Assembly: GCA_027946365.1 (NCBI GenBank)
Contig: JAPEUQ010000008.1
Span: 434,001 to 498,000, forward strand
DNA: 64,000 nucleotides
Source: Kalmusia sp. IMI 367209
Lineage: Eukaryota; Ascomycota; Dothideomycetes; Pleosporales; Didymosphaeriaceae
Reading direction: 5' to 3'
Every line of letters starts with the position of its first letter. Within the stretch, counting starts at the first letter, position 1. Shown here one piece after another: positions 1 through 64,000 of this stretch. The notes beneath the pieces are model-generated. The model was not told where the DNA came from. It saw only the letters and a program-made list of their open reading frames with translations, and did no database searches. Made by a program: the position numbers and the translations under genes.

Positions 1-2
1 GC

Positions 3-2872
3 CATTATTTGGAGCGTATGGAAGAAAACAACATTGGCAAGAGTGCTATTGCAAGCTATCTGACCAAGACCGAGGATCCGTTCCTTCTTGCAGTCTTGCG
101 AAGTTACATGCGGAAGTTCGCCTTCTTTGGGGATCCAATAGACATGGCCATCCGGAAGCTGCTCATGCAAGTTGAATTACCAAAAGAAACGCAACAGATT
201 GATCGTGTTCTCCAGGGGTTCTCCGATCGTTATCACGAATGCAACCCTGGAATTTATATCAATCCAGGTTCGTTCAGTGCTCCCGTTTGGCATTCATCAA
301 TAACTGACTATTCGCAGACAAGGCCTACTTCATCTCATTCTCTATTGTGATCCTACATACTGATTTCTTCAACAAGAACAATAAGCGAAAGATGCAGAGA
401 GCTGATTACATAAAGAATTCGTCTTGTGAGGGAGTTTCGGAAGATGTACTGGGATGCATATACGACAATGTTGTGTATACTCCATTCATCCATATCGAGG
501 ATGAAGTGGATCTAAAAACGATCTCTTCGAAACGAAGTAAACGCACGGCCGTCCTGAAAGGCCCAATGAATGATCCCGCGAGAAAGGCCGCTCGGGAGCC
601 CATTGATCCTTATACCCTCATATTCGAAGGAAAACTCGACGTTCTTCGACCTAATATCAGAGATGTTATGAATTTGGACGATCCGTACAACTACCTTGGA
701 ACCACACCGACCCTCGACACGAAAACTCTTTGGAGATCTTTCTCAAGATTTGGAATCATACAGATCGTTTCCTCGCGGTCCAGACCCGAAGCATTCATGT
801 CACAAGACAGCCAGGACAATCCTCTGCAAAGCTCTGTTGGAATTGTTGAGATGCCTGTCACCAAGGTTGGAGTGTTATGGAGAAAGGATGCCAAACGAAA
901 GAAGGCAAGATCTCCGTGGCAGGAGTGGGGCGCGATTCTGACTCGCTCGGGTCTGTCATTATTCCGGAATTCGAGCTGGGCGAAAAACCTGATGCATCAG
1001 CATGAACAGCACGAGAAGCATGGTGATACAAGCCCTGTCCATTTTCAGCCACCCCTCCAAGAATTCAAGCAAGATCACATGATTCCAATGGATGGTGCAG
1101 TGGCGCTTGTGGACAACACCTACAAAAAACACAAAAACTCATTTGTGATGTTTTCAAGAGCTGGCGAAGAAACATTTCTTGCCGATAGCGAGAAGGACTT
1201 GAACGATTGGTTGGCTATGCTAAACTATACTGCTGCCCACGAAACACTAGGCGTCAGGCCACGTGGGCTACAAGGAGACCTTTATGAAGGCCAAAGGACT
1301 CGGGCTATTCGGCGTGGTGAATCATCTGCATCAACGAAGACGCTTTCTTCTCCAACAGGGGATGTTTTTCACCGCAGTGGAGCTATCGACAAGGAACTTC
1401 AGCAGCAAATGAGACAAGCTCGAAGAGACTTGATGCAAACCCGTATCTCAGAGTCTGAGGAACGGCTCACGCAATCGATAAAGCAACTAGAGGCTCGCTT
1501 GAGAGATGCTCGGCATCTGCAGATTCTTGCACCTATTCAACCAAAATCTCGGGAACTCGTCATTCACGCAGCAGGCCGACTGGCAGCCAAGCTGAAATGG
1601 GCCCGTATCGAAATATGGCGCATGAAATGCCATCGAGATATTCTGGCTCAGGTCCTCGACGATGAGAAGCACACACGCCCAAGTGTTCTCGCAACAAGCG
1701 AGCGCGCTCCATCCGCATCGCAAGCGTCTACTCAGCAAACTTCGAAAGCAGCGAGAATAGGTAGCTTAGCGCGTCTCAGCTCGAAAACAAGCTCTCTCAC
1801 TAACGCAAGCAAACCGCCTCTTTCACCAGCCTCGGCCCGGCCTGGGACAAAATCATCGCGAGATACCGACTTCGGCGGGGAAGACACATTCAAAACACCG
1901 CCAGAGACTACCCGATCTAGCCCCAACGTGCCATCAGCCTCTTTCACTCTTCCTCCTATTTCGTTGAGCCCACGCACCTCAACACACAGAGCCTCTTTAG
2001 CGAGCTCGATGGCACAGTCACCCAAGCTTTCCCCACATGATCACCGGCGTTCCATATCTATCGATGATGTTGCGGTCAGCTCCGACGGCGCGTCAGACGC
2101 TGGATCACAGTACACAACGCCACCGGCTAGTATCCACCGAGAGAGATCAGAGCCAAAGACACCTGAGCTACCTTCTATAGATGGCCTTCACCTGGACAAT
2201 GACTCTGAATCGGAAGTTGATCAACCGCCTGCTGCCTTAGCGGGATCACCGGAATCGCGATCGAAAGTCCGGCGGAGTCTTCATCGTACCCTACGCGATT
2301 CTCATGGTGGTTCCGGGCATCGTCGCGGACACAAAACGAGAGACTCTGCGTCGACAATCATGAGTGACGATACGGAGAACGAAGGGCTGGCCCGTACTAA
2401 GGGAAGTTTCACAGTACACGGAAAGAAGGCTTCTGTCATTCAATTTGGGCCGGACTGGCACAACACGCCTGCAGAGGAGAGATTGAAGATCCGGAAGCAA
2501 GCACAGGAAGCTATGCAGGAAGCCGGCTCCGCCGACGAGAGAGATGGCAGCATCATCAGCGAAGGTACTGCAGCTGTACTTGCTGCATTGGGAACTAAAG
2601 AAGGTGACGATGTCCCTTCGTCCGTGGAAGTTCGCAAGCAGCGTCATGTCTCTTCTCAAACGATCACTCCTGCAACATACAAGAGATCCGTTGACAACTT
2701 TGGGACGGATTCTGACTCGGCATCACAAATGAGCGAGATTGCTGAGGAATCGCAGAAGCCGTCGCCATCAGAGTACAAGCAGACAGCCCACCAAGCGTCC
2801 AGCGATGAGGAAGAATCGCCTTCGGGGCAGGTGAATCTGGCTGCTCCCAAGTCTCAGTCAGTCGAGGCTTAG
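3..2872 (+). CDS. Sec7-PH domain Arf guanine-nucleotide exchange factor (5' partial)
   Basis: The 3' part of a gene that starts left of the window. Exon <3..267 and exon 318..2872 join across a 50-bp intron (268..317) with branch site TAACTGAC. The join restores the C-terminal half of a Sec7 domain: the AVLRSYMRKF helix, then NPD-KAYFISFSIVILHTDFFN, which matches the conserved Sec7 block ending in LHTD.N. A PH domain follows at about nt 865-1240 (VGVLWRKD start, DLNDWLAMLNYTA end helix), then a coiled coil at about 1385-1660, then a long Ser/Pro-rich, probably disordered tail to the stop. Sec7 domains load GTP on Arf GTPases, and the PH domain would place the protein at membranes; the arrangement resembles fungal Sec7-PH proteins such as yeast Syt1, so a role in Golgi or endosome traffic is inferred. 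The catalytic glutamate finger lies upstream of the window. Confidence 0.88.
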
Positions 2873-3783
2873 CGTTCAAAAATTTTCGTACCTACATCTT
2901 GGTTTACAAAAGCGACTGCGTCATTTGCTTCCCTATTTCATCCCTCTTGTCACCTCCACGATCCCTGCTCTCACTTTCCCTATAATGCTATTGCACATAC
3001 CTGCTTTTCCTTCTATTCGCACGAGCAGCAAGGCGTAGGTGGTGTTTGAACTTCAACGAGTTTTCGCATGACACGACATCTCCTTTCCCTTCTTTCGAGT
3101 CCCTTCTGCGCCTACCTGCATGGGACAGTAAATGTATAGATTTTGTATCTGGAGCGCGGAGTTGTATGGGCCATTCGACAGTCATGGAATTGATATTGAT
3201 GAGTAGATCCGACAGGCGACTGAAGGATTGACGGGTCGGTGTTTTGTCAGATGGAACGCTCAGAGCAGCTAAGCTTGAGTTTTAGGAGTTGGATGCGATT
3301 GTCTGGAAACGATGGGCAACGGCCGTGTAGCATTCTGACACGGTGCATATACCTTCGATATTGGAATGGAAGTTATATAAGCCAAAACTCTACTCTTCTT
3401 CCGGCCCTTGAGCTGAGCATGCACTGTGTTGACTCGCGCAGCTCTACACGCGATGATGCGAGCATCGCATCTCTGCAGCTTGTATAGTCATACTAAACTA
3501 ATCAACAAACACGCGTCACGCATGGTGCCTCGGGACATGTTAACCCCGTGCTATCACCGCTGCACAAAGAGCGCTAATACCCCACACTTTTCTCTCCTGC
3601 CGAGGTACTTTTCCCCATCTCGCAAGCAGACAGTCCACGCTAACGTACCACACTTCGTTCAGAGTCCGACATCAGTCCAACTTCCATCCCGTCGTCTTTG
3701 CCCCCATCCCCATACTTTCATTTCGCCCTCTTACGAACCCGATTTCTTCCCCCTCCCCTCTCTTCCCAAATCATTCGTTCACA
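2873..3783. other. Intergenic region, 911 bp
   Basis: No coding frame with family resemblance was found. Pyrimidine-rich tracts (TTCCC..., CCCCTCCCCTC) sit directly before the start of the next gene at 3784, as is common in fungal promoters. Confidence 0.5.
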
Positions 3784-4905
3784 ATGGCCGCAACAGACGA
3801 CCTCCGCGCCTCCTCCCTCTTCTCCTTCGCCCAGCACGTCGTCCTCATCACGGGCGGCGCGAGCGGGCTCGGCGAAATGGCCGCGCAGGCGTTTGTGCAG
3901 AACGGCGCTAGGGTCATCATCGCGTCGCGGAAGGAGGCGGAGCTGAGGAAGGCGAGTGAGCGGTTGAATGGCTTGGGGCCTGGCACGTGCGAGTGGGTCG
4001 TTGCGGACTTGAAGGATAAGAAGGGGTGCGTGGGGCTGTGTGAGGAGGTCAAGAGGCGGACGGATAGGCTTACCGTGTTGTTGAGTAAGTTGTTTATTGC
4101 GATCCTATTCAATTTTTTTTTTCATTTGCGAATTCGTCATGTTTCTCATTATTATCATTATTATTGTTATTTTTCTTTCAAGAGTTTGGAACTGATTGAT
4201 GTTTGCGCGAGCAGATAATTCGGGTGCCAGTTGGGGAGGCGATTACTACGATTTCGAGGAGAGCGGGTGGGATAAGTTAATGGCGCTCAACGTCAAGTCG
4301 ATCTTCTACGTTACCGTTGGCTTGGAGCCGTTGCTGCTGAAGGGCGCGACGGCCGACAGCCCGTCACGCGTCATCAATATAGCGAGTATTGCGGGGATAC
4401 AGACTGTGGACGTTACGACGGGCGACGACGGGGGCCTCGCGCAGCCGGGACACGGGACGTTTTCTTGTGAGTATTCTGGTGATCACGAGGGGTGTAGAGT
4501 GTGTGGAGATGTGTGCTAACAGGTGGCAGATGGCCCATCGAAGGCGGCGTGTATTCATCTCACGAAGATGCAGGCGTCGAAGCTGGCACCTAAAAATATC
4601 ATGGTGAATGTTATCTGCCCAGGTGTTTTCCCTAGTCGTATGACGGCTTTCGGGCTGAGTAAGTTCCGCGATACGCTCGTGCAGGGGCAGCCTACGGGAC
4701 GGATTGGCAAGCCGAGTGATTTTGGAGGAATGGTGCTGTTTTTGAGTAGTGTGGGTAAGTGCAAGGGTTGTTCGTGTTGTGTGATGGTATCAAATGCTAA
4801 TAGTGGACAGCGAGTGCTCATATGACGGGCAATGTGCTAGAGTTGGACGGAGGGCAAAATTTGACGGGGTGGCGGGCCAAAGCGAAGGCACCGAGTAAGA
4901 TTTGA
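3784..4905 (+). CDS. Short-chain dehydrogenase/reductase (classical SDR)
   Basis: Four exons, 3784..4084, 4215..4466, 4530..4754 and 4811..4905, give a 290-residue protein, the usual size for a classical SDR. The joins are supported by motifs that span them: TGGASGLG (cofactor-binding TGxxxGxG), NNSGA (the NNAG equivalent, created by splicing intron 1), INIASIAG with the catalytic Ser, and YGPSK with catalytic Tyr185 and Lys189, where the Tyr codon is split by intron 2. The C-terminus has NVICPGVFPSRM and ELDGGQNLTGW, typical of this fold. It should be an NAD(P)H-dependent oxidoreductase; the substrate cannot be read. It resembles the fungal RhlG/gluconate-5-dehydrogenase-like SDRs. Intron 1 (130 bp) contains a low-complexity ATT-rich tract. 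The neighbour to the right is convergent. Confidence 0.88.
4125..4182 (+). repeat. AT-rich low-complexity tract in an intron
   Basis: Inside intron 1 of the SDR gene: TTTTTTTT followed by irregular ATT/ATC repeats (CATTATTATCATTATTATTG). It is a simple-sequence tract with no coding role. Confidence 0.6.
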
Positions 4906-5274
4906 AGAGATATAATAAGTCACTGTATGATAGAGGCTGGCTACGGTACCTGCTGTTCTACACCCCCTGTATATGATGTGCTCTGGGCATAGATGATGAG
5001 CAGATGACTAAAACAGTCTTGATAAGCCAAAAGAAATAAGAAGTTCAGGATGCTCATGCAATAGGTCAAGTAGTCCTATATAACACACCTAGCGGAGTAG
5101 ACAATTATATATTCTGGAGTTGTACACGATGGTTACCTTTATGACGCGATCAGGTCATATGAGAGATTTTATGGAACCTATCCTAGTGTCAAATGAGTAG
5201 TAGACATACCTAGCTAAGTACATATACTGAGTCGAGTAGATAGTACTGGGAGATATGGCCTCCTGTTACTGTAC
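4906..5274. other. Convergent intergenic region, 369 bp
   Basis: It lies between the 3' ends of the SDR and the flavin monooxygenase. It is AT-rich, with no coding signal, and probably holds both 3' UTRs. Confidence 0.45.
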
Positions 5275-7729
5275 TTATAAGGCATGCGAAACTTCATTGT
5301 ACAAAAGCTGTAGGTGCTTATGAGTGAGATCTATTACATCAACCTTATTTGCAACCAAATCATCAAAATACATCTGAGATGACCCTGAGCGAACATAAGT
5401 CGCGATGGGCAAGCCTCTTCCCACCTTATTCAACGTCCACATCTTCAATTCCGCCCCCGTGAACAAGAATCGATACAAAGCAAAACCATGAGTCTCCTCC
5501 GCTGAACCTACAGCTGCGACTGTCACCGCCACAGCGGTGTCTTTCCCACGCTCCTGCCACGAACTTTTAAAATCGAGAGTGCTGTACAGGCTTTCCGCAC
5601 TATATCCATCCACTCCGATGTTCCACACCGTAATCAGATCTTGGGCTTCCTCGTATCTATATACTCTCCGCAAAGACTTTCCATTCGTGTTGCCAGACAT
5701 AAAATATTCCCAGTCAAATGACGCCTCAGTCGGATACCGAGGGTGAAGGCTGTGATGCGAAAATACGACGCCAGCCGTTGATTCCCTGCATGCTGCAGTC
5801 CACTCCCCGTGTAATCCGAAGAATACCGCTCGCGCAAGGAACGCGCCGTCTCGCGCCTGATGTCGGACTGACTGTATCGCCATGAGCGTCTTCATCGCCT
5901 CGGTCTTGTCGCTTCCTGGATCTGTATACCGCGCTGAGCAGATGAAGCCTTCCGTCTCGGAGAACCCCAGATCGAAACGCTCGAGGCCAAATTCTCGACT
6001 GGCTTGCTCCATCGCTCCGACTGTGTCGCCGAAGGGATTGTGTGGGATCTCGGCTTTCTTACCTTCCTTCACGGCTCTACGGAGGTCGCGGTAGAACTCG
6101 AGTAGCTTTGCATGTTGTGTGCTTTGAGCAGGCGTTTTAGTGGGGTGGCTGGAAAAGGTCCATTCACGAACAATGGCGCGGGCTTGCATTTCGAGGAGAG
6201 GCCAGTAGGCGCCTGCAAAGCCGAGGACAGCCAGTGTAGGGATGGACGAATTCTGCGAGAGAAAGCTTTTGTCGAGGATGATGGGGACTTGCGGGGTCGT
6301 GGGATCGAATTCAAGGGCTGATTTTGTGCTCTCGGAGAGGAAGGAGAGGGAGGAAGAGACGTCGAAGCCGGTGGCATAGATGACTGCGCATATTTCCTTG
6401 ACAGTGGTGGAAGTAGTGCCATTGTAATTCGTGATATTAGCTGTGAGGAAAGGGGATTTGTTGGATGATTCTAAATTTTGTACAGTTCCGCGGTGCTGAA
6501 AGATTTCCCCGGTTTTCAGGAATTGGGAGTATGTGTCTCCCAGGATACCAATGGGCGCCAAGTTGTCAACTCGACGGGTGTCGAGGGAGCCTTCGTTGCC
6601 GTCAACGATGGTGTGGATCATTTTCCTTGAAGCTGTGATTTTTTCGGGAGTGACTAGTCCTACCGTGAATTCGGGCGGTGGATCTAAATGATGAGCCAAG
6701 TTAGAAAAGTTTGGCTAGGAGAATGACTAGTGTTATGGCACCGAGATCTAATAACAGCGCAAAGATGGAAGTGTAAAGAATGCATAAAATAATATGAGCG
6801 GTGTAATGACAGTGTGTAGAGGAGTATAACATCAAGGGGAAGTTTGAATACGCTGAATTTTCTTCAGCGTTATCAACGTTCTTACCTGCAGGGCGACTTG
6901 ATCGATCGAACAAAGTAAAGTCTGCTGGTTGGAAGGTGCATGAGCTCGCGCTTGGGTCCCGTATAAACGACGGGAGAGCAAACATCTCATGTGAACTGAT
7001 ATGCAAAACACGGACAGGTCTCCATTTTGCTCTCTTAGATTCCGTTGAATCAGGCGAGTACTGGGCATCAGAAATTTGTAGTGCTAGCAAGGCTGCAATG
7101 TCGCCTCCTGAGTGTGAACCACCAACTACTAATACTCTTCTGTCACCAGTGCTAAGTTTATGCCCACTGTCGATGTCGCTCAGCATTCGGTATTGAGTGC
7201 TATGAAGTATTGGTACTGTTGAGTTGGATGACTCATTCAGACGCGGCATCTTGGGAATGCTGAAGAAGCCAGGTGCAGCCACGATGTAATCAAAAGTTAT
7301 CTCTGAGAGCTCCGTCATTCTGTCCCCGAGGTCCCTGCAAAGCTGTATCTTCCAGCGGCGCTGCTCGCCGTCTCCTACGTCTTCTAATTGCTCTACTTCT
7401 TGAACCGTAGTTCTAAACTGTACGATTTCTGGAGGAATGTATCGCTCCCAGTATTGAGTGAGGTACTGATAAACTTGTGACGCTTTGGGATAGATCGGCG
7501 CTGATTGGCCCTGCAGATCTATAGACTCCCAGGAAAGGTCCGAGAAGCTCATCGTGAATTTGCTCTGGTTCGTGCGCATATTTGGGTTGATAATGCCATC
7601 TAGGATCCATGAGCCACCGATCTTGTCTCCTCTTTCGAATATCGTAATGTTGAACTGTTTGGCTTGGAGCAGCTTCCGTGCCGCAATGATGCCTGCGGGG
7701 CCTGTTCCAATAATAGCAATCGTCTTCAT
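5275..7729 (-). CDS. Flavin-containing monooxygenase with C-terminal extension
   Basis: Two exons on the minus strand, 7729..6886 and 6683..5275, encode about 750 residues. The intron (6684..6885, 202 bp) has a GTAAGA donor and TTTAG acceptor, and the join restores Asp in RPAD-PPPEF. Motifs: GTGPAG (FAD Rossmann, residues 8-13), GGSWILDG, GGSHSGGD (NADPH-binding Rossmann, about residues 203-210) and YATGFD (the ATG motif of FMO/BVMO enzymes). The first 480 or so residues are a group B flavin monooxygenase that would use FAD, NADPH and O2 to oxygenate a small molecule. The last 250 or so residues are not part of the usual FMO fold; FFGLHGEW and the later basic YRY/FLFTG segment recall the DUF6314 family (tentative). 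It lies near a UstYa-type gene, and FMOs occur in the ustiloxin cluster, so a tailoring role is possible but unproven. Confidence 0.82.
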
Positions 7730-8502
7730 CTTTCACTAAACGATGCGATGTGTGCTATGTTACTTGTGTGATAACTAACCTCTTGGTGATTTGATAATGG
7801 TGCCCGTGCGAGGGTGTCATCCCTCGTGTTCGTGTTCAAAATGTGATGCAGCAGGCAGGCGTGTAGTGAAACTAAACCTAATGAGCTTTAGCGCATATAA
7901 CGAGGGGGTCAAGGTGCCCTGCCAGCCTTTGCAGAGACGATCTCAATTAAATGCACATGCGTCATGTTATCACAATAACTTGGTCGTCGAAGACAATTCT
8001 TGCGGCAACGCATGTTATCGTTCGATCAACTCAAATCAATTTCAGAACATGCGGTGCATAGTTTCCAGTTACGAGGTAGTCATGTTGTGCCACCCAAGAC
8101 ACTATAATGGACCAATTGTGTTCTGACCAGCACATGCGAGGCGTTCGGTACGCCACACCTTCCGTATGTGCTCGAACTCCGATAGCCAGGCGAAGCGAAT
8201 AGTTTTGAGCGACAAGCTCTACATACAGGATAGAGCTCAAAAACACGAGCTGAAAGGGGTGCAAGGCGGTAACAACCTTGATGATAGATACGGAAGGCGA
8301 TCGCATGGTCATTTGCTACAACGAGCAAGGCCTTTTGCAAGGTCAATATATTGCTGCAGCTTGGTCCCACTTGCTGCGTGTTCTTAGGTCGATTTGTTTC
8401 GTTCCAGCTATACGAAAGAAGCCAATCAGTTCCACTGTGCTTAGACATCACCTCGCAAACTGCATCAAATTGACGTTGGTGTAAAGAAAACAAAGCGCAA
8501 AC
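7730..8502. other. Intergenic region, 773 bp (divergent promoters)
   Basis: It lies between the 5' ends of the flavin monooxygenase (minus) and the rhodopsin-like gene (plus). The open frames present are short and show no family resemblance. It is presumed to be a two-way promoter. Confidence 0.45.
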
Positions 8503-9632
8503 ATGAAGAGTCTCTCCATTGAAACCCTCGAAGTAAGTCTACAACGACATCTTGTGAAGATCTTAACATTAATGTGATAGCAGGCTCTTCTCTGGGGATT
8601 GACCGCTCTAGACACTTTACTGACAGCAGGTCGGCTTCTTATTCACTGGCAAAAGCTCAAGAAGATTCGAATTGATGACATCTTCAATGTCCTTGCGGTA
8701 GCTTTTTTTTGCTAGTCTTTATGGTCACGTGGCAAAGATACGTACCAATCGAGCTGCCTGCAAAATTATACGCCGTTGGGAAGACCAAAACGCCTCCCTC
8801 GACTGATTACGACCCAATAGACGCATTAAAGAATGACTTTGCCAACCTCGTCATATTCTGGTGTGTCATTTATTCAGTCAAAGCCAGTTTTTTGGCGCTT
8901 TACTGGCAGATCTTCGAAATTTCGCGGCGATTTCGAATTGCGTGGAGCATTCTTACAGCTTATATTGTTTTGAGCTTTCTGGTCACTGTTCTATCAGTAT
9001 TCTGGCATTGTGGTAGCCCAGCGACCCTGATAGATCTAGGTGAGATATTTTTCTGCGCTTCGCATAAGATCAACATTAACTAAAAAAGTAGATGCTTGCA
9101 GACGGTGGAAACCCCGCGCCATTACTATCATGTACATTGGAGCAGTTTTGCATATGGTCGGCGATTTACTCAGTAAGCCTAGCAAACTCTATCATCGAAT
9201 GAAAGGCTAACTTGAACATAAGTGATGGCTCTACCGATAATTATGATCCGCAAATTGCAGATGAGAAGAAGAGAGAAGATCGGTCTAGCGTTCATTTTCG
9301 CCCTGGTTCTGATTGACGTATGCTTTGCCATACTGCGAGTGGTTTTTACTATGAAACTCAGCGCCAGGAGAGACTCTGACGAAAACACACTCTTTGCTAG
9401 CCTGGATCCCATAGTCGCCGTTCTTGTATGCACGTTACCGTGCTATCGTAGCCTCATCTCACCTGATCGGAAGACGCCAATCACCCGTACCGCCACTGTT
9501 TCTTTGAACTCGTCAAAGTTTACTAGCATTTTTAAGACTTCTACATTTTCAAAGAAAAGTACGGCTTCTAGTACAGAGATGGACGAATTCAGTACTGAAC
9601 ATCTTCCAATACGCAATGCGACGAGCGTCTGA
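8503..9632 (+). CDS. Fungal rhodopsin-like integral membrane protein (apparent 1-base frameshift)
   Basis: Exons 8503..8532, 8581..9039, 9092..9172 and 9223..9632 are joined by introns of 48, 52 and 50 bp. The product has several hydrophobic helices (LLTAGRLLIHW, VIFWCVIYSVKASFLALYW, AYIVLSFLVTVLSVFW, MYIGAVLHMVGDLLMM, GLAFIFALVLIDVCFAILR), the IDD after helix 1, and DACRRWKP before helix 5. These fit the fungal rhodopsin/SAT4-like family (PF20684), widespread in plant-associated ascomycetes and of unknown biochemical role. In exon 2 the frame is broken at the T8 run 8703..8710: the frame reading IDDIFNVLAVAFF hits TAG, and one extra T would continue cleanly into LLVFMVTWQRY. This is either a sequencing error in a homopolymer or a real frameshift. 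No retinal-binding role can be claimed. Confidence 0.78.
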
Positions 9633-9775
9633 GTATGGCCCAAATTCGTTTCCACTAGAGAAAGGTCACTATATTTCCTGATGGTCCAGAGATCCTACAT
9701 AGGAATGCTGCGGAATCATGTAACTCTACTTCAATCGTGATTTTAGTCAATGTCCTGCTTCAAAGCGTTTTTTAC

Positions 9776-10749
9776 TTAAGCATCAGCGTTAGGATCAAAC
9801 GGAGGCTCCACAAAGTCCACCAAAACATGCCCAGGAAAGTCCTTTCTCTGAGGAATCATCGCAGGCTCTACGCGATGAGCTCGAGCGGTCCCCATCAATG
9901 CCCCGTAATCTCTGCAGGTATGCTCAACGTTAAAATTTGGGTGAGGGGCTGTGTGATGCTTAAGCCAGTTATAAGTGATCAATGTTGCATCCGCATCACA
10001 CATTAGTTTTTGACGCAACATATCTGCGCAATGATCTACGTGCTCTCTCCACTCTTCGATTCGGTCACGATAGTAATCGTCATTTTCCAGGTAATATTCT
10101 GGGTATGTTGCGCGCCATAACGATCTCTGAAGCTATGTAAGTGCTACAAATTCTTACTTCCGTGTTGAGTTTATACGTACGACACAATGAATGAGATGAA
10201 CTGCTTCGAAAAGTGCCATGCGGCCTCCTCCGGCTGTCTCAGGAAGCCTCACCGCATGTATTGACGCATTTAGGGTTTGAAATGTCTCCTCGGAGATGCG
10301 CATCACGTTCACTGCTATCCGTGGTCAAATTCAAACCTGGATATCACTCAGGGCAACATACTCGGTAATACCTCATCCCACGCCATATCTACGGTTGGTG
10401 ATGGAGGGCCCTTGAACGGAGATGAGCGGTCAAAGGTTCCATTGAACCGTTGCTTGCTCGTCTTCTGCTGTCCACCTACTACCCCACCTGAACATGTAAG
10501 AAACCAGTAGTGCTAATCATTTCATTCTTACATACTGGAGCATGCACAGAATTGATGTTTCTGTCTGCTTGTAGCAGCGAAAATGGCCAGGGATATCGAC
10601 AACAGAATTAGATGTAAGCCTATCTGAATACTGAATCGAAGGCATTTATCTCCACGTCGCGCCTGACTTTTAAATAGAACAACATTTTCTAACGAAAGAT
10701 GAGTACAAAATCTGTCCGTTTGGCTCTCGTCTTCGTATTCGGGGCGCAT
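9776..10749 (-). CDS. UstYa-family (DUF3328) oxidase-like protein
   Basis: Four exons on the minus strand, 10749..10536, 10487..10362, 10314..10181 and 10132..9776, encode 276 residues; introns are 48, 47 and 48 bp with GTATGT/GTACGT donors. There is a short cytosolic N-terminus, one membrane helix (LHLILLSISLAIFAAT), then a lumenal domain with FNGTFDRSSPFKGPPSP, AWDEV, and both family-defining HxxHC motifs: HLIHC (before intron 3) and HVDHC followed by ADMLRQKLMCDAD. YPEYYL and HTCRDYG are also typical. UstYa/UstYb-type proteins carry out oxidative cyclisation of fungal ribosomal peptides (ustiloxin, phomopsin, cyclochlorotine, victorin clusters). All expected blocks are present, so it looks intact. 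A small secreted repeat protein lies 0.94 kb away and is transcribed divergently, suggesting a precursor/enzyme pair. Confidence 0.88.
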
Positions 10750-11687
10750 CCTGATGCCTTTCAACAGAAGTGGAGTTGACAGCATATGGGTATACAAGCA
10801 TACTGTACGTGATCGATTACTGCGATGAACGATCGCCCCCCATCTATTTTCATGGCCAAGTCCAGATTTTCTTGGCTACATGTTCTTGCGCGTATATGCA
10901 TGCCATGCAAGTGGGTCACATGTACGTCAAGCCGCTTGAATACGAGATACGAGTTTGCAGGGGCAAATGCAACCTTGGAAGACGACAACCTTTTCCATGT
11001 GCATCAATAAATGTGCATCACGGAGCAACACGTACCGTTAAGAATGAAGAAGGTGCCAAGATATCTTACGAGGTTTTACTAGGGCTTGATACCGGGAAAC
11101 CTGGCATCGGGTGACATTGATAGTGTCCCTGACGCCCAGCCACGATACATTTATCAAGTGTGTATGCAGCCTGTGTATAAGTTATTACTCTTTAAGCCAT
11201 AAACTCATCGAATTCGTCTGGTGAAGCCAAGGAGTAGAGCATAGAGCAAGATGCCGACAAGAGTCGTGGTCGAATTGCTCCGGGCATACAAAGCCTGCAT
11301 CTCTACGGAGGAGCCAAAAAAAAGAATGGTACACGTATGCTTTGATCAATACTCAACCCTCTACTTCGCCAAGATCATACTACCTTGTAGCCGTCGAGAT
11401 GGTGTATACAAATGTTCAAGGATTATCATGGCTATATCGATTGGTGTCACTGCACATGCACCCACGATAACTGTTGATGCGTCAGGACAAGGAAGCAGGT
11501 AGCACGAAACTTAACCCCCGCAGTGTTTTCAAGCAGGTTATATATTGAACCACAAACTCAATGCAGATGAAGCAAGCTGCGTTATATTCGCAAGACCTCG
11601 GTCCATTTTCCAACTTTTTCTATCGAAAGCGCGCTTCATCGGTAATTTTAATCTTCTACATATATACACGCCTCCAACCGTCTCACG
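10750..11687. other. Intergenic region between UstYa-like gene and repeat peptide gene, 938 bp
   Basis: Two divergent 5' ends face this region. No open frame here has a signal peptide, repeat or domain that I recognise. It would hold the shared promoter of the proposed peptide locus. Confidence 0.45.
11539..11547 (+). promoter_or_regulatory. TATA-like element upstream of repeat peptide gene
   Basis: TTATATATT lies about 140 bp upstream of the ATG at 11688; a second TATATA at 11661..11666 is too close to the ATG to act as a usual TATA box. Sequence resemblance only. Confidence 0.3.
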
Positions 11688-12023
11688 ATGCACCTCAAAC
11701 TCGGTGTCCTCGCATTTTTGCCTCTTGCAGTCGCGCTACCTATAGCTATCAAAGGTACCAACACATAACACGGCTGAGATATTGAGTACTCACGGGAGGA
11801 GTTAGGGCAAGATGGAGTAGGGCAAGATGGAGCCGGGGCAATAGCAATTGTTCGGTCTTCCTTTGATAAGGTCGATAGTCGATCTGAAAGTGAGGCAAAC
11901 TGTTCTGACGGTGTCTGTGTTTTGCGCTACAATGCAGACGTAGACCAAGAGGCTGGAGTGGATGGACAGAATTGCTCTGGTACTATTTGTGTTTTACGAT
12001 ACAATAGTGATGTGGACAAGTAG
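11688..12023 (+). CDS. Small secreted two-repeat peptide, candidate RiPP precursor
   Basis: Exons 11688..11754 and 11806..12023, joined across a 51-bp intron, encode 94 residues. It has a clear signal peptide (MHLKLGVLAFLPLAVA, cleavage near ALPIA). After a Gly-rich GQDGVGQDGAG segment and a linker come two copies of a 16-residue unit: NCSDGVCVLRYNADVD (nt 11898..11945) and NCSGTICVLRYNSDVD (nt 11970..12017), separated by QEAGVDGQ; the protein ends with Lys. Each unit has two Cys four residues apart, one Tyr and an N-C-S sequon. Twelve of 16 residues are identical, while six of those twelve codons differ silently, so the peptide seems to be under selection. The adjacent UstYa-type gene makes a ribosomal-peptide precursor the leading idea. 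Unlike ustiloxin- or phomopsin-type precursors there is no Lys-Arg site between units. A small secreted effector is the alternative. Confidence 0.72.
11805..11834 (+). repeat. Two 15-bp tandem units at the intron/exon border
   Basis: GGGCAAGATGGAGTA and GGGCAAGATGGAGCC follow each other and encode GQDGV-GQDGA. Each unit is preceded by AG, giving two in-frame splice acceptors 15 bp apart. Confidence 0.75.
11898..12017 (+). repeat. Two diverged copies of the 48-bp peptide unit
   Basis: Copies at 11898..11945 and 11970..12017, separated by 24 bp. They are clearly similar in protein (12/16) but strongly diverged in DNA, so the duplication is old and the protein has been kept. Confidence 0.8.
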
Positions 12024-12631
12024 ATGAAAACGGTAACAGGCACTCTCGCGTTTATAGCGTAGAGAAAGGAATGCATAGCCCTATTGCATCTAATTTACAC
12101 ATTATAAATCTATTACTGCAAGATGTTTGGGGTAAGGGGACCATATGTTACAGACCCTTTAAGCTCCTGAAACAATCATTTTGTGCACTATGAGGCCATT
12201 TGCTTGAGCACAGCGGTATCTGCAAGATGGTTAGGTCAATTTCTATTGTGAACGTGATGTAAAGATCTCAATTGCGCAACTCAGTTTGACTGATGTTCCC
12301 TTACGTTGAGAATTAAGAAAGCGATGATAATAACACCCTGATATATATCTATGAGTTACACCTGTAAGCTAGCCTAAAGCTTCATTCGTGAGAAAATGTA
12401 GATTAGCATGTATGCGACTACGATTTCGAAGATGACACTTCTAATGTAATAGTCAGCAGAGTGAAACATATACAAGAACTTACAATAAACACCAAAAAGC
12501 GCAGACAGCACGTGCAATGAGACAGAATTCTACAGTGAGATTAAGATCATGACAATTAACCATAATGCAACGCAATCGGAATATAGTTTGATATACGAAC
12601 CCATCGTTTGTGTTACTAGCTCATGAAGACT
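12024..12631. other. Convergent intergenic region, 608 bp
   Basis: AT-rich, between the 3' ends of the repeat peptide gene and the coiled-coil gene. No coding frame could be supported. Confidence 0.45.
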
Positions 12632-13275
12632 TTACAAAGCTTTGTAATCTAGCCGAACCATTCCGTTATGTTTAGGAACCTGCATGTCTTGGAAGAATTG
12701 GAAGATCATAGAGAGAGTATCCTCCACAGATTTTTGCACCTTCCGTACGACCTGCTTGGTCGCATGCAAGAGTGTAACAATTCCTTCGTAGACTTTTCCC
12801 GCAACTTCTTTGATGTAGTTGAGAACAATTCCAAGTATTCTCTCCATGGAAAAAACCGTTTCTTCAGCACAGTCACGTAGGCGTCTAGTATCTGGTTCTT
12901 TGAAGTTGAGCACCTGAATAATGCGGACCATCGTCTTCTTCAGCCACTGTGTAGTCTCATCGATCCGTTGATTTATCTTTTCCTTTGCGGTCTGGCTTAA
13001 CCTATCAAGTTCCTTTTCCAAATCCTCCACCGCCATCTCAGAATCGCTCATCTTCTGGACATCTTCGTTGTATTCTTGTGCCACTTCATTGGCGTACTTC
13101 GCGTTATCTTCTGCACGAGTCTGAATGATCTGCATAGCCTCGTTGACGTTTTGAGGGCCATCGAGGAAGCGCCGTCCGTCGACTCTATTAATATCGCTAG
13201 CAATGTTATCATCCTAAAATCCACGCAAAAATACATATTTTCTATCCAGTGGGGCAGAGGTACAACGTACCGCAT
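12632..13275 (-). CDS. Coiled-coil protein of unknown function
   Basis: Not recognised. The main exon (13196..12632 in the best model) is Glu/Lys/Arg-rich, with a long helical, coiled-coil-like stretch (EDLEKELDRLSQTAKEKI, then MVRIIQVLN, MERILGIVLNYIKEV and VVRKVQKSVEDTLSMIFQFF). There is no signal peptide or membrane segment. The open frame extends upstream of the first internal Met through DINRVDGRRFLDGPQNVNEA, so an upstream exon is needed. One solution is a 5-nt first exon (13275..13271, ATGCG) with intron 13197..13270, giving 189 residues; the start is therefore uncertain. It lies convergent to the repeat peptide gene and may or may not belong with it. Confidence 0.5.
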
Positions 13276-15304
13276 AGCTATGTTGCTATAGAAGATTCAG
13301 CCTCAAACTTGCTTTTAGACTAGATAGGGTTGAAAATTTTGAAGAGATCTTACTAGAGGATAAACTCTTGGTCTGCGCTAGCAAGGTTCAGTGGATGAGA
13401 AGTTGATAACTATTCGGAATTGTGATAGAATCTTCTGCAAACGATGTGAATGAAAAGTGATGCATTTTAGAGACGAATCTTCGTTAAGAAGCGAGAGAAC
13501 GGAATCGATATAAATAGAGAACAGGTAGAGAGGGCGTAATTAGGCTTTCAAGGCCGTGTTGAGTTCTTGCCAACATATAGATCTCTCTTGCATAAGGAAG
13601 CGATAAGCTGGCTTGCTGTGTTACCTGTGTTGTGCCTAACCGGGAGAAAACAAACTTGACTGAAACTCCTTGTATTAGATATATCCCTTGGAGACACACT
13701 CGGCTCTTATACTCAGCCAACACCTGATAGATCGCATTTCTCGAGAAGAACGCCATACTGTCTATCTAGCATGCTGTAGAGTATGAGAAGACAACGAAGT
13801 AGCGGAAATCTTTTCATTCAGAAATATGTTACCGAAGTTTGGTGCAGAGAGACCGAAGAAGATATTATTTCCATTGATCATGTGGCTTGGAATGCTAAGA
13901 GAGGAATTTCATGCTGATAACACTCTTTCCTTGCATCCTGCTCTACCATAGTTGTCTACTGACAGATTTTCGCGTTCAGACTCATAAACAATTGCCGAGG
14001 ATACCCGTAACGAGCATTCCAACGCGCTATACCGTGGAATTGAAAGATTCCATAGCGCTTACCCAATTCTAATTCCACTAACCGTATCTTCAAAATCCCC
14101 CAGCCCTGATTCTATCTAGCCTGAGCCCCTTTGATACTGGTCTATTTATCAGTATGCCTACGACCCGCGGAAACCTACCGCATCTTACTTGTTAAGGTCA
14201 TTGGTAGTATTGTGAAAATAGCAGTGAACGCCATAATTAGCATGCAAGTGGTCCTGTCAATTTGCTCTCCAAACTTTACCAAAGTGCTAAGCGAAATTCA
14301 ATCAGAATTAGGACTTCTCCAAGCAGCTGGACTCTTACTTCGTCCTGTAGTCACGAGTATATCAGTCAGACGCTACGGGCATACCACCAAGCGACAATGG
14401 TTTGAAGCTCGACATATTAGGATGAGAAGACTTCAAGATTGGGTAAGAATTTAATAAAAGCTTTTCCACAGAGTGTATTCCTTATGTATTATATGATGAG
14501 TTGATTAGCTGCTGAATGCGTATGCCTACGAATGTTTACTGGTATGCACATGAAAAAGTGACCCGGTATCCGTCGAAAAAGCGTCAGCTATCTAGAAGTT
14601 CATTATCATCGCACAATGTGCTCTTTCAAAGCAGCATTATGGACATTACTTTATCTTGCAGTATCGATGGAATTTTAATGGATACATTACAAAGTAAATT
14701 CATTGACTATTACTCCTTGGAATAGTTAGAACGATGCGTCTCAGCATGCAGGAAGTGGATAAGTTAAATATTAGATTTTAGTAGAACAGTCTACTATGCC
14801 AGGCAGTTTAATGCTGACGCGAATGGGTAACGCTCTGGTTGTAGTACCGAAATGCTTAGCTTGTCGAATAAACATACCATCCATTTCTTCGAATGTTGAT
14901 TTAGAATGATCACGTGCAACATGTCAAGTGATGTTGCCATTGACATGAAATAGGACATTTTCTGAAAATTGGCAGATGATCCCGATTCACAGTGGATATT
15001 GGTGAGAGGGTTGGGCCCATGACGTCACTCCTTTGCTCGGCAGAACGCTATTAGATTCTAGCCTAAACAAGCAGGTGCATAAGCCGTTCCGAGGTCTCCT
15101 TTTTAGCCTCCGCACCAAAAACCACACTCAATGACTGTCAATTCGTGGAGAATTCTCCGCATCGGAACATGAGCTCTAAGCGGGATCGTGGGGAAGGGTA
15201 CGGGCTAGCCAAGTGTCATTGAACGGGCATCGGCACAATGCGTGGGGAGTACTTATAACGAATTTTCCAGGTACATTTTGAAGTATACAGGGAACTTTTT
15301 CACG
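13276..15304. other. AT-rich region of 2.0 kb without a supported gene
   Basis: Contains open frames up to about 107 codons (for example 14131..14454 plus, 13484..13756 minus), but none shows domain resemblance, a signal peptide, or clean exon structure. It may be decayed DNA flanking the proposed peptide locus. The segment just before 15305 is presumably the promoter of the GH5 gene. Confidence 0.4.
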
Positions 15305-16847
15305 ATGAGGTTGTGCGAATATGTGTTGTTGGCTGCTACGGCTTTCCAGGGTGTCACTAGCCACGCTCTATCTGCACCCGATGTCTCCAATCACCTGATC
15401 TCACGCCAAGCCCAGCGCAATGGTAGCTGGCCGTATGGACCATTCTCAACAAAAGGCAGGGACATTGTGAACTCTCGGGGTGAAGCAGTGACCTGGGCAG
15501 GTGTCAATTGGCCAGGATCCGGGGAGACAATGGTGCCTGAAGGAGTGGAGTGGAGTTCGGTCGAAGACATCCTCGATATGATTAAAAGCGTTGGATTCAA
15601 CTTCATCCGTCTAACATACGCGATCGAAATGGTGGACCAAATATACGAGCGGAACGGCAGCGATGTTCCGCTTGAGGTCGCTATGATCACTGGCTTGGGC
15701 TATGAGAATGGCACAAAGGTCACGAAAGAGATGGTGGCGAAGAACCAAGGCTGGACGAAAGATACAGGACGCTTCGAGGTGTGGGATCGCATCGCTGAGG
15801 CAGCATTCGAAAGAGGATTATACATTCATCCTGATGTGCATGTTGGGAAAGGACAATGGTGCTGCAACAACACAGATGGTAATGCTTGGTTCGACGATTA
15901 TAATTTCCCAGTCACGAATTGGCACCGTGGCCTCCAATACGTTGCCAAATGGGCGAAGAAGCACCCAAATGTCGTTTCTATGTCCCTTCGGAATGAATTG
16001 CGACGAGCAATCAACACTACTGCTCCGACTTCGACAACGGGATATAATTGGTTGACATTTGTGGGAAATTATACAGCAGCGACTGATGCTATATTTTCCG
16101 CCAACCCGGACATTCTGGTCACTTGGAGTGGCTTGCAGTATGATCAAGATCTGTCAGCCTTGTGCGTGTTTCAACTTCTCCTCGTGTACAACTCCAGATC
16201 AAAACTTCGATGGCTGTGTCGTGTATCGTGGGTGTACTCAGTCCACAAACCAGTCTTTACGCTTCTGTCCTATCACTATATCCATCGCTAACTTGTTTGT
16301 GACTAGAACATCCGGCCTAAATCTCAATATCGCCCCACTCTACAAAGGCGACGCGATTCGCGATGGTCACCGCCGCAAACCGGTAACTTTCGACCTAAGC
16401 ACTCATCCATGGGCAGACAAGGTTGTGTACGAGCTACACCTCTACAGTATGTCTGAAAATCTCGACACAGGAAACTGCCCAATTATCGAAGCCGAGCTGT
16501 ATCAATCTGGGTTCAACGCACTGGGCATTTCTGCACCGGCGGCGTGTAACATTACTAAAGACTGCCCAAAAGCTGTAAGGGAAACTCCCGTGATTCTGTC
16601 TGAGTTTGGATGGGCTCAAGATGAGACGCTCTTCAACGATACGTTGCAAGGATGTCTGAAACAATTTACAACTCAGAACAATGTAAGCTGGGCGATGTGG
16701 AGTCTGGCAGGAAGTTACAGGATAAGAAGTGGGGGCCAGGGCGTGCCTGATACCTGGGCGCTTACAAACTATGAGTGGAATGGCTGGCAGTTTCCAGAGG
16801 GAATCGAGCAATGGTGGAAGCCATGGGCGAAGAAAACGTTAGGTTAA
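15305..16847 (+). CDS. Secreted glycoside hydrolase family 5 (cellulase-type)
   Basis: Exons 15305..16161 and 16307..16847 with a 145-bp intron encode 465 residues. The start at 15305 gives a signal peptide (MRLCEYVLLAATAFQG, cleavage near SHA); an earlier in-frame start would bury it. GH5 features: WAGVNWPGSGE near the N-terminus, FNFIRLTYAIEMV (beta-strand 2-3 region), HPDVHVGKGQWCC, RNELR with the acid/base Glu231, and ILSEFGWAQ with the nucleophile Glu385, then a WAMWSL strand and the terminal WKPWAKKTLG. The spliced join DLSAL-TSGLNLNIAP agrees with related proteins. It should cleave beta-1,4- or related beta-glycans outside the cell; the exact substrate is not readable. Several N-x-S/T sites are present. 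Confidence 0.88.
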
Positions 16848-16917
16848 ATGTACAGTACTCTTGTTTTACTCAGCTACCTCCAAACGCATGAAATAGCGAA
16901 CAAATCCCGCATCATCG

Positions 16918-18846
16918 TTATAAGTACTCCTCCAAACATCTTTCATGAAGGTCCCAAATCTCTTCATTGTTTCTGGGAGCATCTTCAAGCAATTCTGCCA
17001 TCACATCTGTCTCCCCAGGTCCGGAGGCGCATATCCACTTCCTGGTCGCATACCTATCACCCGACCAGTATGTTTCTCCCACCTCATAAGGATTGTGGGG
17101 ATCTAGCTCTTCATTAAGTTCCGGTAGTTTGGATGTGAATAGGTAGAACTTCGAATAGCTGAATGAAAAGGTAAAAGAGGACCCTGAATCTCGAATCAAT
17201 ATTCTCTCACCAGGTGCCATATTTATTGTGTTATCAGGATTATGGCCAGATATTATAGAGAGGTTCTGAAGATCTGGCAGCTCGGTGCGAGCTACATTTA
17301 GTAGACTCTCGATGACTGGGGCTGTGAGAGCGGGTTGGGCATGTGAGTCGCAGAAGCGAAGGTCTTTCAAGGTGGGCGGAAGTCGTCCGTAAAAACTCCT
17401 CGTAGTAGTAGGCTTGAATATCATTTCCGGTCCTATCGGAAGATTTGCCCACATCTGTGTGACTGTCCATAATCGCTTCAGACAAGTAAATTGGACCAAT
17501 GAATCGAAAGGCTGGTCTTTCCAAATCCCAGGGTCCGTTTGGAACATACTACTAGACGAGTGCTCAATGTAGAGTTCTTCAAGAGAATTCTATAAGGCAG
17601 CGAGATTAGTAAGATATCCGATAAAGGCTGGGGCATCATTGTAGCTCAGGCTGTGACAAGTTACATGGAACGCACTGCGCATGTTCTCAGACTGTACGCT
17701 ATTAAATGTACAGCAAGTATATGGCATGCAATTTACATGCCGTTCAGTGATGTATTTGAATCGAATCGAACTTACCTGAAACGGGGCTAGCAGTTCCACT
17801 AGCTGTGCTGATGTTGGGCATTTCGATTGCACGCAGTTGTAGGATAGTGGCGCAGAGAATTGAAACAGTTTCAAGGCCTGACAAGCTTCGATCACTTGTT
17901 TTAGGTCCCGATACGTCAAACCACAGTGCTTCAGCGTCAAACGCTGTATATTCAGAGACCCCGGACGCAATGCGAATGAAACCGGCGCAATTATTTTCGA
18001 TTTATTCCTCCAGCCACTAATGCAGCCTCGAATGGCCACGCAAGACAGAGTTTCGAACCGCAAGATGTCACCAAAAAAAGCAATTGGCCAGAGCTCTTTC
18101 TCATAGCGCCGTGTACCTATCGAGGTAAATTGTTGCAAAGCCCAATGTCGCTTCACAGCACGTTTCCATGGCAGAGCATTCTCGATGTTTGGCGCGCCGT
18201 CAATATAGGTTCGCCTAAGATTTGGAAGAAGGGCCACTAGAAGGACCACATATGGGTCGTCCACACCTGCTCGCAACAAATGGCAAAATTTTTCATCAAA
18301 CGAAAGCCTTTCCAGTTTACGGCTAGAAAGATAGTAGGATATATACTGCGAACCCCATATGCAGTCATACTTTGTTTCATACCGTTCGAGCCGCACTGCT
18401 CCCGCATCGTACGGCGTGATGTTGTGTATCAAGCCTAGATTCACAGCTGCGCTGGTGAACAAGATATAGTCTTGTGCCGTCAGATCCAATCCTACGACTT
18501 TACTTCGATCCCACTCCCCAGTGCTGGAGTGATAGAGCTCAAGTCCCGTTTTCAGTAGGTAATCAACTTGGAATCCATCGTCTTTATCGTGGCCGACCAA
18601 AACTTCCCACGCCGGTAACCGTAGACTATGAACGTAGCTCGCTCGTTTCGGGTACGTCAGAAGACATTTGATAAATAGTGCAATGCTCCGACGGCGCAGA
18701 GACGGATTGTGATACTCCCGGTATAGTTCGGGTTCGAGTTGTTCTCGCAAGTGCTTGCAAGTCAGAGATATGTTGAGTAGATCAACTTGAGGGAGGTATG
18801 ATGCGACTAGGAATGAGAGCTCCGTGCTCAATTGTGTAAGAGCCAT
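16918..18846 (-). CDS. F-box protein with leucine-rich-like C-terminal region
   Basis: The N-terminus has an F-box (LSTELSFLVASYLPQVDLLNISLTCKHLREQ region), the adaptor that docks on Skp1 in SCF ubiquitin ligases. The rest is weakly repetitive, as in fungal F-box/LRR proteins. I place the start at 18846, right before the F-box; an in-frame ATG at 18933 is possible. An intron 17692..17775 (84 bp, GTAAGT...TACAG) fits. A TAG at 17590..17592 interrupts the frame, but it is also the AG of a possible 75-bp in-frame intron (17590..17664; donor GTAACT, branch TTACTAAT). The frame continues on the other side (NSLEELYIEHSSSS onward) to 16918. The gene is therefore either intact with two introns or broken by one nonsense codon. 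The substrate is unknown. Confidence 0.68.
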
Positions 18847-19066
18847 TTGAAAATTCGAGGTAGTATAAACAATAGGCTTATGTGAGGTTGGAAGAGGTGT
18901 ACGTATCGAGATTCTAGGCAGAAGCCTCAGCATCCATCGGTACTACGCCACAATAGGTATAGCTGGTCTCGGATCCGAACGGCCATCAACACGAGATTGA
19001 AGTTTTTTTACGTGTGTGTATGCCATGCATTGATACGACCGAGATAGGCTGATTGTCTAAAACTAC

Positions 19067-19996
19067 CTACGGTAGAGCATGTTCGGCTCTTCCACGAGCC
19101 ATCTGGTCTTCAATCTTTTGTACAGCTTCCCGACTTCCCATATCTTTTAGCCACTTAGTATATCGAGGAAATTTCTCCTCAAAACCCGCTAGCTTATCTA
19201 ATTGCTTCAGCAAACCGTTCGCAACTGAAGACCAGGTCACAAACGACAGGTCGGCATAGGTCATCCTGTCACCGACGAGCCATCCGGTACCATTGGCTTC
19301 GAGGGCCTTTTCCAGAACCCCAACAACTCGAAAGACTTCGTTCACATAGCGATCAATAGCAGACGAAATTTTTTGGGAATGGAACCGGGCAAACCAAGTA
19401 GCTTGACCGAAATACGGCGCTTGACCTGAAGGATCATCAGCATGCTTCGACCAACAAAAGTCCATGAGATAACTACCGGAGATCTGGAACGCGAGCCACT
19501 GTTGAGTCAGATACTTCTCAGGAAAAGTCTTGTATGAGAGTTTTTCATCTAGGTCGTATCGATCAATAAGGTATAGAATGATGGCGCCGGACTGTCGTCG
19601 AAGTTAACCTATGCGCACAAAATGGATTTTACTTTTGAATATACCTCCCAAAGTGTCAAGCCAGAGTTCGGGTCCTTGATGGCCGGCAGACGGCCGTTCG
19701 GGTTGATCTTTAGGTAGTCTTCATTCTTAACCTCGGATAACTCTCGATAGTGGATAGTGTAGGGAAGCCCGAGTTCTTCGAGAACCATGCATACCTTCCT
19801 TGATTCAATATCATCAACAGTGGAAGCTACAAACAAGAGGAAAGTATAGAGGGTCTAATGTAAGATGTATACAGTGACAACATTATTTTGGACGATCATC
19901 AAGCTAGTACATCAGAATATTACTTTAAATGAATCATACTTACCAAGGATTAGGCGCTCCCCAATGTCCCCAAAGCTCAATCGCTTCGGTGGACAT
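19067..19996 (-). CDS. Glutathione S-transferase, Ure2/GTT-like
   Basis: Three exons on the minus strand, 19996..19944, 19798..19645 and 19591..19067, encode 243 residues. The N-terminal thioredoxin-fold part reads ELWGHWGAPNPW-KVCMVLEELGLPYTI, where the Trp codon is split by a 145-bp intron, followed by the cis-Pro loop NPNGRLPAI and LWESGAIILYLIDRYD (the E-S glutathione contact). The C-terminal helical domain includes DRMTYADLSFVTW (N-capping/hydrophobic staple region). These features place it with the fungal Ure2p-like GSTs. It should conjugate glutathione to electrophiles or act as a peroxidase; the physiological substrate is unknown. It shares a 645-bp divergent promoter with the Zn2Cys6 regulator, which makes co-regulation possible. 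Confidence 0.87.
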
Positions 19997-20641
19997 GATT
20001 GCTGCAGGTGGATATAACAGAATGAACGTATGTGAAGCGCGATAAATTGGTTGTACCAGAACAATACTATTTGAGAATGCTCAAATCAGTTGAACTAAAT
20101 TCAGCGAGATACGAAGGCACATTATATAGACTGCGGCACCCACAAATTTGACGGAATCAGATACACGTGACCTTGCGAGAAACCTAGCGCCTGGCTAGAG
20201 ACTGTCAGTACATACACGAACTGCCTCTACCTAGACACGAACAAGGGCGCTGTGAGGCGATACAATGACGATATTGATGATAGATGGAGACCGTCGAGGC
20301 GGCAACCAATCAGGAGGCTTGCGAAAAACCTAGCGCATCCTTCGGATATAACACAGCATTTGTCCGAAAAGTTGTTACAGCGCGTCATCCTCCGACTCAT
20401 CTTCATTGTCAGGGAAGATCGAGAGTGGGAAAGGGTGGTAAATAAAGAGTATGTCATTTATTGGGAGTATTGAATGGAAAATACCGATAAATCCTACCTC
20501 GGTTTCTGATTGATCGACCCGTGTCCTGGAGACTTCACCTCCACCAATGACACACGTTTTGCCATGAAAATATTCCAATGATGAAGGAGAATCAGATCGC
20601 ATCTCAACGGCTGATTTAGCTGAATTCTATTCTGGCCCAGA
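19997..20641. other. Divergent intergenic region, 645 bp
   Basis: It lies between the 5' ends of the GST and the Zn2Cys6 regulator. It contains two near-identical 19-bp boxes (listed separately) and a CCAAT box at 20306..20310. Confidence 0.5.
20172..20336 (+). promoter_or_regulatory. Two 19-bp direct repeats in a divergent promoter
   Basis: CTTGCGAGAAACCTAGCGC at 20172..20190 and CTTGCGAAAAACCTAGCGC at 20318..20336 match at 18 of 19 positions and start 146 bp apart, between the GST and the regulator gene. Repeated boxes of this length in a shared promoter suggest a transcription factor site; the regulator itself is one candidate. Inference only. Confidence 0.4.
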
Positions 20642-22442
20642 ATGGTCTATCCTGGCCACGCGAGCAACGGCTGCACGACCTGCAGAACTAGGCGGATCAA
20701 ATGTGACGAGAGACGCCCGGCTTGTTCAAACTGTACAAAATCGAAAACAATCTGCCTAGGATACAAAGATCGAATGAACGCAAGGATCCCTCGTTCAGAT
20801 GTGGGAGAAGGAGGGGAATCCGGATGGAATAGCCCTGTGACAGAGTGCCAACCACGAACGAACGGAACATCGAGTGGTCTTGATGGAAATGGTTCAGCCA
20901 AATCTACTTCCATGCTCCTAGAAATTCCATTTCCTTTCGTGGCCAGCTTTCCGAAACCCGCTGAAATGGACCCGGCAGGAACACTCCCGAAATGCACAAT
21001 TGATTACGTTGAGGACGCAATGGCTGCAGGATTCGAGTCTCTACAGGCACCGTTCCAATCGTTCGATTCCAGGAGAAGACTGCACGAGAAGTACCAGTCT
21101 GCTATACATGAATTGAGAAAAAGTCTCTCTTTGAGCACTCCTTCGGAGATGTCGTTCGAATCAGTATATTTCTTTGCTATGTATGAGGTAAGCTGAGACC
21201 AACTTTACAATTAAAATAATAAACGCCGTTCCTCTAGCAGGGTGCTAAATGACGCATCTCACTTCCAGAAGCAGTTATTGAGATTTTGTACCATGAATTT
21301 GATGAACGGATCACTGACCCAGTCCCCGTGTTAGATGCTCGTCAATATTGATCTAGAAGATCGTACATGGCAAATACATCTCGATGCCTTACTAGAAATA
21401 TTCCGACAATCGCACAAGGATGTGGCTCCATCGATCATGCTCTACCAAGCAGTTCACTCCTTCCATTCCCAAAACGAATTCGACAATAAATTACTCAATC
21501 TCAACTCAACCGAGTTTCAGAGAGCTTGTATTCTTTTGGACACTTGTAAGCTTCATCTTAAGAACCTAGCTTCTGAAATGAACAATCTGCTGCGTGGAAC
21601 CGACCATCCACGGAAGATTGACCTGCAAAGAATACGAAGCCACTTGAAGCGCGTATACCGAAATCTGCGATCCTCCTCTCATAGCATCGCTCCGCTCAAA
21701 CATGGAGACAATTTGACAGACCTGAATCAGTCCAACTGTAAGTTCAAGATCTCTAATTACAACCTTAGATCACGAGTCTAGTCCGTCATTCGTCGTGTGT
21801 ATTATGGGTTCTGGGACAGCTCAAGAGAAGATGAATATCCAGGCTGTTGTCCCCGTACTCATTGCACTGTGAATAGTCATACGAATGATGTCTCCAATAG
21901 ATCTTACCATTTTGAGATTGGTCGAATACCAGACTCTCCTCATTATATCATCCAGTCTCTTGCTGGAAGTAGACAAACGATTGAAGCCAAACGGAGCAAT
22001 AAACGAAGGCGCAAAGCTGCTCAAGGAGATCTCGGTGGCCACTAACATTATTTACGCATCAAGTAAATATGCACTTTCGAAGGTTGGAGAAGACTCCGTT
22101 GGCTCTGAAGGACTTGACACGAGAGCGAATGACTCAAGTATCATAGTTGCATTGATCTGGCCGTTGTATTGTGCCTCGATTGCTCCTGGGATCGAAACGA
22201 TTTCGCGCGAACAGACGAAAAACCTGCTCTGGGAAATCGGTATGGCCACATGTTATCCTATAGCCATGGCTTTGGTATGCTCCCCTCTGCGCCCGCCAGC
22301 CCTGTATTCCAAGTTCTGGATCTGTATTGACCTTATATAGGGATTGTCAGAGTTAAAGGAAGCCTCGTCGCTGGATACATTATCAGGATTGATATTAACG
22401 GGCATATGTACCGAATTGGCGTATAGTGGTCATATTCAATGA
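20642..22442 (+). CDS. Zn(II)2Cys6 transcription factor (middle of gene disturbed)
   Basis: The N-terminal binuclear zinc cluster is complete (CTTCRTRRIKCDERRPAC, then NCTKSKTIC). Exon 1 is 20642..21187; an intron of 147 bp leads to MLVNIDLEDRTWQIHLDALLE, which matches the start of the fungal-specific domain. The C-terminal part has ALIWPLYCAS and WEIGMATCYPIAMAL, spliced at 22275..22340 to GLSELKEAS and stop at 22442. The middle is problematic: after the GTAAGT donor at 21738 the acceptor that keeps the later frame gives an intron of only 31 bp, and that frame meets TGA at 21870..21872. The gene is either mutated, misassembled here, or spliced in a way I cannot see. It would bind CGG-type sites; the targets are unknown. 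Confidence 0.68.
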
Positions 22443-22533
22443 TTGCATCCAAGGCTCTTTATTCCGCGCATACTCCAAACCCCAATATTTCACCACCATG
22501 TTTCACATCACCTTCGATTCGGAAATCAGCCTG

Positions 22534-23541
22534 CTAATCAGCATGATCCGTGTCCATCGTAACCTTGTCCCACTCATCCAACAGCTCCTCCGTCTCCTTC
22601 ATCTTGTCCCTAATAGTGGGCGGGCTATCACTCCCCAGCGCCACTCTTATAGGTACCTTCTTTCCCTCCGCAATACCACTGCTCGTAAGAATATCGACTA
22701 GAATCTTACTCCCCTTGACTACATCTCCCTTCTGCTTCCCATCCGTAGCTCCCAGAGCCCTCCTCACTTCTCCCGCCGCACTCTGCTCATACACATCCAA
22801 GCGCTTCGCACTCTGAATGGCAGCCCCCGGGTTCAAAAACCCCGTGCGGAAGTATCCCGGCTCGGCGACCGTGACAGCAATGCCAAAGGGCGCGACTTCG
22901 TGGTGCAAGGCCTCGGAGAACCCGGAGACGGCCCACTTGGCAGAGTAGTAGAGGGCTGCGCCCGGACCGCCGGTCCAGGAGGCGATGCTCCCGAAGTTGC
23001 AGATCGTGCGGGGGCCGGTATGCGCGCGGAGGTAGGGGAGGAAGGCCTTCGTTACGTTGATGGCGCCGATAACGTTGGTGTTGAAGCTATCGAAGTCTTC
23101 TTTGGGACTGTGTTTAGGAATGTTAGTCTGGAAGTCCTTGGAGATTACATCTTGTATAAGGATGATGAGGGGGATGCATGGCATGGATGGTTGGGCTTAC
23201 GAGGTCTCTTCCACGGCGCCGATGAGTGCGTATCCGGCTGCGTTGACGAGGTGCGTAATGTATCCGTACTTGTCGTTTGCTTCTTTGGCGACTTTTTCGA
23301 TTTCTGGGAGGGAAGATGTGACATCTAGAGTGATGACGTGGGCTCCATTTTCTTTGAGGTTGGCGAGCTTGGGAAACGCTACGGCCGCTAGCGATCACTT
23401 TGTGGCCTCGCGAGAGGGCCTCCAGGGCCATGTAGTTACCGAAGCCGGAGCTTGCGGCGGTAATGAACCTGAGGCCGATTAATTCATCATTTGAGTTGAT
23501 GCGTATGAGGGTACGAACCATACGGGCGTTTGCTCAGGCAT
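22534..23541 (-). CDS. Short-chain dehydrogenase/reductase (apparent frameshift)
   Basis: Exons on the minus strand: 23541..23519, 23468..23201 and 23107..22534. Spliced exon 1 gives MPEQTPVW-FITAASSGFG, the cofactor-binding TGxxxGxG variant TAASSGFG. Further on come LVNAAGYALIGA (the NNAG equivalent), ICNFGSIASWTGGPG with the catalytic Ser, and YYSAKWAVSGFSEAL with the YxxxK motif. The reading frame changes inside exon 2: after KVIASGRSVS the natural continuation KLANLKENGAHVITLDV is in another frame, and removing one base of the CCC (plus strand GGG at 23371..23373) would restore it. The family acts on ketone/alcohol substrates with NAD(P)H, but the substrate is unknown. The single-base break sits in a short homopolymer and could be an assembly error. 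Confidence 0.78.
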
Positions 23542-24531
23542 GGTGTTGTTGGTGTAGTACGTTGAAGGTTTCAGGATGAGGGTGGAGTGCTTAGGCACAG
23601 CTATCGGCTATCAGCAATCGTGATGATACCCAAGAGCTAGTATTAGTTGTTGAGAACAAAGTTAAGGATGTTCGATGCTCAAGCAACAAGAATAGAGCAG
23701 AATATATACCTTTCCCCGTTGCGGCACGGCCGAACTACGTAACTCCGCTTGACACCCTCCAGCAGGGCAATAGTCTATCTCCTCCCCAGATCTCGCTTAC
23801 ATGTAGACATGCTTCCTTTAGGATCGACGCTTATGTTAAACATTTTTTTTTTTGCTCGTACTTTATAAATTGCAAATGGAGAGTGAAAGGCATAGCTCCA
23901 CCGCGACGCTACTTCATGATAGAACTTCGATTTGAAGTTGAGCAAAGCTATGGCCCCGCCAGTCCAGTTCAGAGTATACAGGCGACTTCTCGTGCGCAAC
24001 TTCGCGGACTTTGGCTCCGTACTCGCTTAGAAGAATAGACCCTGTCGTATTAGAATAGTTGCTCTCATTCGCTCATTTACTGGTATAATCAGCATGCCAA
24101 GACCCTGACGTAACTGCTCCTGCTCTCGTTAATACCGACAGTCGTCGGCTCAATTGAACTCCTTCGGGAATTCGTCCTAACACCTTCACGGTACACCCGA
24201 AAATTTTCGCCATATATCTGCGAGAGCGAAAATTATAGCACTCGTCCTGCCGATAAGATTCGGGCTATCTCCGATATGTTCGCATACTTCGAGTGCATCT
24301 CTTTCAGGGTTTAGAGTCAGAATTGTTCATACGCGAACAATAAGAGATGCTAGGAAAATAATTTGTACAGAAAAATATAGCTTAACACTATGCTTGAATA
24401 TTAGATGACTCGCTGGAGCTGTCTCAATGGTATCATAACCTTAGAACCGAAATGCGTGAAAACCCATCGCTAAAAAAAACGCCCGACCCCGATATCAATG
24501 CGATGCTAGTGGCAATGCAGCTCTACGACCT
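23542..24531. other. Intergenic region, 990 bp
   Basis: No coding signal found. A T-rich run occurs near 23842..23853. The left part is the presumed promoter of the SDR, the right part the 3' flank of the metallophosphatase. Confidence 0.45.
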
Positions 24532-25738
24532 CTATTCAACATATCCTTTACACTTAACTTGTACATATTCATGCTTGCCGCCTTCTTTGATAACCATGGC
24601 GGTCAAATGGCCACCGCCAACGCACCCAGAGTCAAGCCCGATGCTAAACTTCTGAACATTCTTGCCCCTCTTCCGGTCGTGCCCATAGATGACGGTCGTG
24701 CGTTCGTCAGCAGGCTTTCTCTTCTGCTGATGATTCCAGTACTTCTCCCAGGGCGTGTGCTCCCTCGTCTCAGAGGGTAGCAGCGTATTCAGATCAATCG
24801 TTCGCATGTTCATAACTTGGAATGGATCTTGTTGCTCAAGAGAGACGCCGGGAACGAGGCCGGCGTGCACGATGACGACGTTGTGAAGGCTGCCCACTTG
24901 GCCGACCCGGAGAATGACTGGCAAGGACTGTAGGTAGGAGACTTGTGCGGCATTGAAGGACTTGGCGAGTTTGAGCAACTTGGGGCTGTTGTTGGATGCA
25001 GATGTTCCGTTGACGTCGGGCGTGTAGTCGGCAGCGTCTACATCCGGATGGGGTATGGTCGGGTCGTGATACGCCGTGGATTCGGCGATAGATAGGAGAA
25101 CTTTGTCTTCGTGGTTGCCACGAACGCAGGATGCGTGGAGGCGATCGGCGAGAGAGACAACGCCAGGTGAGTCGGGCCCTGGGCTCAGATTAGCTAATGC
25201 GATTGCCGAATACTCCGCGTGGTGGCTTACCTTTTGCGACAATGTCTCCAGTAAGGACAAGATGATCCTTATCCTCTTGGAACCCCACCTTCTTCAGCAG
25301 CGCCTCCAGCTCCTCCAAGCAACCATGTACATCCCCCACAACCACTAATCTGCCATCGCCTCTCGGCAAGTGCTTGTCGTCTAAATCCTTCACCTGCACC
25401 ATATCCTTGAATTCCGGTCTCGCGCTCTTACCAGCTACAAGTTGCGAGGCGGCGTTCATGGCAGAGAGCTCTTGTTTGTAGGCGGTGTACTGTGGTCCGA
25501 TATAGACGCGCCAGCTTATGAGCAGAACAATGGCAACGAATGCATAGATGACGAAATAGCGCTGCAGCCTCCGTGGGACGCGATTCGTTGTTCGATTAAT
25601 CAACGCCCGCCACTTGGGGTGCAACAGGTAGTCGCCTTCGTCGACGGCGTAGAAGGCGTCCTCTTCGTCTGACACGTCGAGATCGTGATCGTGCGATATG
25701 ATGTCGAGTAGCGGTCGGCGGTGGTGGTCGCGTGCCAT
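24532..25738 (-). CDS. Membrane-anchored calcineurin-like metallophosphatase (PPN2-like endopolyphosphatase)
   Basis: Exons 25738..25231 and 25178..24532 on the minus strand encode 384 residues across a 52-bp intron. An acidic cytosolic N-terminus is followed by a single membrane helix ([15 protein letters not shown]) and a metallophosphatase domain: VVVGDVHGC (GDxHG), [12 protein letters not shown] (GDxxxxGP; the Gly is split by the intron), VRGNHEDK (GNHE), HAGLVPG, and YGHDRKRG (the GH motif). All metal ligands of the fold can be seen. The layout matches yeast Ppn2 (YNL217W), a zinc-dependent vacuolar endopolyphosphatase, so vacuolar polyphosphate cleavage is the likely role. The start at 25738 was chosen because it begins [12 protein letters not shown] just before the acidic tail; an upstream in-frame Met adds 50 residues without resemblance. 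Confidence 0.8.
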
Positions 25739-26552
25739 TAGAACGCAGCGGGTGGCGGTCGAATCGTGTTTGAACAGAGGTTTACTTTCTAGACAATGGG
25801 TGTATCGCGATATCGCAAAATCGCTCGAGCAGTCGCCAGGAGACGTCTTATCGAAGATCGTATACGCTATACGCCGTACGCCACGCAAGACCGATAAGGC
25901 TCTCAGTATCGCTTAGGCGTTGGGGGGCCGGGCTCGTAGTTTCCTGTCACAAAAGGCCTCAATCGCCGGGGGTAAGGGAAGCGACAGTGGTTGTCCGTCG
26001 AAAGGAAAGAAGGAGTCCCCGCCACATCTGGACCCTAAGCGGACAGTCTCGAACAGGTAATGAAGTCTTGGTACGCATTGTTTGCGTGGAAAAGGGCTGG
26101 CCAAAGTCATCTAGCCATCAATCGGACTCGGATGATGCGTGCCGGCATTAGCTTGGCACTAGCTTGGCGAACGAGTACTGTTTCCGGACAAGGGCTTGCC
26201 AAGAGCGGCACAGATAAGGGGAAAAGAAAGCGAAAGTACCTCTACTACTAAGTGGGAAAAACTTCACAACAGTTAGCCGATACACTCGACGTTAGCATCA
26301 ATATGTCTCCTGTCGTAGCCTCGACAATGATAGCGATTCGAAAAAGTCACGTGCAAATTTCCGTTCTAGAATAGCGTTATTTCCAAGTAATCGCCCCCAC
26401 GCCCTCTATGTCACCAATATCACTTCATCAGACGTATTCGCAAGCAGTATATACTCTGCTTAGAACATGAGAAACTTCTAATGTTCCATCTTATCTTGAC
26501 ATAGTCTACTCCACATCACACACACCACGTTTAGTTTCCGAAACCCCGCAAC
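25739..26552. other. Divergent intergenic region, 814 bp
   Basis: It lies between the 5' ends of the metallophosphatase and the GTPase gene. There is no supported gene; the open frames are short and unremarkable. Confidence 0.45.
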
Positions 26553-27459
26553 ATGTCCACGCAACCAACCAACTCCAGCCATGACCTCAACATCGTAATA
26601 CTCGGTGAATCTGACGTAGGCAAATCTAGTCTTACCGACCGTGTAAATACCTCCTTACCCTCCTTTTTTCACACACTGACCCCACACCACAGTTTGTCTT
26701 CAACAAACACATGGTCCGCTATGACCCTTTTGGCCCAGCTATCCCTGGAGCTGGCAGCGAGTTCTCCAGCTGCAGGGCTCTCGACGTAGATGGAGAACTC
26801 TGGAATATTTACATTGAGGATCTTAGTACTACCCCGATGAGGCTACGAGAACCTGGGTTCCGCGCCGATGTATGGGAAGAGAGGCTGAGAAAGGCGGATG
26901 GGATTGTATTGTTGTACGATGTTACAGATGAGAAGAGTTATGAGTCCATTACGGAAAAGGGGTGGATTCATGTTTGGGAATGTCGAAGAGCGGAAGATGC
27001 GAACGGGGTGAGGTATCCTACCGGTGAGTGTCGTGCCGAACAAAATGTGATGTACACGCTTATGATGATGGATGTCTAGGAAGACAAAGATTTGGATGTG
27101 TTCTAGCAGGCACTAAAGTAGATCTTGTGCAGGGTGAAAAGAGTAAGAAGAGAGAGGTAAGGAAGAGCTTAGCCGAGGAGTGGGCGAGCATTTTAGGCTT
27201 AAAAGCCTTTGAAGTCGATGCTTATGATAAGGAAAGGTTAGAGGATATGATGAGAGCGCTAGTGAGGAGGATCAAGAGGGCGCGGCAGAGAGATGCGGAG
27301 GATATTGAGATTGTGAAAAGTAGGGAAAGAGGACCAAAGGAGCCTAACCCAGAGCCCGAACAGAGCGCTCCAAGCCGGAAAAGCAGGACATTTCCGTCGC
27401 TCTCGAGACTTAAGGACGCTCTCCCTCATTTACGACCAAGATCAAAAGCATCAATATAG
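26553..27459 (+). CDS. Ras-like small GTPase, divergent
   Basis: Exons 26553..26642, 26693..27023 and 27080..27459 encode 266 residues. The P-loop GESDVGKSS fits GxxxxGKS and is followed by LTDR-FVFNKHMVRYDP (switch I region, joined by intron 1). DGIVLLYDVTDEKSY is the typical Ras strand 4/helix, and AGTKVDL is the NKxD guanine-specificity motif with Thr in place of Asn. The DxxG of switch II is not evident (the segment reads IYIEDLSTTP), and there is no C-terminal CaaX prenylation box; instead there is a basic, Ser/Pro-rich tail. It would bind GTP, but regulation and membrane attachment differ from classical Ras. It resembles fungal Ras-like proteins of unknown role. Confidence 0.78.
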
Positions 27460-28067
27460 ATTCACACAGTCATTCGTGATGTGTTGGATTTGTCCGAGCA
27501 TGCGCTGTGGATCGTGCCGCGACAGGCGCGTCTCCATTAATTACAGCATAACGAAATGCTTCTGCGTCGCACCTCATCTGTTGCTGCGAGGAACCTAGAC
27601 GAGACAATATACCACCTGAATTATGGTATTTTAGAGATATTTCATCCGCAGCAATCGATGTTATACGTATGAATGTTGCCGTATACCTGAAGCTTGAAAA
27701 CTTTCCTTCTTAGTGTATTTATTGGCCCAGCTCCTGAATGTTACGTCAATGAACACAAACATGATTGTTGAAAGTTTCATGCCAATATATCTAGATATTA
27801 TAAACATGAGACTTAAGCGTATCTCATTTGCTTAAGACGCGTTCTAATATCAAATTAACGTTGGCAATTTCAATCCTCCGATCGCACAGTTAAGACTGGG
27901 AAACTTGAAAAGGGCCAGTACAAATTACCTTATTAAACCTTAGCGAAATTCGAACGTCAAGTTGTACGACACTTGCCACTATCAAGTCCAATATTTGATT
28001 GATCGGCCTATGTTACTGAAGTCTAATTAGAGTCATACTATATCTATATGAATATAACATATGGATC
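27460..28067. other. Convergent intergenic region, 608 bp
   Basis: AT-rich, no coding signal; it lies between two 3' ends. Confidence 0.45.
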
Positions 28068-29374
28068 TTACGTGCAAGAACCTCCAGGACTGGGACCGCA
28101 GTCAGTCCAATGCTTCACACGATCATTGAACTGCTCGGTTGGTTGATCCCAGAACTCAGGGTTCTTAATGCCAGTCCCAGTAATCGCAGTCGCTTCATGA
28201 ACATATCTCATGAATTCGGCCATGTGTTCTATTTCCATGGCAGCTAGATCAATGTTGGCGAGGCGAGAGGATTGAGTCGGTGGGACGCTCTTGGTTACGG
28301 ACTCATCGACTTCGGGTACGCTGTCCACGTGTACATGTGATAGCGCAAGGCTCATGGCAGGCTGTGAGGTAGAATCCAAGTGCATTCCATCGCTGTACGC
28401 GCCGTGCGTAGCTTGGTCATGCCTCGGATCACCCTGGGAGGAGGACGGTTGAGAAAGTGCAGAGACCTTTCCGTGCGATCCCTGCTGGTTTCGATCCTGC
28501 CCAGGTGCATAAGCTTTGAGACCAAAGAACTCCACTTGGCCGATCGATGGCTGCTCGGCATTAGGGTCCAGCGACAACACTGAAGGAAAATATTAGTATG
28601 GAATCAAAGGTGTTTTCAATGCTTGGAATGGGTAAATGCTCACTTACAGTCTGATGGGCCTTGAGCAGATTGAGCAACAGGAACACTAGCCCCAGACTGA
28701 TGGTTGCCCCGGTCTTCCGATGGACAGAACAAGGCCCCAACCCGGCCTTGGTATGAGTCCTGGCCTTGAGATGGGCCTAGCTGATTGTGTTTGGCCTGGA
28801 TCATATTAATGAGAGAAATCTCGACACCTCCCGCTTCATCTCGTGACTCGTCCGCGCTGCGGTTCTCTTCTACATCGGCTGCGTCGGCTCCGCCCTCAAC
28901 ATCATCATCATTTTTGCTATCGGCCGCATTCAGGTCGATAGCAATGACCCCGTCTAACGGCTGAGTCGGCTTTGTGCAAGATGTCCCCCGTTGTTGACAA
29001 GATGAGCAATCGCCTTGGACTTGGGCGGCATTGCAAGCCTTCAATCCTGCTGAAACACATTCATCGCAATGCCTCCAGCACGAATTTTTAATATGGGCCT
29101 TGAGATCAAATTAGCACAATACAGTGTCATTTGTAGCTTTTTATACCTTGACCGAGCGTTTGATAGACGATGTCATATCGCAACGGGAGCACTTCCAAGT
29201 GGTAGACGTGCCCTGCGCGGCCGCACACTTGGACTCTTTCTGGTGGTTCTGTAGAAGATTAGTGACTTTCCAATAGTAAGGTACAAGATTATATACACTC
29301 AGGTTCTTCTCAGCCTTGAATGTGCTGCCGCAATGCTCGCACGTCCAGGTGCCGTTGTTTTGTCCAGGCGCCAT
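28068..29374 (-). CDS. Zinc-finger-like protein, Asp/Ser-rich (function unknown)
   Basis: Four exons on the minus strand, 29374..29297, 29248..29147, 29098..28648 and 28579..28068, encode 380 residues; introns are 48, 48 and 68 bp. Near the N-terminus there are paired Cys sets: TCEHCGSTFKAEKNLS-NHQ, WKCSRCDMTSSIKRSVK-AHI, then CWRHCDECVSAGLKAC and CSSCQQRGTSC. The first two resemble degenerate C2H2 fingers; the last Cys-rich block resembles the second half of a Zn2Cys6 cluster (SCQQRGTSC). The remainder is acidic (NDDDVEGGADAAD) and Ser/Gln-rich with no known domain. It may be a DNA- or RNA-binding regulator, but this is inference. All splice joins keep a clean frame. Confidence 0.66.
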
Positions 29375-30387
29375 TGATTCGACTTTCGACTTTCGACTTG
29401 AGTTGATTATCGAAGTCTGGAATAGATAATTGGTGGTAAAGAAACGTTGCCACAATAGAGACCCGGATAGGTGATAGTATGATATTACCTTGTAGACGTG
29501 AGTACCTGTAGTTGAATGCGAAGTCGAATAGACTAAATTATTTCTGTGGTGGTGATTATAGCATTGCAATGCACAGATTTCAAGGCGTCAGTCTCGCTTA
29601 GTAGTATGGGTGACTCAACCCGAGGCTGCCCACGTCATGATGAAGGTTACGGCACGTGACCTTCTTCGCAAAGGTGAACGAAGGGACTAGCGCAGTTTTT
29701 CTTGGACGAACAAGTACAATTGATATACTTATGTGTCAAAATATACAAAGGGAATACCGAGCTAGGTATATATACTTAATATTGATAGACAAAAGCAGCA
29801 GGCTTCCCTTCTACAAGCATACTAAATGAGAAGACTATTATATACGCCGTAGAAGGATTTGGTAGCTCATAGTAGGAGAGAAATAAAGAGTGAAATACAG
29901 CTTTTATGTCTGAATCTTGCATTTGCCAATTTGTCCTCCGGCGAGCCATGTCTACAAACACAACGATGAGGAAACTATCACTAAGCGAGAAACTCACCTG
30001 CGGCATGCTATAGATGCTTGCACCTACCTGTGCGCGCTTCGGCGCTTCTTTGCAATCAAAGAATCGCTGAGAAGGAAAGGACCAAACATGTACGACCAGC
30101 CATCTAACCCAACAAAGAAAAGCTAGACCCATGTATCGTATGCGAACTTATCCGAGTCTCGCTATTCCTGCACTCCGCACCTCAAAACATGCAGACAGAG
30201 CGTAGACTGGTTCCCATTTATCTTTCCGCCGAGCTTTTGTTCCTCCTATGCAAAACGTGACAGGTAGTGCAATATGTATCTGAAGGTAAAAGACATCTCG
30301 TAATTTTGCTGTAATAATATCAAAAACTACCGCTGCTATGAAATCTAAACGCCCAACACATCCCTGACTTGCCGACTAAGAGCCCTC
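29375..30387. other. Intergenic region, 1.0 kb
   Basis: No coding frame with support. It includes the promoter side of the zinc-finger gene and the 3' flank of midasin. Confidence 0.45.
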
Positions 30388-33300
30388 TCACACACTCCCC
30401 ACTACCTCCCCAAACCACTGCCTCAATGCACCCGCCAGCACGCCAGGCAATTCCCGAACATCCCTCACCACCAGGAAATATCGGAATGGGAACCTCTCCA
30501 TATACTTCCACCTCACTACTTTGCCCTCTGGCGAGATCTCCACAGACTGGAGGTCCATGATACCTTTCTTCTCTTCTTTGTCTGCTTCTGCACCCACCGC
30601 CGCCTCCCCACTTTGCGATTGCTGTGCTGTCGGCGAAGAAGCCGAATCAATGATAACGAAAACAATCATGACGCGTTCCTCCTGTGCCCGCCGAACAAGG
30701 CGCTGAATCTCAGCGTGCGAATCGCATATACCGTCACTAACAATGAGCATCAATTGCCACAGATCTTCGCCGGCAGAGGACGATCCTTTCCGTCGAGCTT
30801 CAGCGAAGAGCTCCAGGCTTCTATGCACAAGGCCGCGCACATCCGTCTTCCTTGCCGCAAACCCGAATTGTTCGAAGACCCGCACACCAGCCTCGCTCGT
30901 GAAAGGCTTATCGAACTCGTGCGCGACGTTGACTTCGTCGCCAAACCCGACGACGCTGACTTCACCAACTTCTAACATCGCCATACTCCTCGCTACGAGT
31001 GTCAGCGTCTTTAGCGCTAGCCCGCTTGCACCACTCTCCGCCATTGATTTACTGTCATCCAGCGCAATAAGGACCTGGTAGCTGCGCTTCGACGGCATTG
31101 ATCGTCGCAGCCAGATCTTGTCGCGTTTGTAGCTCGACGCTATGTAGGGTATGATGCGCTTAAGGTTGAGACGCTTACCAGTGCGGAAGTCGCCGCGGAG
31201 TTTAGTGGCGAGGGTCGGGGCGAGAATGAGGCGGAGGGATTCGGTGAGTTGTTGGGAAAGGGCGTGGGTGGTGGATTCGTAGGAGAGCCAGAGGGCACGA
31301 GCGGATTCGGGGGTAAGTCCACTTCGATCATCGAGATGAACGAGGTCTAGTTTAGTCTCGACTTCGTCGACGGAGGAAGATTCTGCGACGTCATCCTCGT
31401 CGAGTGGCATAGCGTCTTGCATGTTGTCATCCTCGTCTTGGGAGAAGGGTTTTTGTTCGCCAACGAAGGCTTGGGGTCGACCGTCAGTTGTTGACTGCTG
31501 CTGCTGCTCTTGTTCCTCTTTGCGCTGCTCAGATTCCTGCATGTCAACGTCCTGCTGACCGTCTTGTAGTTGCTCGTTATCTTCTGGTCTAGCAGCTACT
31601 TTGTCCTCTTCGTCGACCGCCATAGCCATATCATGATCCAGAGCCTTAGCCTGCTCCTCGGTCGCCGTGCCTAATGCTTGCGTATCAGCCTGTATCTCTT
31701 CATCTTGAAGATGTTCGAAGTCCGCATTGGCCATATCGACCTCATTGTCGATCTGCTGGACTTGAGTTTCATCTTTTTGGTGAGCATCTGAGATCTGCTT
31801 TTGCTGATTGTACCAGCGCTCTAAAACATCGCCTAGCTTCTTGAATGACTGCCTCTCAGGAGACTCTTCGGCGTTTTCGCCTCGCCCACTAGCATCAGGC
31901 TGTGTTGTTGTTTGACCAAGAGAGCCATCTTCAGCGGTGGTTTCTTGTTTCTCAGACGACTCGCCTTCTGCGCCGTCGTCACGGTTGGCAGCACTAGCCG
32001 ATGTCTGCTCTTGCTGGTTCTTGTGGGCTTCTTCGTTAGCATCAGTGCCGGCACCGCTCTCAGCATAAGGATCAGCCTGGTGGTCGTCTTTCGTATCTCG
32101 AGACTCGTCTGGGACGTTCTGGTCAGGTAGAGGAACAGGATCATCTTCTATCGCCTCGTCGCCCTCCGGCTCCTGCTCCTGTTCTTGTTCCATCTCCTCA
32201 ACATGGCCTGTCGTGTCCTTGTCTTCCTCACCCTCTTGCTCAGGGCCGATCTCTTCGTCTACAGTATTGGGGTTAAGCGTTTCGTCAGCCTCGTCTTCGG
32301 GTAGGTCATCATCCATGTCCATATTACCCGTATCGTCATCTCCCTTATCAGCGTCCTCGTCTCCATCCATATTAAGCTCATCAGGAAGGTCCAGCGTCTC
32401 CTCTTCCTTAGCCTTCGGATCCATCTGCTCTGTCTCGCCCATGCCAACGTTCTCCTCTTGATCTTCTCCTTCCATCTCCATCTCCTCATCTTCGTCTTCC
32501 CTATCACCCTCCTTGTTCTCCTTTTCTTCTTTCTGTTCGTCGTCCCCTTTACTGTCATTTTGGTCTGCAGCAACTTGCTCGTCCTGGTTTTCCGTGCCAA
32601 CATCCTGCTTCCCTTCTTTATCTTTTAGATCATCCTCCTTGCCGCCTTCATCCCACATCTTCTCATCAACAGCCGAAGGACCTAGATCGTCTACGCTGCC
32701 CACTTCACTCTGCACATCATCATCGCCATCTTCGGCATCACTGCCTTGATCGTCTTTCTCCGCCGTCTCGCCCGTCTCACCCTCCATTTCTTGCTCTCCC
32801 ATATCAACAGCATCTTCTTGATCTTCAATGCTACCTTCACGCTCGCCTTTCTCCTGCGCCAAGTCCTCCAGATCTTCATCATCTTCAATGTCTTTCGAGA
32901 TGTCTTCCGCGCCTTCGCCTTCACCAAGACCAGTACCTGATTCTAGTTTTTCGTCCTTCCCTTTTTCTTGATCGGAAGATTTCTCGGGCGGTTGGCAGAA
33001 GCCCTGAGTGCCGACTTGGATGAAAGACTTTGATAGACGGTGGAGTAGCTTGGCTGTCGAGCAATGTAGAGCATCGAATCGCTCAACTAGGTATTTGTGT
33101 GAAGCGAGATACTGGCTCAAGATAGGCTGCACAGTGCTGAATAACGCCGCAATAGTAGGCAGGCTGTCGTCTTCATTGCACGACTGCATATTTTCCAGGA
33201 TGTTTTCAAGCGTGTGGCCGATCTGTCCTGTATGAAGAGCAGTGATGGCAGCAGACAACGCCTGCTCTTCCTTGGCAAGCCACGTAGCATCATCAGTCGA

Positions 33301-36300
33301 AGTAGGAAGATCCTTTAGTGCAGTCTCGACATCTTGCATTGCGCCAAAAATCAGATCCAACATGGTCAGGATTTCCTTAGAGTAAGATTCAACTGTGACG
33401 CCTTGTGTGATGCCTTGTTCAGGTTGGTTTCTACCCGCAGTGGACTGAGGGAAGTAGAACAGGAACGATTCCACATGTTTGAGTACAGTGCGAGAAACCG
33501 GAAACCTATCCATCCATATATTGAAGGCCGCTCGGAAGTCTTCCAGTTGGACTTTGATAGATTGCTCTAGTTGTGTATGCGCCTCGCACCACACATTTGA
33601 AGGCAATGCAGGCAACTTATCAAAGGTATCACCCAATTCGCGTAGACGTTTACTCCATTTTCGCATATCGTGCATGAGATCGTCCACCTCATTCGTCTTT
33701 CCAAGCTTCGCTTGAGCAGCAACCACCTCTGCGCCAGTGTCCAGCATAGCACAAAGCCAAGAGATGCTAGGCGGCACAGTAGTAGTAGCCTCGGCTTGCA
33801 TGCTCGAGACGCAAATAAAGCTCTGCTCGTGAAGGGCAGAAAGCTTCGTCATCTTAGACATTGGCAGCTGACATTGCACAAGAGTGTCAGATGCCTTGCT
33901 TAGCAATCGCCGCTGGCGGACCGAAGCGTGCAGCAAGCCTTCGAGATACCCAATACTCCTCATGATATCATTGCTTGTCAGATCGCCATGATGCTCCTTA
34001 GCCACATCACGAACCTGCGACATGATGCTTAGCGCTTTATGAAGAAAGAACTCAGCAGCATTGCCCTGTCCAGCATCGACGATTGGGAGACTTGCTAGGA
34101 CTGACGATAGTTCATCCTGCTTAGCTAACAGGTCGCTGCTCAAGTTCGACTTCACGCCCATTTGACGGAGCTCCTTCATAGTATCAGCATAGAGCTTTCT
34201 CTTCCTTGTCTTGAGGTGCTGCACGCTTTCCTTGTTCTCTTCTGTAAGCGTGGTAGGAGTAGCCTTCTGGAGCTGAACGATTGAGGTTTCTAAGTCAGCA
34301 ATGAAGCTCTCAACGTAGGCAGCGCCGTCAATGCTTTCTGTAGTCGGTACGGTCATCTTGCGCATCATTGGTACAGTAATGGCAAGATTTTGAATCGGCT
34401 GGGGCGGTCGCTCCATCCTGATACGTTCGCATGACAGAGCTCAAGCGCGGTGGGTGGAATGCTTATGACCACCTCTTCTAGATTGGCTACAGCGGTGAAA
34501 GCTCCTTCCTCGAAAAAGCCAGCCTTGACAATACCGGATATAGGCTGATTTAGAACCGCTCTAAATTTTCTTACAAGCTTTGACAGCTTGCGATGCGACG
34601 TCTTTGCACTCTGCTTCAGCGCCTCAATATTTGTGTCCTTCCAGCTGGCCAGCTTGATGATGTTATTGATGTCCTTTTCAAGCGCCTGTCGTCCCTTAAC
34701 AAGTGCGTCGCGGACAGGATTCTGTAAGCGCGAAAAGTACGAAATGAAGCTCTGAAGCGCCGTACCAAGTAGCTTGAAGAGCGGATTATCCTGCGCCCGC
34801 ATTGCGATGTGTTGGTAGAATTGTCGAAGAAGCTTGACACGCTGCTCGTACTGCCCAAGGGTAGTAGCGTAGAAGAAGCCCTCAAGCGTCTTGAGGAGCT
34901 CCTGTGCGAACAGTCTCATGTCTTTTTCTTCATCGATCGAATCCGCCGCGGCAATGATGGTCTCGTACGCAACGAAGAACCAACTGCTGGCACTGTCGCG
35001 ACATTTTTCAGCCTCCATATCAAACAATCGCGCCCACGTCGTGAGCTCAAGCTGTCGCCAACTGACCAGCAAGCTTGTTAGTTCGTCGAAAAGAGCTGCG
35101 GTGCTGAATTCCTTGCTAGCAACGCCCTGCCATAAATGAATATATCCGTGAAGCTTTTCCAACTTCGTGATCAGCTTGGCAACCGGATCAACGTGTCGAA
35201 ATTCAAGCGCTTCATCGCAAGTACGAAGCACATCTTGTAGGGCCTCGTTTTCGGGCCATACTTGGCGAATTTGTCGGTAACGGTACTGAATGCGGTGAAT
35301 TAAAGCCATCATGCGTTTAGCCTCGGGAAGATTCAAGTCGAAATAGAAGTTGTATGCTTTTCCTGAGCCGGAAGATGCGAGTGCATCTGCTTTCTTCTCT
35401 AGTTCTAGGTAAATGGCGGGCAAAGCAAATTCATGCTGGGTACCGTGTGCTTTACCGTCTGCAACACGGCTCATTTCTTTCGCGCACCATTCGACCAAAG
35501 CTTTTATCCCATCTATACTACTACCACTATCGAGAAAGATCAGCGCATGCATTTTGGCGAGCCGGATAGCATGTTCCCGAGAGGTAGAAGATTGTATTAA
35601 TTGCGGAGATCCTTCATCGTCGTAGTCAGGGAATAGTGAGCGGTCTTCTTCATCGACATCCTCCTCTTCTCCGCGGTAAGTGTACAGGCTACTATTTTTT
35701 GCTTCATCTCGTTGATCTTGTAGCAGCTGCGTCTTCCACTCACCGTAGAAAGACGAGAAGATGTTATGGACCAGCTGTCGGGGTTTTTCGGTTGATAGAT
35801 ACGATGCATCTACAGACTTGATAAGGGCCATAGAATGCAGAGCGTGCCAGCGCAAATCCACAGCATGATGACCTTGGGCAAGTTGGTCCTCACAGTGCCG
35901 TATCAAGATTTCGGAGTCAATGTTCCGAACATGGTACGCATGGAGTCCAAAGAATGGCGTGTATCTTGTCATGTACGCCAGTGACCGAGACACGTCATTC
36001 TCGGTTTCTTGCTCATTCGCACGTAACGTTAGACCAATGCTTAGACACGTTAGGAAGCCAATAGCAGGACCTGTGATATCATCATAGCTCCGATAACCGT
36101 CAGTCAGCCTTCGAATGATATGTGAGATATTTTGCTTCAGGGTACTGTCACGAGCAGCTTCCTCGACGGACATTGACCCTACGGCGAGTGGCTGAATGAC
36201 ACTCAGCAGATTTGAAAATTCGCCCTGGAGAGCATCTAGCTCTGATACATTGGGTCTTACAATTGCAGGAACCGGAGGCTCCTCTACCATACGTCGTATC

Positions 36301-39300
36301 GCGTCCTCGGTCAGTCGAATCCGAAAGCTAGTGTCTTGACCCGTAAAGCCAACTTGAAATTCGCGCAACATTTGCAAGCTCTCAAGGAGATTGGACCTCT
36401 CTTGATTGAACAGGTCGCGTTCCACCATCGGTCGCAATGCCGGATCATGTGGATAGTTGGGTACGTAGAGCGCCAGCCCAGTCAAGCCTAAAAGAGCCCA
36501 TGCTTGGGCGTCCGTCTTGAAGGAATTTGCGTATCGGAAGCATTTTTTTAGAGATTCTAGAGTCTTTCGATAGCTCTCTGTTATTGCGGCCTCGGCGTGG
36601 AATTCCAGTGAATCCTCGCTAATTTGGGATATAACATCAACGGAATGTGACGCATAGACACCACTAAGAGCGTTGAGGTAGAGCCAATCCATGGCGCCCT
36701 GTTGATGATTGGTGATGCGTTCTGAGTCGAGCACAAGCTGCTGCGCAAGGACTTGAATTTCTGCTTCGAATCGGTCGAGCTGGGCAAGTTGAACTTCGTC
36801 CGCACCTTGCAATTTGGCGAGGGTGATTGCATGGAACCCACCGTCGATCACGATCTGTTGGTCAACTTGTTTGTGCAAGCCAATGTGGCGTGCCAATCGG
36901 TCCAGGTTACCCCACGCACCGACCTGCTCCATCGGCTCCTCTGCAAGTTGCGGCAGCTTGGTCGATCTCCTTGCAAGTAAAGAAGACTTGGCCCGTACAA
37001 TAGGCACGGATGCCGATGGAGCAATATAGCGATGATCGAACTTAGGTATATGACTCTGAGCAATATCGAGAAACTGGCATAGGCCTTCGAAAACCTCTTC
37101 GAAGTAGGGAGTAACCGGGACATCATCTTCACCGACGCTGTCTTCGAGTTCGCGGACAGCGACTTCTAGAGTCTATTTCATCGTCAGAAGTGATTTACCA
37201 AAGGAATGACCCATGAACATACCGTAATGAATTCACTGGCTTCAATATCTCGCGTCCTAACCAGTTCCAGCGAACTTGCAAATCTCTCACGGATCTGTAT
37301 CATCTCGTCCAACTTCAATTTGGACTTCCACATCGTCGTATCCAACCTATCCGCAAGAGTCTCTAAAGAAAGTACAGCAGCTAGCTGAGCTTGTGTCTTT
37401 GACGTGTCAGGTTTGAAATAGCGCCATAAGCGCTCCATACCAAGTCCACTTGTGAGTTGAACCTCGTTGCCAAATGTAGTTACTTCTTTCGACAGTTTCT
37501 TCCCTAAATTGATGGCAAGAGGTGTTGTTGCGTTGGCAAGCGAAAAAAGGACATCCGAGAGCATTTTTAGGTACGTCTGAAATGTGGCCCGATCAAAACT
37601 TGAACCCGCTATGAGTTCATAGAAAGCCCAGAACAGCTCTCGCAAGAGCTTTGGTGAAATCTCCTCAACTAAAACTAGGTTCATATCTTGTTCTTCCTGG
37701 TTGACAGCCTCGATGGAAGTCGCTATGCCCTTCCAAATCGAATATAGAAACGCAGGGAGCTTTTGTATCTCTTTTCGTCGTTCGAATCTTGTAGAAGGGA
37801 GGGTTACGAGAGCTTTTTGCATGTTGTAGCATTCAAGTGAGACATCGTATAGCGATGCATACCATGTCGAGAGTGACCTGGATGAAGCGTTGAGATGAAG
37901 CACAAGTTCATTATTGAGTGGATAATACGATTGCAGGGTACTGTCATGGTCGGAGTTGCTGTTGGTCGCAAGCCGGCGTTGTAAAGATCTAGCTTGAGAG
38001 GCTGAAAATTTAGCGAGGAAGTCCAGATGATGATTCAAACCATTCGTGGAGCTACGATAATCAACCTGAGTGCCATTAGCAGCCGCCTGGATGCTGTTAT
38101 GACCAGCTAGAAGTCCTTTCGAAACCTGTATCTGGAAGCTCTCAAGTAATTTGCTGTCCGCCACGGACAAATTGTCGAGCTTTGCTTGGATAAGATCTGG
38201 CTGGTTCTTATCACACAAGTGCCGGAAGCGATACAAGCACGAATCAAGTGGGTATTCGGGCAAGATTCCGCTCACTTCACTCCCATCATGCGTTTGATCT
38301 CCATACAACAAGCAAATCTCCACAGCACGATTCCGCATAGCCCGGGAGAGCTCCCCAAATCTCGGGTCTACGGTCATGAAAATTCTAAAGTTGGGGTGCG
38401 GCTTGACAATCCGGGCTTCTCCATCGGCAGTCGAGTGCTCATTGATGCTAAGATAGCCGTTCGGCTCAAGCAGTGAGTTGAGACGATCGAGTACCGCACT
38501 GCTGCAGAGATTTGCATTGTCAAGGACGAGCCATTTGCCGTGTTCGAGAGATTGGATGAGGATGCCGTCAACCCACTGAAAGCGGGCGCCATCAATTTGT
38601 TGTGGGGCTCGAAGCAAGCGTTCCAATTCCTGTCCAAGCTGCGTTACCCCAGATACACCTCGGTCGTTTTCTGCCAGTGACTTCAATAGTGGCAGAACTT
38701 CTTGTGGTGTGATATGAGAGTCCTTGCAAAGCAGCTCTAGTAATGACACCGCGGCTTGTGGTGGGCTTTTCGTCGACGAAAGGATGCGCCGTACATATTC
38801 CTCGACCTTTGACAAAAATTGATGTAGCTCTCGGGATGGGTCGACCTGCTCATAACCACCAACCAAATCCATGGCATCAATGTCCGCATTCATCGAGAAA
38901 GTGACCAGGCTCGCTCCAGCGAAAGAAGCAAGCTGGTTCAACATTGACGTCTTTCCCGAACCAGGTGCACCTACGAGGATAACAGGCCAATTCTGTCTCA
39001 CACTGACTACGAGTGCTTCCATGGGAGCTAGTTGCATGGTGCGAAGGGTAGAGGTTGGATTGGGTCTTGTGATAATGCTGTCTCTTGAGAGAAGACCTAG
39101 CCCAACCTGTAATGTGGATGTTGAAAGGTTGTGATAAAGGGTTATTCGTGAATCGTGAGAACCATATATCGACTCGAAAAGCTTCGACAGTCGAACGCGA
39201 TCTGTCTCCGAGCGAAAGCGTTGAGCGAAAATTGTGTCGAGAAAGTCTCTAGCTGTTCCAGAAAAATGCTGTGAAGTAAGTAACTGTAACCAACGTAGCG

Positions 39301-42300
39301 TATCTCTCAAATTGAACTCCCACGGCGCGCCAAGATGACCAAAAGCCCTATGGGTAACAACCTGCTCATCAAGCTCGGCGACAAAAGCAATCAGCTTTCT
39401 TACATCATCTTCCGCTATTTCCGGGAAGATCTTGGAACAGATAAGAGACAAGTCTTCAGGTCGAAAGACGTCAGCGTAAACTACTGTAAATCTGTTGACA
39501 AAGGATGCTGGAAGACCTTTTCTGCCACCACCTTGATGATGGGGATTCTGAGCGGCAAAAACGCGAAAGTCCCGATGTTTATGGAACGTCTGGTCGAGCT
39601 CTGAGATATACACCTCACCACGATGATCCAGAACAGCGTTTAGACCTTCGAGTACGGATTGAGACGCAAGGTTCATTTCATCAAGCAGAACCCAGTCACC
39701 ATTTTTCATGGCTTTGAGAAAAGGTGCATCTCGCCAAGCGAAGGTACCGGCTTGCTCACCCTCTACAGGTACATCGGATCCGAAAAGGTCCATAAGATCC
39801 GTCTGCTCAGATAGATTGAGGCGAGTGAGAGGCTTGCCAATTGCTCTTGCCAGGGCGGTAACTAGTGTAGTCTTGCCAACGCCCGGATTGCCCTCGAGAA
39901 GAATGGGCTTCGATAATTGTAGAGCACGTGCCACTCTGGATGCATTTGAACGTGTAGTGGGAGCTTCTAGAGAGAAGCTGACGTCTTCGGCAGTAGTAGG
40001 GGAGAACTTTGAAATTGAAAAGTGACCTAATTGAAGGGCCTCTGCACTAGAGACAACGTCAATGACACCAAAGTATAATGAAGCGACATCAGCACCAAGT
40101 AGTTTGCTCAGGTGGTGCAGACATGCTTTTCTTTCTTCATCAATCGAAACAGCAGGGATGGCAAGTAATCCTGCGGGATTTGCTCCTAGCGTGTCGATAA
40201 AAACCATCGCAGCACCGTGCACTATTCCAAAAATTGGGTCTTCACCGGTGGAGCTGTTGATAAAGGTAACCCATGCAAGTGTATCTCGTATCGATATTGA
40301 TGACGCGGCAGATGTGTTGTACTTCTCGTTGAACCATTGCGCAAATGAGACAAGCGGTTCCGCGTAAGGTATAGCACTAGGGTTCAGCTTCGATCGGACA
40401 ATCTGCATGACGTCCTCCACATCCGATAAGGCTGGGACCCAGATCTCGGTGAAACGATTCCTCAGAGCTGGCGAGAGCTCCTTCTTGCCGTAGTCGCCAC
40501 CCGGATTCATTGTGGCTAAGAACTGAAAGCCCTCGCTAGCGGTGACCAAGGAGTCTACTGGTCCTTTCTCGGCTAACAACAAGGTGCGTGAGGATTCGAG
40601 GACGCTGTTGAGACGTTCGAGAACGGAGTCGTCGGCGAGCGAAATTTCGTCTAGTAAGAAGTATTGGCCTGTTTTCATAGCATGTACGAGGCTTCCGTCT
40701 GCCCACTCGAATAAAGCCGCAGCCTTGATACGATTAGTTTGGATTTCTTGACGATGAGCTAGTGATATGGAGTCCCGTGTAGCTGGCTCAAGTTTGTCGT
40801 AGATTTCGAGCAGCTGCGTTAGCCCTAGTGTGGATATGTCTAGATTTTGAGGAATATTGCTGAAGATTTCTAACAATTGCCGGAGCAAAAGGTCTTCAAC
40901 AGCAGCCCTGTTGCGTATCGGTCTCTGTGCGCCAATTAAATCCCCTGTCTCCGTGTTCTGATGCGCGTTCAGGATGTGCAGCTGCTTTCCAAACGCATCC
41001 GCAAGCATTTGACAGACCGTAGTCTTGCCACAACCTGTCTCTCCTACGAGTAATACAGGTTCGTTATTTCGGATCGCATGAGCGACAAGCACGAAGAGAC
41101 GCCGCATTGCCCGAGTCCAAACAACATTAGCATCTGAATCAGTCTTTTCGTTGTATAGTCTGATCTCCGGTGAAGCCACCTCGCTAAACATGATTTCCTC
41201 GTCCACAGCCACTCGTGGGCCCTTTTTGCTCATAACGGTCTCAATAATGTTCTTAACCGCTAATCGCTCCTCTTCCTTCCGTACTCGTTCAGCTAGAAGC
41301 ATATAACCGTTGTTTGCGAGATCTTGGATCGTATCTGCTTTGCGTTGCGCCCAGCGAAACAAGTCTCGAAGCGTCGCAAAGCTCTTTTGTTCAAAGATTC
41401 GATTTTCCTGTCTTAGGATCGACAGTTCTTGGTAAACGCTGACAATTCTTTTACACCATGACTCTGGTATCATTGTACGGCGATGTAAAATTTCAGTCAA
41501 TTCCTCCACCGGAATGTCATCGAAGTGTAGCTCTAAGAAACGATTGCGGAAGGCTCTGGACAACGCCTTTCGCCCGCCATACAAACCCGCAGGATTTTGG
41601 GTGGCGAAAAGCATGAAATCTTCATGGGGTCTGACTACCTCTTGAGTCTCGGGTATTAACAATTCTCGGTTATCGTCAAGAAGTCGATTGAGGGCTTCTA
41701 GAACGTCCGTAGGTGCTAGATTAAGTTCATCCAGCACTATCCAATGTCCTTCCCGTAGAGCTTGAACTAGAATGCCCTCCTGAAAGGTTAGCTTGCCGTC
41801 AGCGCCTGAGATGTAAGAGCCAAGATATTCTTGCAGATCGGTATGCTCGTGGTTGTTGATGCGAACAAATTTGTTGCCTGAACGCTTTGCGAGATACTCG
41901 ATCATACTAGTCTTTCCCGATGATGTAGGACCTTGAATGAGGACGGGGTAACGGCGCGTTGAAGAAGCCCGGATTAAGTTGTTCATATTGCGCTGAACGA
42001 AGGGCGTGATTATGTAATGAGGCTGCTCTTCGACTGGCTGTGCACCTTGATGAAGCCAGTAATGGCCTTGTCGTACGTAAGCCCTCCCATCACTAGGTTG
42101 AATGAGGGGTTTTCCTAGCTCTGCTTTCATGACCGATTTTTGCGCGAACAGGTGTTCTTTGATTAGCGGTGCAACGAGGTCTTCCGAAGCCTTGCCTAGA
42201 AACGTAAGGAAGCTCATATGAAAACCTTCGAATAGTGCGCGTCGCAACGAGCATAATGGCGCAATCTCTCGTGCATATGAAAGCGTTCGGGTTAGTGTTC

Positions 42301-45085
42301 TGAGACTGAAGTGCGCTTTTTGATCTGCGCCATCTACTAGCATGTTGGCTCTAGCAAACTCTTGGATCTTCAAGTAAAGCTTCGTAACATCAGAAGCTAC
42401 TCTGATAATAGTAGGGTCAATGTTGTCGCCTCCTAAGTATTTCTCAACGATATTTTGCAAACTCTTTTTATCGCTATCAGGGCTTTCAACATACAGCTCG
42501 GTGAATCGAGATCTAATGCCCGGCGGTAGGTCCTTTTTGCCGACATCAGTTGCGGGATTCATGGCTGCAAAGATTCTGAAATTAGGATGAGCTACCACTC
42601 GTTCAACATTGCCAGTTTCTGTTAGTAAAATGGATGGTGCCCCATCTGGTCCTCCACCTAGGAGGTCTGCGAGCGCCTCAAGCGTGTCTGAGGATGCCAA
42701 ATTGATTTCATCAAGTAAGACCCAATCGCCATTTCTGACGGCCTTGACAATATTGCCTTCGAGGAAGGAGAACGCAAACGCCTCCGAGCCATTCGCAAGC
42801 TGTGCCTCGAGGTCATGCAAGTCTGTGGCAAATTTGTCCCATCGTGACCCGAGGAATGTAGCCGGCAATGTATCCACCTTGCGCTTCTTCTTGGGCTGGC
42901 CCCCGTCAGGGTCTGGTGAGGAAGTCTGCGACTCGTGTGCTTTACGTGCCGCATCCACCATTTTGAGCGCCTCTCGCCAGAGCATGCAGACACGCTTCCA
43001 TTCGCCTTTCGCAACTCGCTTGCCAAGCATCTCGATGAAGCGTTGATTCTTCTTCCGCGAGAAAGTCGTGTCAAATAGTACATCAAATTCATCTTTTAGT
43101 GGGATAATAAGGCTGCGGACATTGACAGGCTTATATCCTCCAAGCAGATCCCCACTTTCGCTCTGCTGTGATAAGTTGAACGCAACCAGTTTTCTTCCGA
43201 GGTGCTCAGCCAGATACTGAATGCAGGTTGTTTTTCCAGTACCCGTTTCGCCAACGAGAAGCAATGGTTCTTGGCGGTCTACGGCTACTGCGATCTTCTC
43301 TAGTAGACGTAGAGTATACCCGTTGGTAGAGAATGGCCTACTAGGTGCGCTGCGTTTCGAAATTTTGTATCTTGACAGTTTCGTCCGGCCAATCCGTATG
43401 ACACCCGAAGACGTGCTCTTGGCTGGGGCCTCCAGCTTGACTTCTCTATTTTGGAGGAGATGATCCCGCCGCTGCGGATCAATGTGAAGCTCTTCGGCCA
43501 CACAAGTCATCACTCTGATCCGGGCTTGTTCGCTTCGCAAGCTCCCTGCAAAACAATCGAAAGCTTCCATGAAGATATCATCCATTTGCGATACATTGAA
43601 AGTGGAAGACTGTGCTAGTAGCACTACCATACGATCGCACCATTTCAGTAAGTCTCGGGGCGTGAGTGCTCGAAGAGATGTGCCATTTTCCGAAGAAAAT
43701 TTCACATCGGAGTACAGCTCAATCAGACGGGCGTAGACTCGCATAATGCCAGCGGTGTGCTTGCCAAGTGTAGGATATTTGTCGGACACAATCTTTTCGA
43801 ACTCTCCAAGATCAGGCATGTGAACAGAAATGGACTTCCAAAAGCGGTGCCCGATCATGTTCTGGCGTGGAACAATCTCTTGTCCTCGTGGATTCAGCGT
43901 GCTTCGCATAGTGGCAATAATTCGGAACCCCCTCGCAGCTTGGACGGTTTCTCCTCTGCTCGGAATTAGCAGCTCACCTCGCTCAATGAGTGGCAGAAGA
44001 GTGCTAATGACCTCATTCGGAGCTCGGTCAAGGTCCTCAATGAATATCCACCGGCCTTCTTTTACGGCGGTCGTAAGAACACCAGGCCGCCAGCTAAAAG
44101 TTCCAGGCTTAGCACCGGTTGCGTACATGCCCACCAGAAGCTTAGCATCACTTTGCTCATTTAGATGAAGGGTGACCATGGTGTCCAGTTTGTTCAGCTG
44201 CCACCCCAAATGACGCGTAAGGAGCGTCTTGCCGGATCCCGCCAAACCCGTGAGTAGAAGAGGGCTTGGTCCAAGTAGGGCACGGGCGATACTCCGTAGG
44301 TTACATTCCGTGGTAGGTGTAGAGATGAGTTCTACGGGCTTTTCTTGTGATGAAGCTCCGTTGAGCCGTGGTAGGAGCACTCCACTCACATTGACCGTGT
44401 ATGGGGAAAGCTGCCGGTAAAGGATTGGTGAGGCGTATTGCGCCTCTTCTAATCGGCGCTGCTGTAGTCTTATTTGAAGTTCCTTCCACCTCCTTTCTTC
44501 CCACAGAGACAGGAATCGGTAGTCGATCGCCTGACCTTCCCACTCACCTTCAACCTCACCCTCTCCGACCACACTTTTGACCATCTCTTGCGTCGCATGA
44601 TCTGCTGCATGCACAAAGAGACAAAAATTGCGAAGTGCTAGATATCGCACACACCGGCTCGGATGTTGGAAAAGCCGTTCAATCGCAGATAGTCGCATAT
44701 GTTTGGCGAAACTTCGGCAATCAAAACTCATGAGACGGAAGGTCCCCAGAAGTGCCTGGCATAGCTCGGGCTCAGTCACGGTGGTGATATCTCGTCGGTT
44801 AGAAATGCCGGCTTGGTGTGCTCCAAGGTATGACACCTGTGTCGATGCCGCAAGTCGCTCAGCATGCTCAGCAAGATGAGGTGCAAGTGGTAGTAGGCGT
44901 CCGAAAGCCGCAATTTCCAGCTCGGGTGCGGCTTTCTCCAAGCTCATCCATCTCGTACAAACTTCTACAAAGAGATGTTCGTATTTGATGAAAAGGTCGT
45001 CCGTACGGCCTGGTTTCAAGGACTCCTTGGCAAGCCTCTCGAATGAGACCATTTCACCGGCCTGCCTGGTGGCGTTGCCGTCCAT
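30388..45085 (-). CDS. MDN1: Midasin, AAA+ ribosome-assembly ATPase
   Basis: The largest gene here, about 4,880 residues, close to yeast Mdn1/Rea1 (4,910). Exon 1 45085..37223, a 50-bp intron, then exon 2 from 37172. Six AAA+ P-loops appear in order: GLAGSGKT, GETGTGKT, GPTSSGKT, GETGCGKT, GNPGVGKT and GAPGSGKT, each with Walker B-type VLLDE/ VLDE motifs. A long linker follows, then a very acidic Asp/Glu-rich region (about nt 31,300-32,960) and a C-terminal VWA/MIDAS domain with DDSKSMAES. Midasin strips assembly factors (Ytm1, Rsa4) from pre-60S particles in the nucleolus and nucleoplasm. Between GIVKAGFFEEGAF...TALELC and ERIRMERPPQPIQNLAI (near 34,415-34,450) the frame shifts by one base; I find no good intron there, so a missing base is likely, given that the gene is essential in yeast. 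Confidence 0.95.
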
Positions 45086-45417
45086 CTTTGTGGAAGCTGC
45101 GTGGTGTAGTATTGAATGCGCCTTCCCATATAGGTCCCCGTCATTGGTATCGTGCAGGGTTTTACCTTAAGACACACTGTACAAAAGCAAACCGTACAAA
45201 TGACACTGTACTTCTGGAGAATTTCGGCCCAGGATCGCAGGGTTCCGCGTTGTTGTAGAAAGTTGCCGCAGTCCACCAAAAAAGTTCTAAAGGTGAACTT
45301 TCTTGCCAAGGCGCTAGTCCCCATTCGCGACTTCCGCTCCGCAAAATCTCATGTAGGACCTCGAGCTCACGCATTGCATCCAACAACACAAACGCACCTG
45401 CCGTCTTCAACGTCACC
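45086..45417. promoter_or_regulatory. Divergent promoter of MDN1 and the bL12m gene, 332 bp
   Basis: Start codons of midasin (minus) and the mitochondrial ribosomal protein (plus) face away from this short region, so both promoters and 5' leaders lie in 332 bp. I see no clear core element. Confidence 0.5.
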
Positions 45418-46099
45418 ATGTCCGCCCCTGCATCTCGCGCCCTCAGGCGCTGCGTCTGCACCGCAGCCAAGACTCCCTCGTACCTCCGCCCCACAGCCGC
45501 GTTCGCACAGCAGAGGATATCACAGCGATGGCAATCGACCGATGCCGCGGCCCCTACGAACCCCAAGATCGCGACGATCGTGGACCAGATTAGTCAATTG
45601 ACTTTGCTGGAGACGGCAGATTTGGTTTCGACATTGAAGGTATGTTAGAAATGAATGGGAGACAGTTAGGGTCAAGGGAGGCTTTCGCACGTCTTTACCA
45701 GGCCTTCTTTCTCGTCTCACGAGTCAACTGCTTCTTCTCATGATGGTCTACTAACAAATCTTTCAGACTCGCTTAAACATCCCCGACATGCCCATGGGTG
45801 GTTTCGTCGCTGGCCCTGGTGCCGGTCCAGCAGCCGCCGCCGCCCCCGCCGAAGAAGAAGAGGCCGCGCCCGCCGCGCAGGAGAAATCGCTCTTCAACCT
45901 CAAGCTCGAGAAATTTGACGCCGGTGCTAAGCCTAAGGTGATCAAGGAGATCAAGGCGATGCTAGGTCTTTCGCTAGTGGACAGCAAGAAGTTTGTCGAG
46001 AGTGTGCCAAAGACGATGAAGGAGGGTGTGCCGAAGGAGGATGCCGAGAAGATTGTCGAGACCCTGAAGGCATTGGGCGCGACCGTTATCATGGAGTAA
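45418..46099 (+). CDS. Mitochondrial large-subunit ribosomal protein bL12m
   Basis: Exons 45418..45639 and 45767..46099 with a 127-bp intron (branch CTAAC) encode 184 residues. The N-terminus is Arg/Ala-rich without acidic residues (ASRALRRCVCTAAK...ISQRWQS), a mitochondrial targeting sequence. The mature part has the L7/L12 dimerisation helix (IATIVDQISQLTLLETADLVSTL), an Ala/Pro/Glu hinge, and the conserved globular C-terminal domain (KLEKFDAGAKPKVIKEIKAM, VDSKKFVESVPK, GVPKEDAEKIVETLKALGA, VIME). It forms part of the stalk that recruits translation factors on the mitochondrial ribosome. Confidence 0.94.
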
Positions 46100-46390
46100 G
46101 GATAGGACGCGTGAATTGGTGTAGGGGGCTAGATGGGACGGGCGACAGAAGACAGGAGTTGTACTATATCACCAGCATTTGCACATGTATGTACAGATAT
46201 GTAAAGGATAAAGTTCTTGGATGTTTTCAATACACTTCAAATAGCGAGCAAGCAAGGGCATATAAATCCCGTGGTATCTTTCCACCCGAGCACCCGAACG
46301 CCTAACGATGCAACCTTGTATACTCACGCACCTTCGCGACCCTCAATACCCTACTCTCTTTCTGCTCTCCTATCTCTATGCATCTGAATC

Positions 46391-47079
46391 TTACCCAAAA
46401 GCAATAGCTTGTCTCCTTTCCGCCTTGTCCTCCTCCGCTCCTAGGTAATCGTCCTCCCCGATCTCGCTCGCCTCCTCCCACAACCTCCCCATCTCAACCT
46501 CCCCTCCCCATCTACCGCCCAAATACTTTCCCTCGCTCTCTTATGCCTCTCACGATCTTCCTCGATCCGTTGCTCGATTTGTCTCTTATCCAGCCTCGCG
46601 ACCCCGTTCTTCCTATTCGGCGTCACTTCCGCATCCGCCACAAATAGGTTGCCTTCCCCACCCTCCCTTTCCCGCTCGCCCAGCACATTTTCGAGCTCGC
46701 CGACGGTTTCTTCAAGAAGTATACCTTTATCGCCTAGACCCCTGAGCACCTTGCGAACGACTCGAACGTTGGCGGCTCCGCTCCCATCACTCGGCACCAC
46801 CGCGTCCACCACCCGTAGGATATCGCGCTGCATCATCCGCACGAATTCGAGCACGTTCTCCCGTTTTGCAAGCTCGCACAGCACGTCGATGAAGTACATG
46901 ATGTTTGCGCGATTGTTCATGCTGTTGCGCTCGAGCTGTTCCAGAATGCAGGAGTGCAGGTCCTCGTCCATTTCTCGGTTCTTAAGCGCGAAGACGGCGG
47001 CTTTGGTGTGCGAGGTGTGACTGGCGGAGAGGTGTGAGAGGAGCGAGGTGAAGCGCATGCGCACTTCAAAGGGATCCAT
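46391..47079 (-). CDS. CTK3: CTD kinase subunit gamma (apparent frameshift)
   Basis: Starting at 47079, MDPFEVRMRFTSLLSHL begins the CTK3 N-terminal CID-like domain, followed by YALK-like FALKNREMDEDLHSC, ILEQLERNSMNNRANIMYF and VRMMQRDILRVVDAV, all typical of fungal Ctk3. The C-terminus carries LDKRQIEQRIEEDRERHKR. The frame then breaks at the G-rich stretch complementary to 46499..46512: one more G would carry VDGEG into EVEMGRLWEEASEIGEDDY and AERRQAIAFG, the usual Ctk3 end, stopping at 46391. As given, the frame reads on to 46441 with an unrelated Arg-rich tail. CTK3 stabilises the Ctk1-Ctk2 kinase that phosphorylates Ser2 of the RNA polymerase II CTD. An upstream in-frame Met exists but adds residues without resemblance. 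Confidence 0.86.
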
Positions 47080-47447
47080 TGCAGGCTTTGTAGAGGATGT
47101 TGCGCGGAGTCTCACGGGTCTGGGAGGCTTTAGAGAGCTGTGTCGGCCGCGGTCGGCGTGTTGGGTCGCAGAGTAGCCAGGTACTGGTGAAGGATATTCG
47201 CGAACGTTGTAGGAATAACTGACGTACAGCTCCGTGTATAGCTGCACGTGGATGTCCAAGCGCGGTCTGGAACGGTGAGTGCTAAGTGCTACCAAAAGGC
47301 GAGGATGCTAGGGCGCGGTTTCAAACGGCTGAACATTTGCGCACGGACGCGTCCAAGTGAGATGCTTTCAACATTTAGAGGCCCTCACCCGCCTTTGCGG
47401 CTCTCACCACGAATATTTTTCGCGCCCAATTGAAGACTGACAGCAAT
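47080..47447. promoter_or_regulatory. Divergent promoter region of CTK3 and P5C reductase, 368 bp
   Basis: It lies between the start codons of CTK3 (minus) and pyrroline-5-carboxylate reductase (plus). No specific element was recognised. Confidence 0.4.
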
Positions 47448-48578
47448 ATGGCTGCCTCTCAAGACTCTAACGGTCTGACATTGACCGTGCTCGGTTCCGG
47501 TACGTACATTTCCACTTCCCAATCGCAGACCCCGCACACAGCGGTATCGGAGGGACTCAAGCTCGAAGAATGTCTCTCTGGGGCACATTTTCGTAGATAT
47601 GAAGAAACGATCTAGCTCTTTTAAACACACTTCAATCTCTCTCAGGCACAACCATGGTCTCGAATCACCGACTAATCCTCCCCAGGCACAATGGGCATCG
47701 CCATCATGGGCGGCGTCATGTCCTCCCTCGCCGCCGCAAAGACCCATGCCGCCCTCTCAGAAACCCCCAAAGAGACACCAAACCTCCAAAACTTCGTCGC
47801 ATGCGACACCTGGGCCCCAGCTGAAGAAAAGGTCCGCGCTGCCCTCAGCCACTACAACTTCCCCCTCACGACCTACACCAACAACAACCTCGCCGGCGTC
47901 CAGCAAGGCGACATCATCCTGCTCTCCTGCAAACCCCACGGCTTCAAAGACATTCTAGGCGAGGCGGGCGTCAGGGACGCCCTCAAGGGCAAGGTCCTCG
48001 TCAGCATATTGGCGGGTGTCACACAAGAGCAGATCGAGTCGTTTTTGTATCCTGAGGGCGCGCCGGAGGATTCATGCAGAGTTGTACGCGTAATGCCCAA
48101 CACGGCGTCTTTCGTGAGGGAATCCATGTCTGTGATCCAGACTTCTACGCCTCCGCTCAAGCCGGAACAACATGCCCTCGTCGCTTTCATATTCTCTTCT
48201 ATCGGCCGCACAGTGACTCTCCCACCTTCGCTTATGGATATTTCTACTGCGCTGTGTGGATCTGGCCCCGCGTTCTTCGCACTCATCCTTGAGGCGGCGG
48301 CTGACGGCGCTGTGGCAATGGGTCTGCCACGCGCGGATGCACAGCTTATGGCTGCGCAGACGATGCGCGGTACGACGGGGTTGGTGCTGGAGGGTGGTGA
48401 GCATCCGGCTATACTAAGGGATAAGGTGAGCACGCCGGGAGGTTGTACAATAGGGGGGTTATTAGCGCTGGAAGAGGGTGGTGTGAGGGGCGCGTTTTCG
48501 AGGGCGATAAGGGAGGCGACTTGCGTGGCAAGTCAATTAGGGCAGGGAGTAAAGAACGTAAATGGAACGAGGCACTAA
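47448..48578 (+). CDS. Pyrroline-5-carboxylate reductase
   Basis: Exons 47448..47499 and 47686..48578 with a 186-bp intron encode 314 residues. The intron splits the Rossmann motif, restored as LTVLGS-GTMGIAIMGGV. Other blocks are LLSCKPHGF, VLVSILAGVT, RVMPNTASFV, and the C-terminal family signature ALCGSGPAFFALILEAAADGAV...ADAQLMAAQTMRGT, ending TPGGCTIGGLLALEEGGVRG. The enzyme reduces pyrroline-5-carboxylate to proline with NAD(P)H, the last step of proline synthesis (yeast Pro3). All conserved blocks are intact. The intron contains a second CAGGCACAA acceptor-like site at 47643..47651 that would not keep the frame. Confidence 0.94.
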
Positions 48579-49219
48579 GTGTAGTTGTCGATGTTATGCG
48601 AGTTAGATATTCCATAAAAATGTTTAGGCGTGCTCTCAGTCTGATATCGGGAAAATATGGCCGACCGGAGTAAAAAAAATCAAAAGAGATTGGATATGAA
48701 AGTCAATTCGACATAGAATACGAATCTTCGATGTGCCATACCTATGGTTGAAACTTTTCATATTCTTCTCATATTCATCCTTTTAAGTCTAGGCACATGT
48801 TGTCATCCACGCCTAGCTATATGCAGCGCCAGTCCACCAGCGCAATGAGGGGAGGGTATCCTACAGAGACGGCCAGATCAATCCAAGTCCGCTCCAAAAA
48901 CAAGACCAGGAGAGTCGCCATGTGCCGTGCCCGATGCCATGCAAAGTTCAATCAGATGCTTTCCTGCTCCCTTTGGAGCATCCAATTCGGTCACCCCTCT
49001 TTGCGTCGCAAGCCCAGCAGCAAAGCTCCACCCCTTCAAGTCCGCAGCCTTCCACTCTTGCATACCACTGCCATATTTTTTCCCCGCAAGACATAAAGCT
49101 CAACCACCTCAGTCCACCTCAAAACCTACAGTCCCCCACCAAACCGCCGCAAAGATAAACTATAATGCAGGAGAAAGAAAGCTCACATGGGCATGCAGGA
49201 TAGGGGATCAACAAATCAC
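48579..49219. other. Convergent intergenic region, 641 bp
   Basis: It lies between the 3' ends of P5C reductase and the RING protein. The open frames seen on the plus strand are pyrimidine-rich and lack support. Confidence 0.45.
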
Positions 49220-52200
49220 TTACCATCGTCTCCCATCTCTCTCCCTTTCTACCCTTTCCAGCTCCCTCTCCACATCCCCTTCAGTCTTCACGCCGCCTCT
49301 CCTCGGGCCCCCGGCCTTCTTTCTCAACCCCTTTGTCAACACGCTCGCAATATCTGCACCGCCTGCATCACCGCTCTTCCGCCGCTTGCTACTATGGCCT
49401 GCGGAGGGGCCAGTTGGAGGACGGATCTCGTCATCTTCTTTGCTCTCGTAATCGTCGCGTGAACGTTTCGACGAGAGCGAGGGTCGTGATGAGTGAGAAT
49501 GGTGTGAAGAGATACGGGAGTGTAATGAACGGTCGGGTCGGTCGCCACGTTCGAGGAGATCTCGTGCTCGGGCATTCTTTTCGCGCTCCGCAGCGTAATG
49601 ATCTTGTGGTGCGGCCTCCGTCGGCGTCGATAGCACGGAGCTTACGCTACTTTTCCGACTGTGTCGCCGGTCCTTGTCTCGGTCTGCTGCCGGGCCCTTA
49701 GGCGGCTGGAACGCGCGGGGACCGGTTGGTGGTTGTGGCGGTGGCATGGTTTTTGTGACCTTAGGCTTACTTGCTCCACGGATGGAGAAGTTGTCTGCCG
49801 ATGGACCAGTGGGGGCATTGACAGGTGGAGATACGGCTCTGGAGGGCTCCTTCTCATAGTCGCGATCTCGGTCGCGGTCACGGTCACGGTCACGGTCGCG
49901 ATCTTTGCGGCTGCGTCTCGACGAACGGTATCTATCGTCGTCGTAGCTACGCTCGTCTTCTTCGACCTCACGGTCACGTCGGCGCCGTCGTTCCTTGTCC
50001 TTCTCCCGAGAGCGATATTTCTCATCATCATAATCACGCTCGTGGTCTCGATCTTTTCGATCCTTCCGGTCTCGTTCACGGTCCCGATCACGATCCCTCT
50101 CCCGATCTCGTGACCGATCGCGATCCCTCTCGCGGTGCTTGTCCTTATCACTTCGCTCTTTGCGACGAGAACTAGACTCGTGACCATTATCATAATCCTC
50201 GTCTCCTTCAGCAACAGGCGAGTGAGATCGCGAGCGATGTCGCCGCCGATGCTCGCGGCTACGGTCCCGATGTGAACGAGAAGAACGGTACTTGTCTTTA
50301 TCTTTATCGCGACGGCCACGGTACTTGGAGTCCGCAGAAGCACTCCGAGTCCTGTCGCCGCGCGAGCCTCGCGAGTCTCGGTCATCACGGTGGGGCTCGT
50401 CGTATTCGTCTCGCTCATCTCGATCATCTCGATCATCGTGGTCGTATCGGGACGAGCGATGATGGCGTTTCTCTTTCCGCCGCTCATAATCAGCGTCATC
50501 CTCTTCCTGAGGTGTCGGAGATCGCACACGGTCTTCTCGACTCTCGGGGTTACCTGAACGAGACCGTGCTCTATACTCGTCTTGTGCTGCACCTCTAACT
50601 TGAGATCCTGCACGAGAACGTGATGGCGACTTATCCTTTGTACGCAAGCTCTCATCCCGCACAGGGGATCGTCTGCAAGCGATCAGTACTGATGGTGAAA
50701 TAAGGATCAAAATGCTACTTACGATCGAACTCTTCGAGCTGGGCTGCCTGATGCAGCCTCTGCACCAGAGACCACACTAGGCGCAGGCGCATTATAGCGA
50801 GCATTGTTCACTCGACTTGAGAATCCAGTATTTGGACGACCTTCACGCATCGCTCGCGGGCCAGTAGGAGCTCCTTCAACGCCCACTCCGCGCGGTTCGC
50901 CTGTAAGAACAGTCGCTGCGCCATATGCATGATTAAAGCCAGCACGAGGCCCGAAGTTGTTGTGATGAAAGCCCATATTGGGGTTGTACGCGCCGTTCAT
51001 TTGATTCGGGTTGTATTGATTCATCATGTGGGATTGGTATTGCATTTGCATGTTACCGTCCATATTCCGATCGAAGCTTTGATCATCCATCTCCACAGAG
51101 TCCACAGTCTGGATTTGGTTTAAGGCGGAGGATCGGTCTGCTTCGGATTCTGCTGTGGTTACTTGTCCCGTTACTTTTGAGGCATCCCCAGAAACTGCAT
51201 CGTCCGCACGCGCTGATTCTGAAGTGCCATTTGCTTCGGCAGGAGCAACTCCGGCCTTACCTTCTTGATCAAGTTCTGCAGATGCAGCCGCCTGCTCGTC
51301 TTTGCCATTGTTTTCGACAGCAGGGTCAGCAGTTCTAGCAGGTGACTCGCCGTCACGCTGTTCAGGAACACACTGGTCAGTTGTCGGATTCGAAGTGGAA
51401 ACAGTAAGAGAATTTTGAGATGCCATCGGGGGTTTTGGCGAACTCAAATGTTGAAAGCGACGTACGTTCTGAGGACCGGTCCGACTTCCAGGGCGGCTGT
51501 TGTGCTGAACAGCAGCACCTTGACCATAACCGCCTCCAAAGCTCCCATTTCTGTTTGTTCGCTGCTGGGGAAAATTTCCCCCGTTGCCATGAAAACGATT
51601 TGTGTTTGACATGTGATTCTTTGGGTATTGGTTCATCATCTCGGGATAGGCTCCAGATTGATTATATCCACCCATTTGGTTGTAGCCATTGAACCCATAG
51701 CCCGCACCGCCCATGCCATTCCATCCGTTACCGAACCCGCCACCGTAGTTCATGGACATGTCGTTCATCCCCATGCCCATGTTTCCACCAAAGCCGAACA
51801 TGCCGTTCATACCGGTCATATTATTCATGTTGTTCATGCCATAGCCTAACTAGTCATTAGCTTCGGAACGAACTTGTTCCAGGCGGGCGAGCATACCCAT
51901 GTTATTCCAACCAGTGCCCATCATGCCGTTCATATTGTTCATTTGGCCCATGCCCATACCCATACCCATGCCGAAATTGCCCTGGGCGGGGTTGTAGCCA
52001 AACCCGAGTTGATTCGGCACTCCGTTTGCATTCATCATGGTATTCCCTGACACCATAGACCCATTAGGACCGCTCATGTTGTAACCATCATTCTGTCCCT
52101 CGGTAGGATCACCAGTTTGGTTTCCCTCTTTCGGAGCTTGACTGCCATGCCGAGCATCGTTGGTAACAATTGTAGAGCCCTATAAATAGTTAATTAAGGG

Positions 52201-52892
52201 CCTCTGATTGACTTGTGGCTCCATCATGTCCGCAGATCTCTGCGTGTGACTACCAAGGGAGCTTACCTCTTCGCGCTGCGAGGCAGCAGAAGCAGACCTA
52301 GGGGCTTCTTCCGCTACAGAGTCTGCCGCATTTGAATCCATGCCACCCTCCTCCGCTTTCTGCACACCCTCGATACTTTCGACCGGCTTTTCCGTAGCGT
52401 CGGTTGGCGGTGGGACCTCGGGCGGTGCGGGAGTAGATTCAACGGTGGGTGTCGGAGCTTGCGACGCTGCCTTATTTTCGTCCTTTTTTTTCTGCTTTTG
52501 TAACCAGACTCGCATAGTGTTGCGCAACGCCTTATTAGGCGGGCATGAGTCCGCTTCCACAGGTGAATGATCGCATGATGGACAAGTGGTGGGAAAGTCC
52601 AACTTCGCCTGGCCTGGTGACAAGGTCAGCACATTATGTGCAGATACGTGTAAGGGGTAAGACATACAAGATGAGCAGATGGCCTTGTTGCAGCATAGAA
52701 GCTTGTACGAGTCAAAAGCAAGCTGGTCGCAAAGCGCGCAAAAGAAGCCCTTCGGAAACACACCCCGGTCGAGCGTGCTACATATGATTAGCAACGGCCA
52801 TCGAGCTTCCAGGTGAGAGAAGCGTACAGAGCAAAATCTTTCAAGTCTTCGGCCAGCGTGGCAGACTTAGCGTCTGAGGCGGGGTTTGCCAT
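49220..52892 (-). CDS. RING-finger protein with Met/Gly/Asn-rich middle and Arg/Asp-rich tail (RBBP6-like)
   Basis: Six exons on the minus strand, 52892..52828, 52777..52668, 52613..52267, 52179..51897, 51845..50723 and 50672..49220, encode about 1,126 residues. The RING is near the N-terminus: FCALCDQLAFDSYKLLCC, NKAICSSC-QAKLDF (Cys split by an intron), TTCPSCDHSPVEADSCPP, then NKALRNTMRVWL. This C-x2-C RING with a trailing PNKALR helix resembles the RING of RBBP6/Mpe1, which act in mRNA 3'-end processing; the DWNN domain and zinc knuckle of those proteins are missing. The middle is a prion-like Met/Gly/Asn/Tyr-rich stretch, and the tail is a long Arg/Asp/Ser (RS/RD) domain like those of splicing factors. 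A nuclear RNA-processing E3 ligase is my inference. An extra 93-bp in-frame intron in exon 5 cannot be excluded. Confidence 0.8.
49855..50130 (-). repeat. Low-complexity Arg/Asp codon repeat
   Basis: Repeated CGGTCACGGTCACGGTC and related hexanucleotides on the plus strand encode alternating Arg-Asp/Arg-Ser on the minus strand, within the RD-rich tail of the RING protein. Confidence 0.7.
51720..51990 (-). repeat. Low-complexity Met/Gly/Asn repeat
   Basis: The plus strand carries CCCATACCCATACCCATGCC and related units, which encode GMGMGMGMG and NNMNNM tracts on the minus strand in the same RING protein. Confidence 0.7.
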
Positions 52893-53293
52893 GTTGAACT
52901 CGTCGCGGGTCAAAAAAGCGCAAGGCTACAGCGCGCACCGGCACCTTCAATTACAGTGCAAGCAGTCGCATCCCCCAGCAGGGACCAATCGGTAAGGCGA
53001 CCAAGCCGCAGCAAAGGTCAATCAAAGAATGTGGAAAAGAGACGCGCACCTCCTAGTTGGTGTTGAGGCTGTTGATTGCGGGCGCAGTTGCAGCTGGTAA
53101 AACTTCCGGCGCTGCCAAGAAGGACGCCGCGACCGCATGATCACGTGATATTAAGTCGCGCGCTAGGCTGGTCGCGGCTAGGATTATATCCTAAGCGTCA
53201 TCACAGGCTGTGCCCTCCTCCCAGTATCGCTCCACAAATGGCGGCTCTTCCTCCTCCTCCCTTGCATTCACTCTTTTTCCTCTCTCTCCAATC
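52893..53293. promoter_or_regulatory. Divergent promoter region, 401 bp
   Basis: It lies between the start codons of the RING protein (minus) and the alpha/beta hydrolase (plus). No specific element was recognised. Confidence 0.4.
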
Positions 53294-54613
53294 ATGATAT
53301 TAGGCCAGATATCTTACCTCGACTGCATTGTTTTCCTGATTTTCTTGACGCCTCAGCTACTCATTCACGTCGGCTTGATCCGCACGGCAACATGGCTACT
53401 TGGCGCCCTGCCTTCGCTAAGTGAGTCCTTCTACACCTACCACCTCTCCGCGTGTTCATATTCACAGTGTTCCAAGTTCTTGTTCTACCGTATCAGTTCG
53501 TTAGAGAAAGATATATCACACCATATGAATATCGAAGCCCATTCGTCCAGCGCGCGACACCCTTTCAAGACTTCGTCATTAGATGCGTGAGATTTGCATT
53601 TGCCTTTATGCCGGCCTTTCTTGGACGTGTGTTTTTTTCTAAAGGGGTTTCCCTACCATTTTTGAGATTCAGAATGCTACGGCACGGCATCGTCACTTCC
53701 CCGTTACGGTGGAACGAGATCAATCGAGTGAGCTTCTTGACTCGCCAATACTGCCTTTGACTAATTCACTAAGCCCGGCCTGAGAGGTATCTGGATTACT
53801 CACAACCAGCAGGAACAACCGGATGTCATTGTGTACTATTGTCATGGTCAGAAGTCTCTCATTGCCTGTTAGTCGTTGAGCTAATTGGACTCAGGAGGGG
53901 GGTTCTCGATGGGCTCGGGTTTCTTCTACATGGAATTCCTGCTTGCTTGGGTAGCCTTGCTAAAAGAAGCGGGTTACCGAAATCCCGCCCTCTTCGCTTT
54001 AGAATATACCCTTGTACCAGACGCCGTGTATCCCACCCAACTACAAGAGACTCTGGCCGGATACGAATATGTGCTTTCTATAGCACGGGATCATACACAA
54101 ATCTGCGTCAGCGGCGATTCAGCTGGGGCTACACTCGTCCTCAGCTTCTTGCTCTATATGACGGATCACCCTGAACTTCGCCATCAGCGCCCCGGCTTAG
54201 GGGTTATGATATCCCCATGGGTAACTATTATATCTAAGAACAATCGTAATACTCCAAGCGATTACCTCAATGCTACTAGCCTAGAGCTCTATGGCCGCCA
54301 GTACATTGGGCCCAAGGTTCCAGCCGACGATCCTCTAGTTTCACCAGGCAACTGCAAAGATATCAAGAAGTGGACCGCAGCAAGCCCCGAGAGAGGATGG
54401 TTCTTTCTCTATGGATCCGAGGAAGTTCTCAGCCCTGAAACTCGAAAGCTCATCTCGATACTTGAAAAGACCGGTGCAGAAGTTGACCACTACGAACAGC
54501 CAGGAGGGATTCACGCTTGGCCCGTGGCATCACTTTATCTGGGCGAGTCTAGAGACGCAAGGCTTCACGGCTTACTTGATATTATCAAATTTATTCGCAA
54601 TCGAATACCATAG
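53294..54613 (+). CDS. Alpha/beta hydrolase, hormone-sensitive-lipase type, membrane-anchored
   Basis: Exons 53294..53420, 53468..53727, 53774..53846 and 53895..54613 encode 392 residues with introns of 47, 46 and 48 bp. The N-terminus is a hydrophobic anchor (LDCIVFLIFLTPQLLIHV). The catalytic domain has CH-GGGFSMGS (the HGGG oxyanion-hole motif, built across intron 3), VSGDSAGATLVL with the GDSAG nucleophile Ser, a DDPLVSP segment, and GIHAWPV with the catalytic His. These are the hallmarks of HSL/abhydrolase_3 esterases, which hydrolyse short ester or lipid substrates; the real substrate is unknown. The start at 53294 puts the anchor at the N-terminus; the longer in-frame start is Ser-rich and less likely. 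Confidence 0.87.
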
Positions 54614-55998
54614 TTGGACACTGGTTCAAAAAATACAATAAGAGCCATACATATACGTCATCTTAGCAATGCAGAGTTCAGACCGATCGATAATTTTGCT
54701 CATATCATTTTCCCCATCTATCAGGCTGACAGAAAATTCAGTAGTAACATCGAGGTAGTTCAAACCCGAGCTCTCGGGATGCCTTTACGAGTCTCGAGAC
54801 TCGCTCTTCATCTTGCGCCTCCCAATAACTCTTGAAACTTATATGGTCGGCATTCCGGGCGCCTAAAGCTGTAGCTGTCAAGGGACTCCCGGATGAACTT
54901 TGAGGATTGACGAAGTCGATAATGCTTGAATGATCTCTTGGACGCTTGCTACTCGAATCTGATTTGCTCTCGATGGAGTTTTTGTGGGAATGCGTCGCCG
55001 GCGACGTGAATTTTTCGGTTTGGGTGCTAGACAATACTGTTGTAAGAAGCATGCTTGAAAACCTTTTATCGATTATCGTACCGAGCCATGGTATCGTTAC
55101 AATTTTTGTTCTTCGGGCGAGTTGACTGGGATGGCATGTCTGTAACGACGCTCTTGGCGCTAGGGAGAGTGGGAGGAACGGTGCAAACATCAAACCGCAA
55201 GGCAACCAGTGATAGGGTATTTATACCCGTCCCTTTCTCTCTCACGGGCATACTCGCCTGCCCTCATGCACGCGGAAGCACCAGAAGTACGCTGCTCACG
55301 CATCAACCTCCAGTGGAGTTACATTCTGAGCCCACCTGATGGGGCTTAGCGCTTATCGATAAAGGGTTAGTGGTGGAAGGAATTGGCTTAGCGTTCTTCA
55401 ACCCCTGTCAATAGTTGGCCACGCACACGGATTGGGTCTCCCTATTCTTAGAGCGTTGCCTTGCATGTGGGATGCATGCAACGCCTGCACATCCTCCAAG
55501 TGCTGCCTCGTTACTTAATCCGTCGCGCTCACTCTAGTCACGCAGAATCACTATGAACGTGCCTAGACTAAAATTACGTGCACCTTCCTTTAATTACCGT
55601 AATCACTGAAAGAATTTGCTTTGTTCAATCACCGGAATTGGAAACAACGGCAAACAATAAACATAGTGGATACATAATCGTAAGAACCATGATTGATCTC
55701 TGCAGCCCTCGTTCCCATCGTCTACCTACCGGCAGCGCACTCGACTCTCCATCATTCGCCAGATTAGGCGTAATCTAGTCTGATGGCTGCGCCCTCTATC
55801 GTGTCTGGGGGAATCTCAAGTTTCGAAGAGCGTAGGCGATTGGATGATGAAATGTTAATTCAGCTTTTTGAGGGAGCCCGAAAAAGCCCACTTTGGATCA
55901 CTTCCACTCCCAGAGAGAGAAAATTTTAAATCGTTCGCCGCAGGATTTAGGATTCATCACATCAAGCGAAAAAGAAGCACTGCTGAGATGCGTAAGTT
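54614..55998. other. Region of 1.4 kb with no firm gene
   Basis: An open frame on the minus strand (55205..54738, 155 codons) has a Ser-rich middle and a charged end (YWEAQDEERVSRLVKASREL) but no recognised domain, and could be a small hypothetical gene. The rest shows no coding signal. Confidence 0.35.
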
Positions 55999-58784
55999 GT
56001 GATCAGAAAGTATGTGAAAGCCATAGGTCACATGGGATGTAGCTACGAGTGCATATCAGATACAAGTCTGGAAAAGAGGGAAAATCCTCACCTAAAAGTA
56101 GTCCGCGATATGCCATTGACTGAAAAAGATTATCTCCTCAATCCCCCCAAGGGAGAAGATATTACCGAGATCTTCAGCTTAGCATGCCGGCTTTATTTCT
56201 AGAAGTACAATGTTTCCGGTATGTTTGTCTATAGATCCTAATTTATAAACTACTAAAGTACGAGATATCAAGATGAGGAAATCGAATATCGTTGGAACTT
56301 ATGCAGAAGTGCAAAGAATCCGGAGAGAGCGCTAGGGGGTTTTCTTCGATGGGCTAGATATGTACTTGCGGAAGCGATGAGTGAGCCTATCAAACATCTC
56401 TGGTGCTCAAAACCAATACACCATCTTTTTATGGAAGGATATCTACCTCCGTCAACTCTTCATGATGGACAGTATACCGACGATCACCTTAACCGTCTTA
56501 ACGTTAGAGGAGACTATTTTTACGAGAAAAGGCCTTCTCAGAATCCCGATGGAGATTTTGGCTATCACATAATCGTTTATTTATTTGGAGTAATGGATGA
56601 AAACGGCATTTTGACAATTGTTAGCCCATTTCTTATGCTTTAAAGCAAACCATTCACTGACGAAAAGTTTTAGCGCATAGTAGTCAAAATACAAGGCTAC
56701 GATTCCCAAATAAGCGCTAATTATGGAACGTAGACTGAATTTGGGTTGCACAAAGAATTAAGCGATCTAAATGCCATGTACGTTTTGGAATGCTACGGTC
56801 TTTCTATTCGTGACAGGAGTTCGGGCGACTATGGGCCTCCTTATCTCGGTTATGACTACTTGGAGTATGCTCATTTTGGGAATTTGGGCAATATCATCAC
56901 ACAAGCACTAGAGAACATAAAGTAAGTGTTTCCCGATATATCATCATGTGCCCTCTTTTTCAGATAACAGAAACATAAAGAACTGTCATTGACTTGACCG
57001 CAAAGATACATACCCGAGCCATTCATCTGGCGCGTCTTCCGCGGTCTTGCAGTAGCTCTTTATAATATGGAGATGGGTGATCGACTAGGGAATCACAACC
57101 CAGAAAAGCCTGAAGCGAGTATGGATAATGCTACTTTCCGAAATAAATACGAACCCTGCTTGGAGATCGATTATCAACACCGACATCAAGCTGGAAAACG
57201 TGGTCTTGTGTCCAGCCAGAGACAAGTACCCAGCCTACCCTATTGCTAAGATGATGGACTTTGGGCTTTGCACGAGGGTTCATCATCCAACAGAGAAGGT
57301 CAAGATTATTCAGAGACCTGGGGGTACGCCGGGTGCTGAACCGCCTGTAAGGATATACTATTCGTGACTGGTCAAGAATCATCTACTTACGATTGCTACA
57401 GGAGCAGCTCTGCTTATACCAGGAGGGCTATTAATACGCTGAAGTTTTTGACATAGATGTGCACTCTCATATCTTTAACATTGGCCTCATTATTCTTAGT
57501 CTTTTGAACCGTACGTATATCGAATTTCAGGATGAAATGAAACCAATACGCGATTCAAAGCTTGATCAAATATACTCTGAAAGACCCCACAATCTTGCCA
57601 TGGGATGCGTCGCGTTGATGCCGAACGATAGGCCAAGCTTAGCGTGCGTATTATTCGAAACGCACGAAGGGTTCTCACGATGGCAGAAATAGAATGGAAG
57701 CCTCGAGTAGAAGACAATGGAACAGCTACGAAAAAGTGCTAGAATGTTTGTTCAAGACCCCGCGCTCAGTATTGGGACCTTCCTCGGCGACGTTTACAAA
57801 GTCAAGAAACGACAAGCGGAAGAAGACGATCGGGCTACACTGATTGCTAAACGACTTAGAACATCAGCTATCGGTACTAGCGCAACAGCTTCAACTAAAT
57901 AACCCGAAAGAGAGATCAAAACGGCTATTCCCGTTAGGGCCGAATCCAAAGTCGAACAAAAGAAGTGCTTTCCCATACTCGATCTTTTTAAACGCCAGCA
58001 CGGTGGCCCTCCACCTGTAACTATTCCTGCACCTATATCACCACCTCGAAGACCGAAGTTGAAGATAAGATTAGATTTCTCATTGAACGGACCTACAGAG
58101 CCATTGCAAGGAACTACCGCAGCACCGAAAGCTGCGCATCCGCTCACCGAAGGGCAGGTCGTCGTACCGGACATCTCAGCCAATGCACCACCTATCACTA
58201 GTACCACAAACGTAACGCCTCCGCTGATTAACCTAGGACCTCGTATGCCTCTAGTAAAAGCCTCGGTTCCGACAGCAAAAATACCCATCGATGATGATAA
58301 AGAAGTACCTCCTCCGGCTCCTCCGGCAATAGGACTTCATACGCCGGTGGCAACGTTAGGACTCATGGCAATGGGTGATGTTTCAGATATAAATGATGGA
58401 TTCAACCCGATTTCTGGATTTGAGGACTCCATTAGTTCCGAGGACGCTAAGACTTCGAAACTGTTGGCTGAAAATGCGACCAAAACGTCCAAACCTAGTG
58501 GCTCTAATGATCGGGATGTCTTGGATGGTAGTAGAAGCGTCAGCAGTGCCGGTGCTGCTAACCACTCTCGTGGTGATGATGCCTCTGACGCTCTTGCTAT
58601 TCATCATGGTACTCCTGGTACTTCGGGTCTCCCAGGTGTCGCTAATTCACTGGCGACATCTGGCACGCCCTCTGCTTCACATAATGCAACTAGAACTGCA
58701 TCTCCCAATGCTGAAGGAAATGACGAAGATTCCTCTGAATCAGAAGAAAGCCCGACTATAACAAGTACACGATCAAAGTATTAA
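55999..58784 (+). pseudogene. Decayed protein-kinase gene with disordered C-terminal tail
   Basis: Fragments of one kinase lie in order but in all three frames. EPFIWRVFRGLAVALYN (57,017-57,067) is the helix before the catalytic loop; INTDIKLENVVL is a degenerate HxDxKxxN loop (His-Arg lost); KMMDFGLC is the DFG; GGTPGAEPP is the activation-loop GTxGxxxPE (Glu lost); FDIDVHSHIFNIGLIILSLLN is the helix F region; LMPNDRPS is the end of the domain. The tail then reads in one frame from about 57,441 to 58,784 but is cut by TAG at 57690, TAG at 57711 and TAA at 57900. The combination of frame changes and stops argues for a true pseudogene rather than one sequencing error. Fragments before 56,700 fit an N-lobe only loosely. 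Confidence 0.68.
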
Positions 58785-59725
58785 AAAAGATGATATCAGA
58801 CCGTGTCCTAAAACAAAGAGCGAAGAGCCTTAGGTTGAAGGCGGACTTCGTTCGAGTGTTAGAGGAGGATGGTGCGGATGAGGAAGAGTAGAGTGTGCAG
58901 TAATTATGATAGATTAGCGCGAGGCTTTCTCCGACAATGACGTGTTGAGAATTGTTAACGTATTTAATGCGCGTAGCGGCAGTAAGCGAGACTATAGAGA
59001 TATTAACGTGAGAAACGTAAGGGACTATGTGCTGCTTTTCTTTTGGTTTGGATACTGCGAATTTAGGTGCTATTTTGACTTTCGAATCCACTCAGTATTC
59101 GAAGTCAAAAAGGGGGTTGAGGACCGTCTCAAGCTTCGTTGAAGTGCACGCGGACTGCGGCGGCAAATATATGGACGGCAACATTCTCGGACCAGCTCTC
59201 AGAGTTGTAGAATAGATTGGACCAAAGAAAACTGTAGAATACAGGTCGACTCATATGGTACACGTATATGAGCTGTTCTGGAAGGTCACGTTTCTTACGC
59301 AGATAGTTTTCAATTGCGTCTTTCATAGGTACCCACTTCTGGATTGTTGATAAGACGATGTTGTGTTCCCTACTAATGGCCCATCTCAACGACAATCGCA
59401 CCAGATGAACGCCTATAGTAGTAGACCAAAACTTGTCTCAATATCATGACTTCAGCCTATCTATTCACGAACCCGACCATTTAGGCAGATAGCAACCCAA
59501 GCGCCTAAACCTATATCAACGAAAAGTTTAGAGTGTAAGCATATCTCCACACTCATCTATACTCTATATCTGTCAGCGATAAATTGCTCCCGCAGTGCAG
59601 ATAATGCCATGCTCTCCACACTTTACACGAACGTGATCTATCACGATCTCAATAATGAGCTTCGTATATAAGACTGCATCGCTTTCAGGCTTTGCTTCCC
59701 ACTCTTGTGGCCCACATCGCCGTCC
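58785..59725. other. Intergenic region, 941 bp
   Basis: It lies between the kinase pseudogene and the 3' end of the MFS gene. AT-rich on the left; no supported gene. Confidence 0.4.
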
Positions 59726-61431
59726 TCATCCAGCATGGCTCTTCCCCAGCCTCTCCCTGACAAGCCTCACCACTCCCGGGCCCGCACCCCCCACGCTAAC
59801 CAAGCATATTACGATTCCACAGCTCACTCCCAGCAAATGGCTAATGCGACATCCGTACAAATAACTGCCTAGCACCATGTCCAGCTCCCCGCCCTTAAAT
59901 AAAGTCCTGATCTGTGTCGCCCCCGCATTCACAACAGCATGCGGATCCAGATTCGGCAGACTGTGCTTCAAATGCGCAACAAGGCCCTGCGTGAACGCTG
60001 CTTCACCGCTCGCAACGAACAGCGTGGCGCCGATGTTCTCGATGAAGAGAGAGAGGGAGGTCACAGACGGAATATCGTCGCGGGTAACGAGTGCTTGGTT
60101 GTAGATCATGGGAATCTGGAGCGCCAAACCAATGCCCATGCCCGTAAGGAGCTCAAAACCGATCCACGTACGCGTCGATGCTTGCGAGTTGACGGAGTAT
60201 ATGCTAGCTGAGCCGGCAGTTGCGAGTAGGGCTCCGACGAGCAGGAACGGCTTGTAGTGGCGCCACCACGTTAATGCGCCATTTGCTACCGCCGTGAAGA
60301 TAGAAACGCCTAAGATGAGGGGGATGAGGCGGACGCCGCTTTGCGAGGCAGATGTCGCGTCGACGGACTGGAATTGCACGGGGAGCGTGAATTGAAGGGG
60401 GAAGAAGACGCCAGCCAGGAAGAAGACGTAGATGAGATTGAGAGCAATATCGGGTCTGCGGAGGAGGTGGGCGTGCAGCATGGCTTTGTCGCCCATCTTC
60501 CATTCGTTGAGAACAAAAGCGATGAAGCTCAGGACACTGCCGACCAGGCTGCATATCACGCGGGGAGAGCTCCATGGACGGGTGCCAGAGTAGTGCATAC
60601 CTAGCACAAAGCAGGTCAGGAAAGAGGTGACTAGAGCGCCGCCTCCAAGGTCTAGGCCGATGATGCGTTGGCGGAGTGTCGTTTCTCTAGGGACGAGAGG
60701 GGAGCGGAAGGTCAATGTCATCATGATTGCTGCTAGAGCACCGATGGGTAGACTGATCCTACGGAAGATTAGCAGCACATTCTCTCTCCAGCATCATTCG
60801 TGTTAAAAGATGCCACGTACCAAAAGCACCATCTCCAGCCCACCGAATCTGTCAAGCCACCACCAAGCAGCGGCCCCGCTACGCTGGAGATCCCAAACGT
60901 AGCACTCACGACACCCATGTACGCCGCCCTATACTCATCGCTCACACTCACTGCAATAATGATAAATGCGCCCGTCATGACACCCCCGCCACCCACTCCT
61001 GCAACCACTCTCCCCAAAATCAGGGCCTCGCTACTCTGCGCAGCGCCACATATTACATTCCCGATTTCGAAAATGAGAACTGTGAGGAGGAAGACAGATT
61101 TTAGGGAGAAATATTGATATGCTTTTCCCCATACGAGCTTGAAAGCCGAGTTCGTCACGCTGTACGCCGATCCGTACCACGCGATATTTGCGATGGAACC
61201 GAATTCGGTTGTGATGGCTGGGATAGCAGTGGCGATGATAGACATGTCAAGAGCTGCGAGCAGGATACTGAGCATGAGAGCGATTGTGAGAAGGATCAGC
61301 CGAACACCCTTTGGGTGTTGCTGCGGTGGCTCTGGGGTAGGTGTCGCATGTGAGTCATCCTTTTGAGCGGGTTGGGCCGCTACAGGTACCTCATGTACGG
61401 CGTTGCGAGTTTCCAGCTCAATGACGTCCAT
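59726..61431 (-). CDS. MFS multidrug/toxin efflux transporter (DHA2, 14-TM type)
   Basis: Exons 61431..60821 and 60758..59726 on the minus strand encode 547 residues across a 62-bp intron. A hydrophilic N-terminus leads to about 14 membrane helices. Motifs: LDMSIIATAIPAIT (motif D1, LDxTIVNVALP-like), WYGSAYSVTNSAF, LIFEIGNVICGAA, the motif A-like ALILGRVVAGVGGGGV, and motif C in SSVAGPLLGGGLTD, then WRWCFW-ISLPIGALA joined by the intron, where NLPIG is usual. This is the drug:H+ antiporter-2 family that includes aflatoxin-cluster AflT and other plasma-membrane exporters of secondary metabolites. The start at 61431 follows MDVIELETRN. It is far (about 48 kb) from the peptide locus, so no link is claimed. 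Confidence 0.9.
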
Positions 61432-62534
61432 TACGAAGGAATTAGGAGAAATCAAGTCGATAGTGACCAAAACTTAGCTGGAGTGTCGTCGCCTGGTTAT
61501 ATATGTGGATCGGTATGTGATCGTAAGGCGTGTCATGCCAAGGATTGAATGGAATAGGAAGGTTGTTATTTAAATGCGGTTAGATCATTGCCTATTTGTC
61601 GCTAACCACCGAGGCACGGCTCGCTGTTTAATGCCACCGCAAAAGTTCGGGAACTAACGTCTAATTCGTTAAAGTCTCCAGGAATACTAGCAGCGAAAGC
61701 TCTCACACACAGAAGTCTGGCAATTGATTCACAGACACCACTAAATACATGTCATGTATATTCGCTCATAATACTGGGTATTACACAAAACCGAAAGGCA
61801 ATTCCGAAACGGTTACCACCCTCTTCGCCGTACTCATCGACAATTGTGTAGACCAGATAGATCATATTTAAGTTTGATTGTTTAGATACATACGGAAAAC
61901 GTCAGAAGCGTTGTACCTTTCGTAATGGAAAGGTCGCAGTGCTTGATATGTGACCGCTGAAGATCTCATCTTAAGCGTTTGAAGGACCAAGTTTCTAGTC
62001 AGAAGCTTGCAAGATCATTTCGTAAGAGACATTCAGACTCAAATTTCACAATTTGGAAGCCTGAAAATCTTCTTGCTGTCTTTGGAGCTCTATCGTAAGC
62101 TAGTCGCTTCTCCGCTAAACGACGCATCGTTGTCACCAACTTCTTTTTGGCTACAGCTCGATCCAGATTATACAACTAGATGCAACCATCTCAGCTACGG
62201 CTTCCTCTAGAAAGATATAACGTGTGATTTCAGTTTCTATGTAGGTTCCTCTGAGCAGCATGCATAATACTCTTTCGGCGAGGAATGGTCATAAGCAGAC
62301 AAAGATTATCTCCGTGTATATACAACTAACTATCCTTAACTTAAAACTGTGAGTGTTTCGTTCGTGACAGAGTTCTTGTTATGTACTAAGATAAGTACCA
62401 GTAACACATGAGATTAATAATAGGTTAGGAGTAATGAGTTGTAGGTAAGCATTAGACGAGCCATGGGCGGTACCGGACTGGACATACCTATGGGAGTCCG
62501 TACCACTATGCCCGTAATGGTTATGGCTCGGGAA
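61432..62534. other. Intergenic region, 1.1 kb
   Basis: AT-rich, with no supported gene. It holds the MFS promoter on the left and the HET gene 3' flank on the right. Confidence 0.45.
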
Positions 62535-64000
62535 CTATTGAATTGATACAACTATGTCAGAACTATTGAGGGCAATCCTGTCCTCTCTCAAGAGTGCAAC
62601 TCCAACTCTTTCGTACTTGTCCATCTCTTTCGTCGCAACTGCTTGCAGTACTAGCACATAGCACAATAATTGGTCCTTGGGCGTGGAGTCCTTGCTTTTC
62701 CCAACAATAACGCATTTGAGAGGTCTCCTGAAGTTGTGTTCGGGCTCGTCGAAGATGACGTCCGTGGTTTCTGTGTTGGCAAAGTCATGGATTGGAGCAC
62801 TGATTTTTGCATGTGTAGCTAAATCGGCGTTTTCTGACGCATTTAGTTGTGCGAACGGCGAACTCACATCCTTAGCCCAGTCAACCTTTCCACCTGGTGC
62901 GTCCATGTAGTCAATGCCGCCTTCGTATGCCATCCATGACCATGAAGGAATAACGTCACCGCGAAACATCGTTATTTTCTTCAACATAGTACCGGAACGC
63001 TTCCAGAGGAGGCATCGATGAAAGTATGGTATGTCGAAAACGCCGTACGCACCCTTGGTGTCAAGTGATTGGATGATTCGTCTCTCCAGGCCACGAATAG
63101 CAATGGGACGATCCGCGCAGAAAGTCAGAGCTAATTTGGAGTATTTGGAGTACAAATCCTGAAAGAATTCGATCTTCATGCCTTTTACGTCCGACTCAAC
63201 TGAGCGTGGGAAGTCTGCATCGCCTAGAAAAGACGCCCTGCGACTAGAAAAATGTCAGCAGATGTGTACAGTAGCTTTTGTTGTTTGACATACTTCTTCA
63301 TCTTGGTGAGCGTCTCGCACCTTACCCCACCTCCACATTCCCAATAACATTGAGTCTCTGTAAAGTGGATAGTCCTTCGCGATAAAGCTCTTTCCTGTAG
63401 CACCCATCCTCGTTTATTTAGATCCGCCTGATCGACATCTTGGTAAAAGCTATCAATCGCTTCGCATACAAAGTACGAGCTGTCTCTCTTAGCCATCTTT
63501 ACTGACTGTCTCTCGGGGCGTGTTTTGAGAAACCCGTCATTGGTTCCACTTGCGCAGGTAGCTGCGATGGTAACGTAGGCAGAGGAAAAGACTTGCTCCA
63601 TGAGTCTCGATTCGTGGTCCCAATCTTCGGGGTCATCTTGAACGATGCAGAGAGAATCGATCCAAAGATATCTTATGTCCATCTTTCTCGATATTTTCAC
63701 CGCTTGTTCAAACGTCTTAGGAAGATCAGCGACCTGGATTGCTTCCTTGTAAGTGGCGAGGTTGCTTTTGAGGGTGCGAAACAGAGTATTTGTGGTTGGC
63801 GAACCCCAGCGATGCGATAGCGCCAGGTACTTGGCAGCCGTGGCATGCTCTCTATCAATGCAGATGAGTCGTACAGCGCTCGAATGCTCATCTCCAACAT
63901 CTATAACTCTAGTTGGAAGGAAAGAGGTGTTCCTTGGTATGCAGCTATGGCTTCGATCGCAGCTACGAATCCATTCACGAATGGTGTTGATGTTGAACTG
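62535..64000 (-). CDS. HET-domain (heterokaryon incompatibility) protein, 5' partial
   Basis: The gene runs off the right edge. Exon >64000..63294 and exon 63243..62535 join across a 50-bp intron. HET-domain blocks are all present in order: LPTRVIDVG, KYLALSHRWG (the AxSYxWG-type motif 1), LPKTFEQAVKISRKMDIRYLWIDSLCIVQDD (motif 2, split here only in description), VTIAATCASGTNDGFL, and the GWVLQERALSRRTIHF motif (RGWxxQExxLS). After the intron comes the variable C-terminal part with a Trp-rich PSWSWMAYEGG. HET proteins trigger programmed cell death after fusion of genetically different hyphae, often with partner genes. The missing 5' end hides any N-terminal additions. No break was seen within the window. 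Confidence 0.9.

Follow-up and report, generated by a model that had tools for sequence, protein, structure and literature searches.

The window analysed here, a 64-kb stretch of the Kalmusia sp. IMI 367209 genome, carries a gene for a UstYa-family oxidase divergent from a gene for a small secreted peptide and accompanied by a GPCR-like gene, and a related set of genes lies on a second contig (C25). The features, in window positions, are as follows.

6701-7729, minus strand: flavin monooxygenase-like gene (PF00743, by Pfam)
8503..9632, plus strand: Fung_rhodopsin (PF20684) GPCR-like gene of several exons, on the far side of the UstYa gene, boundaries approximate (by Pfam)
9776..10749, minus strand: UstYa-family oxidase gene, 275 aa, four exons (10749-10536, 10487-10362, 10311-10181, 10132-9776)
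10750..11687, no strand: divergent intergenic region of 938 bp, start codon to start codon (946 bp in the C25 counterpart)
11688..12023, plus strand: secreted two-repeat peptide gene, candidate UstYa substrate, 94 aa, exons 11688-11754 and 11806-12023
11755..11805, plus strand: intron of 51 nt after codon 22, phase 1, directly 3' of the signal peptide, with the same position and phase in the C25 precursor
11806..11897, plus strand: linker from the signal exon to unit 1, with single R/K only (from the translation)
11898..11945, plus strand: repeat unit 1, NCSDGVCVLRYNADVD, residues 54-69
11970..12017, plus strand: repeat unit 2, NCSGTICVLRYNSDVD, residues 78-93
12632-13213, minus strand: open frame of 193 aa without a Pfam match, the first long frame after the peptide gene on its downstream side
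37184-45166, minus strand: Midasin-type AAA+ protein with Midasin lid domains (by Pfam)

Splice modelling of the UstYa gene gives three introns of 48, 50 and 48 nt, all GT..AG, and a spliced protein that contains two HxxHC motifs (HLIHC and HVDHC), matches PF11807 (UstYa / DUF3328) with E = 1.3e-41 and 143.3 bits against a cut-off of 25, and has by eye one hydrophobic stretch in its N-terminus, encoded by exon 1, which together provide the membrane stretch plus two HxxHC motifs that mark the family. This bears out the original prediction of a full-length UstYa-like protein with both motifs. Its best match in the protein database reached 56%, and its relatives there (P0001-P0004) include proteins of Lophiotrema nucula, Zopfia rhizophila, Lindgomyces ingoldianus and Lojkania enalia. 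Neither the window UstYa nor the window peptide was itself retrieved when each was searched, so both genes seem to be missing from public annotation or to be modelled differently there.

The peptide gene encodes a protein with a signal-like N-terminus of typical sequence (by eye) followed by two units that are identical at 12 of 16 residues, each with a Cys-X4-Cys pair and a retained Tyr. The gene model thus agrees with the 94-residue protein predicted earlier, which had been described as carrying two 16-residue Cys/Tyr units at a distance of 0.94 kb. The intron donor (GTACCA) is weak and ten splice models are possible; the in-frame acceptors and the four of these ten models that were listed alter only residues that lie between the signal peptide and the units. 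At the nucleotide level the two units differ at 15 positions, nine of them third codon positions, and six of the ten changed codons are silent, leaving 4 amino-acid changes against 8.7 expected neutrally (P = 0.00085, 20,000 draws). So few amino-acid changes, combined with the third-position bias, imply that the repeats are coding and constrained beyond chance; judging by this pattern, the units are translated and constrained. The protein contains no KR, RR, KK or RK pair anywhere, and its NCS triplets are also N-glycosylation sequons. A search of about 5.8 billion proteins for homologues returned 12 candidates, none at E ≤ 1, and a search of its own genome for a second copy matched only the gene's own two exons.

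Pfam scanning of 26 of the 82 listed window ORFs recognised the flavin monooxygenase-like gene as the only possible further cluster enzyme, with no match to a tyrosinase, methyltransferase or peptidase, and an Rfam scan of the window returned nothing at the gathering threshold. The Midasin-type gene we take to be a housekeeping gene, which would place conserved genes less than 30 kb from the peptide/UstYa pair.

We also surveyed UstYa loci across the searched genome, which comprises 30 contigs and 42,784,582 bases (in line with an endophyte paper whose authors name the fungus cf. Kalmusia sp., in Didymosphaeriaceae, and the consulted part of which gives 30 contigs, 42.78 Mb, an N50 of 2,200,773 and 13,561 genes; PMC10027605). 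It holds 102 UstYa matches, merged to about 70 genes and 55 loci; these loci were built from 73 of the 102 matches, with the remaining 29 taken as extra exons of the same genes, and include one (C25:915147) whose match falls below the Pfam cut-off. Under a fixed rule, which asks for an ungapped repeat scoring at least 50 and for dibasic pairs at matching places in its two copies, a dibasic repeat ORF was found at 15 of the 45 UstYa loci read, a count taken at UstYa loci only. This number is a lower bound, as 25 of the 45 loci were read with about 1.5 kb per side, and it is a count per locus, since some matches are antisense shadows of one ORF. The loci concerned (L003, L009, L014, L017, L031-L034, L036, L040-L042, L045, L046 and L051) have very different cores, and many of these at least 15 loci look like undescribed dikaritin-type clusters. 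Locus L018 has a repeat precursor by eye, yet fails the fixed rule. At L034 (about 7232, minus strand), the precursor has copies ending in TKR alongside copies ending in TR alone, which hints that a single precursor may be cut at both mono- and dibasic sites. A published survey reports, in the part consulted, 5.25 KEPs per Ascomycota strain and DUF3328 genes accompanying 22% of KEP genes (PMC7329392); by these averages strain IMI 367209 looks rich in UstYa-repeat loci, the survey rule being different from the fixed rule used here. In the 64-kb window no ORF passes the fixed rule, which demands dibasic pairs and is therefore blind to precursors of the window kind.

The closest relatives of the window UstYa and GPCR genes within the genome lie together on contig C25. 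Among the matches listed in a one-way search, the best non-self match of the window UstYa protein was C25:1032946-1033635 (50%, E = 4.6e-56; next, E = 2.1e-15), and that of the window GPCR, also in a one-way search, was C25:1034776-1035084 (46%, E = 8.8e-23; next, E = 2.7e-18). The C25 UstYa gene (from C25:1032698) has this Fung_rhodopsin gene, at C25:1034776, just downstream and, divergent from it, a secreted repeat precursor of five units with KR sites between them. Our splice model of this precursor (148 aa) matches the annotated protein N0V90_004393 of Kalmusia sp. IMI 367209 at 100% over its full length, and in the protein-database search it matched itself only. The two cassettes have in common their gene set, the divergent precursor/UstYa layout, a start-to-start gap of about 940 bp (938 bp in the window, 946 bp on C25) and a signal exon followed by an intron. 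They differ in that the C25 precursor has five KR-separated units without Cys, and in that the C25 GPCR gene is co-directional with UstYa whereas the window GPCR and UstYa genes are convergent. The window GPCR-like gene, whose best relative sits beside the C25 UstYa paralogue, was absent from the original prediction. The flavin monooxygenase-like gene at 6701-7729 had no counterpart by eye in a 5-kb stretch starting at the C25 GPCR and was dropped as a cluster member.

We modelled introns in 16 precursor genes and compared the best models, in which the intron falls after codon 22 in phase 1 in the window and C25 precursors alike. Phase-1 introns at codons 20-24 were found in the L003, L031, L036 and L041 precursors, and phase-0 introns at codons 20-24 in those of L009, L017 and L018; the L014, L032, L042 and L046 precursors needed no intron before the repeats, and those of L033, L040 and L045 yielded no model. 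Local alignment of window exon 2 with the 16 precursors ranked C25, which had been singled out beforehand by its UstYa, first (score 35; shuffle P = 0.007 and 0.013, nominal over 16 comparisons), followed by L036 (score 31; P = 0.025 and 0.03, nominal). Aligned singly with the C25 precursor, unit 2 gave P = 0.0016 and unit 1 P = 0.003 (both nominal); unit 1 aligns slightly better, however, with the L014 precursor than with C25 (30 vs. 28), a point against C25 kinship. Window and C25 units have a like core, [VL]-x-Y-x-x-D, with Tyr in five of five C25 units (V-x-Y-x-x-D) and R-Y in two of the five; taken alone, this core similarity is modest. The linkers compare as D-P-Q-K-R-E on C25 and D-V-D-Q-E in the window, the latter reading as if a dibasic pair had dropped out of a C25-type sequence. 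Promoter words shared by the two intergenic regions were set aside, there being two shared 10-mers against 1.96 in shuffles and none of 11 or more.

Common descent best explains the core similarity once the layout, the gap, the intron and the two other related genes are considered with it, and the window probably carries a diverged precursor-UstYa-GPCR cassette that shares descent with the one on C25. In a UstYa tree of 46 of 61 homologues (those below 190 aa dropped) plus the window and C25 proteins, both copies fall within one 18-row clade (99/96) but in separate sub-clades, the window copy with Lophiotrema P0001 and Periconia P0022 (98/98; P0022 is a long branch) and the C25 copy with Bimuria P0016 (97/85), and the split between them consequently looks old.

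The GPCR-like genes of both cassettes belong to Fung_rhodopsin, a family distinct from that of the pheromone receptor Ste2. Across the genome, and on partial lists, 10 of the 55 UstYa loci have a Fung_rhodopsin gene no more than 5 kb away, against 2.0 expected, an enrichment of about five-fold; the excess is weak within 3 kb (3 vs. 1.2 expected) and reaches 14 vs. 3.7 within 10 kb. No enrichment was seen for p450 genes (1 of 55 loci, 1.3 expected) or HET genes (3 of 55, 2.05 expected). At 5 kb the Poisson P is 3.9e-5 under uniform placement, a simple model; the maximum of 2000 simulated placements was also 10, so a probability of about 1 in 2000, or below, is the safer reading. These figures use 144 of 162 rhodopsin matches (the others were second fragments or went unlisted; scoring covered 150 of 353 candidates), 92 of 104 p450 matches (leaving out second fragments; scoring covered 92 of 319 candidates) and 150 of 150 HET matches (150 of 370 candidates scored), and both the window GPCR and the C25 GPCR fall outside the rhodopsin position list. 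MFS_1 was set aside as a control family, with 9 of 750 candidates scored. Examples of rhodopsin-UstYa sites lie near C27:590638, C25:348176, C1:2997665 and C10:282609. In the literature, judged mostly from titles and the starts of abstracts, we found no description of an association of UstYa with a GPCR or rhodopsin; one fungal RiPP candidate cluster lists a PTH11-type GPCR (PMC7099791, in the part consulted). A tentative and rather doubtful extension of these observations is that peptide, UstYa and GPCR form an inherited module, a cross-linked signalling peptide with its candidate receptor, whose window version would be Kex2-independent, cysteine-bridged and invisible to KEP mining.

Collectively, these results make it likely that an undescribed fungal ribosomal peptide derives from the 94-residue protein as its precursor and has the UstYa protein as its cross-linking oxidase. 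We class the locus as a variant of the dikaritin kind that has no Kex2 sites and bears cysteines in its units. Of the precursor/enzyme pair originally proposed, the pairing is probably right, since the closest UstYa paralogue adjoins a Kex2-type precursor in the same layout, with the same intron position and a similar core; the usual dikaritin route, in which cores are cut out of the precursor, finds no support in a protein that lacks any dibasic pair. We propose that the precursor would enter the ER and that the membrane-anchored UstYa protein would oxidise the conserved Leu-Arg-Tyr segment that each unit contains and bond the ring of its Tyr to a side chain nearby. This target is suggested by analogy with C25, where every one of the five units has a Tyr. 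A second ring could form in each unit through its Cys-X4-Cys pair, either by a disulfide or by a thioether between Cys and Tyr. As the protein has no Kex2-type site, release would be Kex2-free: a different protease, monobasic or of another kind, may free the units, or the two may stay joined in a single secreted peptide with two rings. The product, or some cue related to it, may be what the neighbouring GPCR-like protein senses.

Several observations pull in other directions. With only two units and no Kex2 dibasic site, the peptide lies outside the published KEP definition, and UstYa enzymes also act outside RiPP pathways according to the consulted part of PMC12048977; both points count against a RiPP reading. 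The peptide might instead be an effector- or pheromone-like secreted protein, small and disulfide-bonded, that needs no modification by UstYa: it would descend from a Kex2 precursor but have left the RiPP pathway, with the UstYa enzyme acting elsewhere or left over. The missing dibasic site, the Cys pair in both units and the NCS triplets would all suit such a protein, as would the existence of two-cysteine alpha-pheromone KEPs in Dothideomycetes (PMC6339444, in the part consulted). We nevertheless think it unlikely, given that the UstYa frame is open when spliced and retains both HxxHC motifs, that the C25 cassette shows the same divergent layout and intron position with nearly the same gap, and that Tyr is kept in both units.

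Decay of a C25-type precursor into a pseudogene would account for the two remaining units, the lost cutting sites and the weak GTACCA donor, but the frame is open, and the excess of silent codon changes (six of ten) with 4 amino-acid changes against 8.7 under neutrality (P = 0.00085) is hard to reconcile with it. Moreover, the two units agree in having the Cys pair and no KR, a state that therefore probably predates their divergence, and we regard decay as quite improbable. A genome with 102 UstYa matches in about 70 genes and 55 loci also offers many places where an unrelated small secreted protein could come to lie beside a UstYa gene by chance. The three-gene neighbourhood recurs, however, at C25, where the best relatives of the window UstYa and GPCR genes lie (by one-way search), and the small gene has the same modelled intron position at both sites, so that mere chance neighbourhood is very improbable indeed.

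For the favoured reading of a precursor paired with its oxidase, the locus indicates that a UstYa-linked precursor can be free of Kex2 sites and Cys-paired in each unit, yet be maintained. Mining for KEPs by Kex2 sites and at least three repeats, as the consulted part of PMC7329392 describes it, may then miss a class of precursors. Of the UstYa-linked precursors of an earlier Aspergillus study, PMC6339444 remarks, in the part consulted, that almost all have Kex2 sites, so Kex2-less cases may have been published before. With one cassette on each of two contigs, a Kex2-type and a Kex2-less form offer a natural comparison, and the GPCR-like gene common to both makes the idea of a self-sensed cyclic peptide testable in an endophyte rich in UstYa-repeat loci.

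Among known systems, the two-cysteine fungal alpha-pheromones resemble the window peptide in having a short repeated two-Cys unit in a secreted precursor, and they are perceived by a GPCR (PMC6339444, in part). Their sequence is unlike that of the window peptide by eye, however, and they are processed by Kex2 and Ste13, as a rule with no UstYa gene nearby, whereas the window peptide has no Kex2 site and an adjacent UstYa gene; pheromone KEPs do not lie beside UstYa genes, with three exceptions, in the consulted part of PMC7329392. KEPs in general have a signal peptide, to which the N-terminus of the window peptide looks similar by eye, and share with it tandem repeats (PMC7329392 and PMC6339444, each in part), but they are defined by at least three repeats between KR, KK, RK or RR (PMC7329392, in part), in our application at least three tandem repeats of at least 8 aa, and the window peptide has two units with none of these pairs between them. 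The closest likeness is to the dikaritins (ustiloxin, phomopsin, asperipin-2a, victorin and epichloecyclin), whose ER-targeted repeat precursors are, according to the consulted parts of PMC9233826 and PMC10512285, cross-linked via aromatic side chains by UstYa-type oxidases. Dikaritins are described as Kex2-processed and as accompanied by peptidases, a tyrosinase or a methyltransferase, none of which was recognised among the window ORFs scanned, and a dikaritin precursor is a KEP with Kex2 sites, which the window peptide lacks. Like them, however, the window has a gene for a putative ER-targeted repeat precursor beside a UstYa-family oxidase gene (938 bp away, divergent and with a paralogous cassette), and its units carry Tyr, in keeping with a dikaritin cross-link that involves Tyr or another aromatic residue (PMC9233826 and PMC10512285, in the parts consulted).
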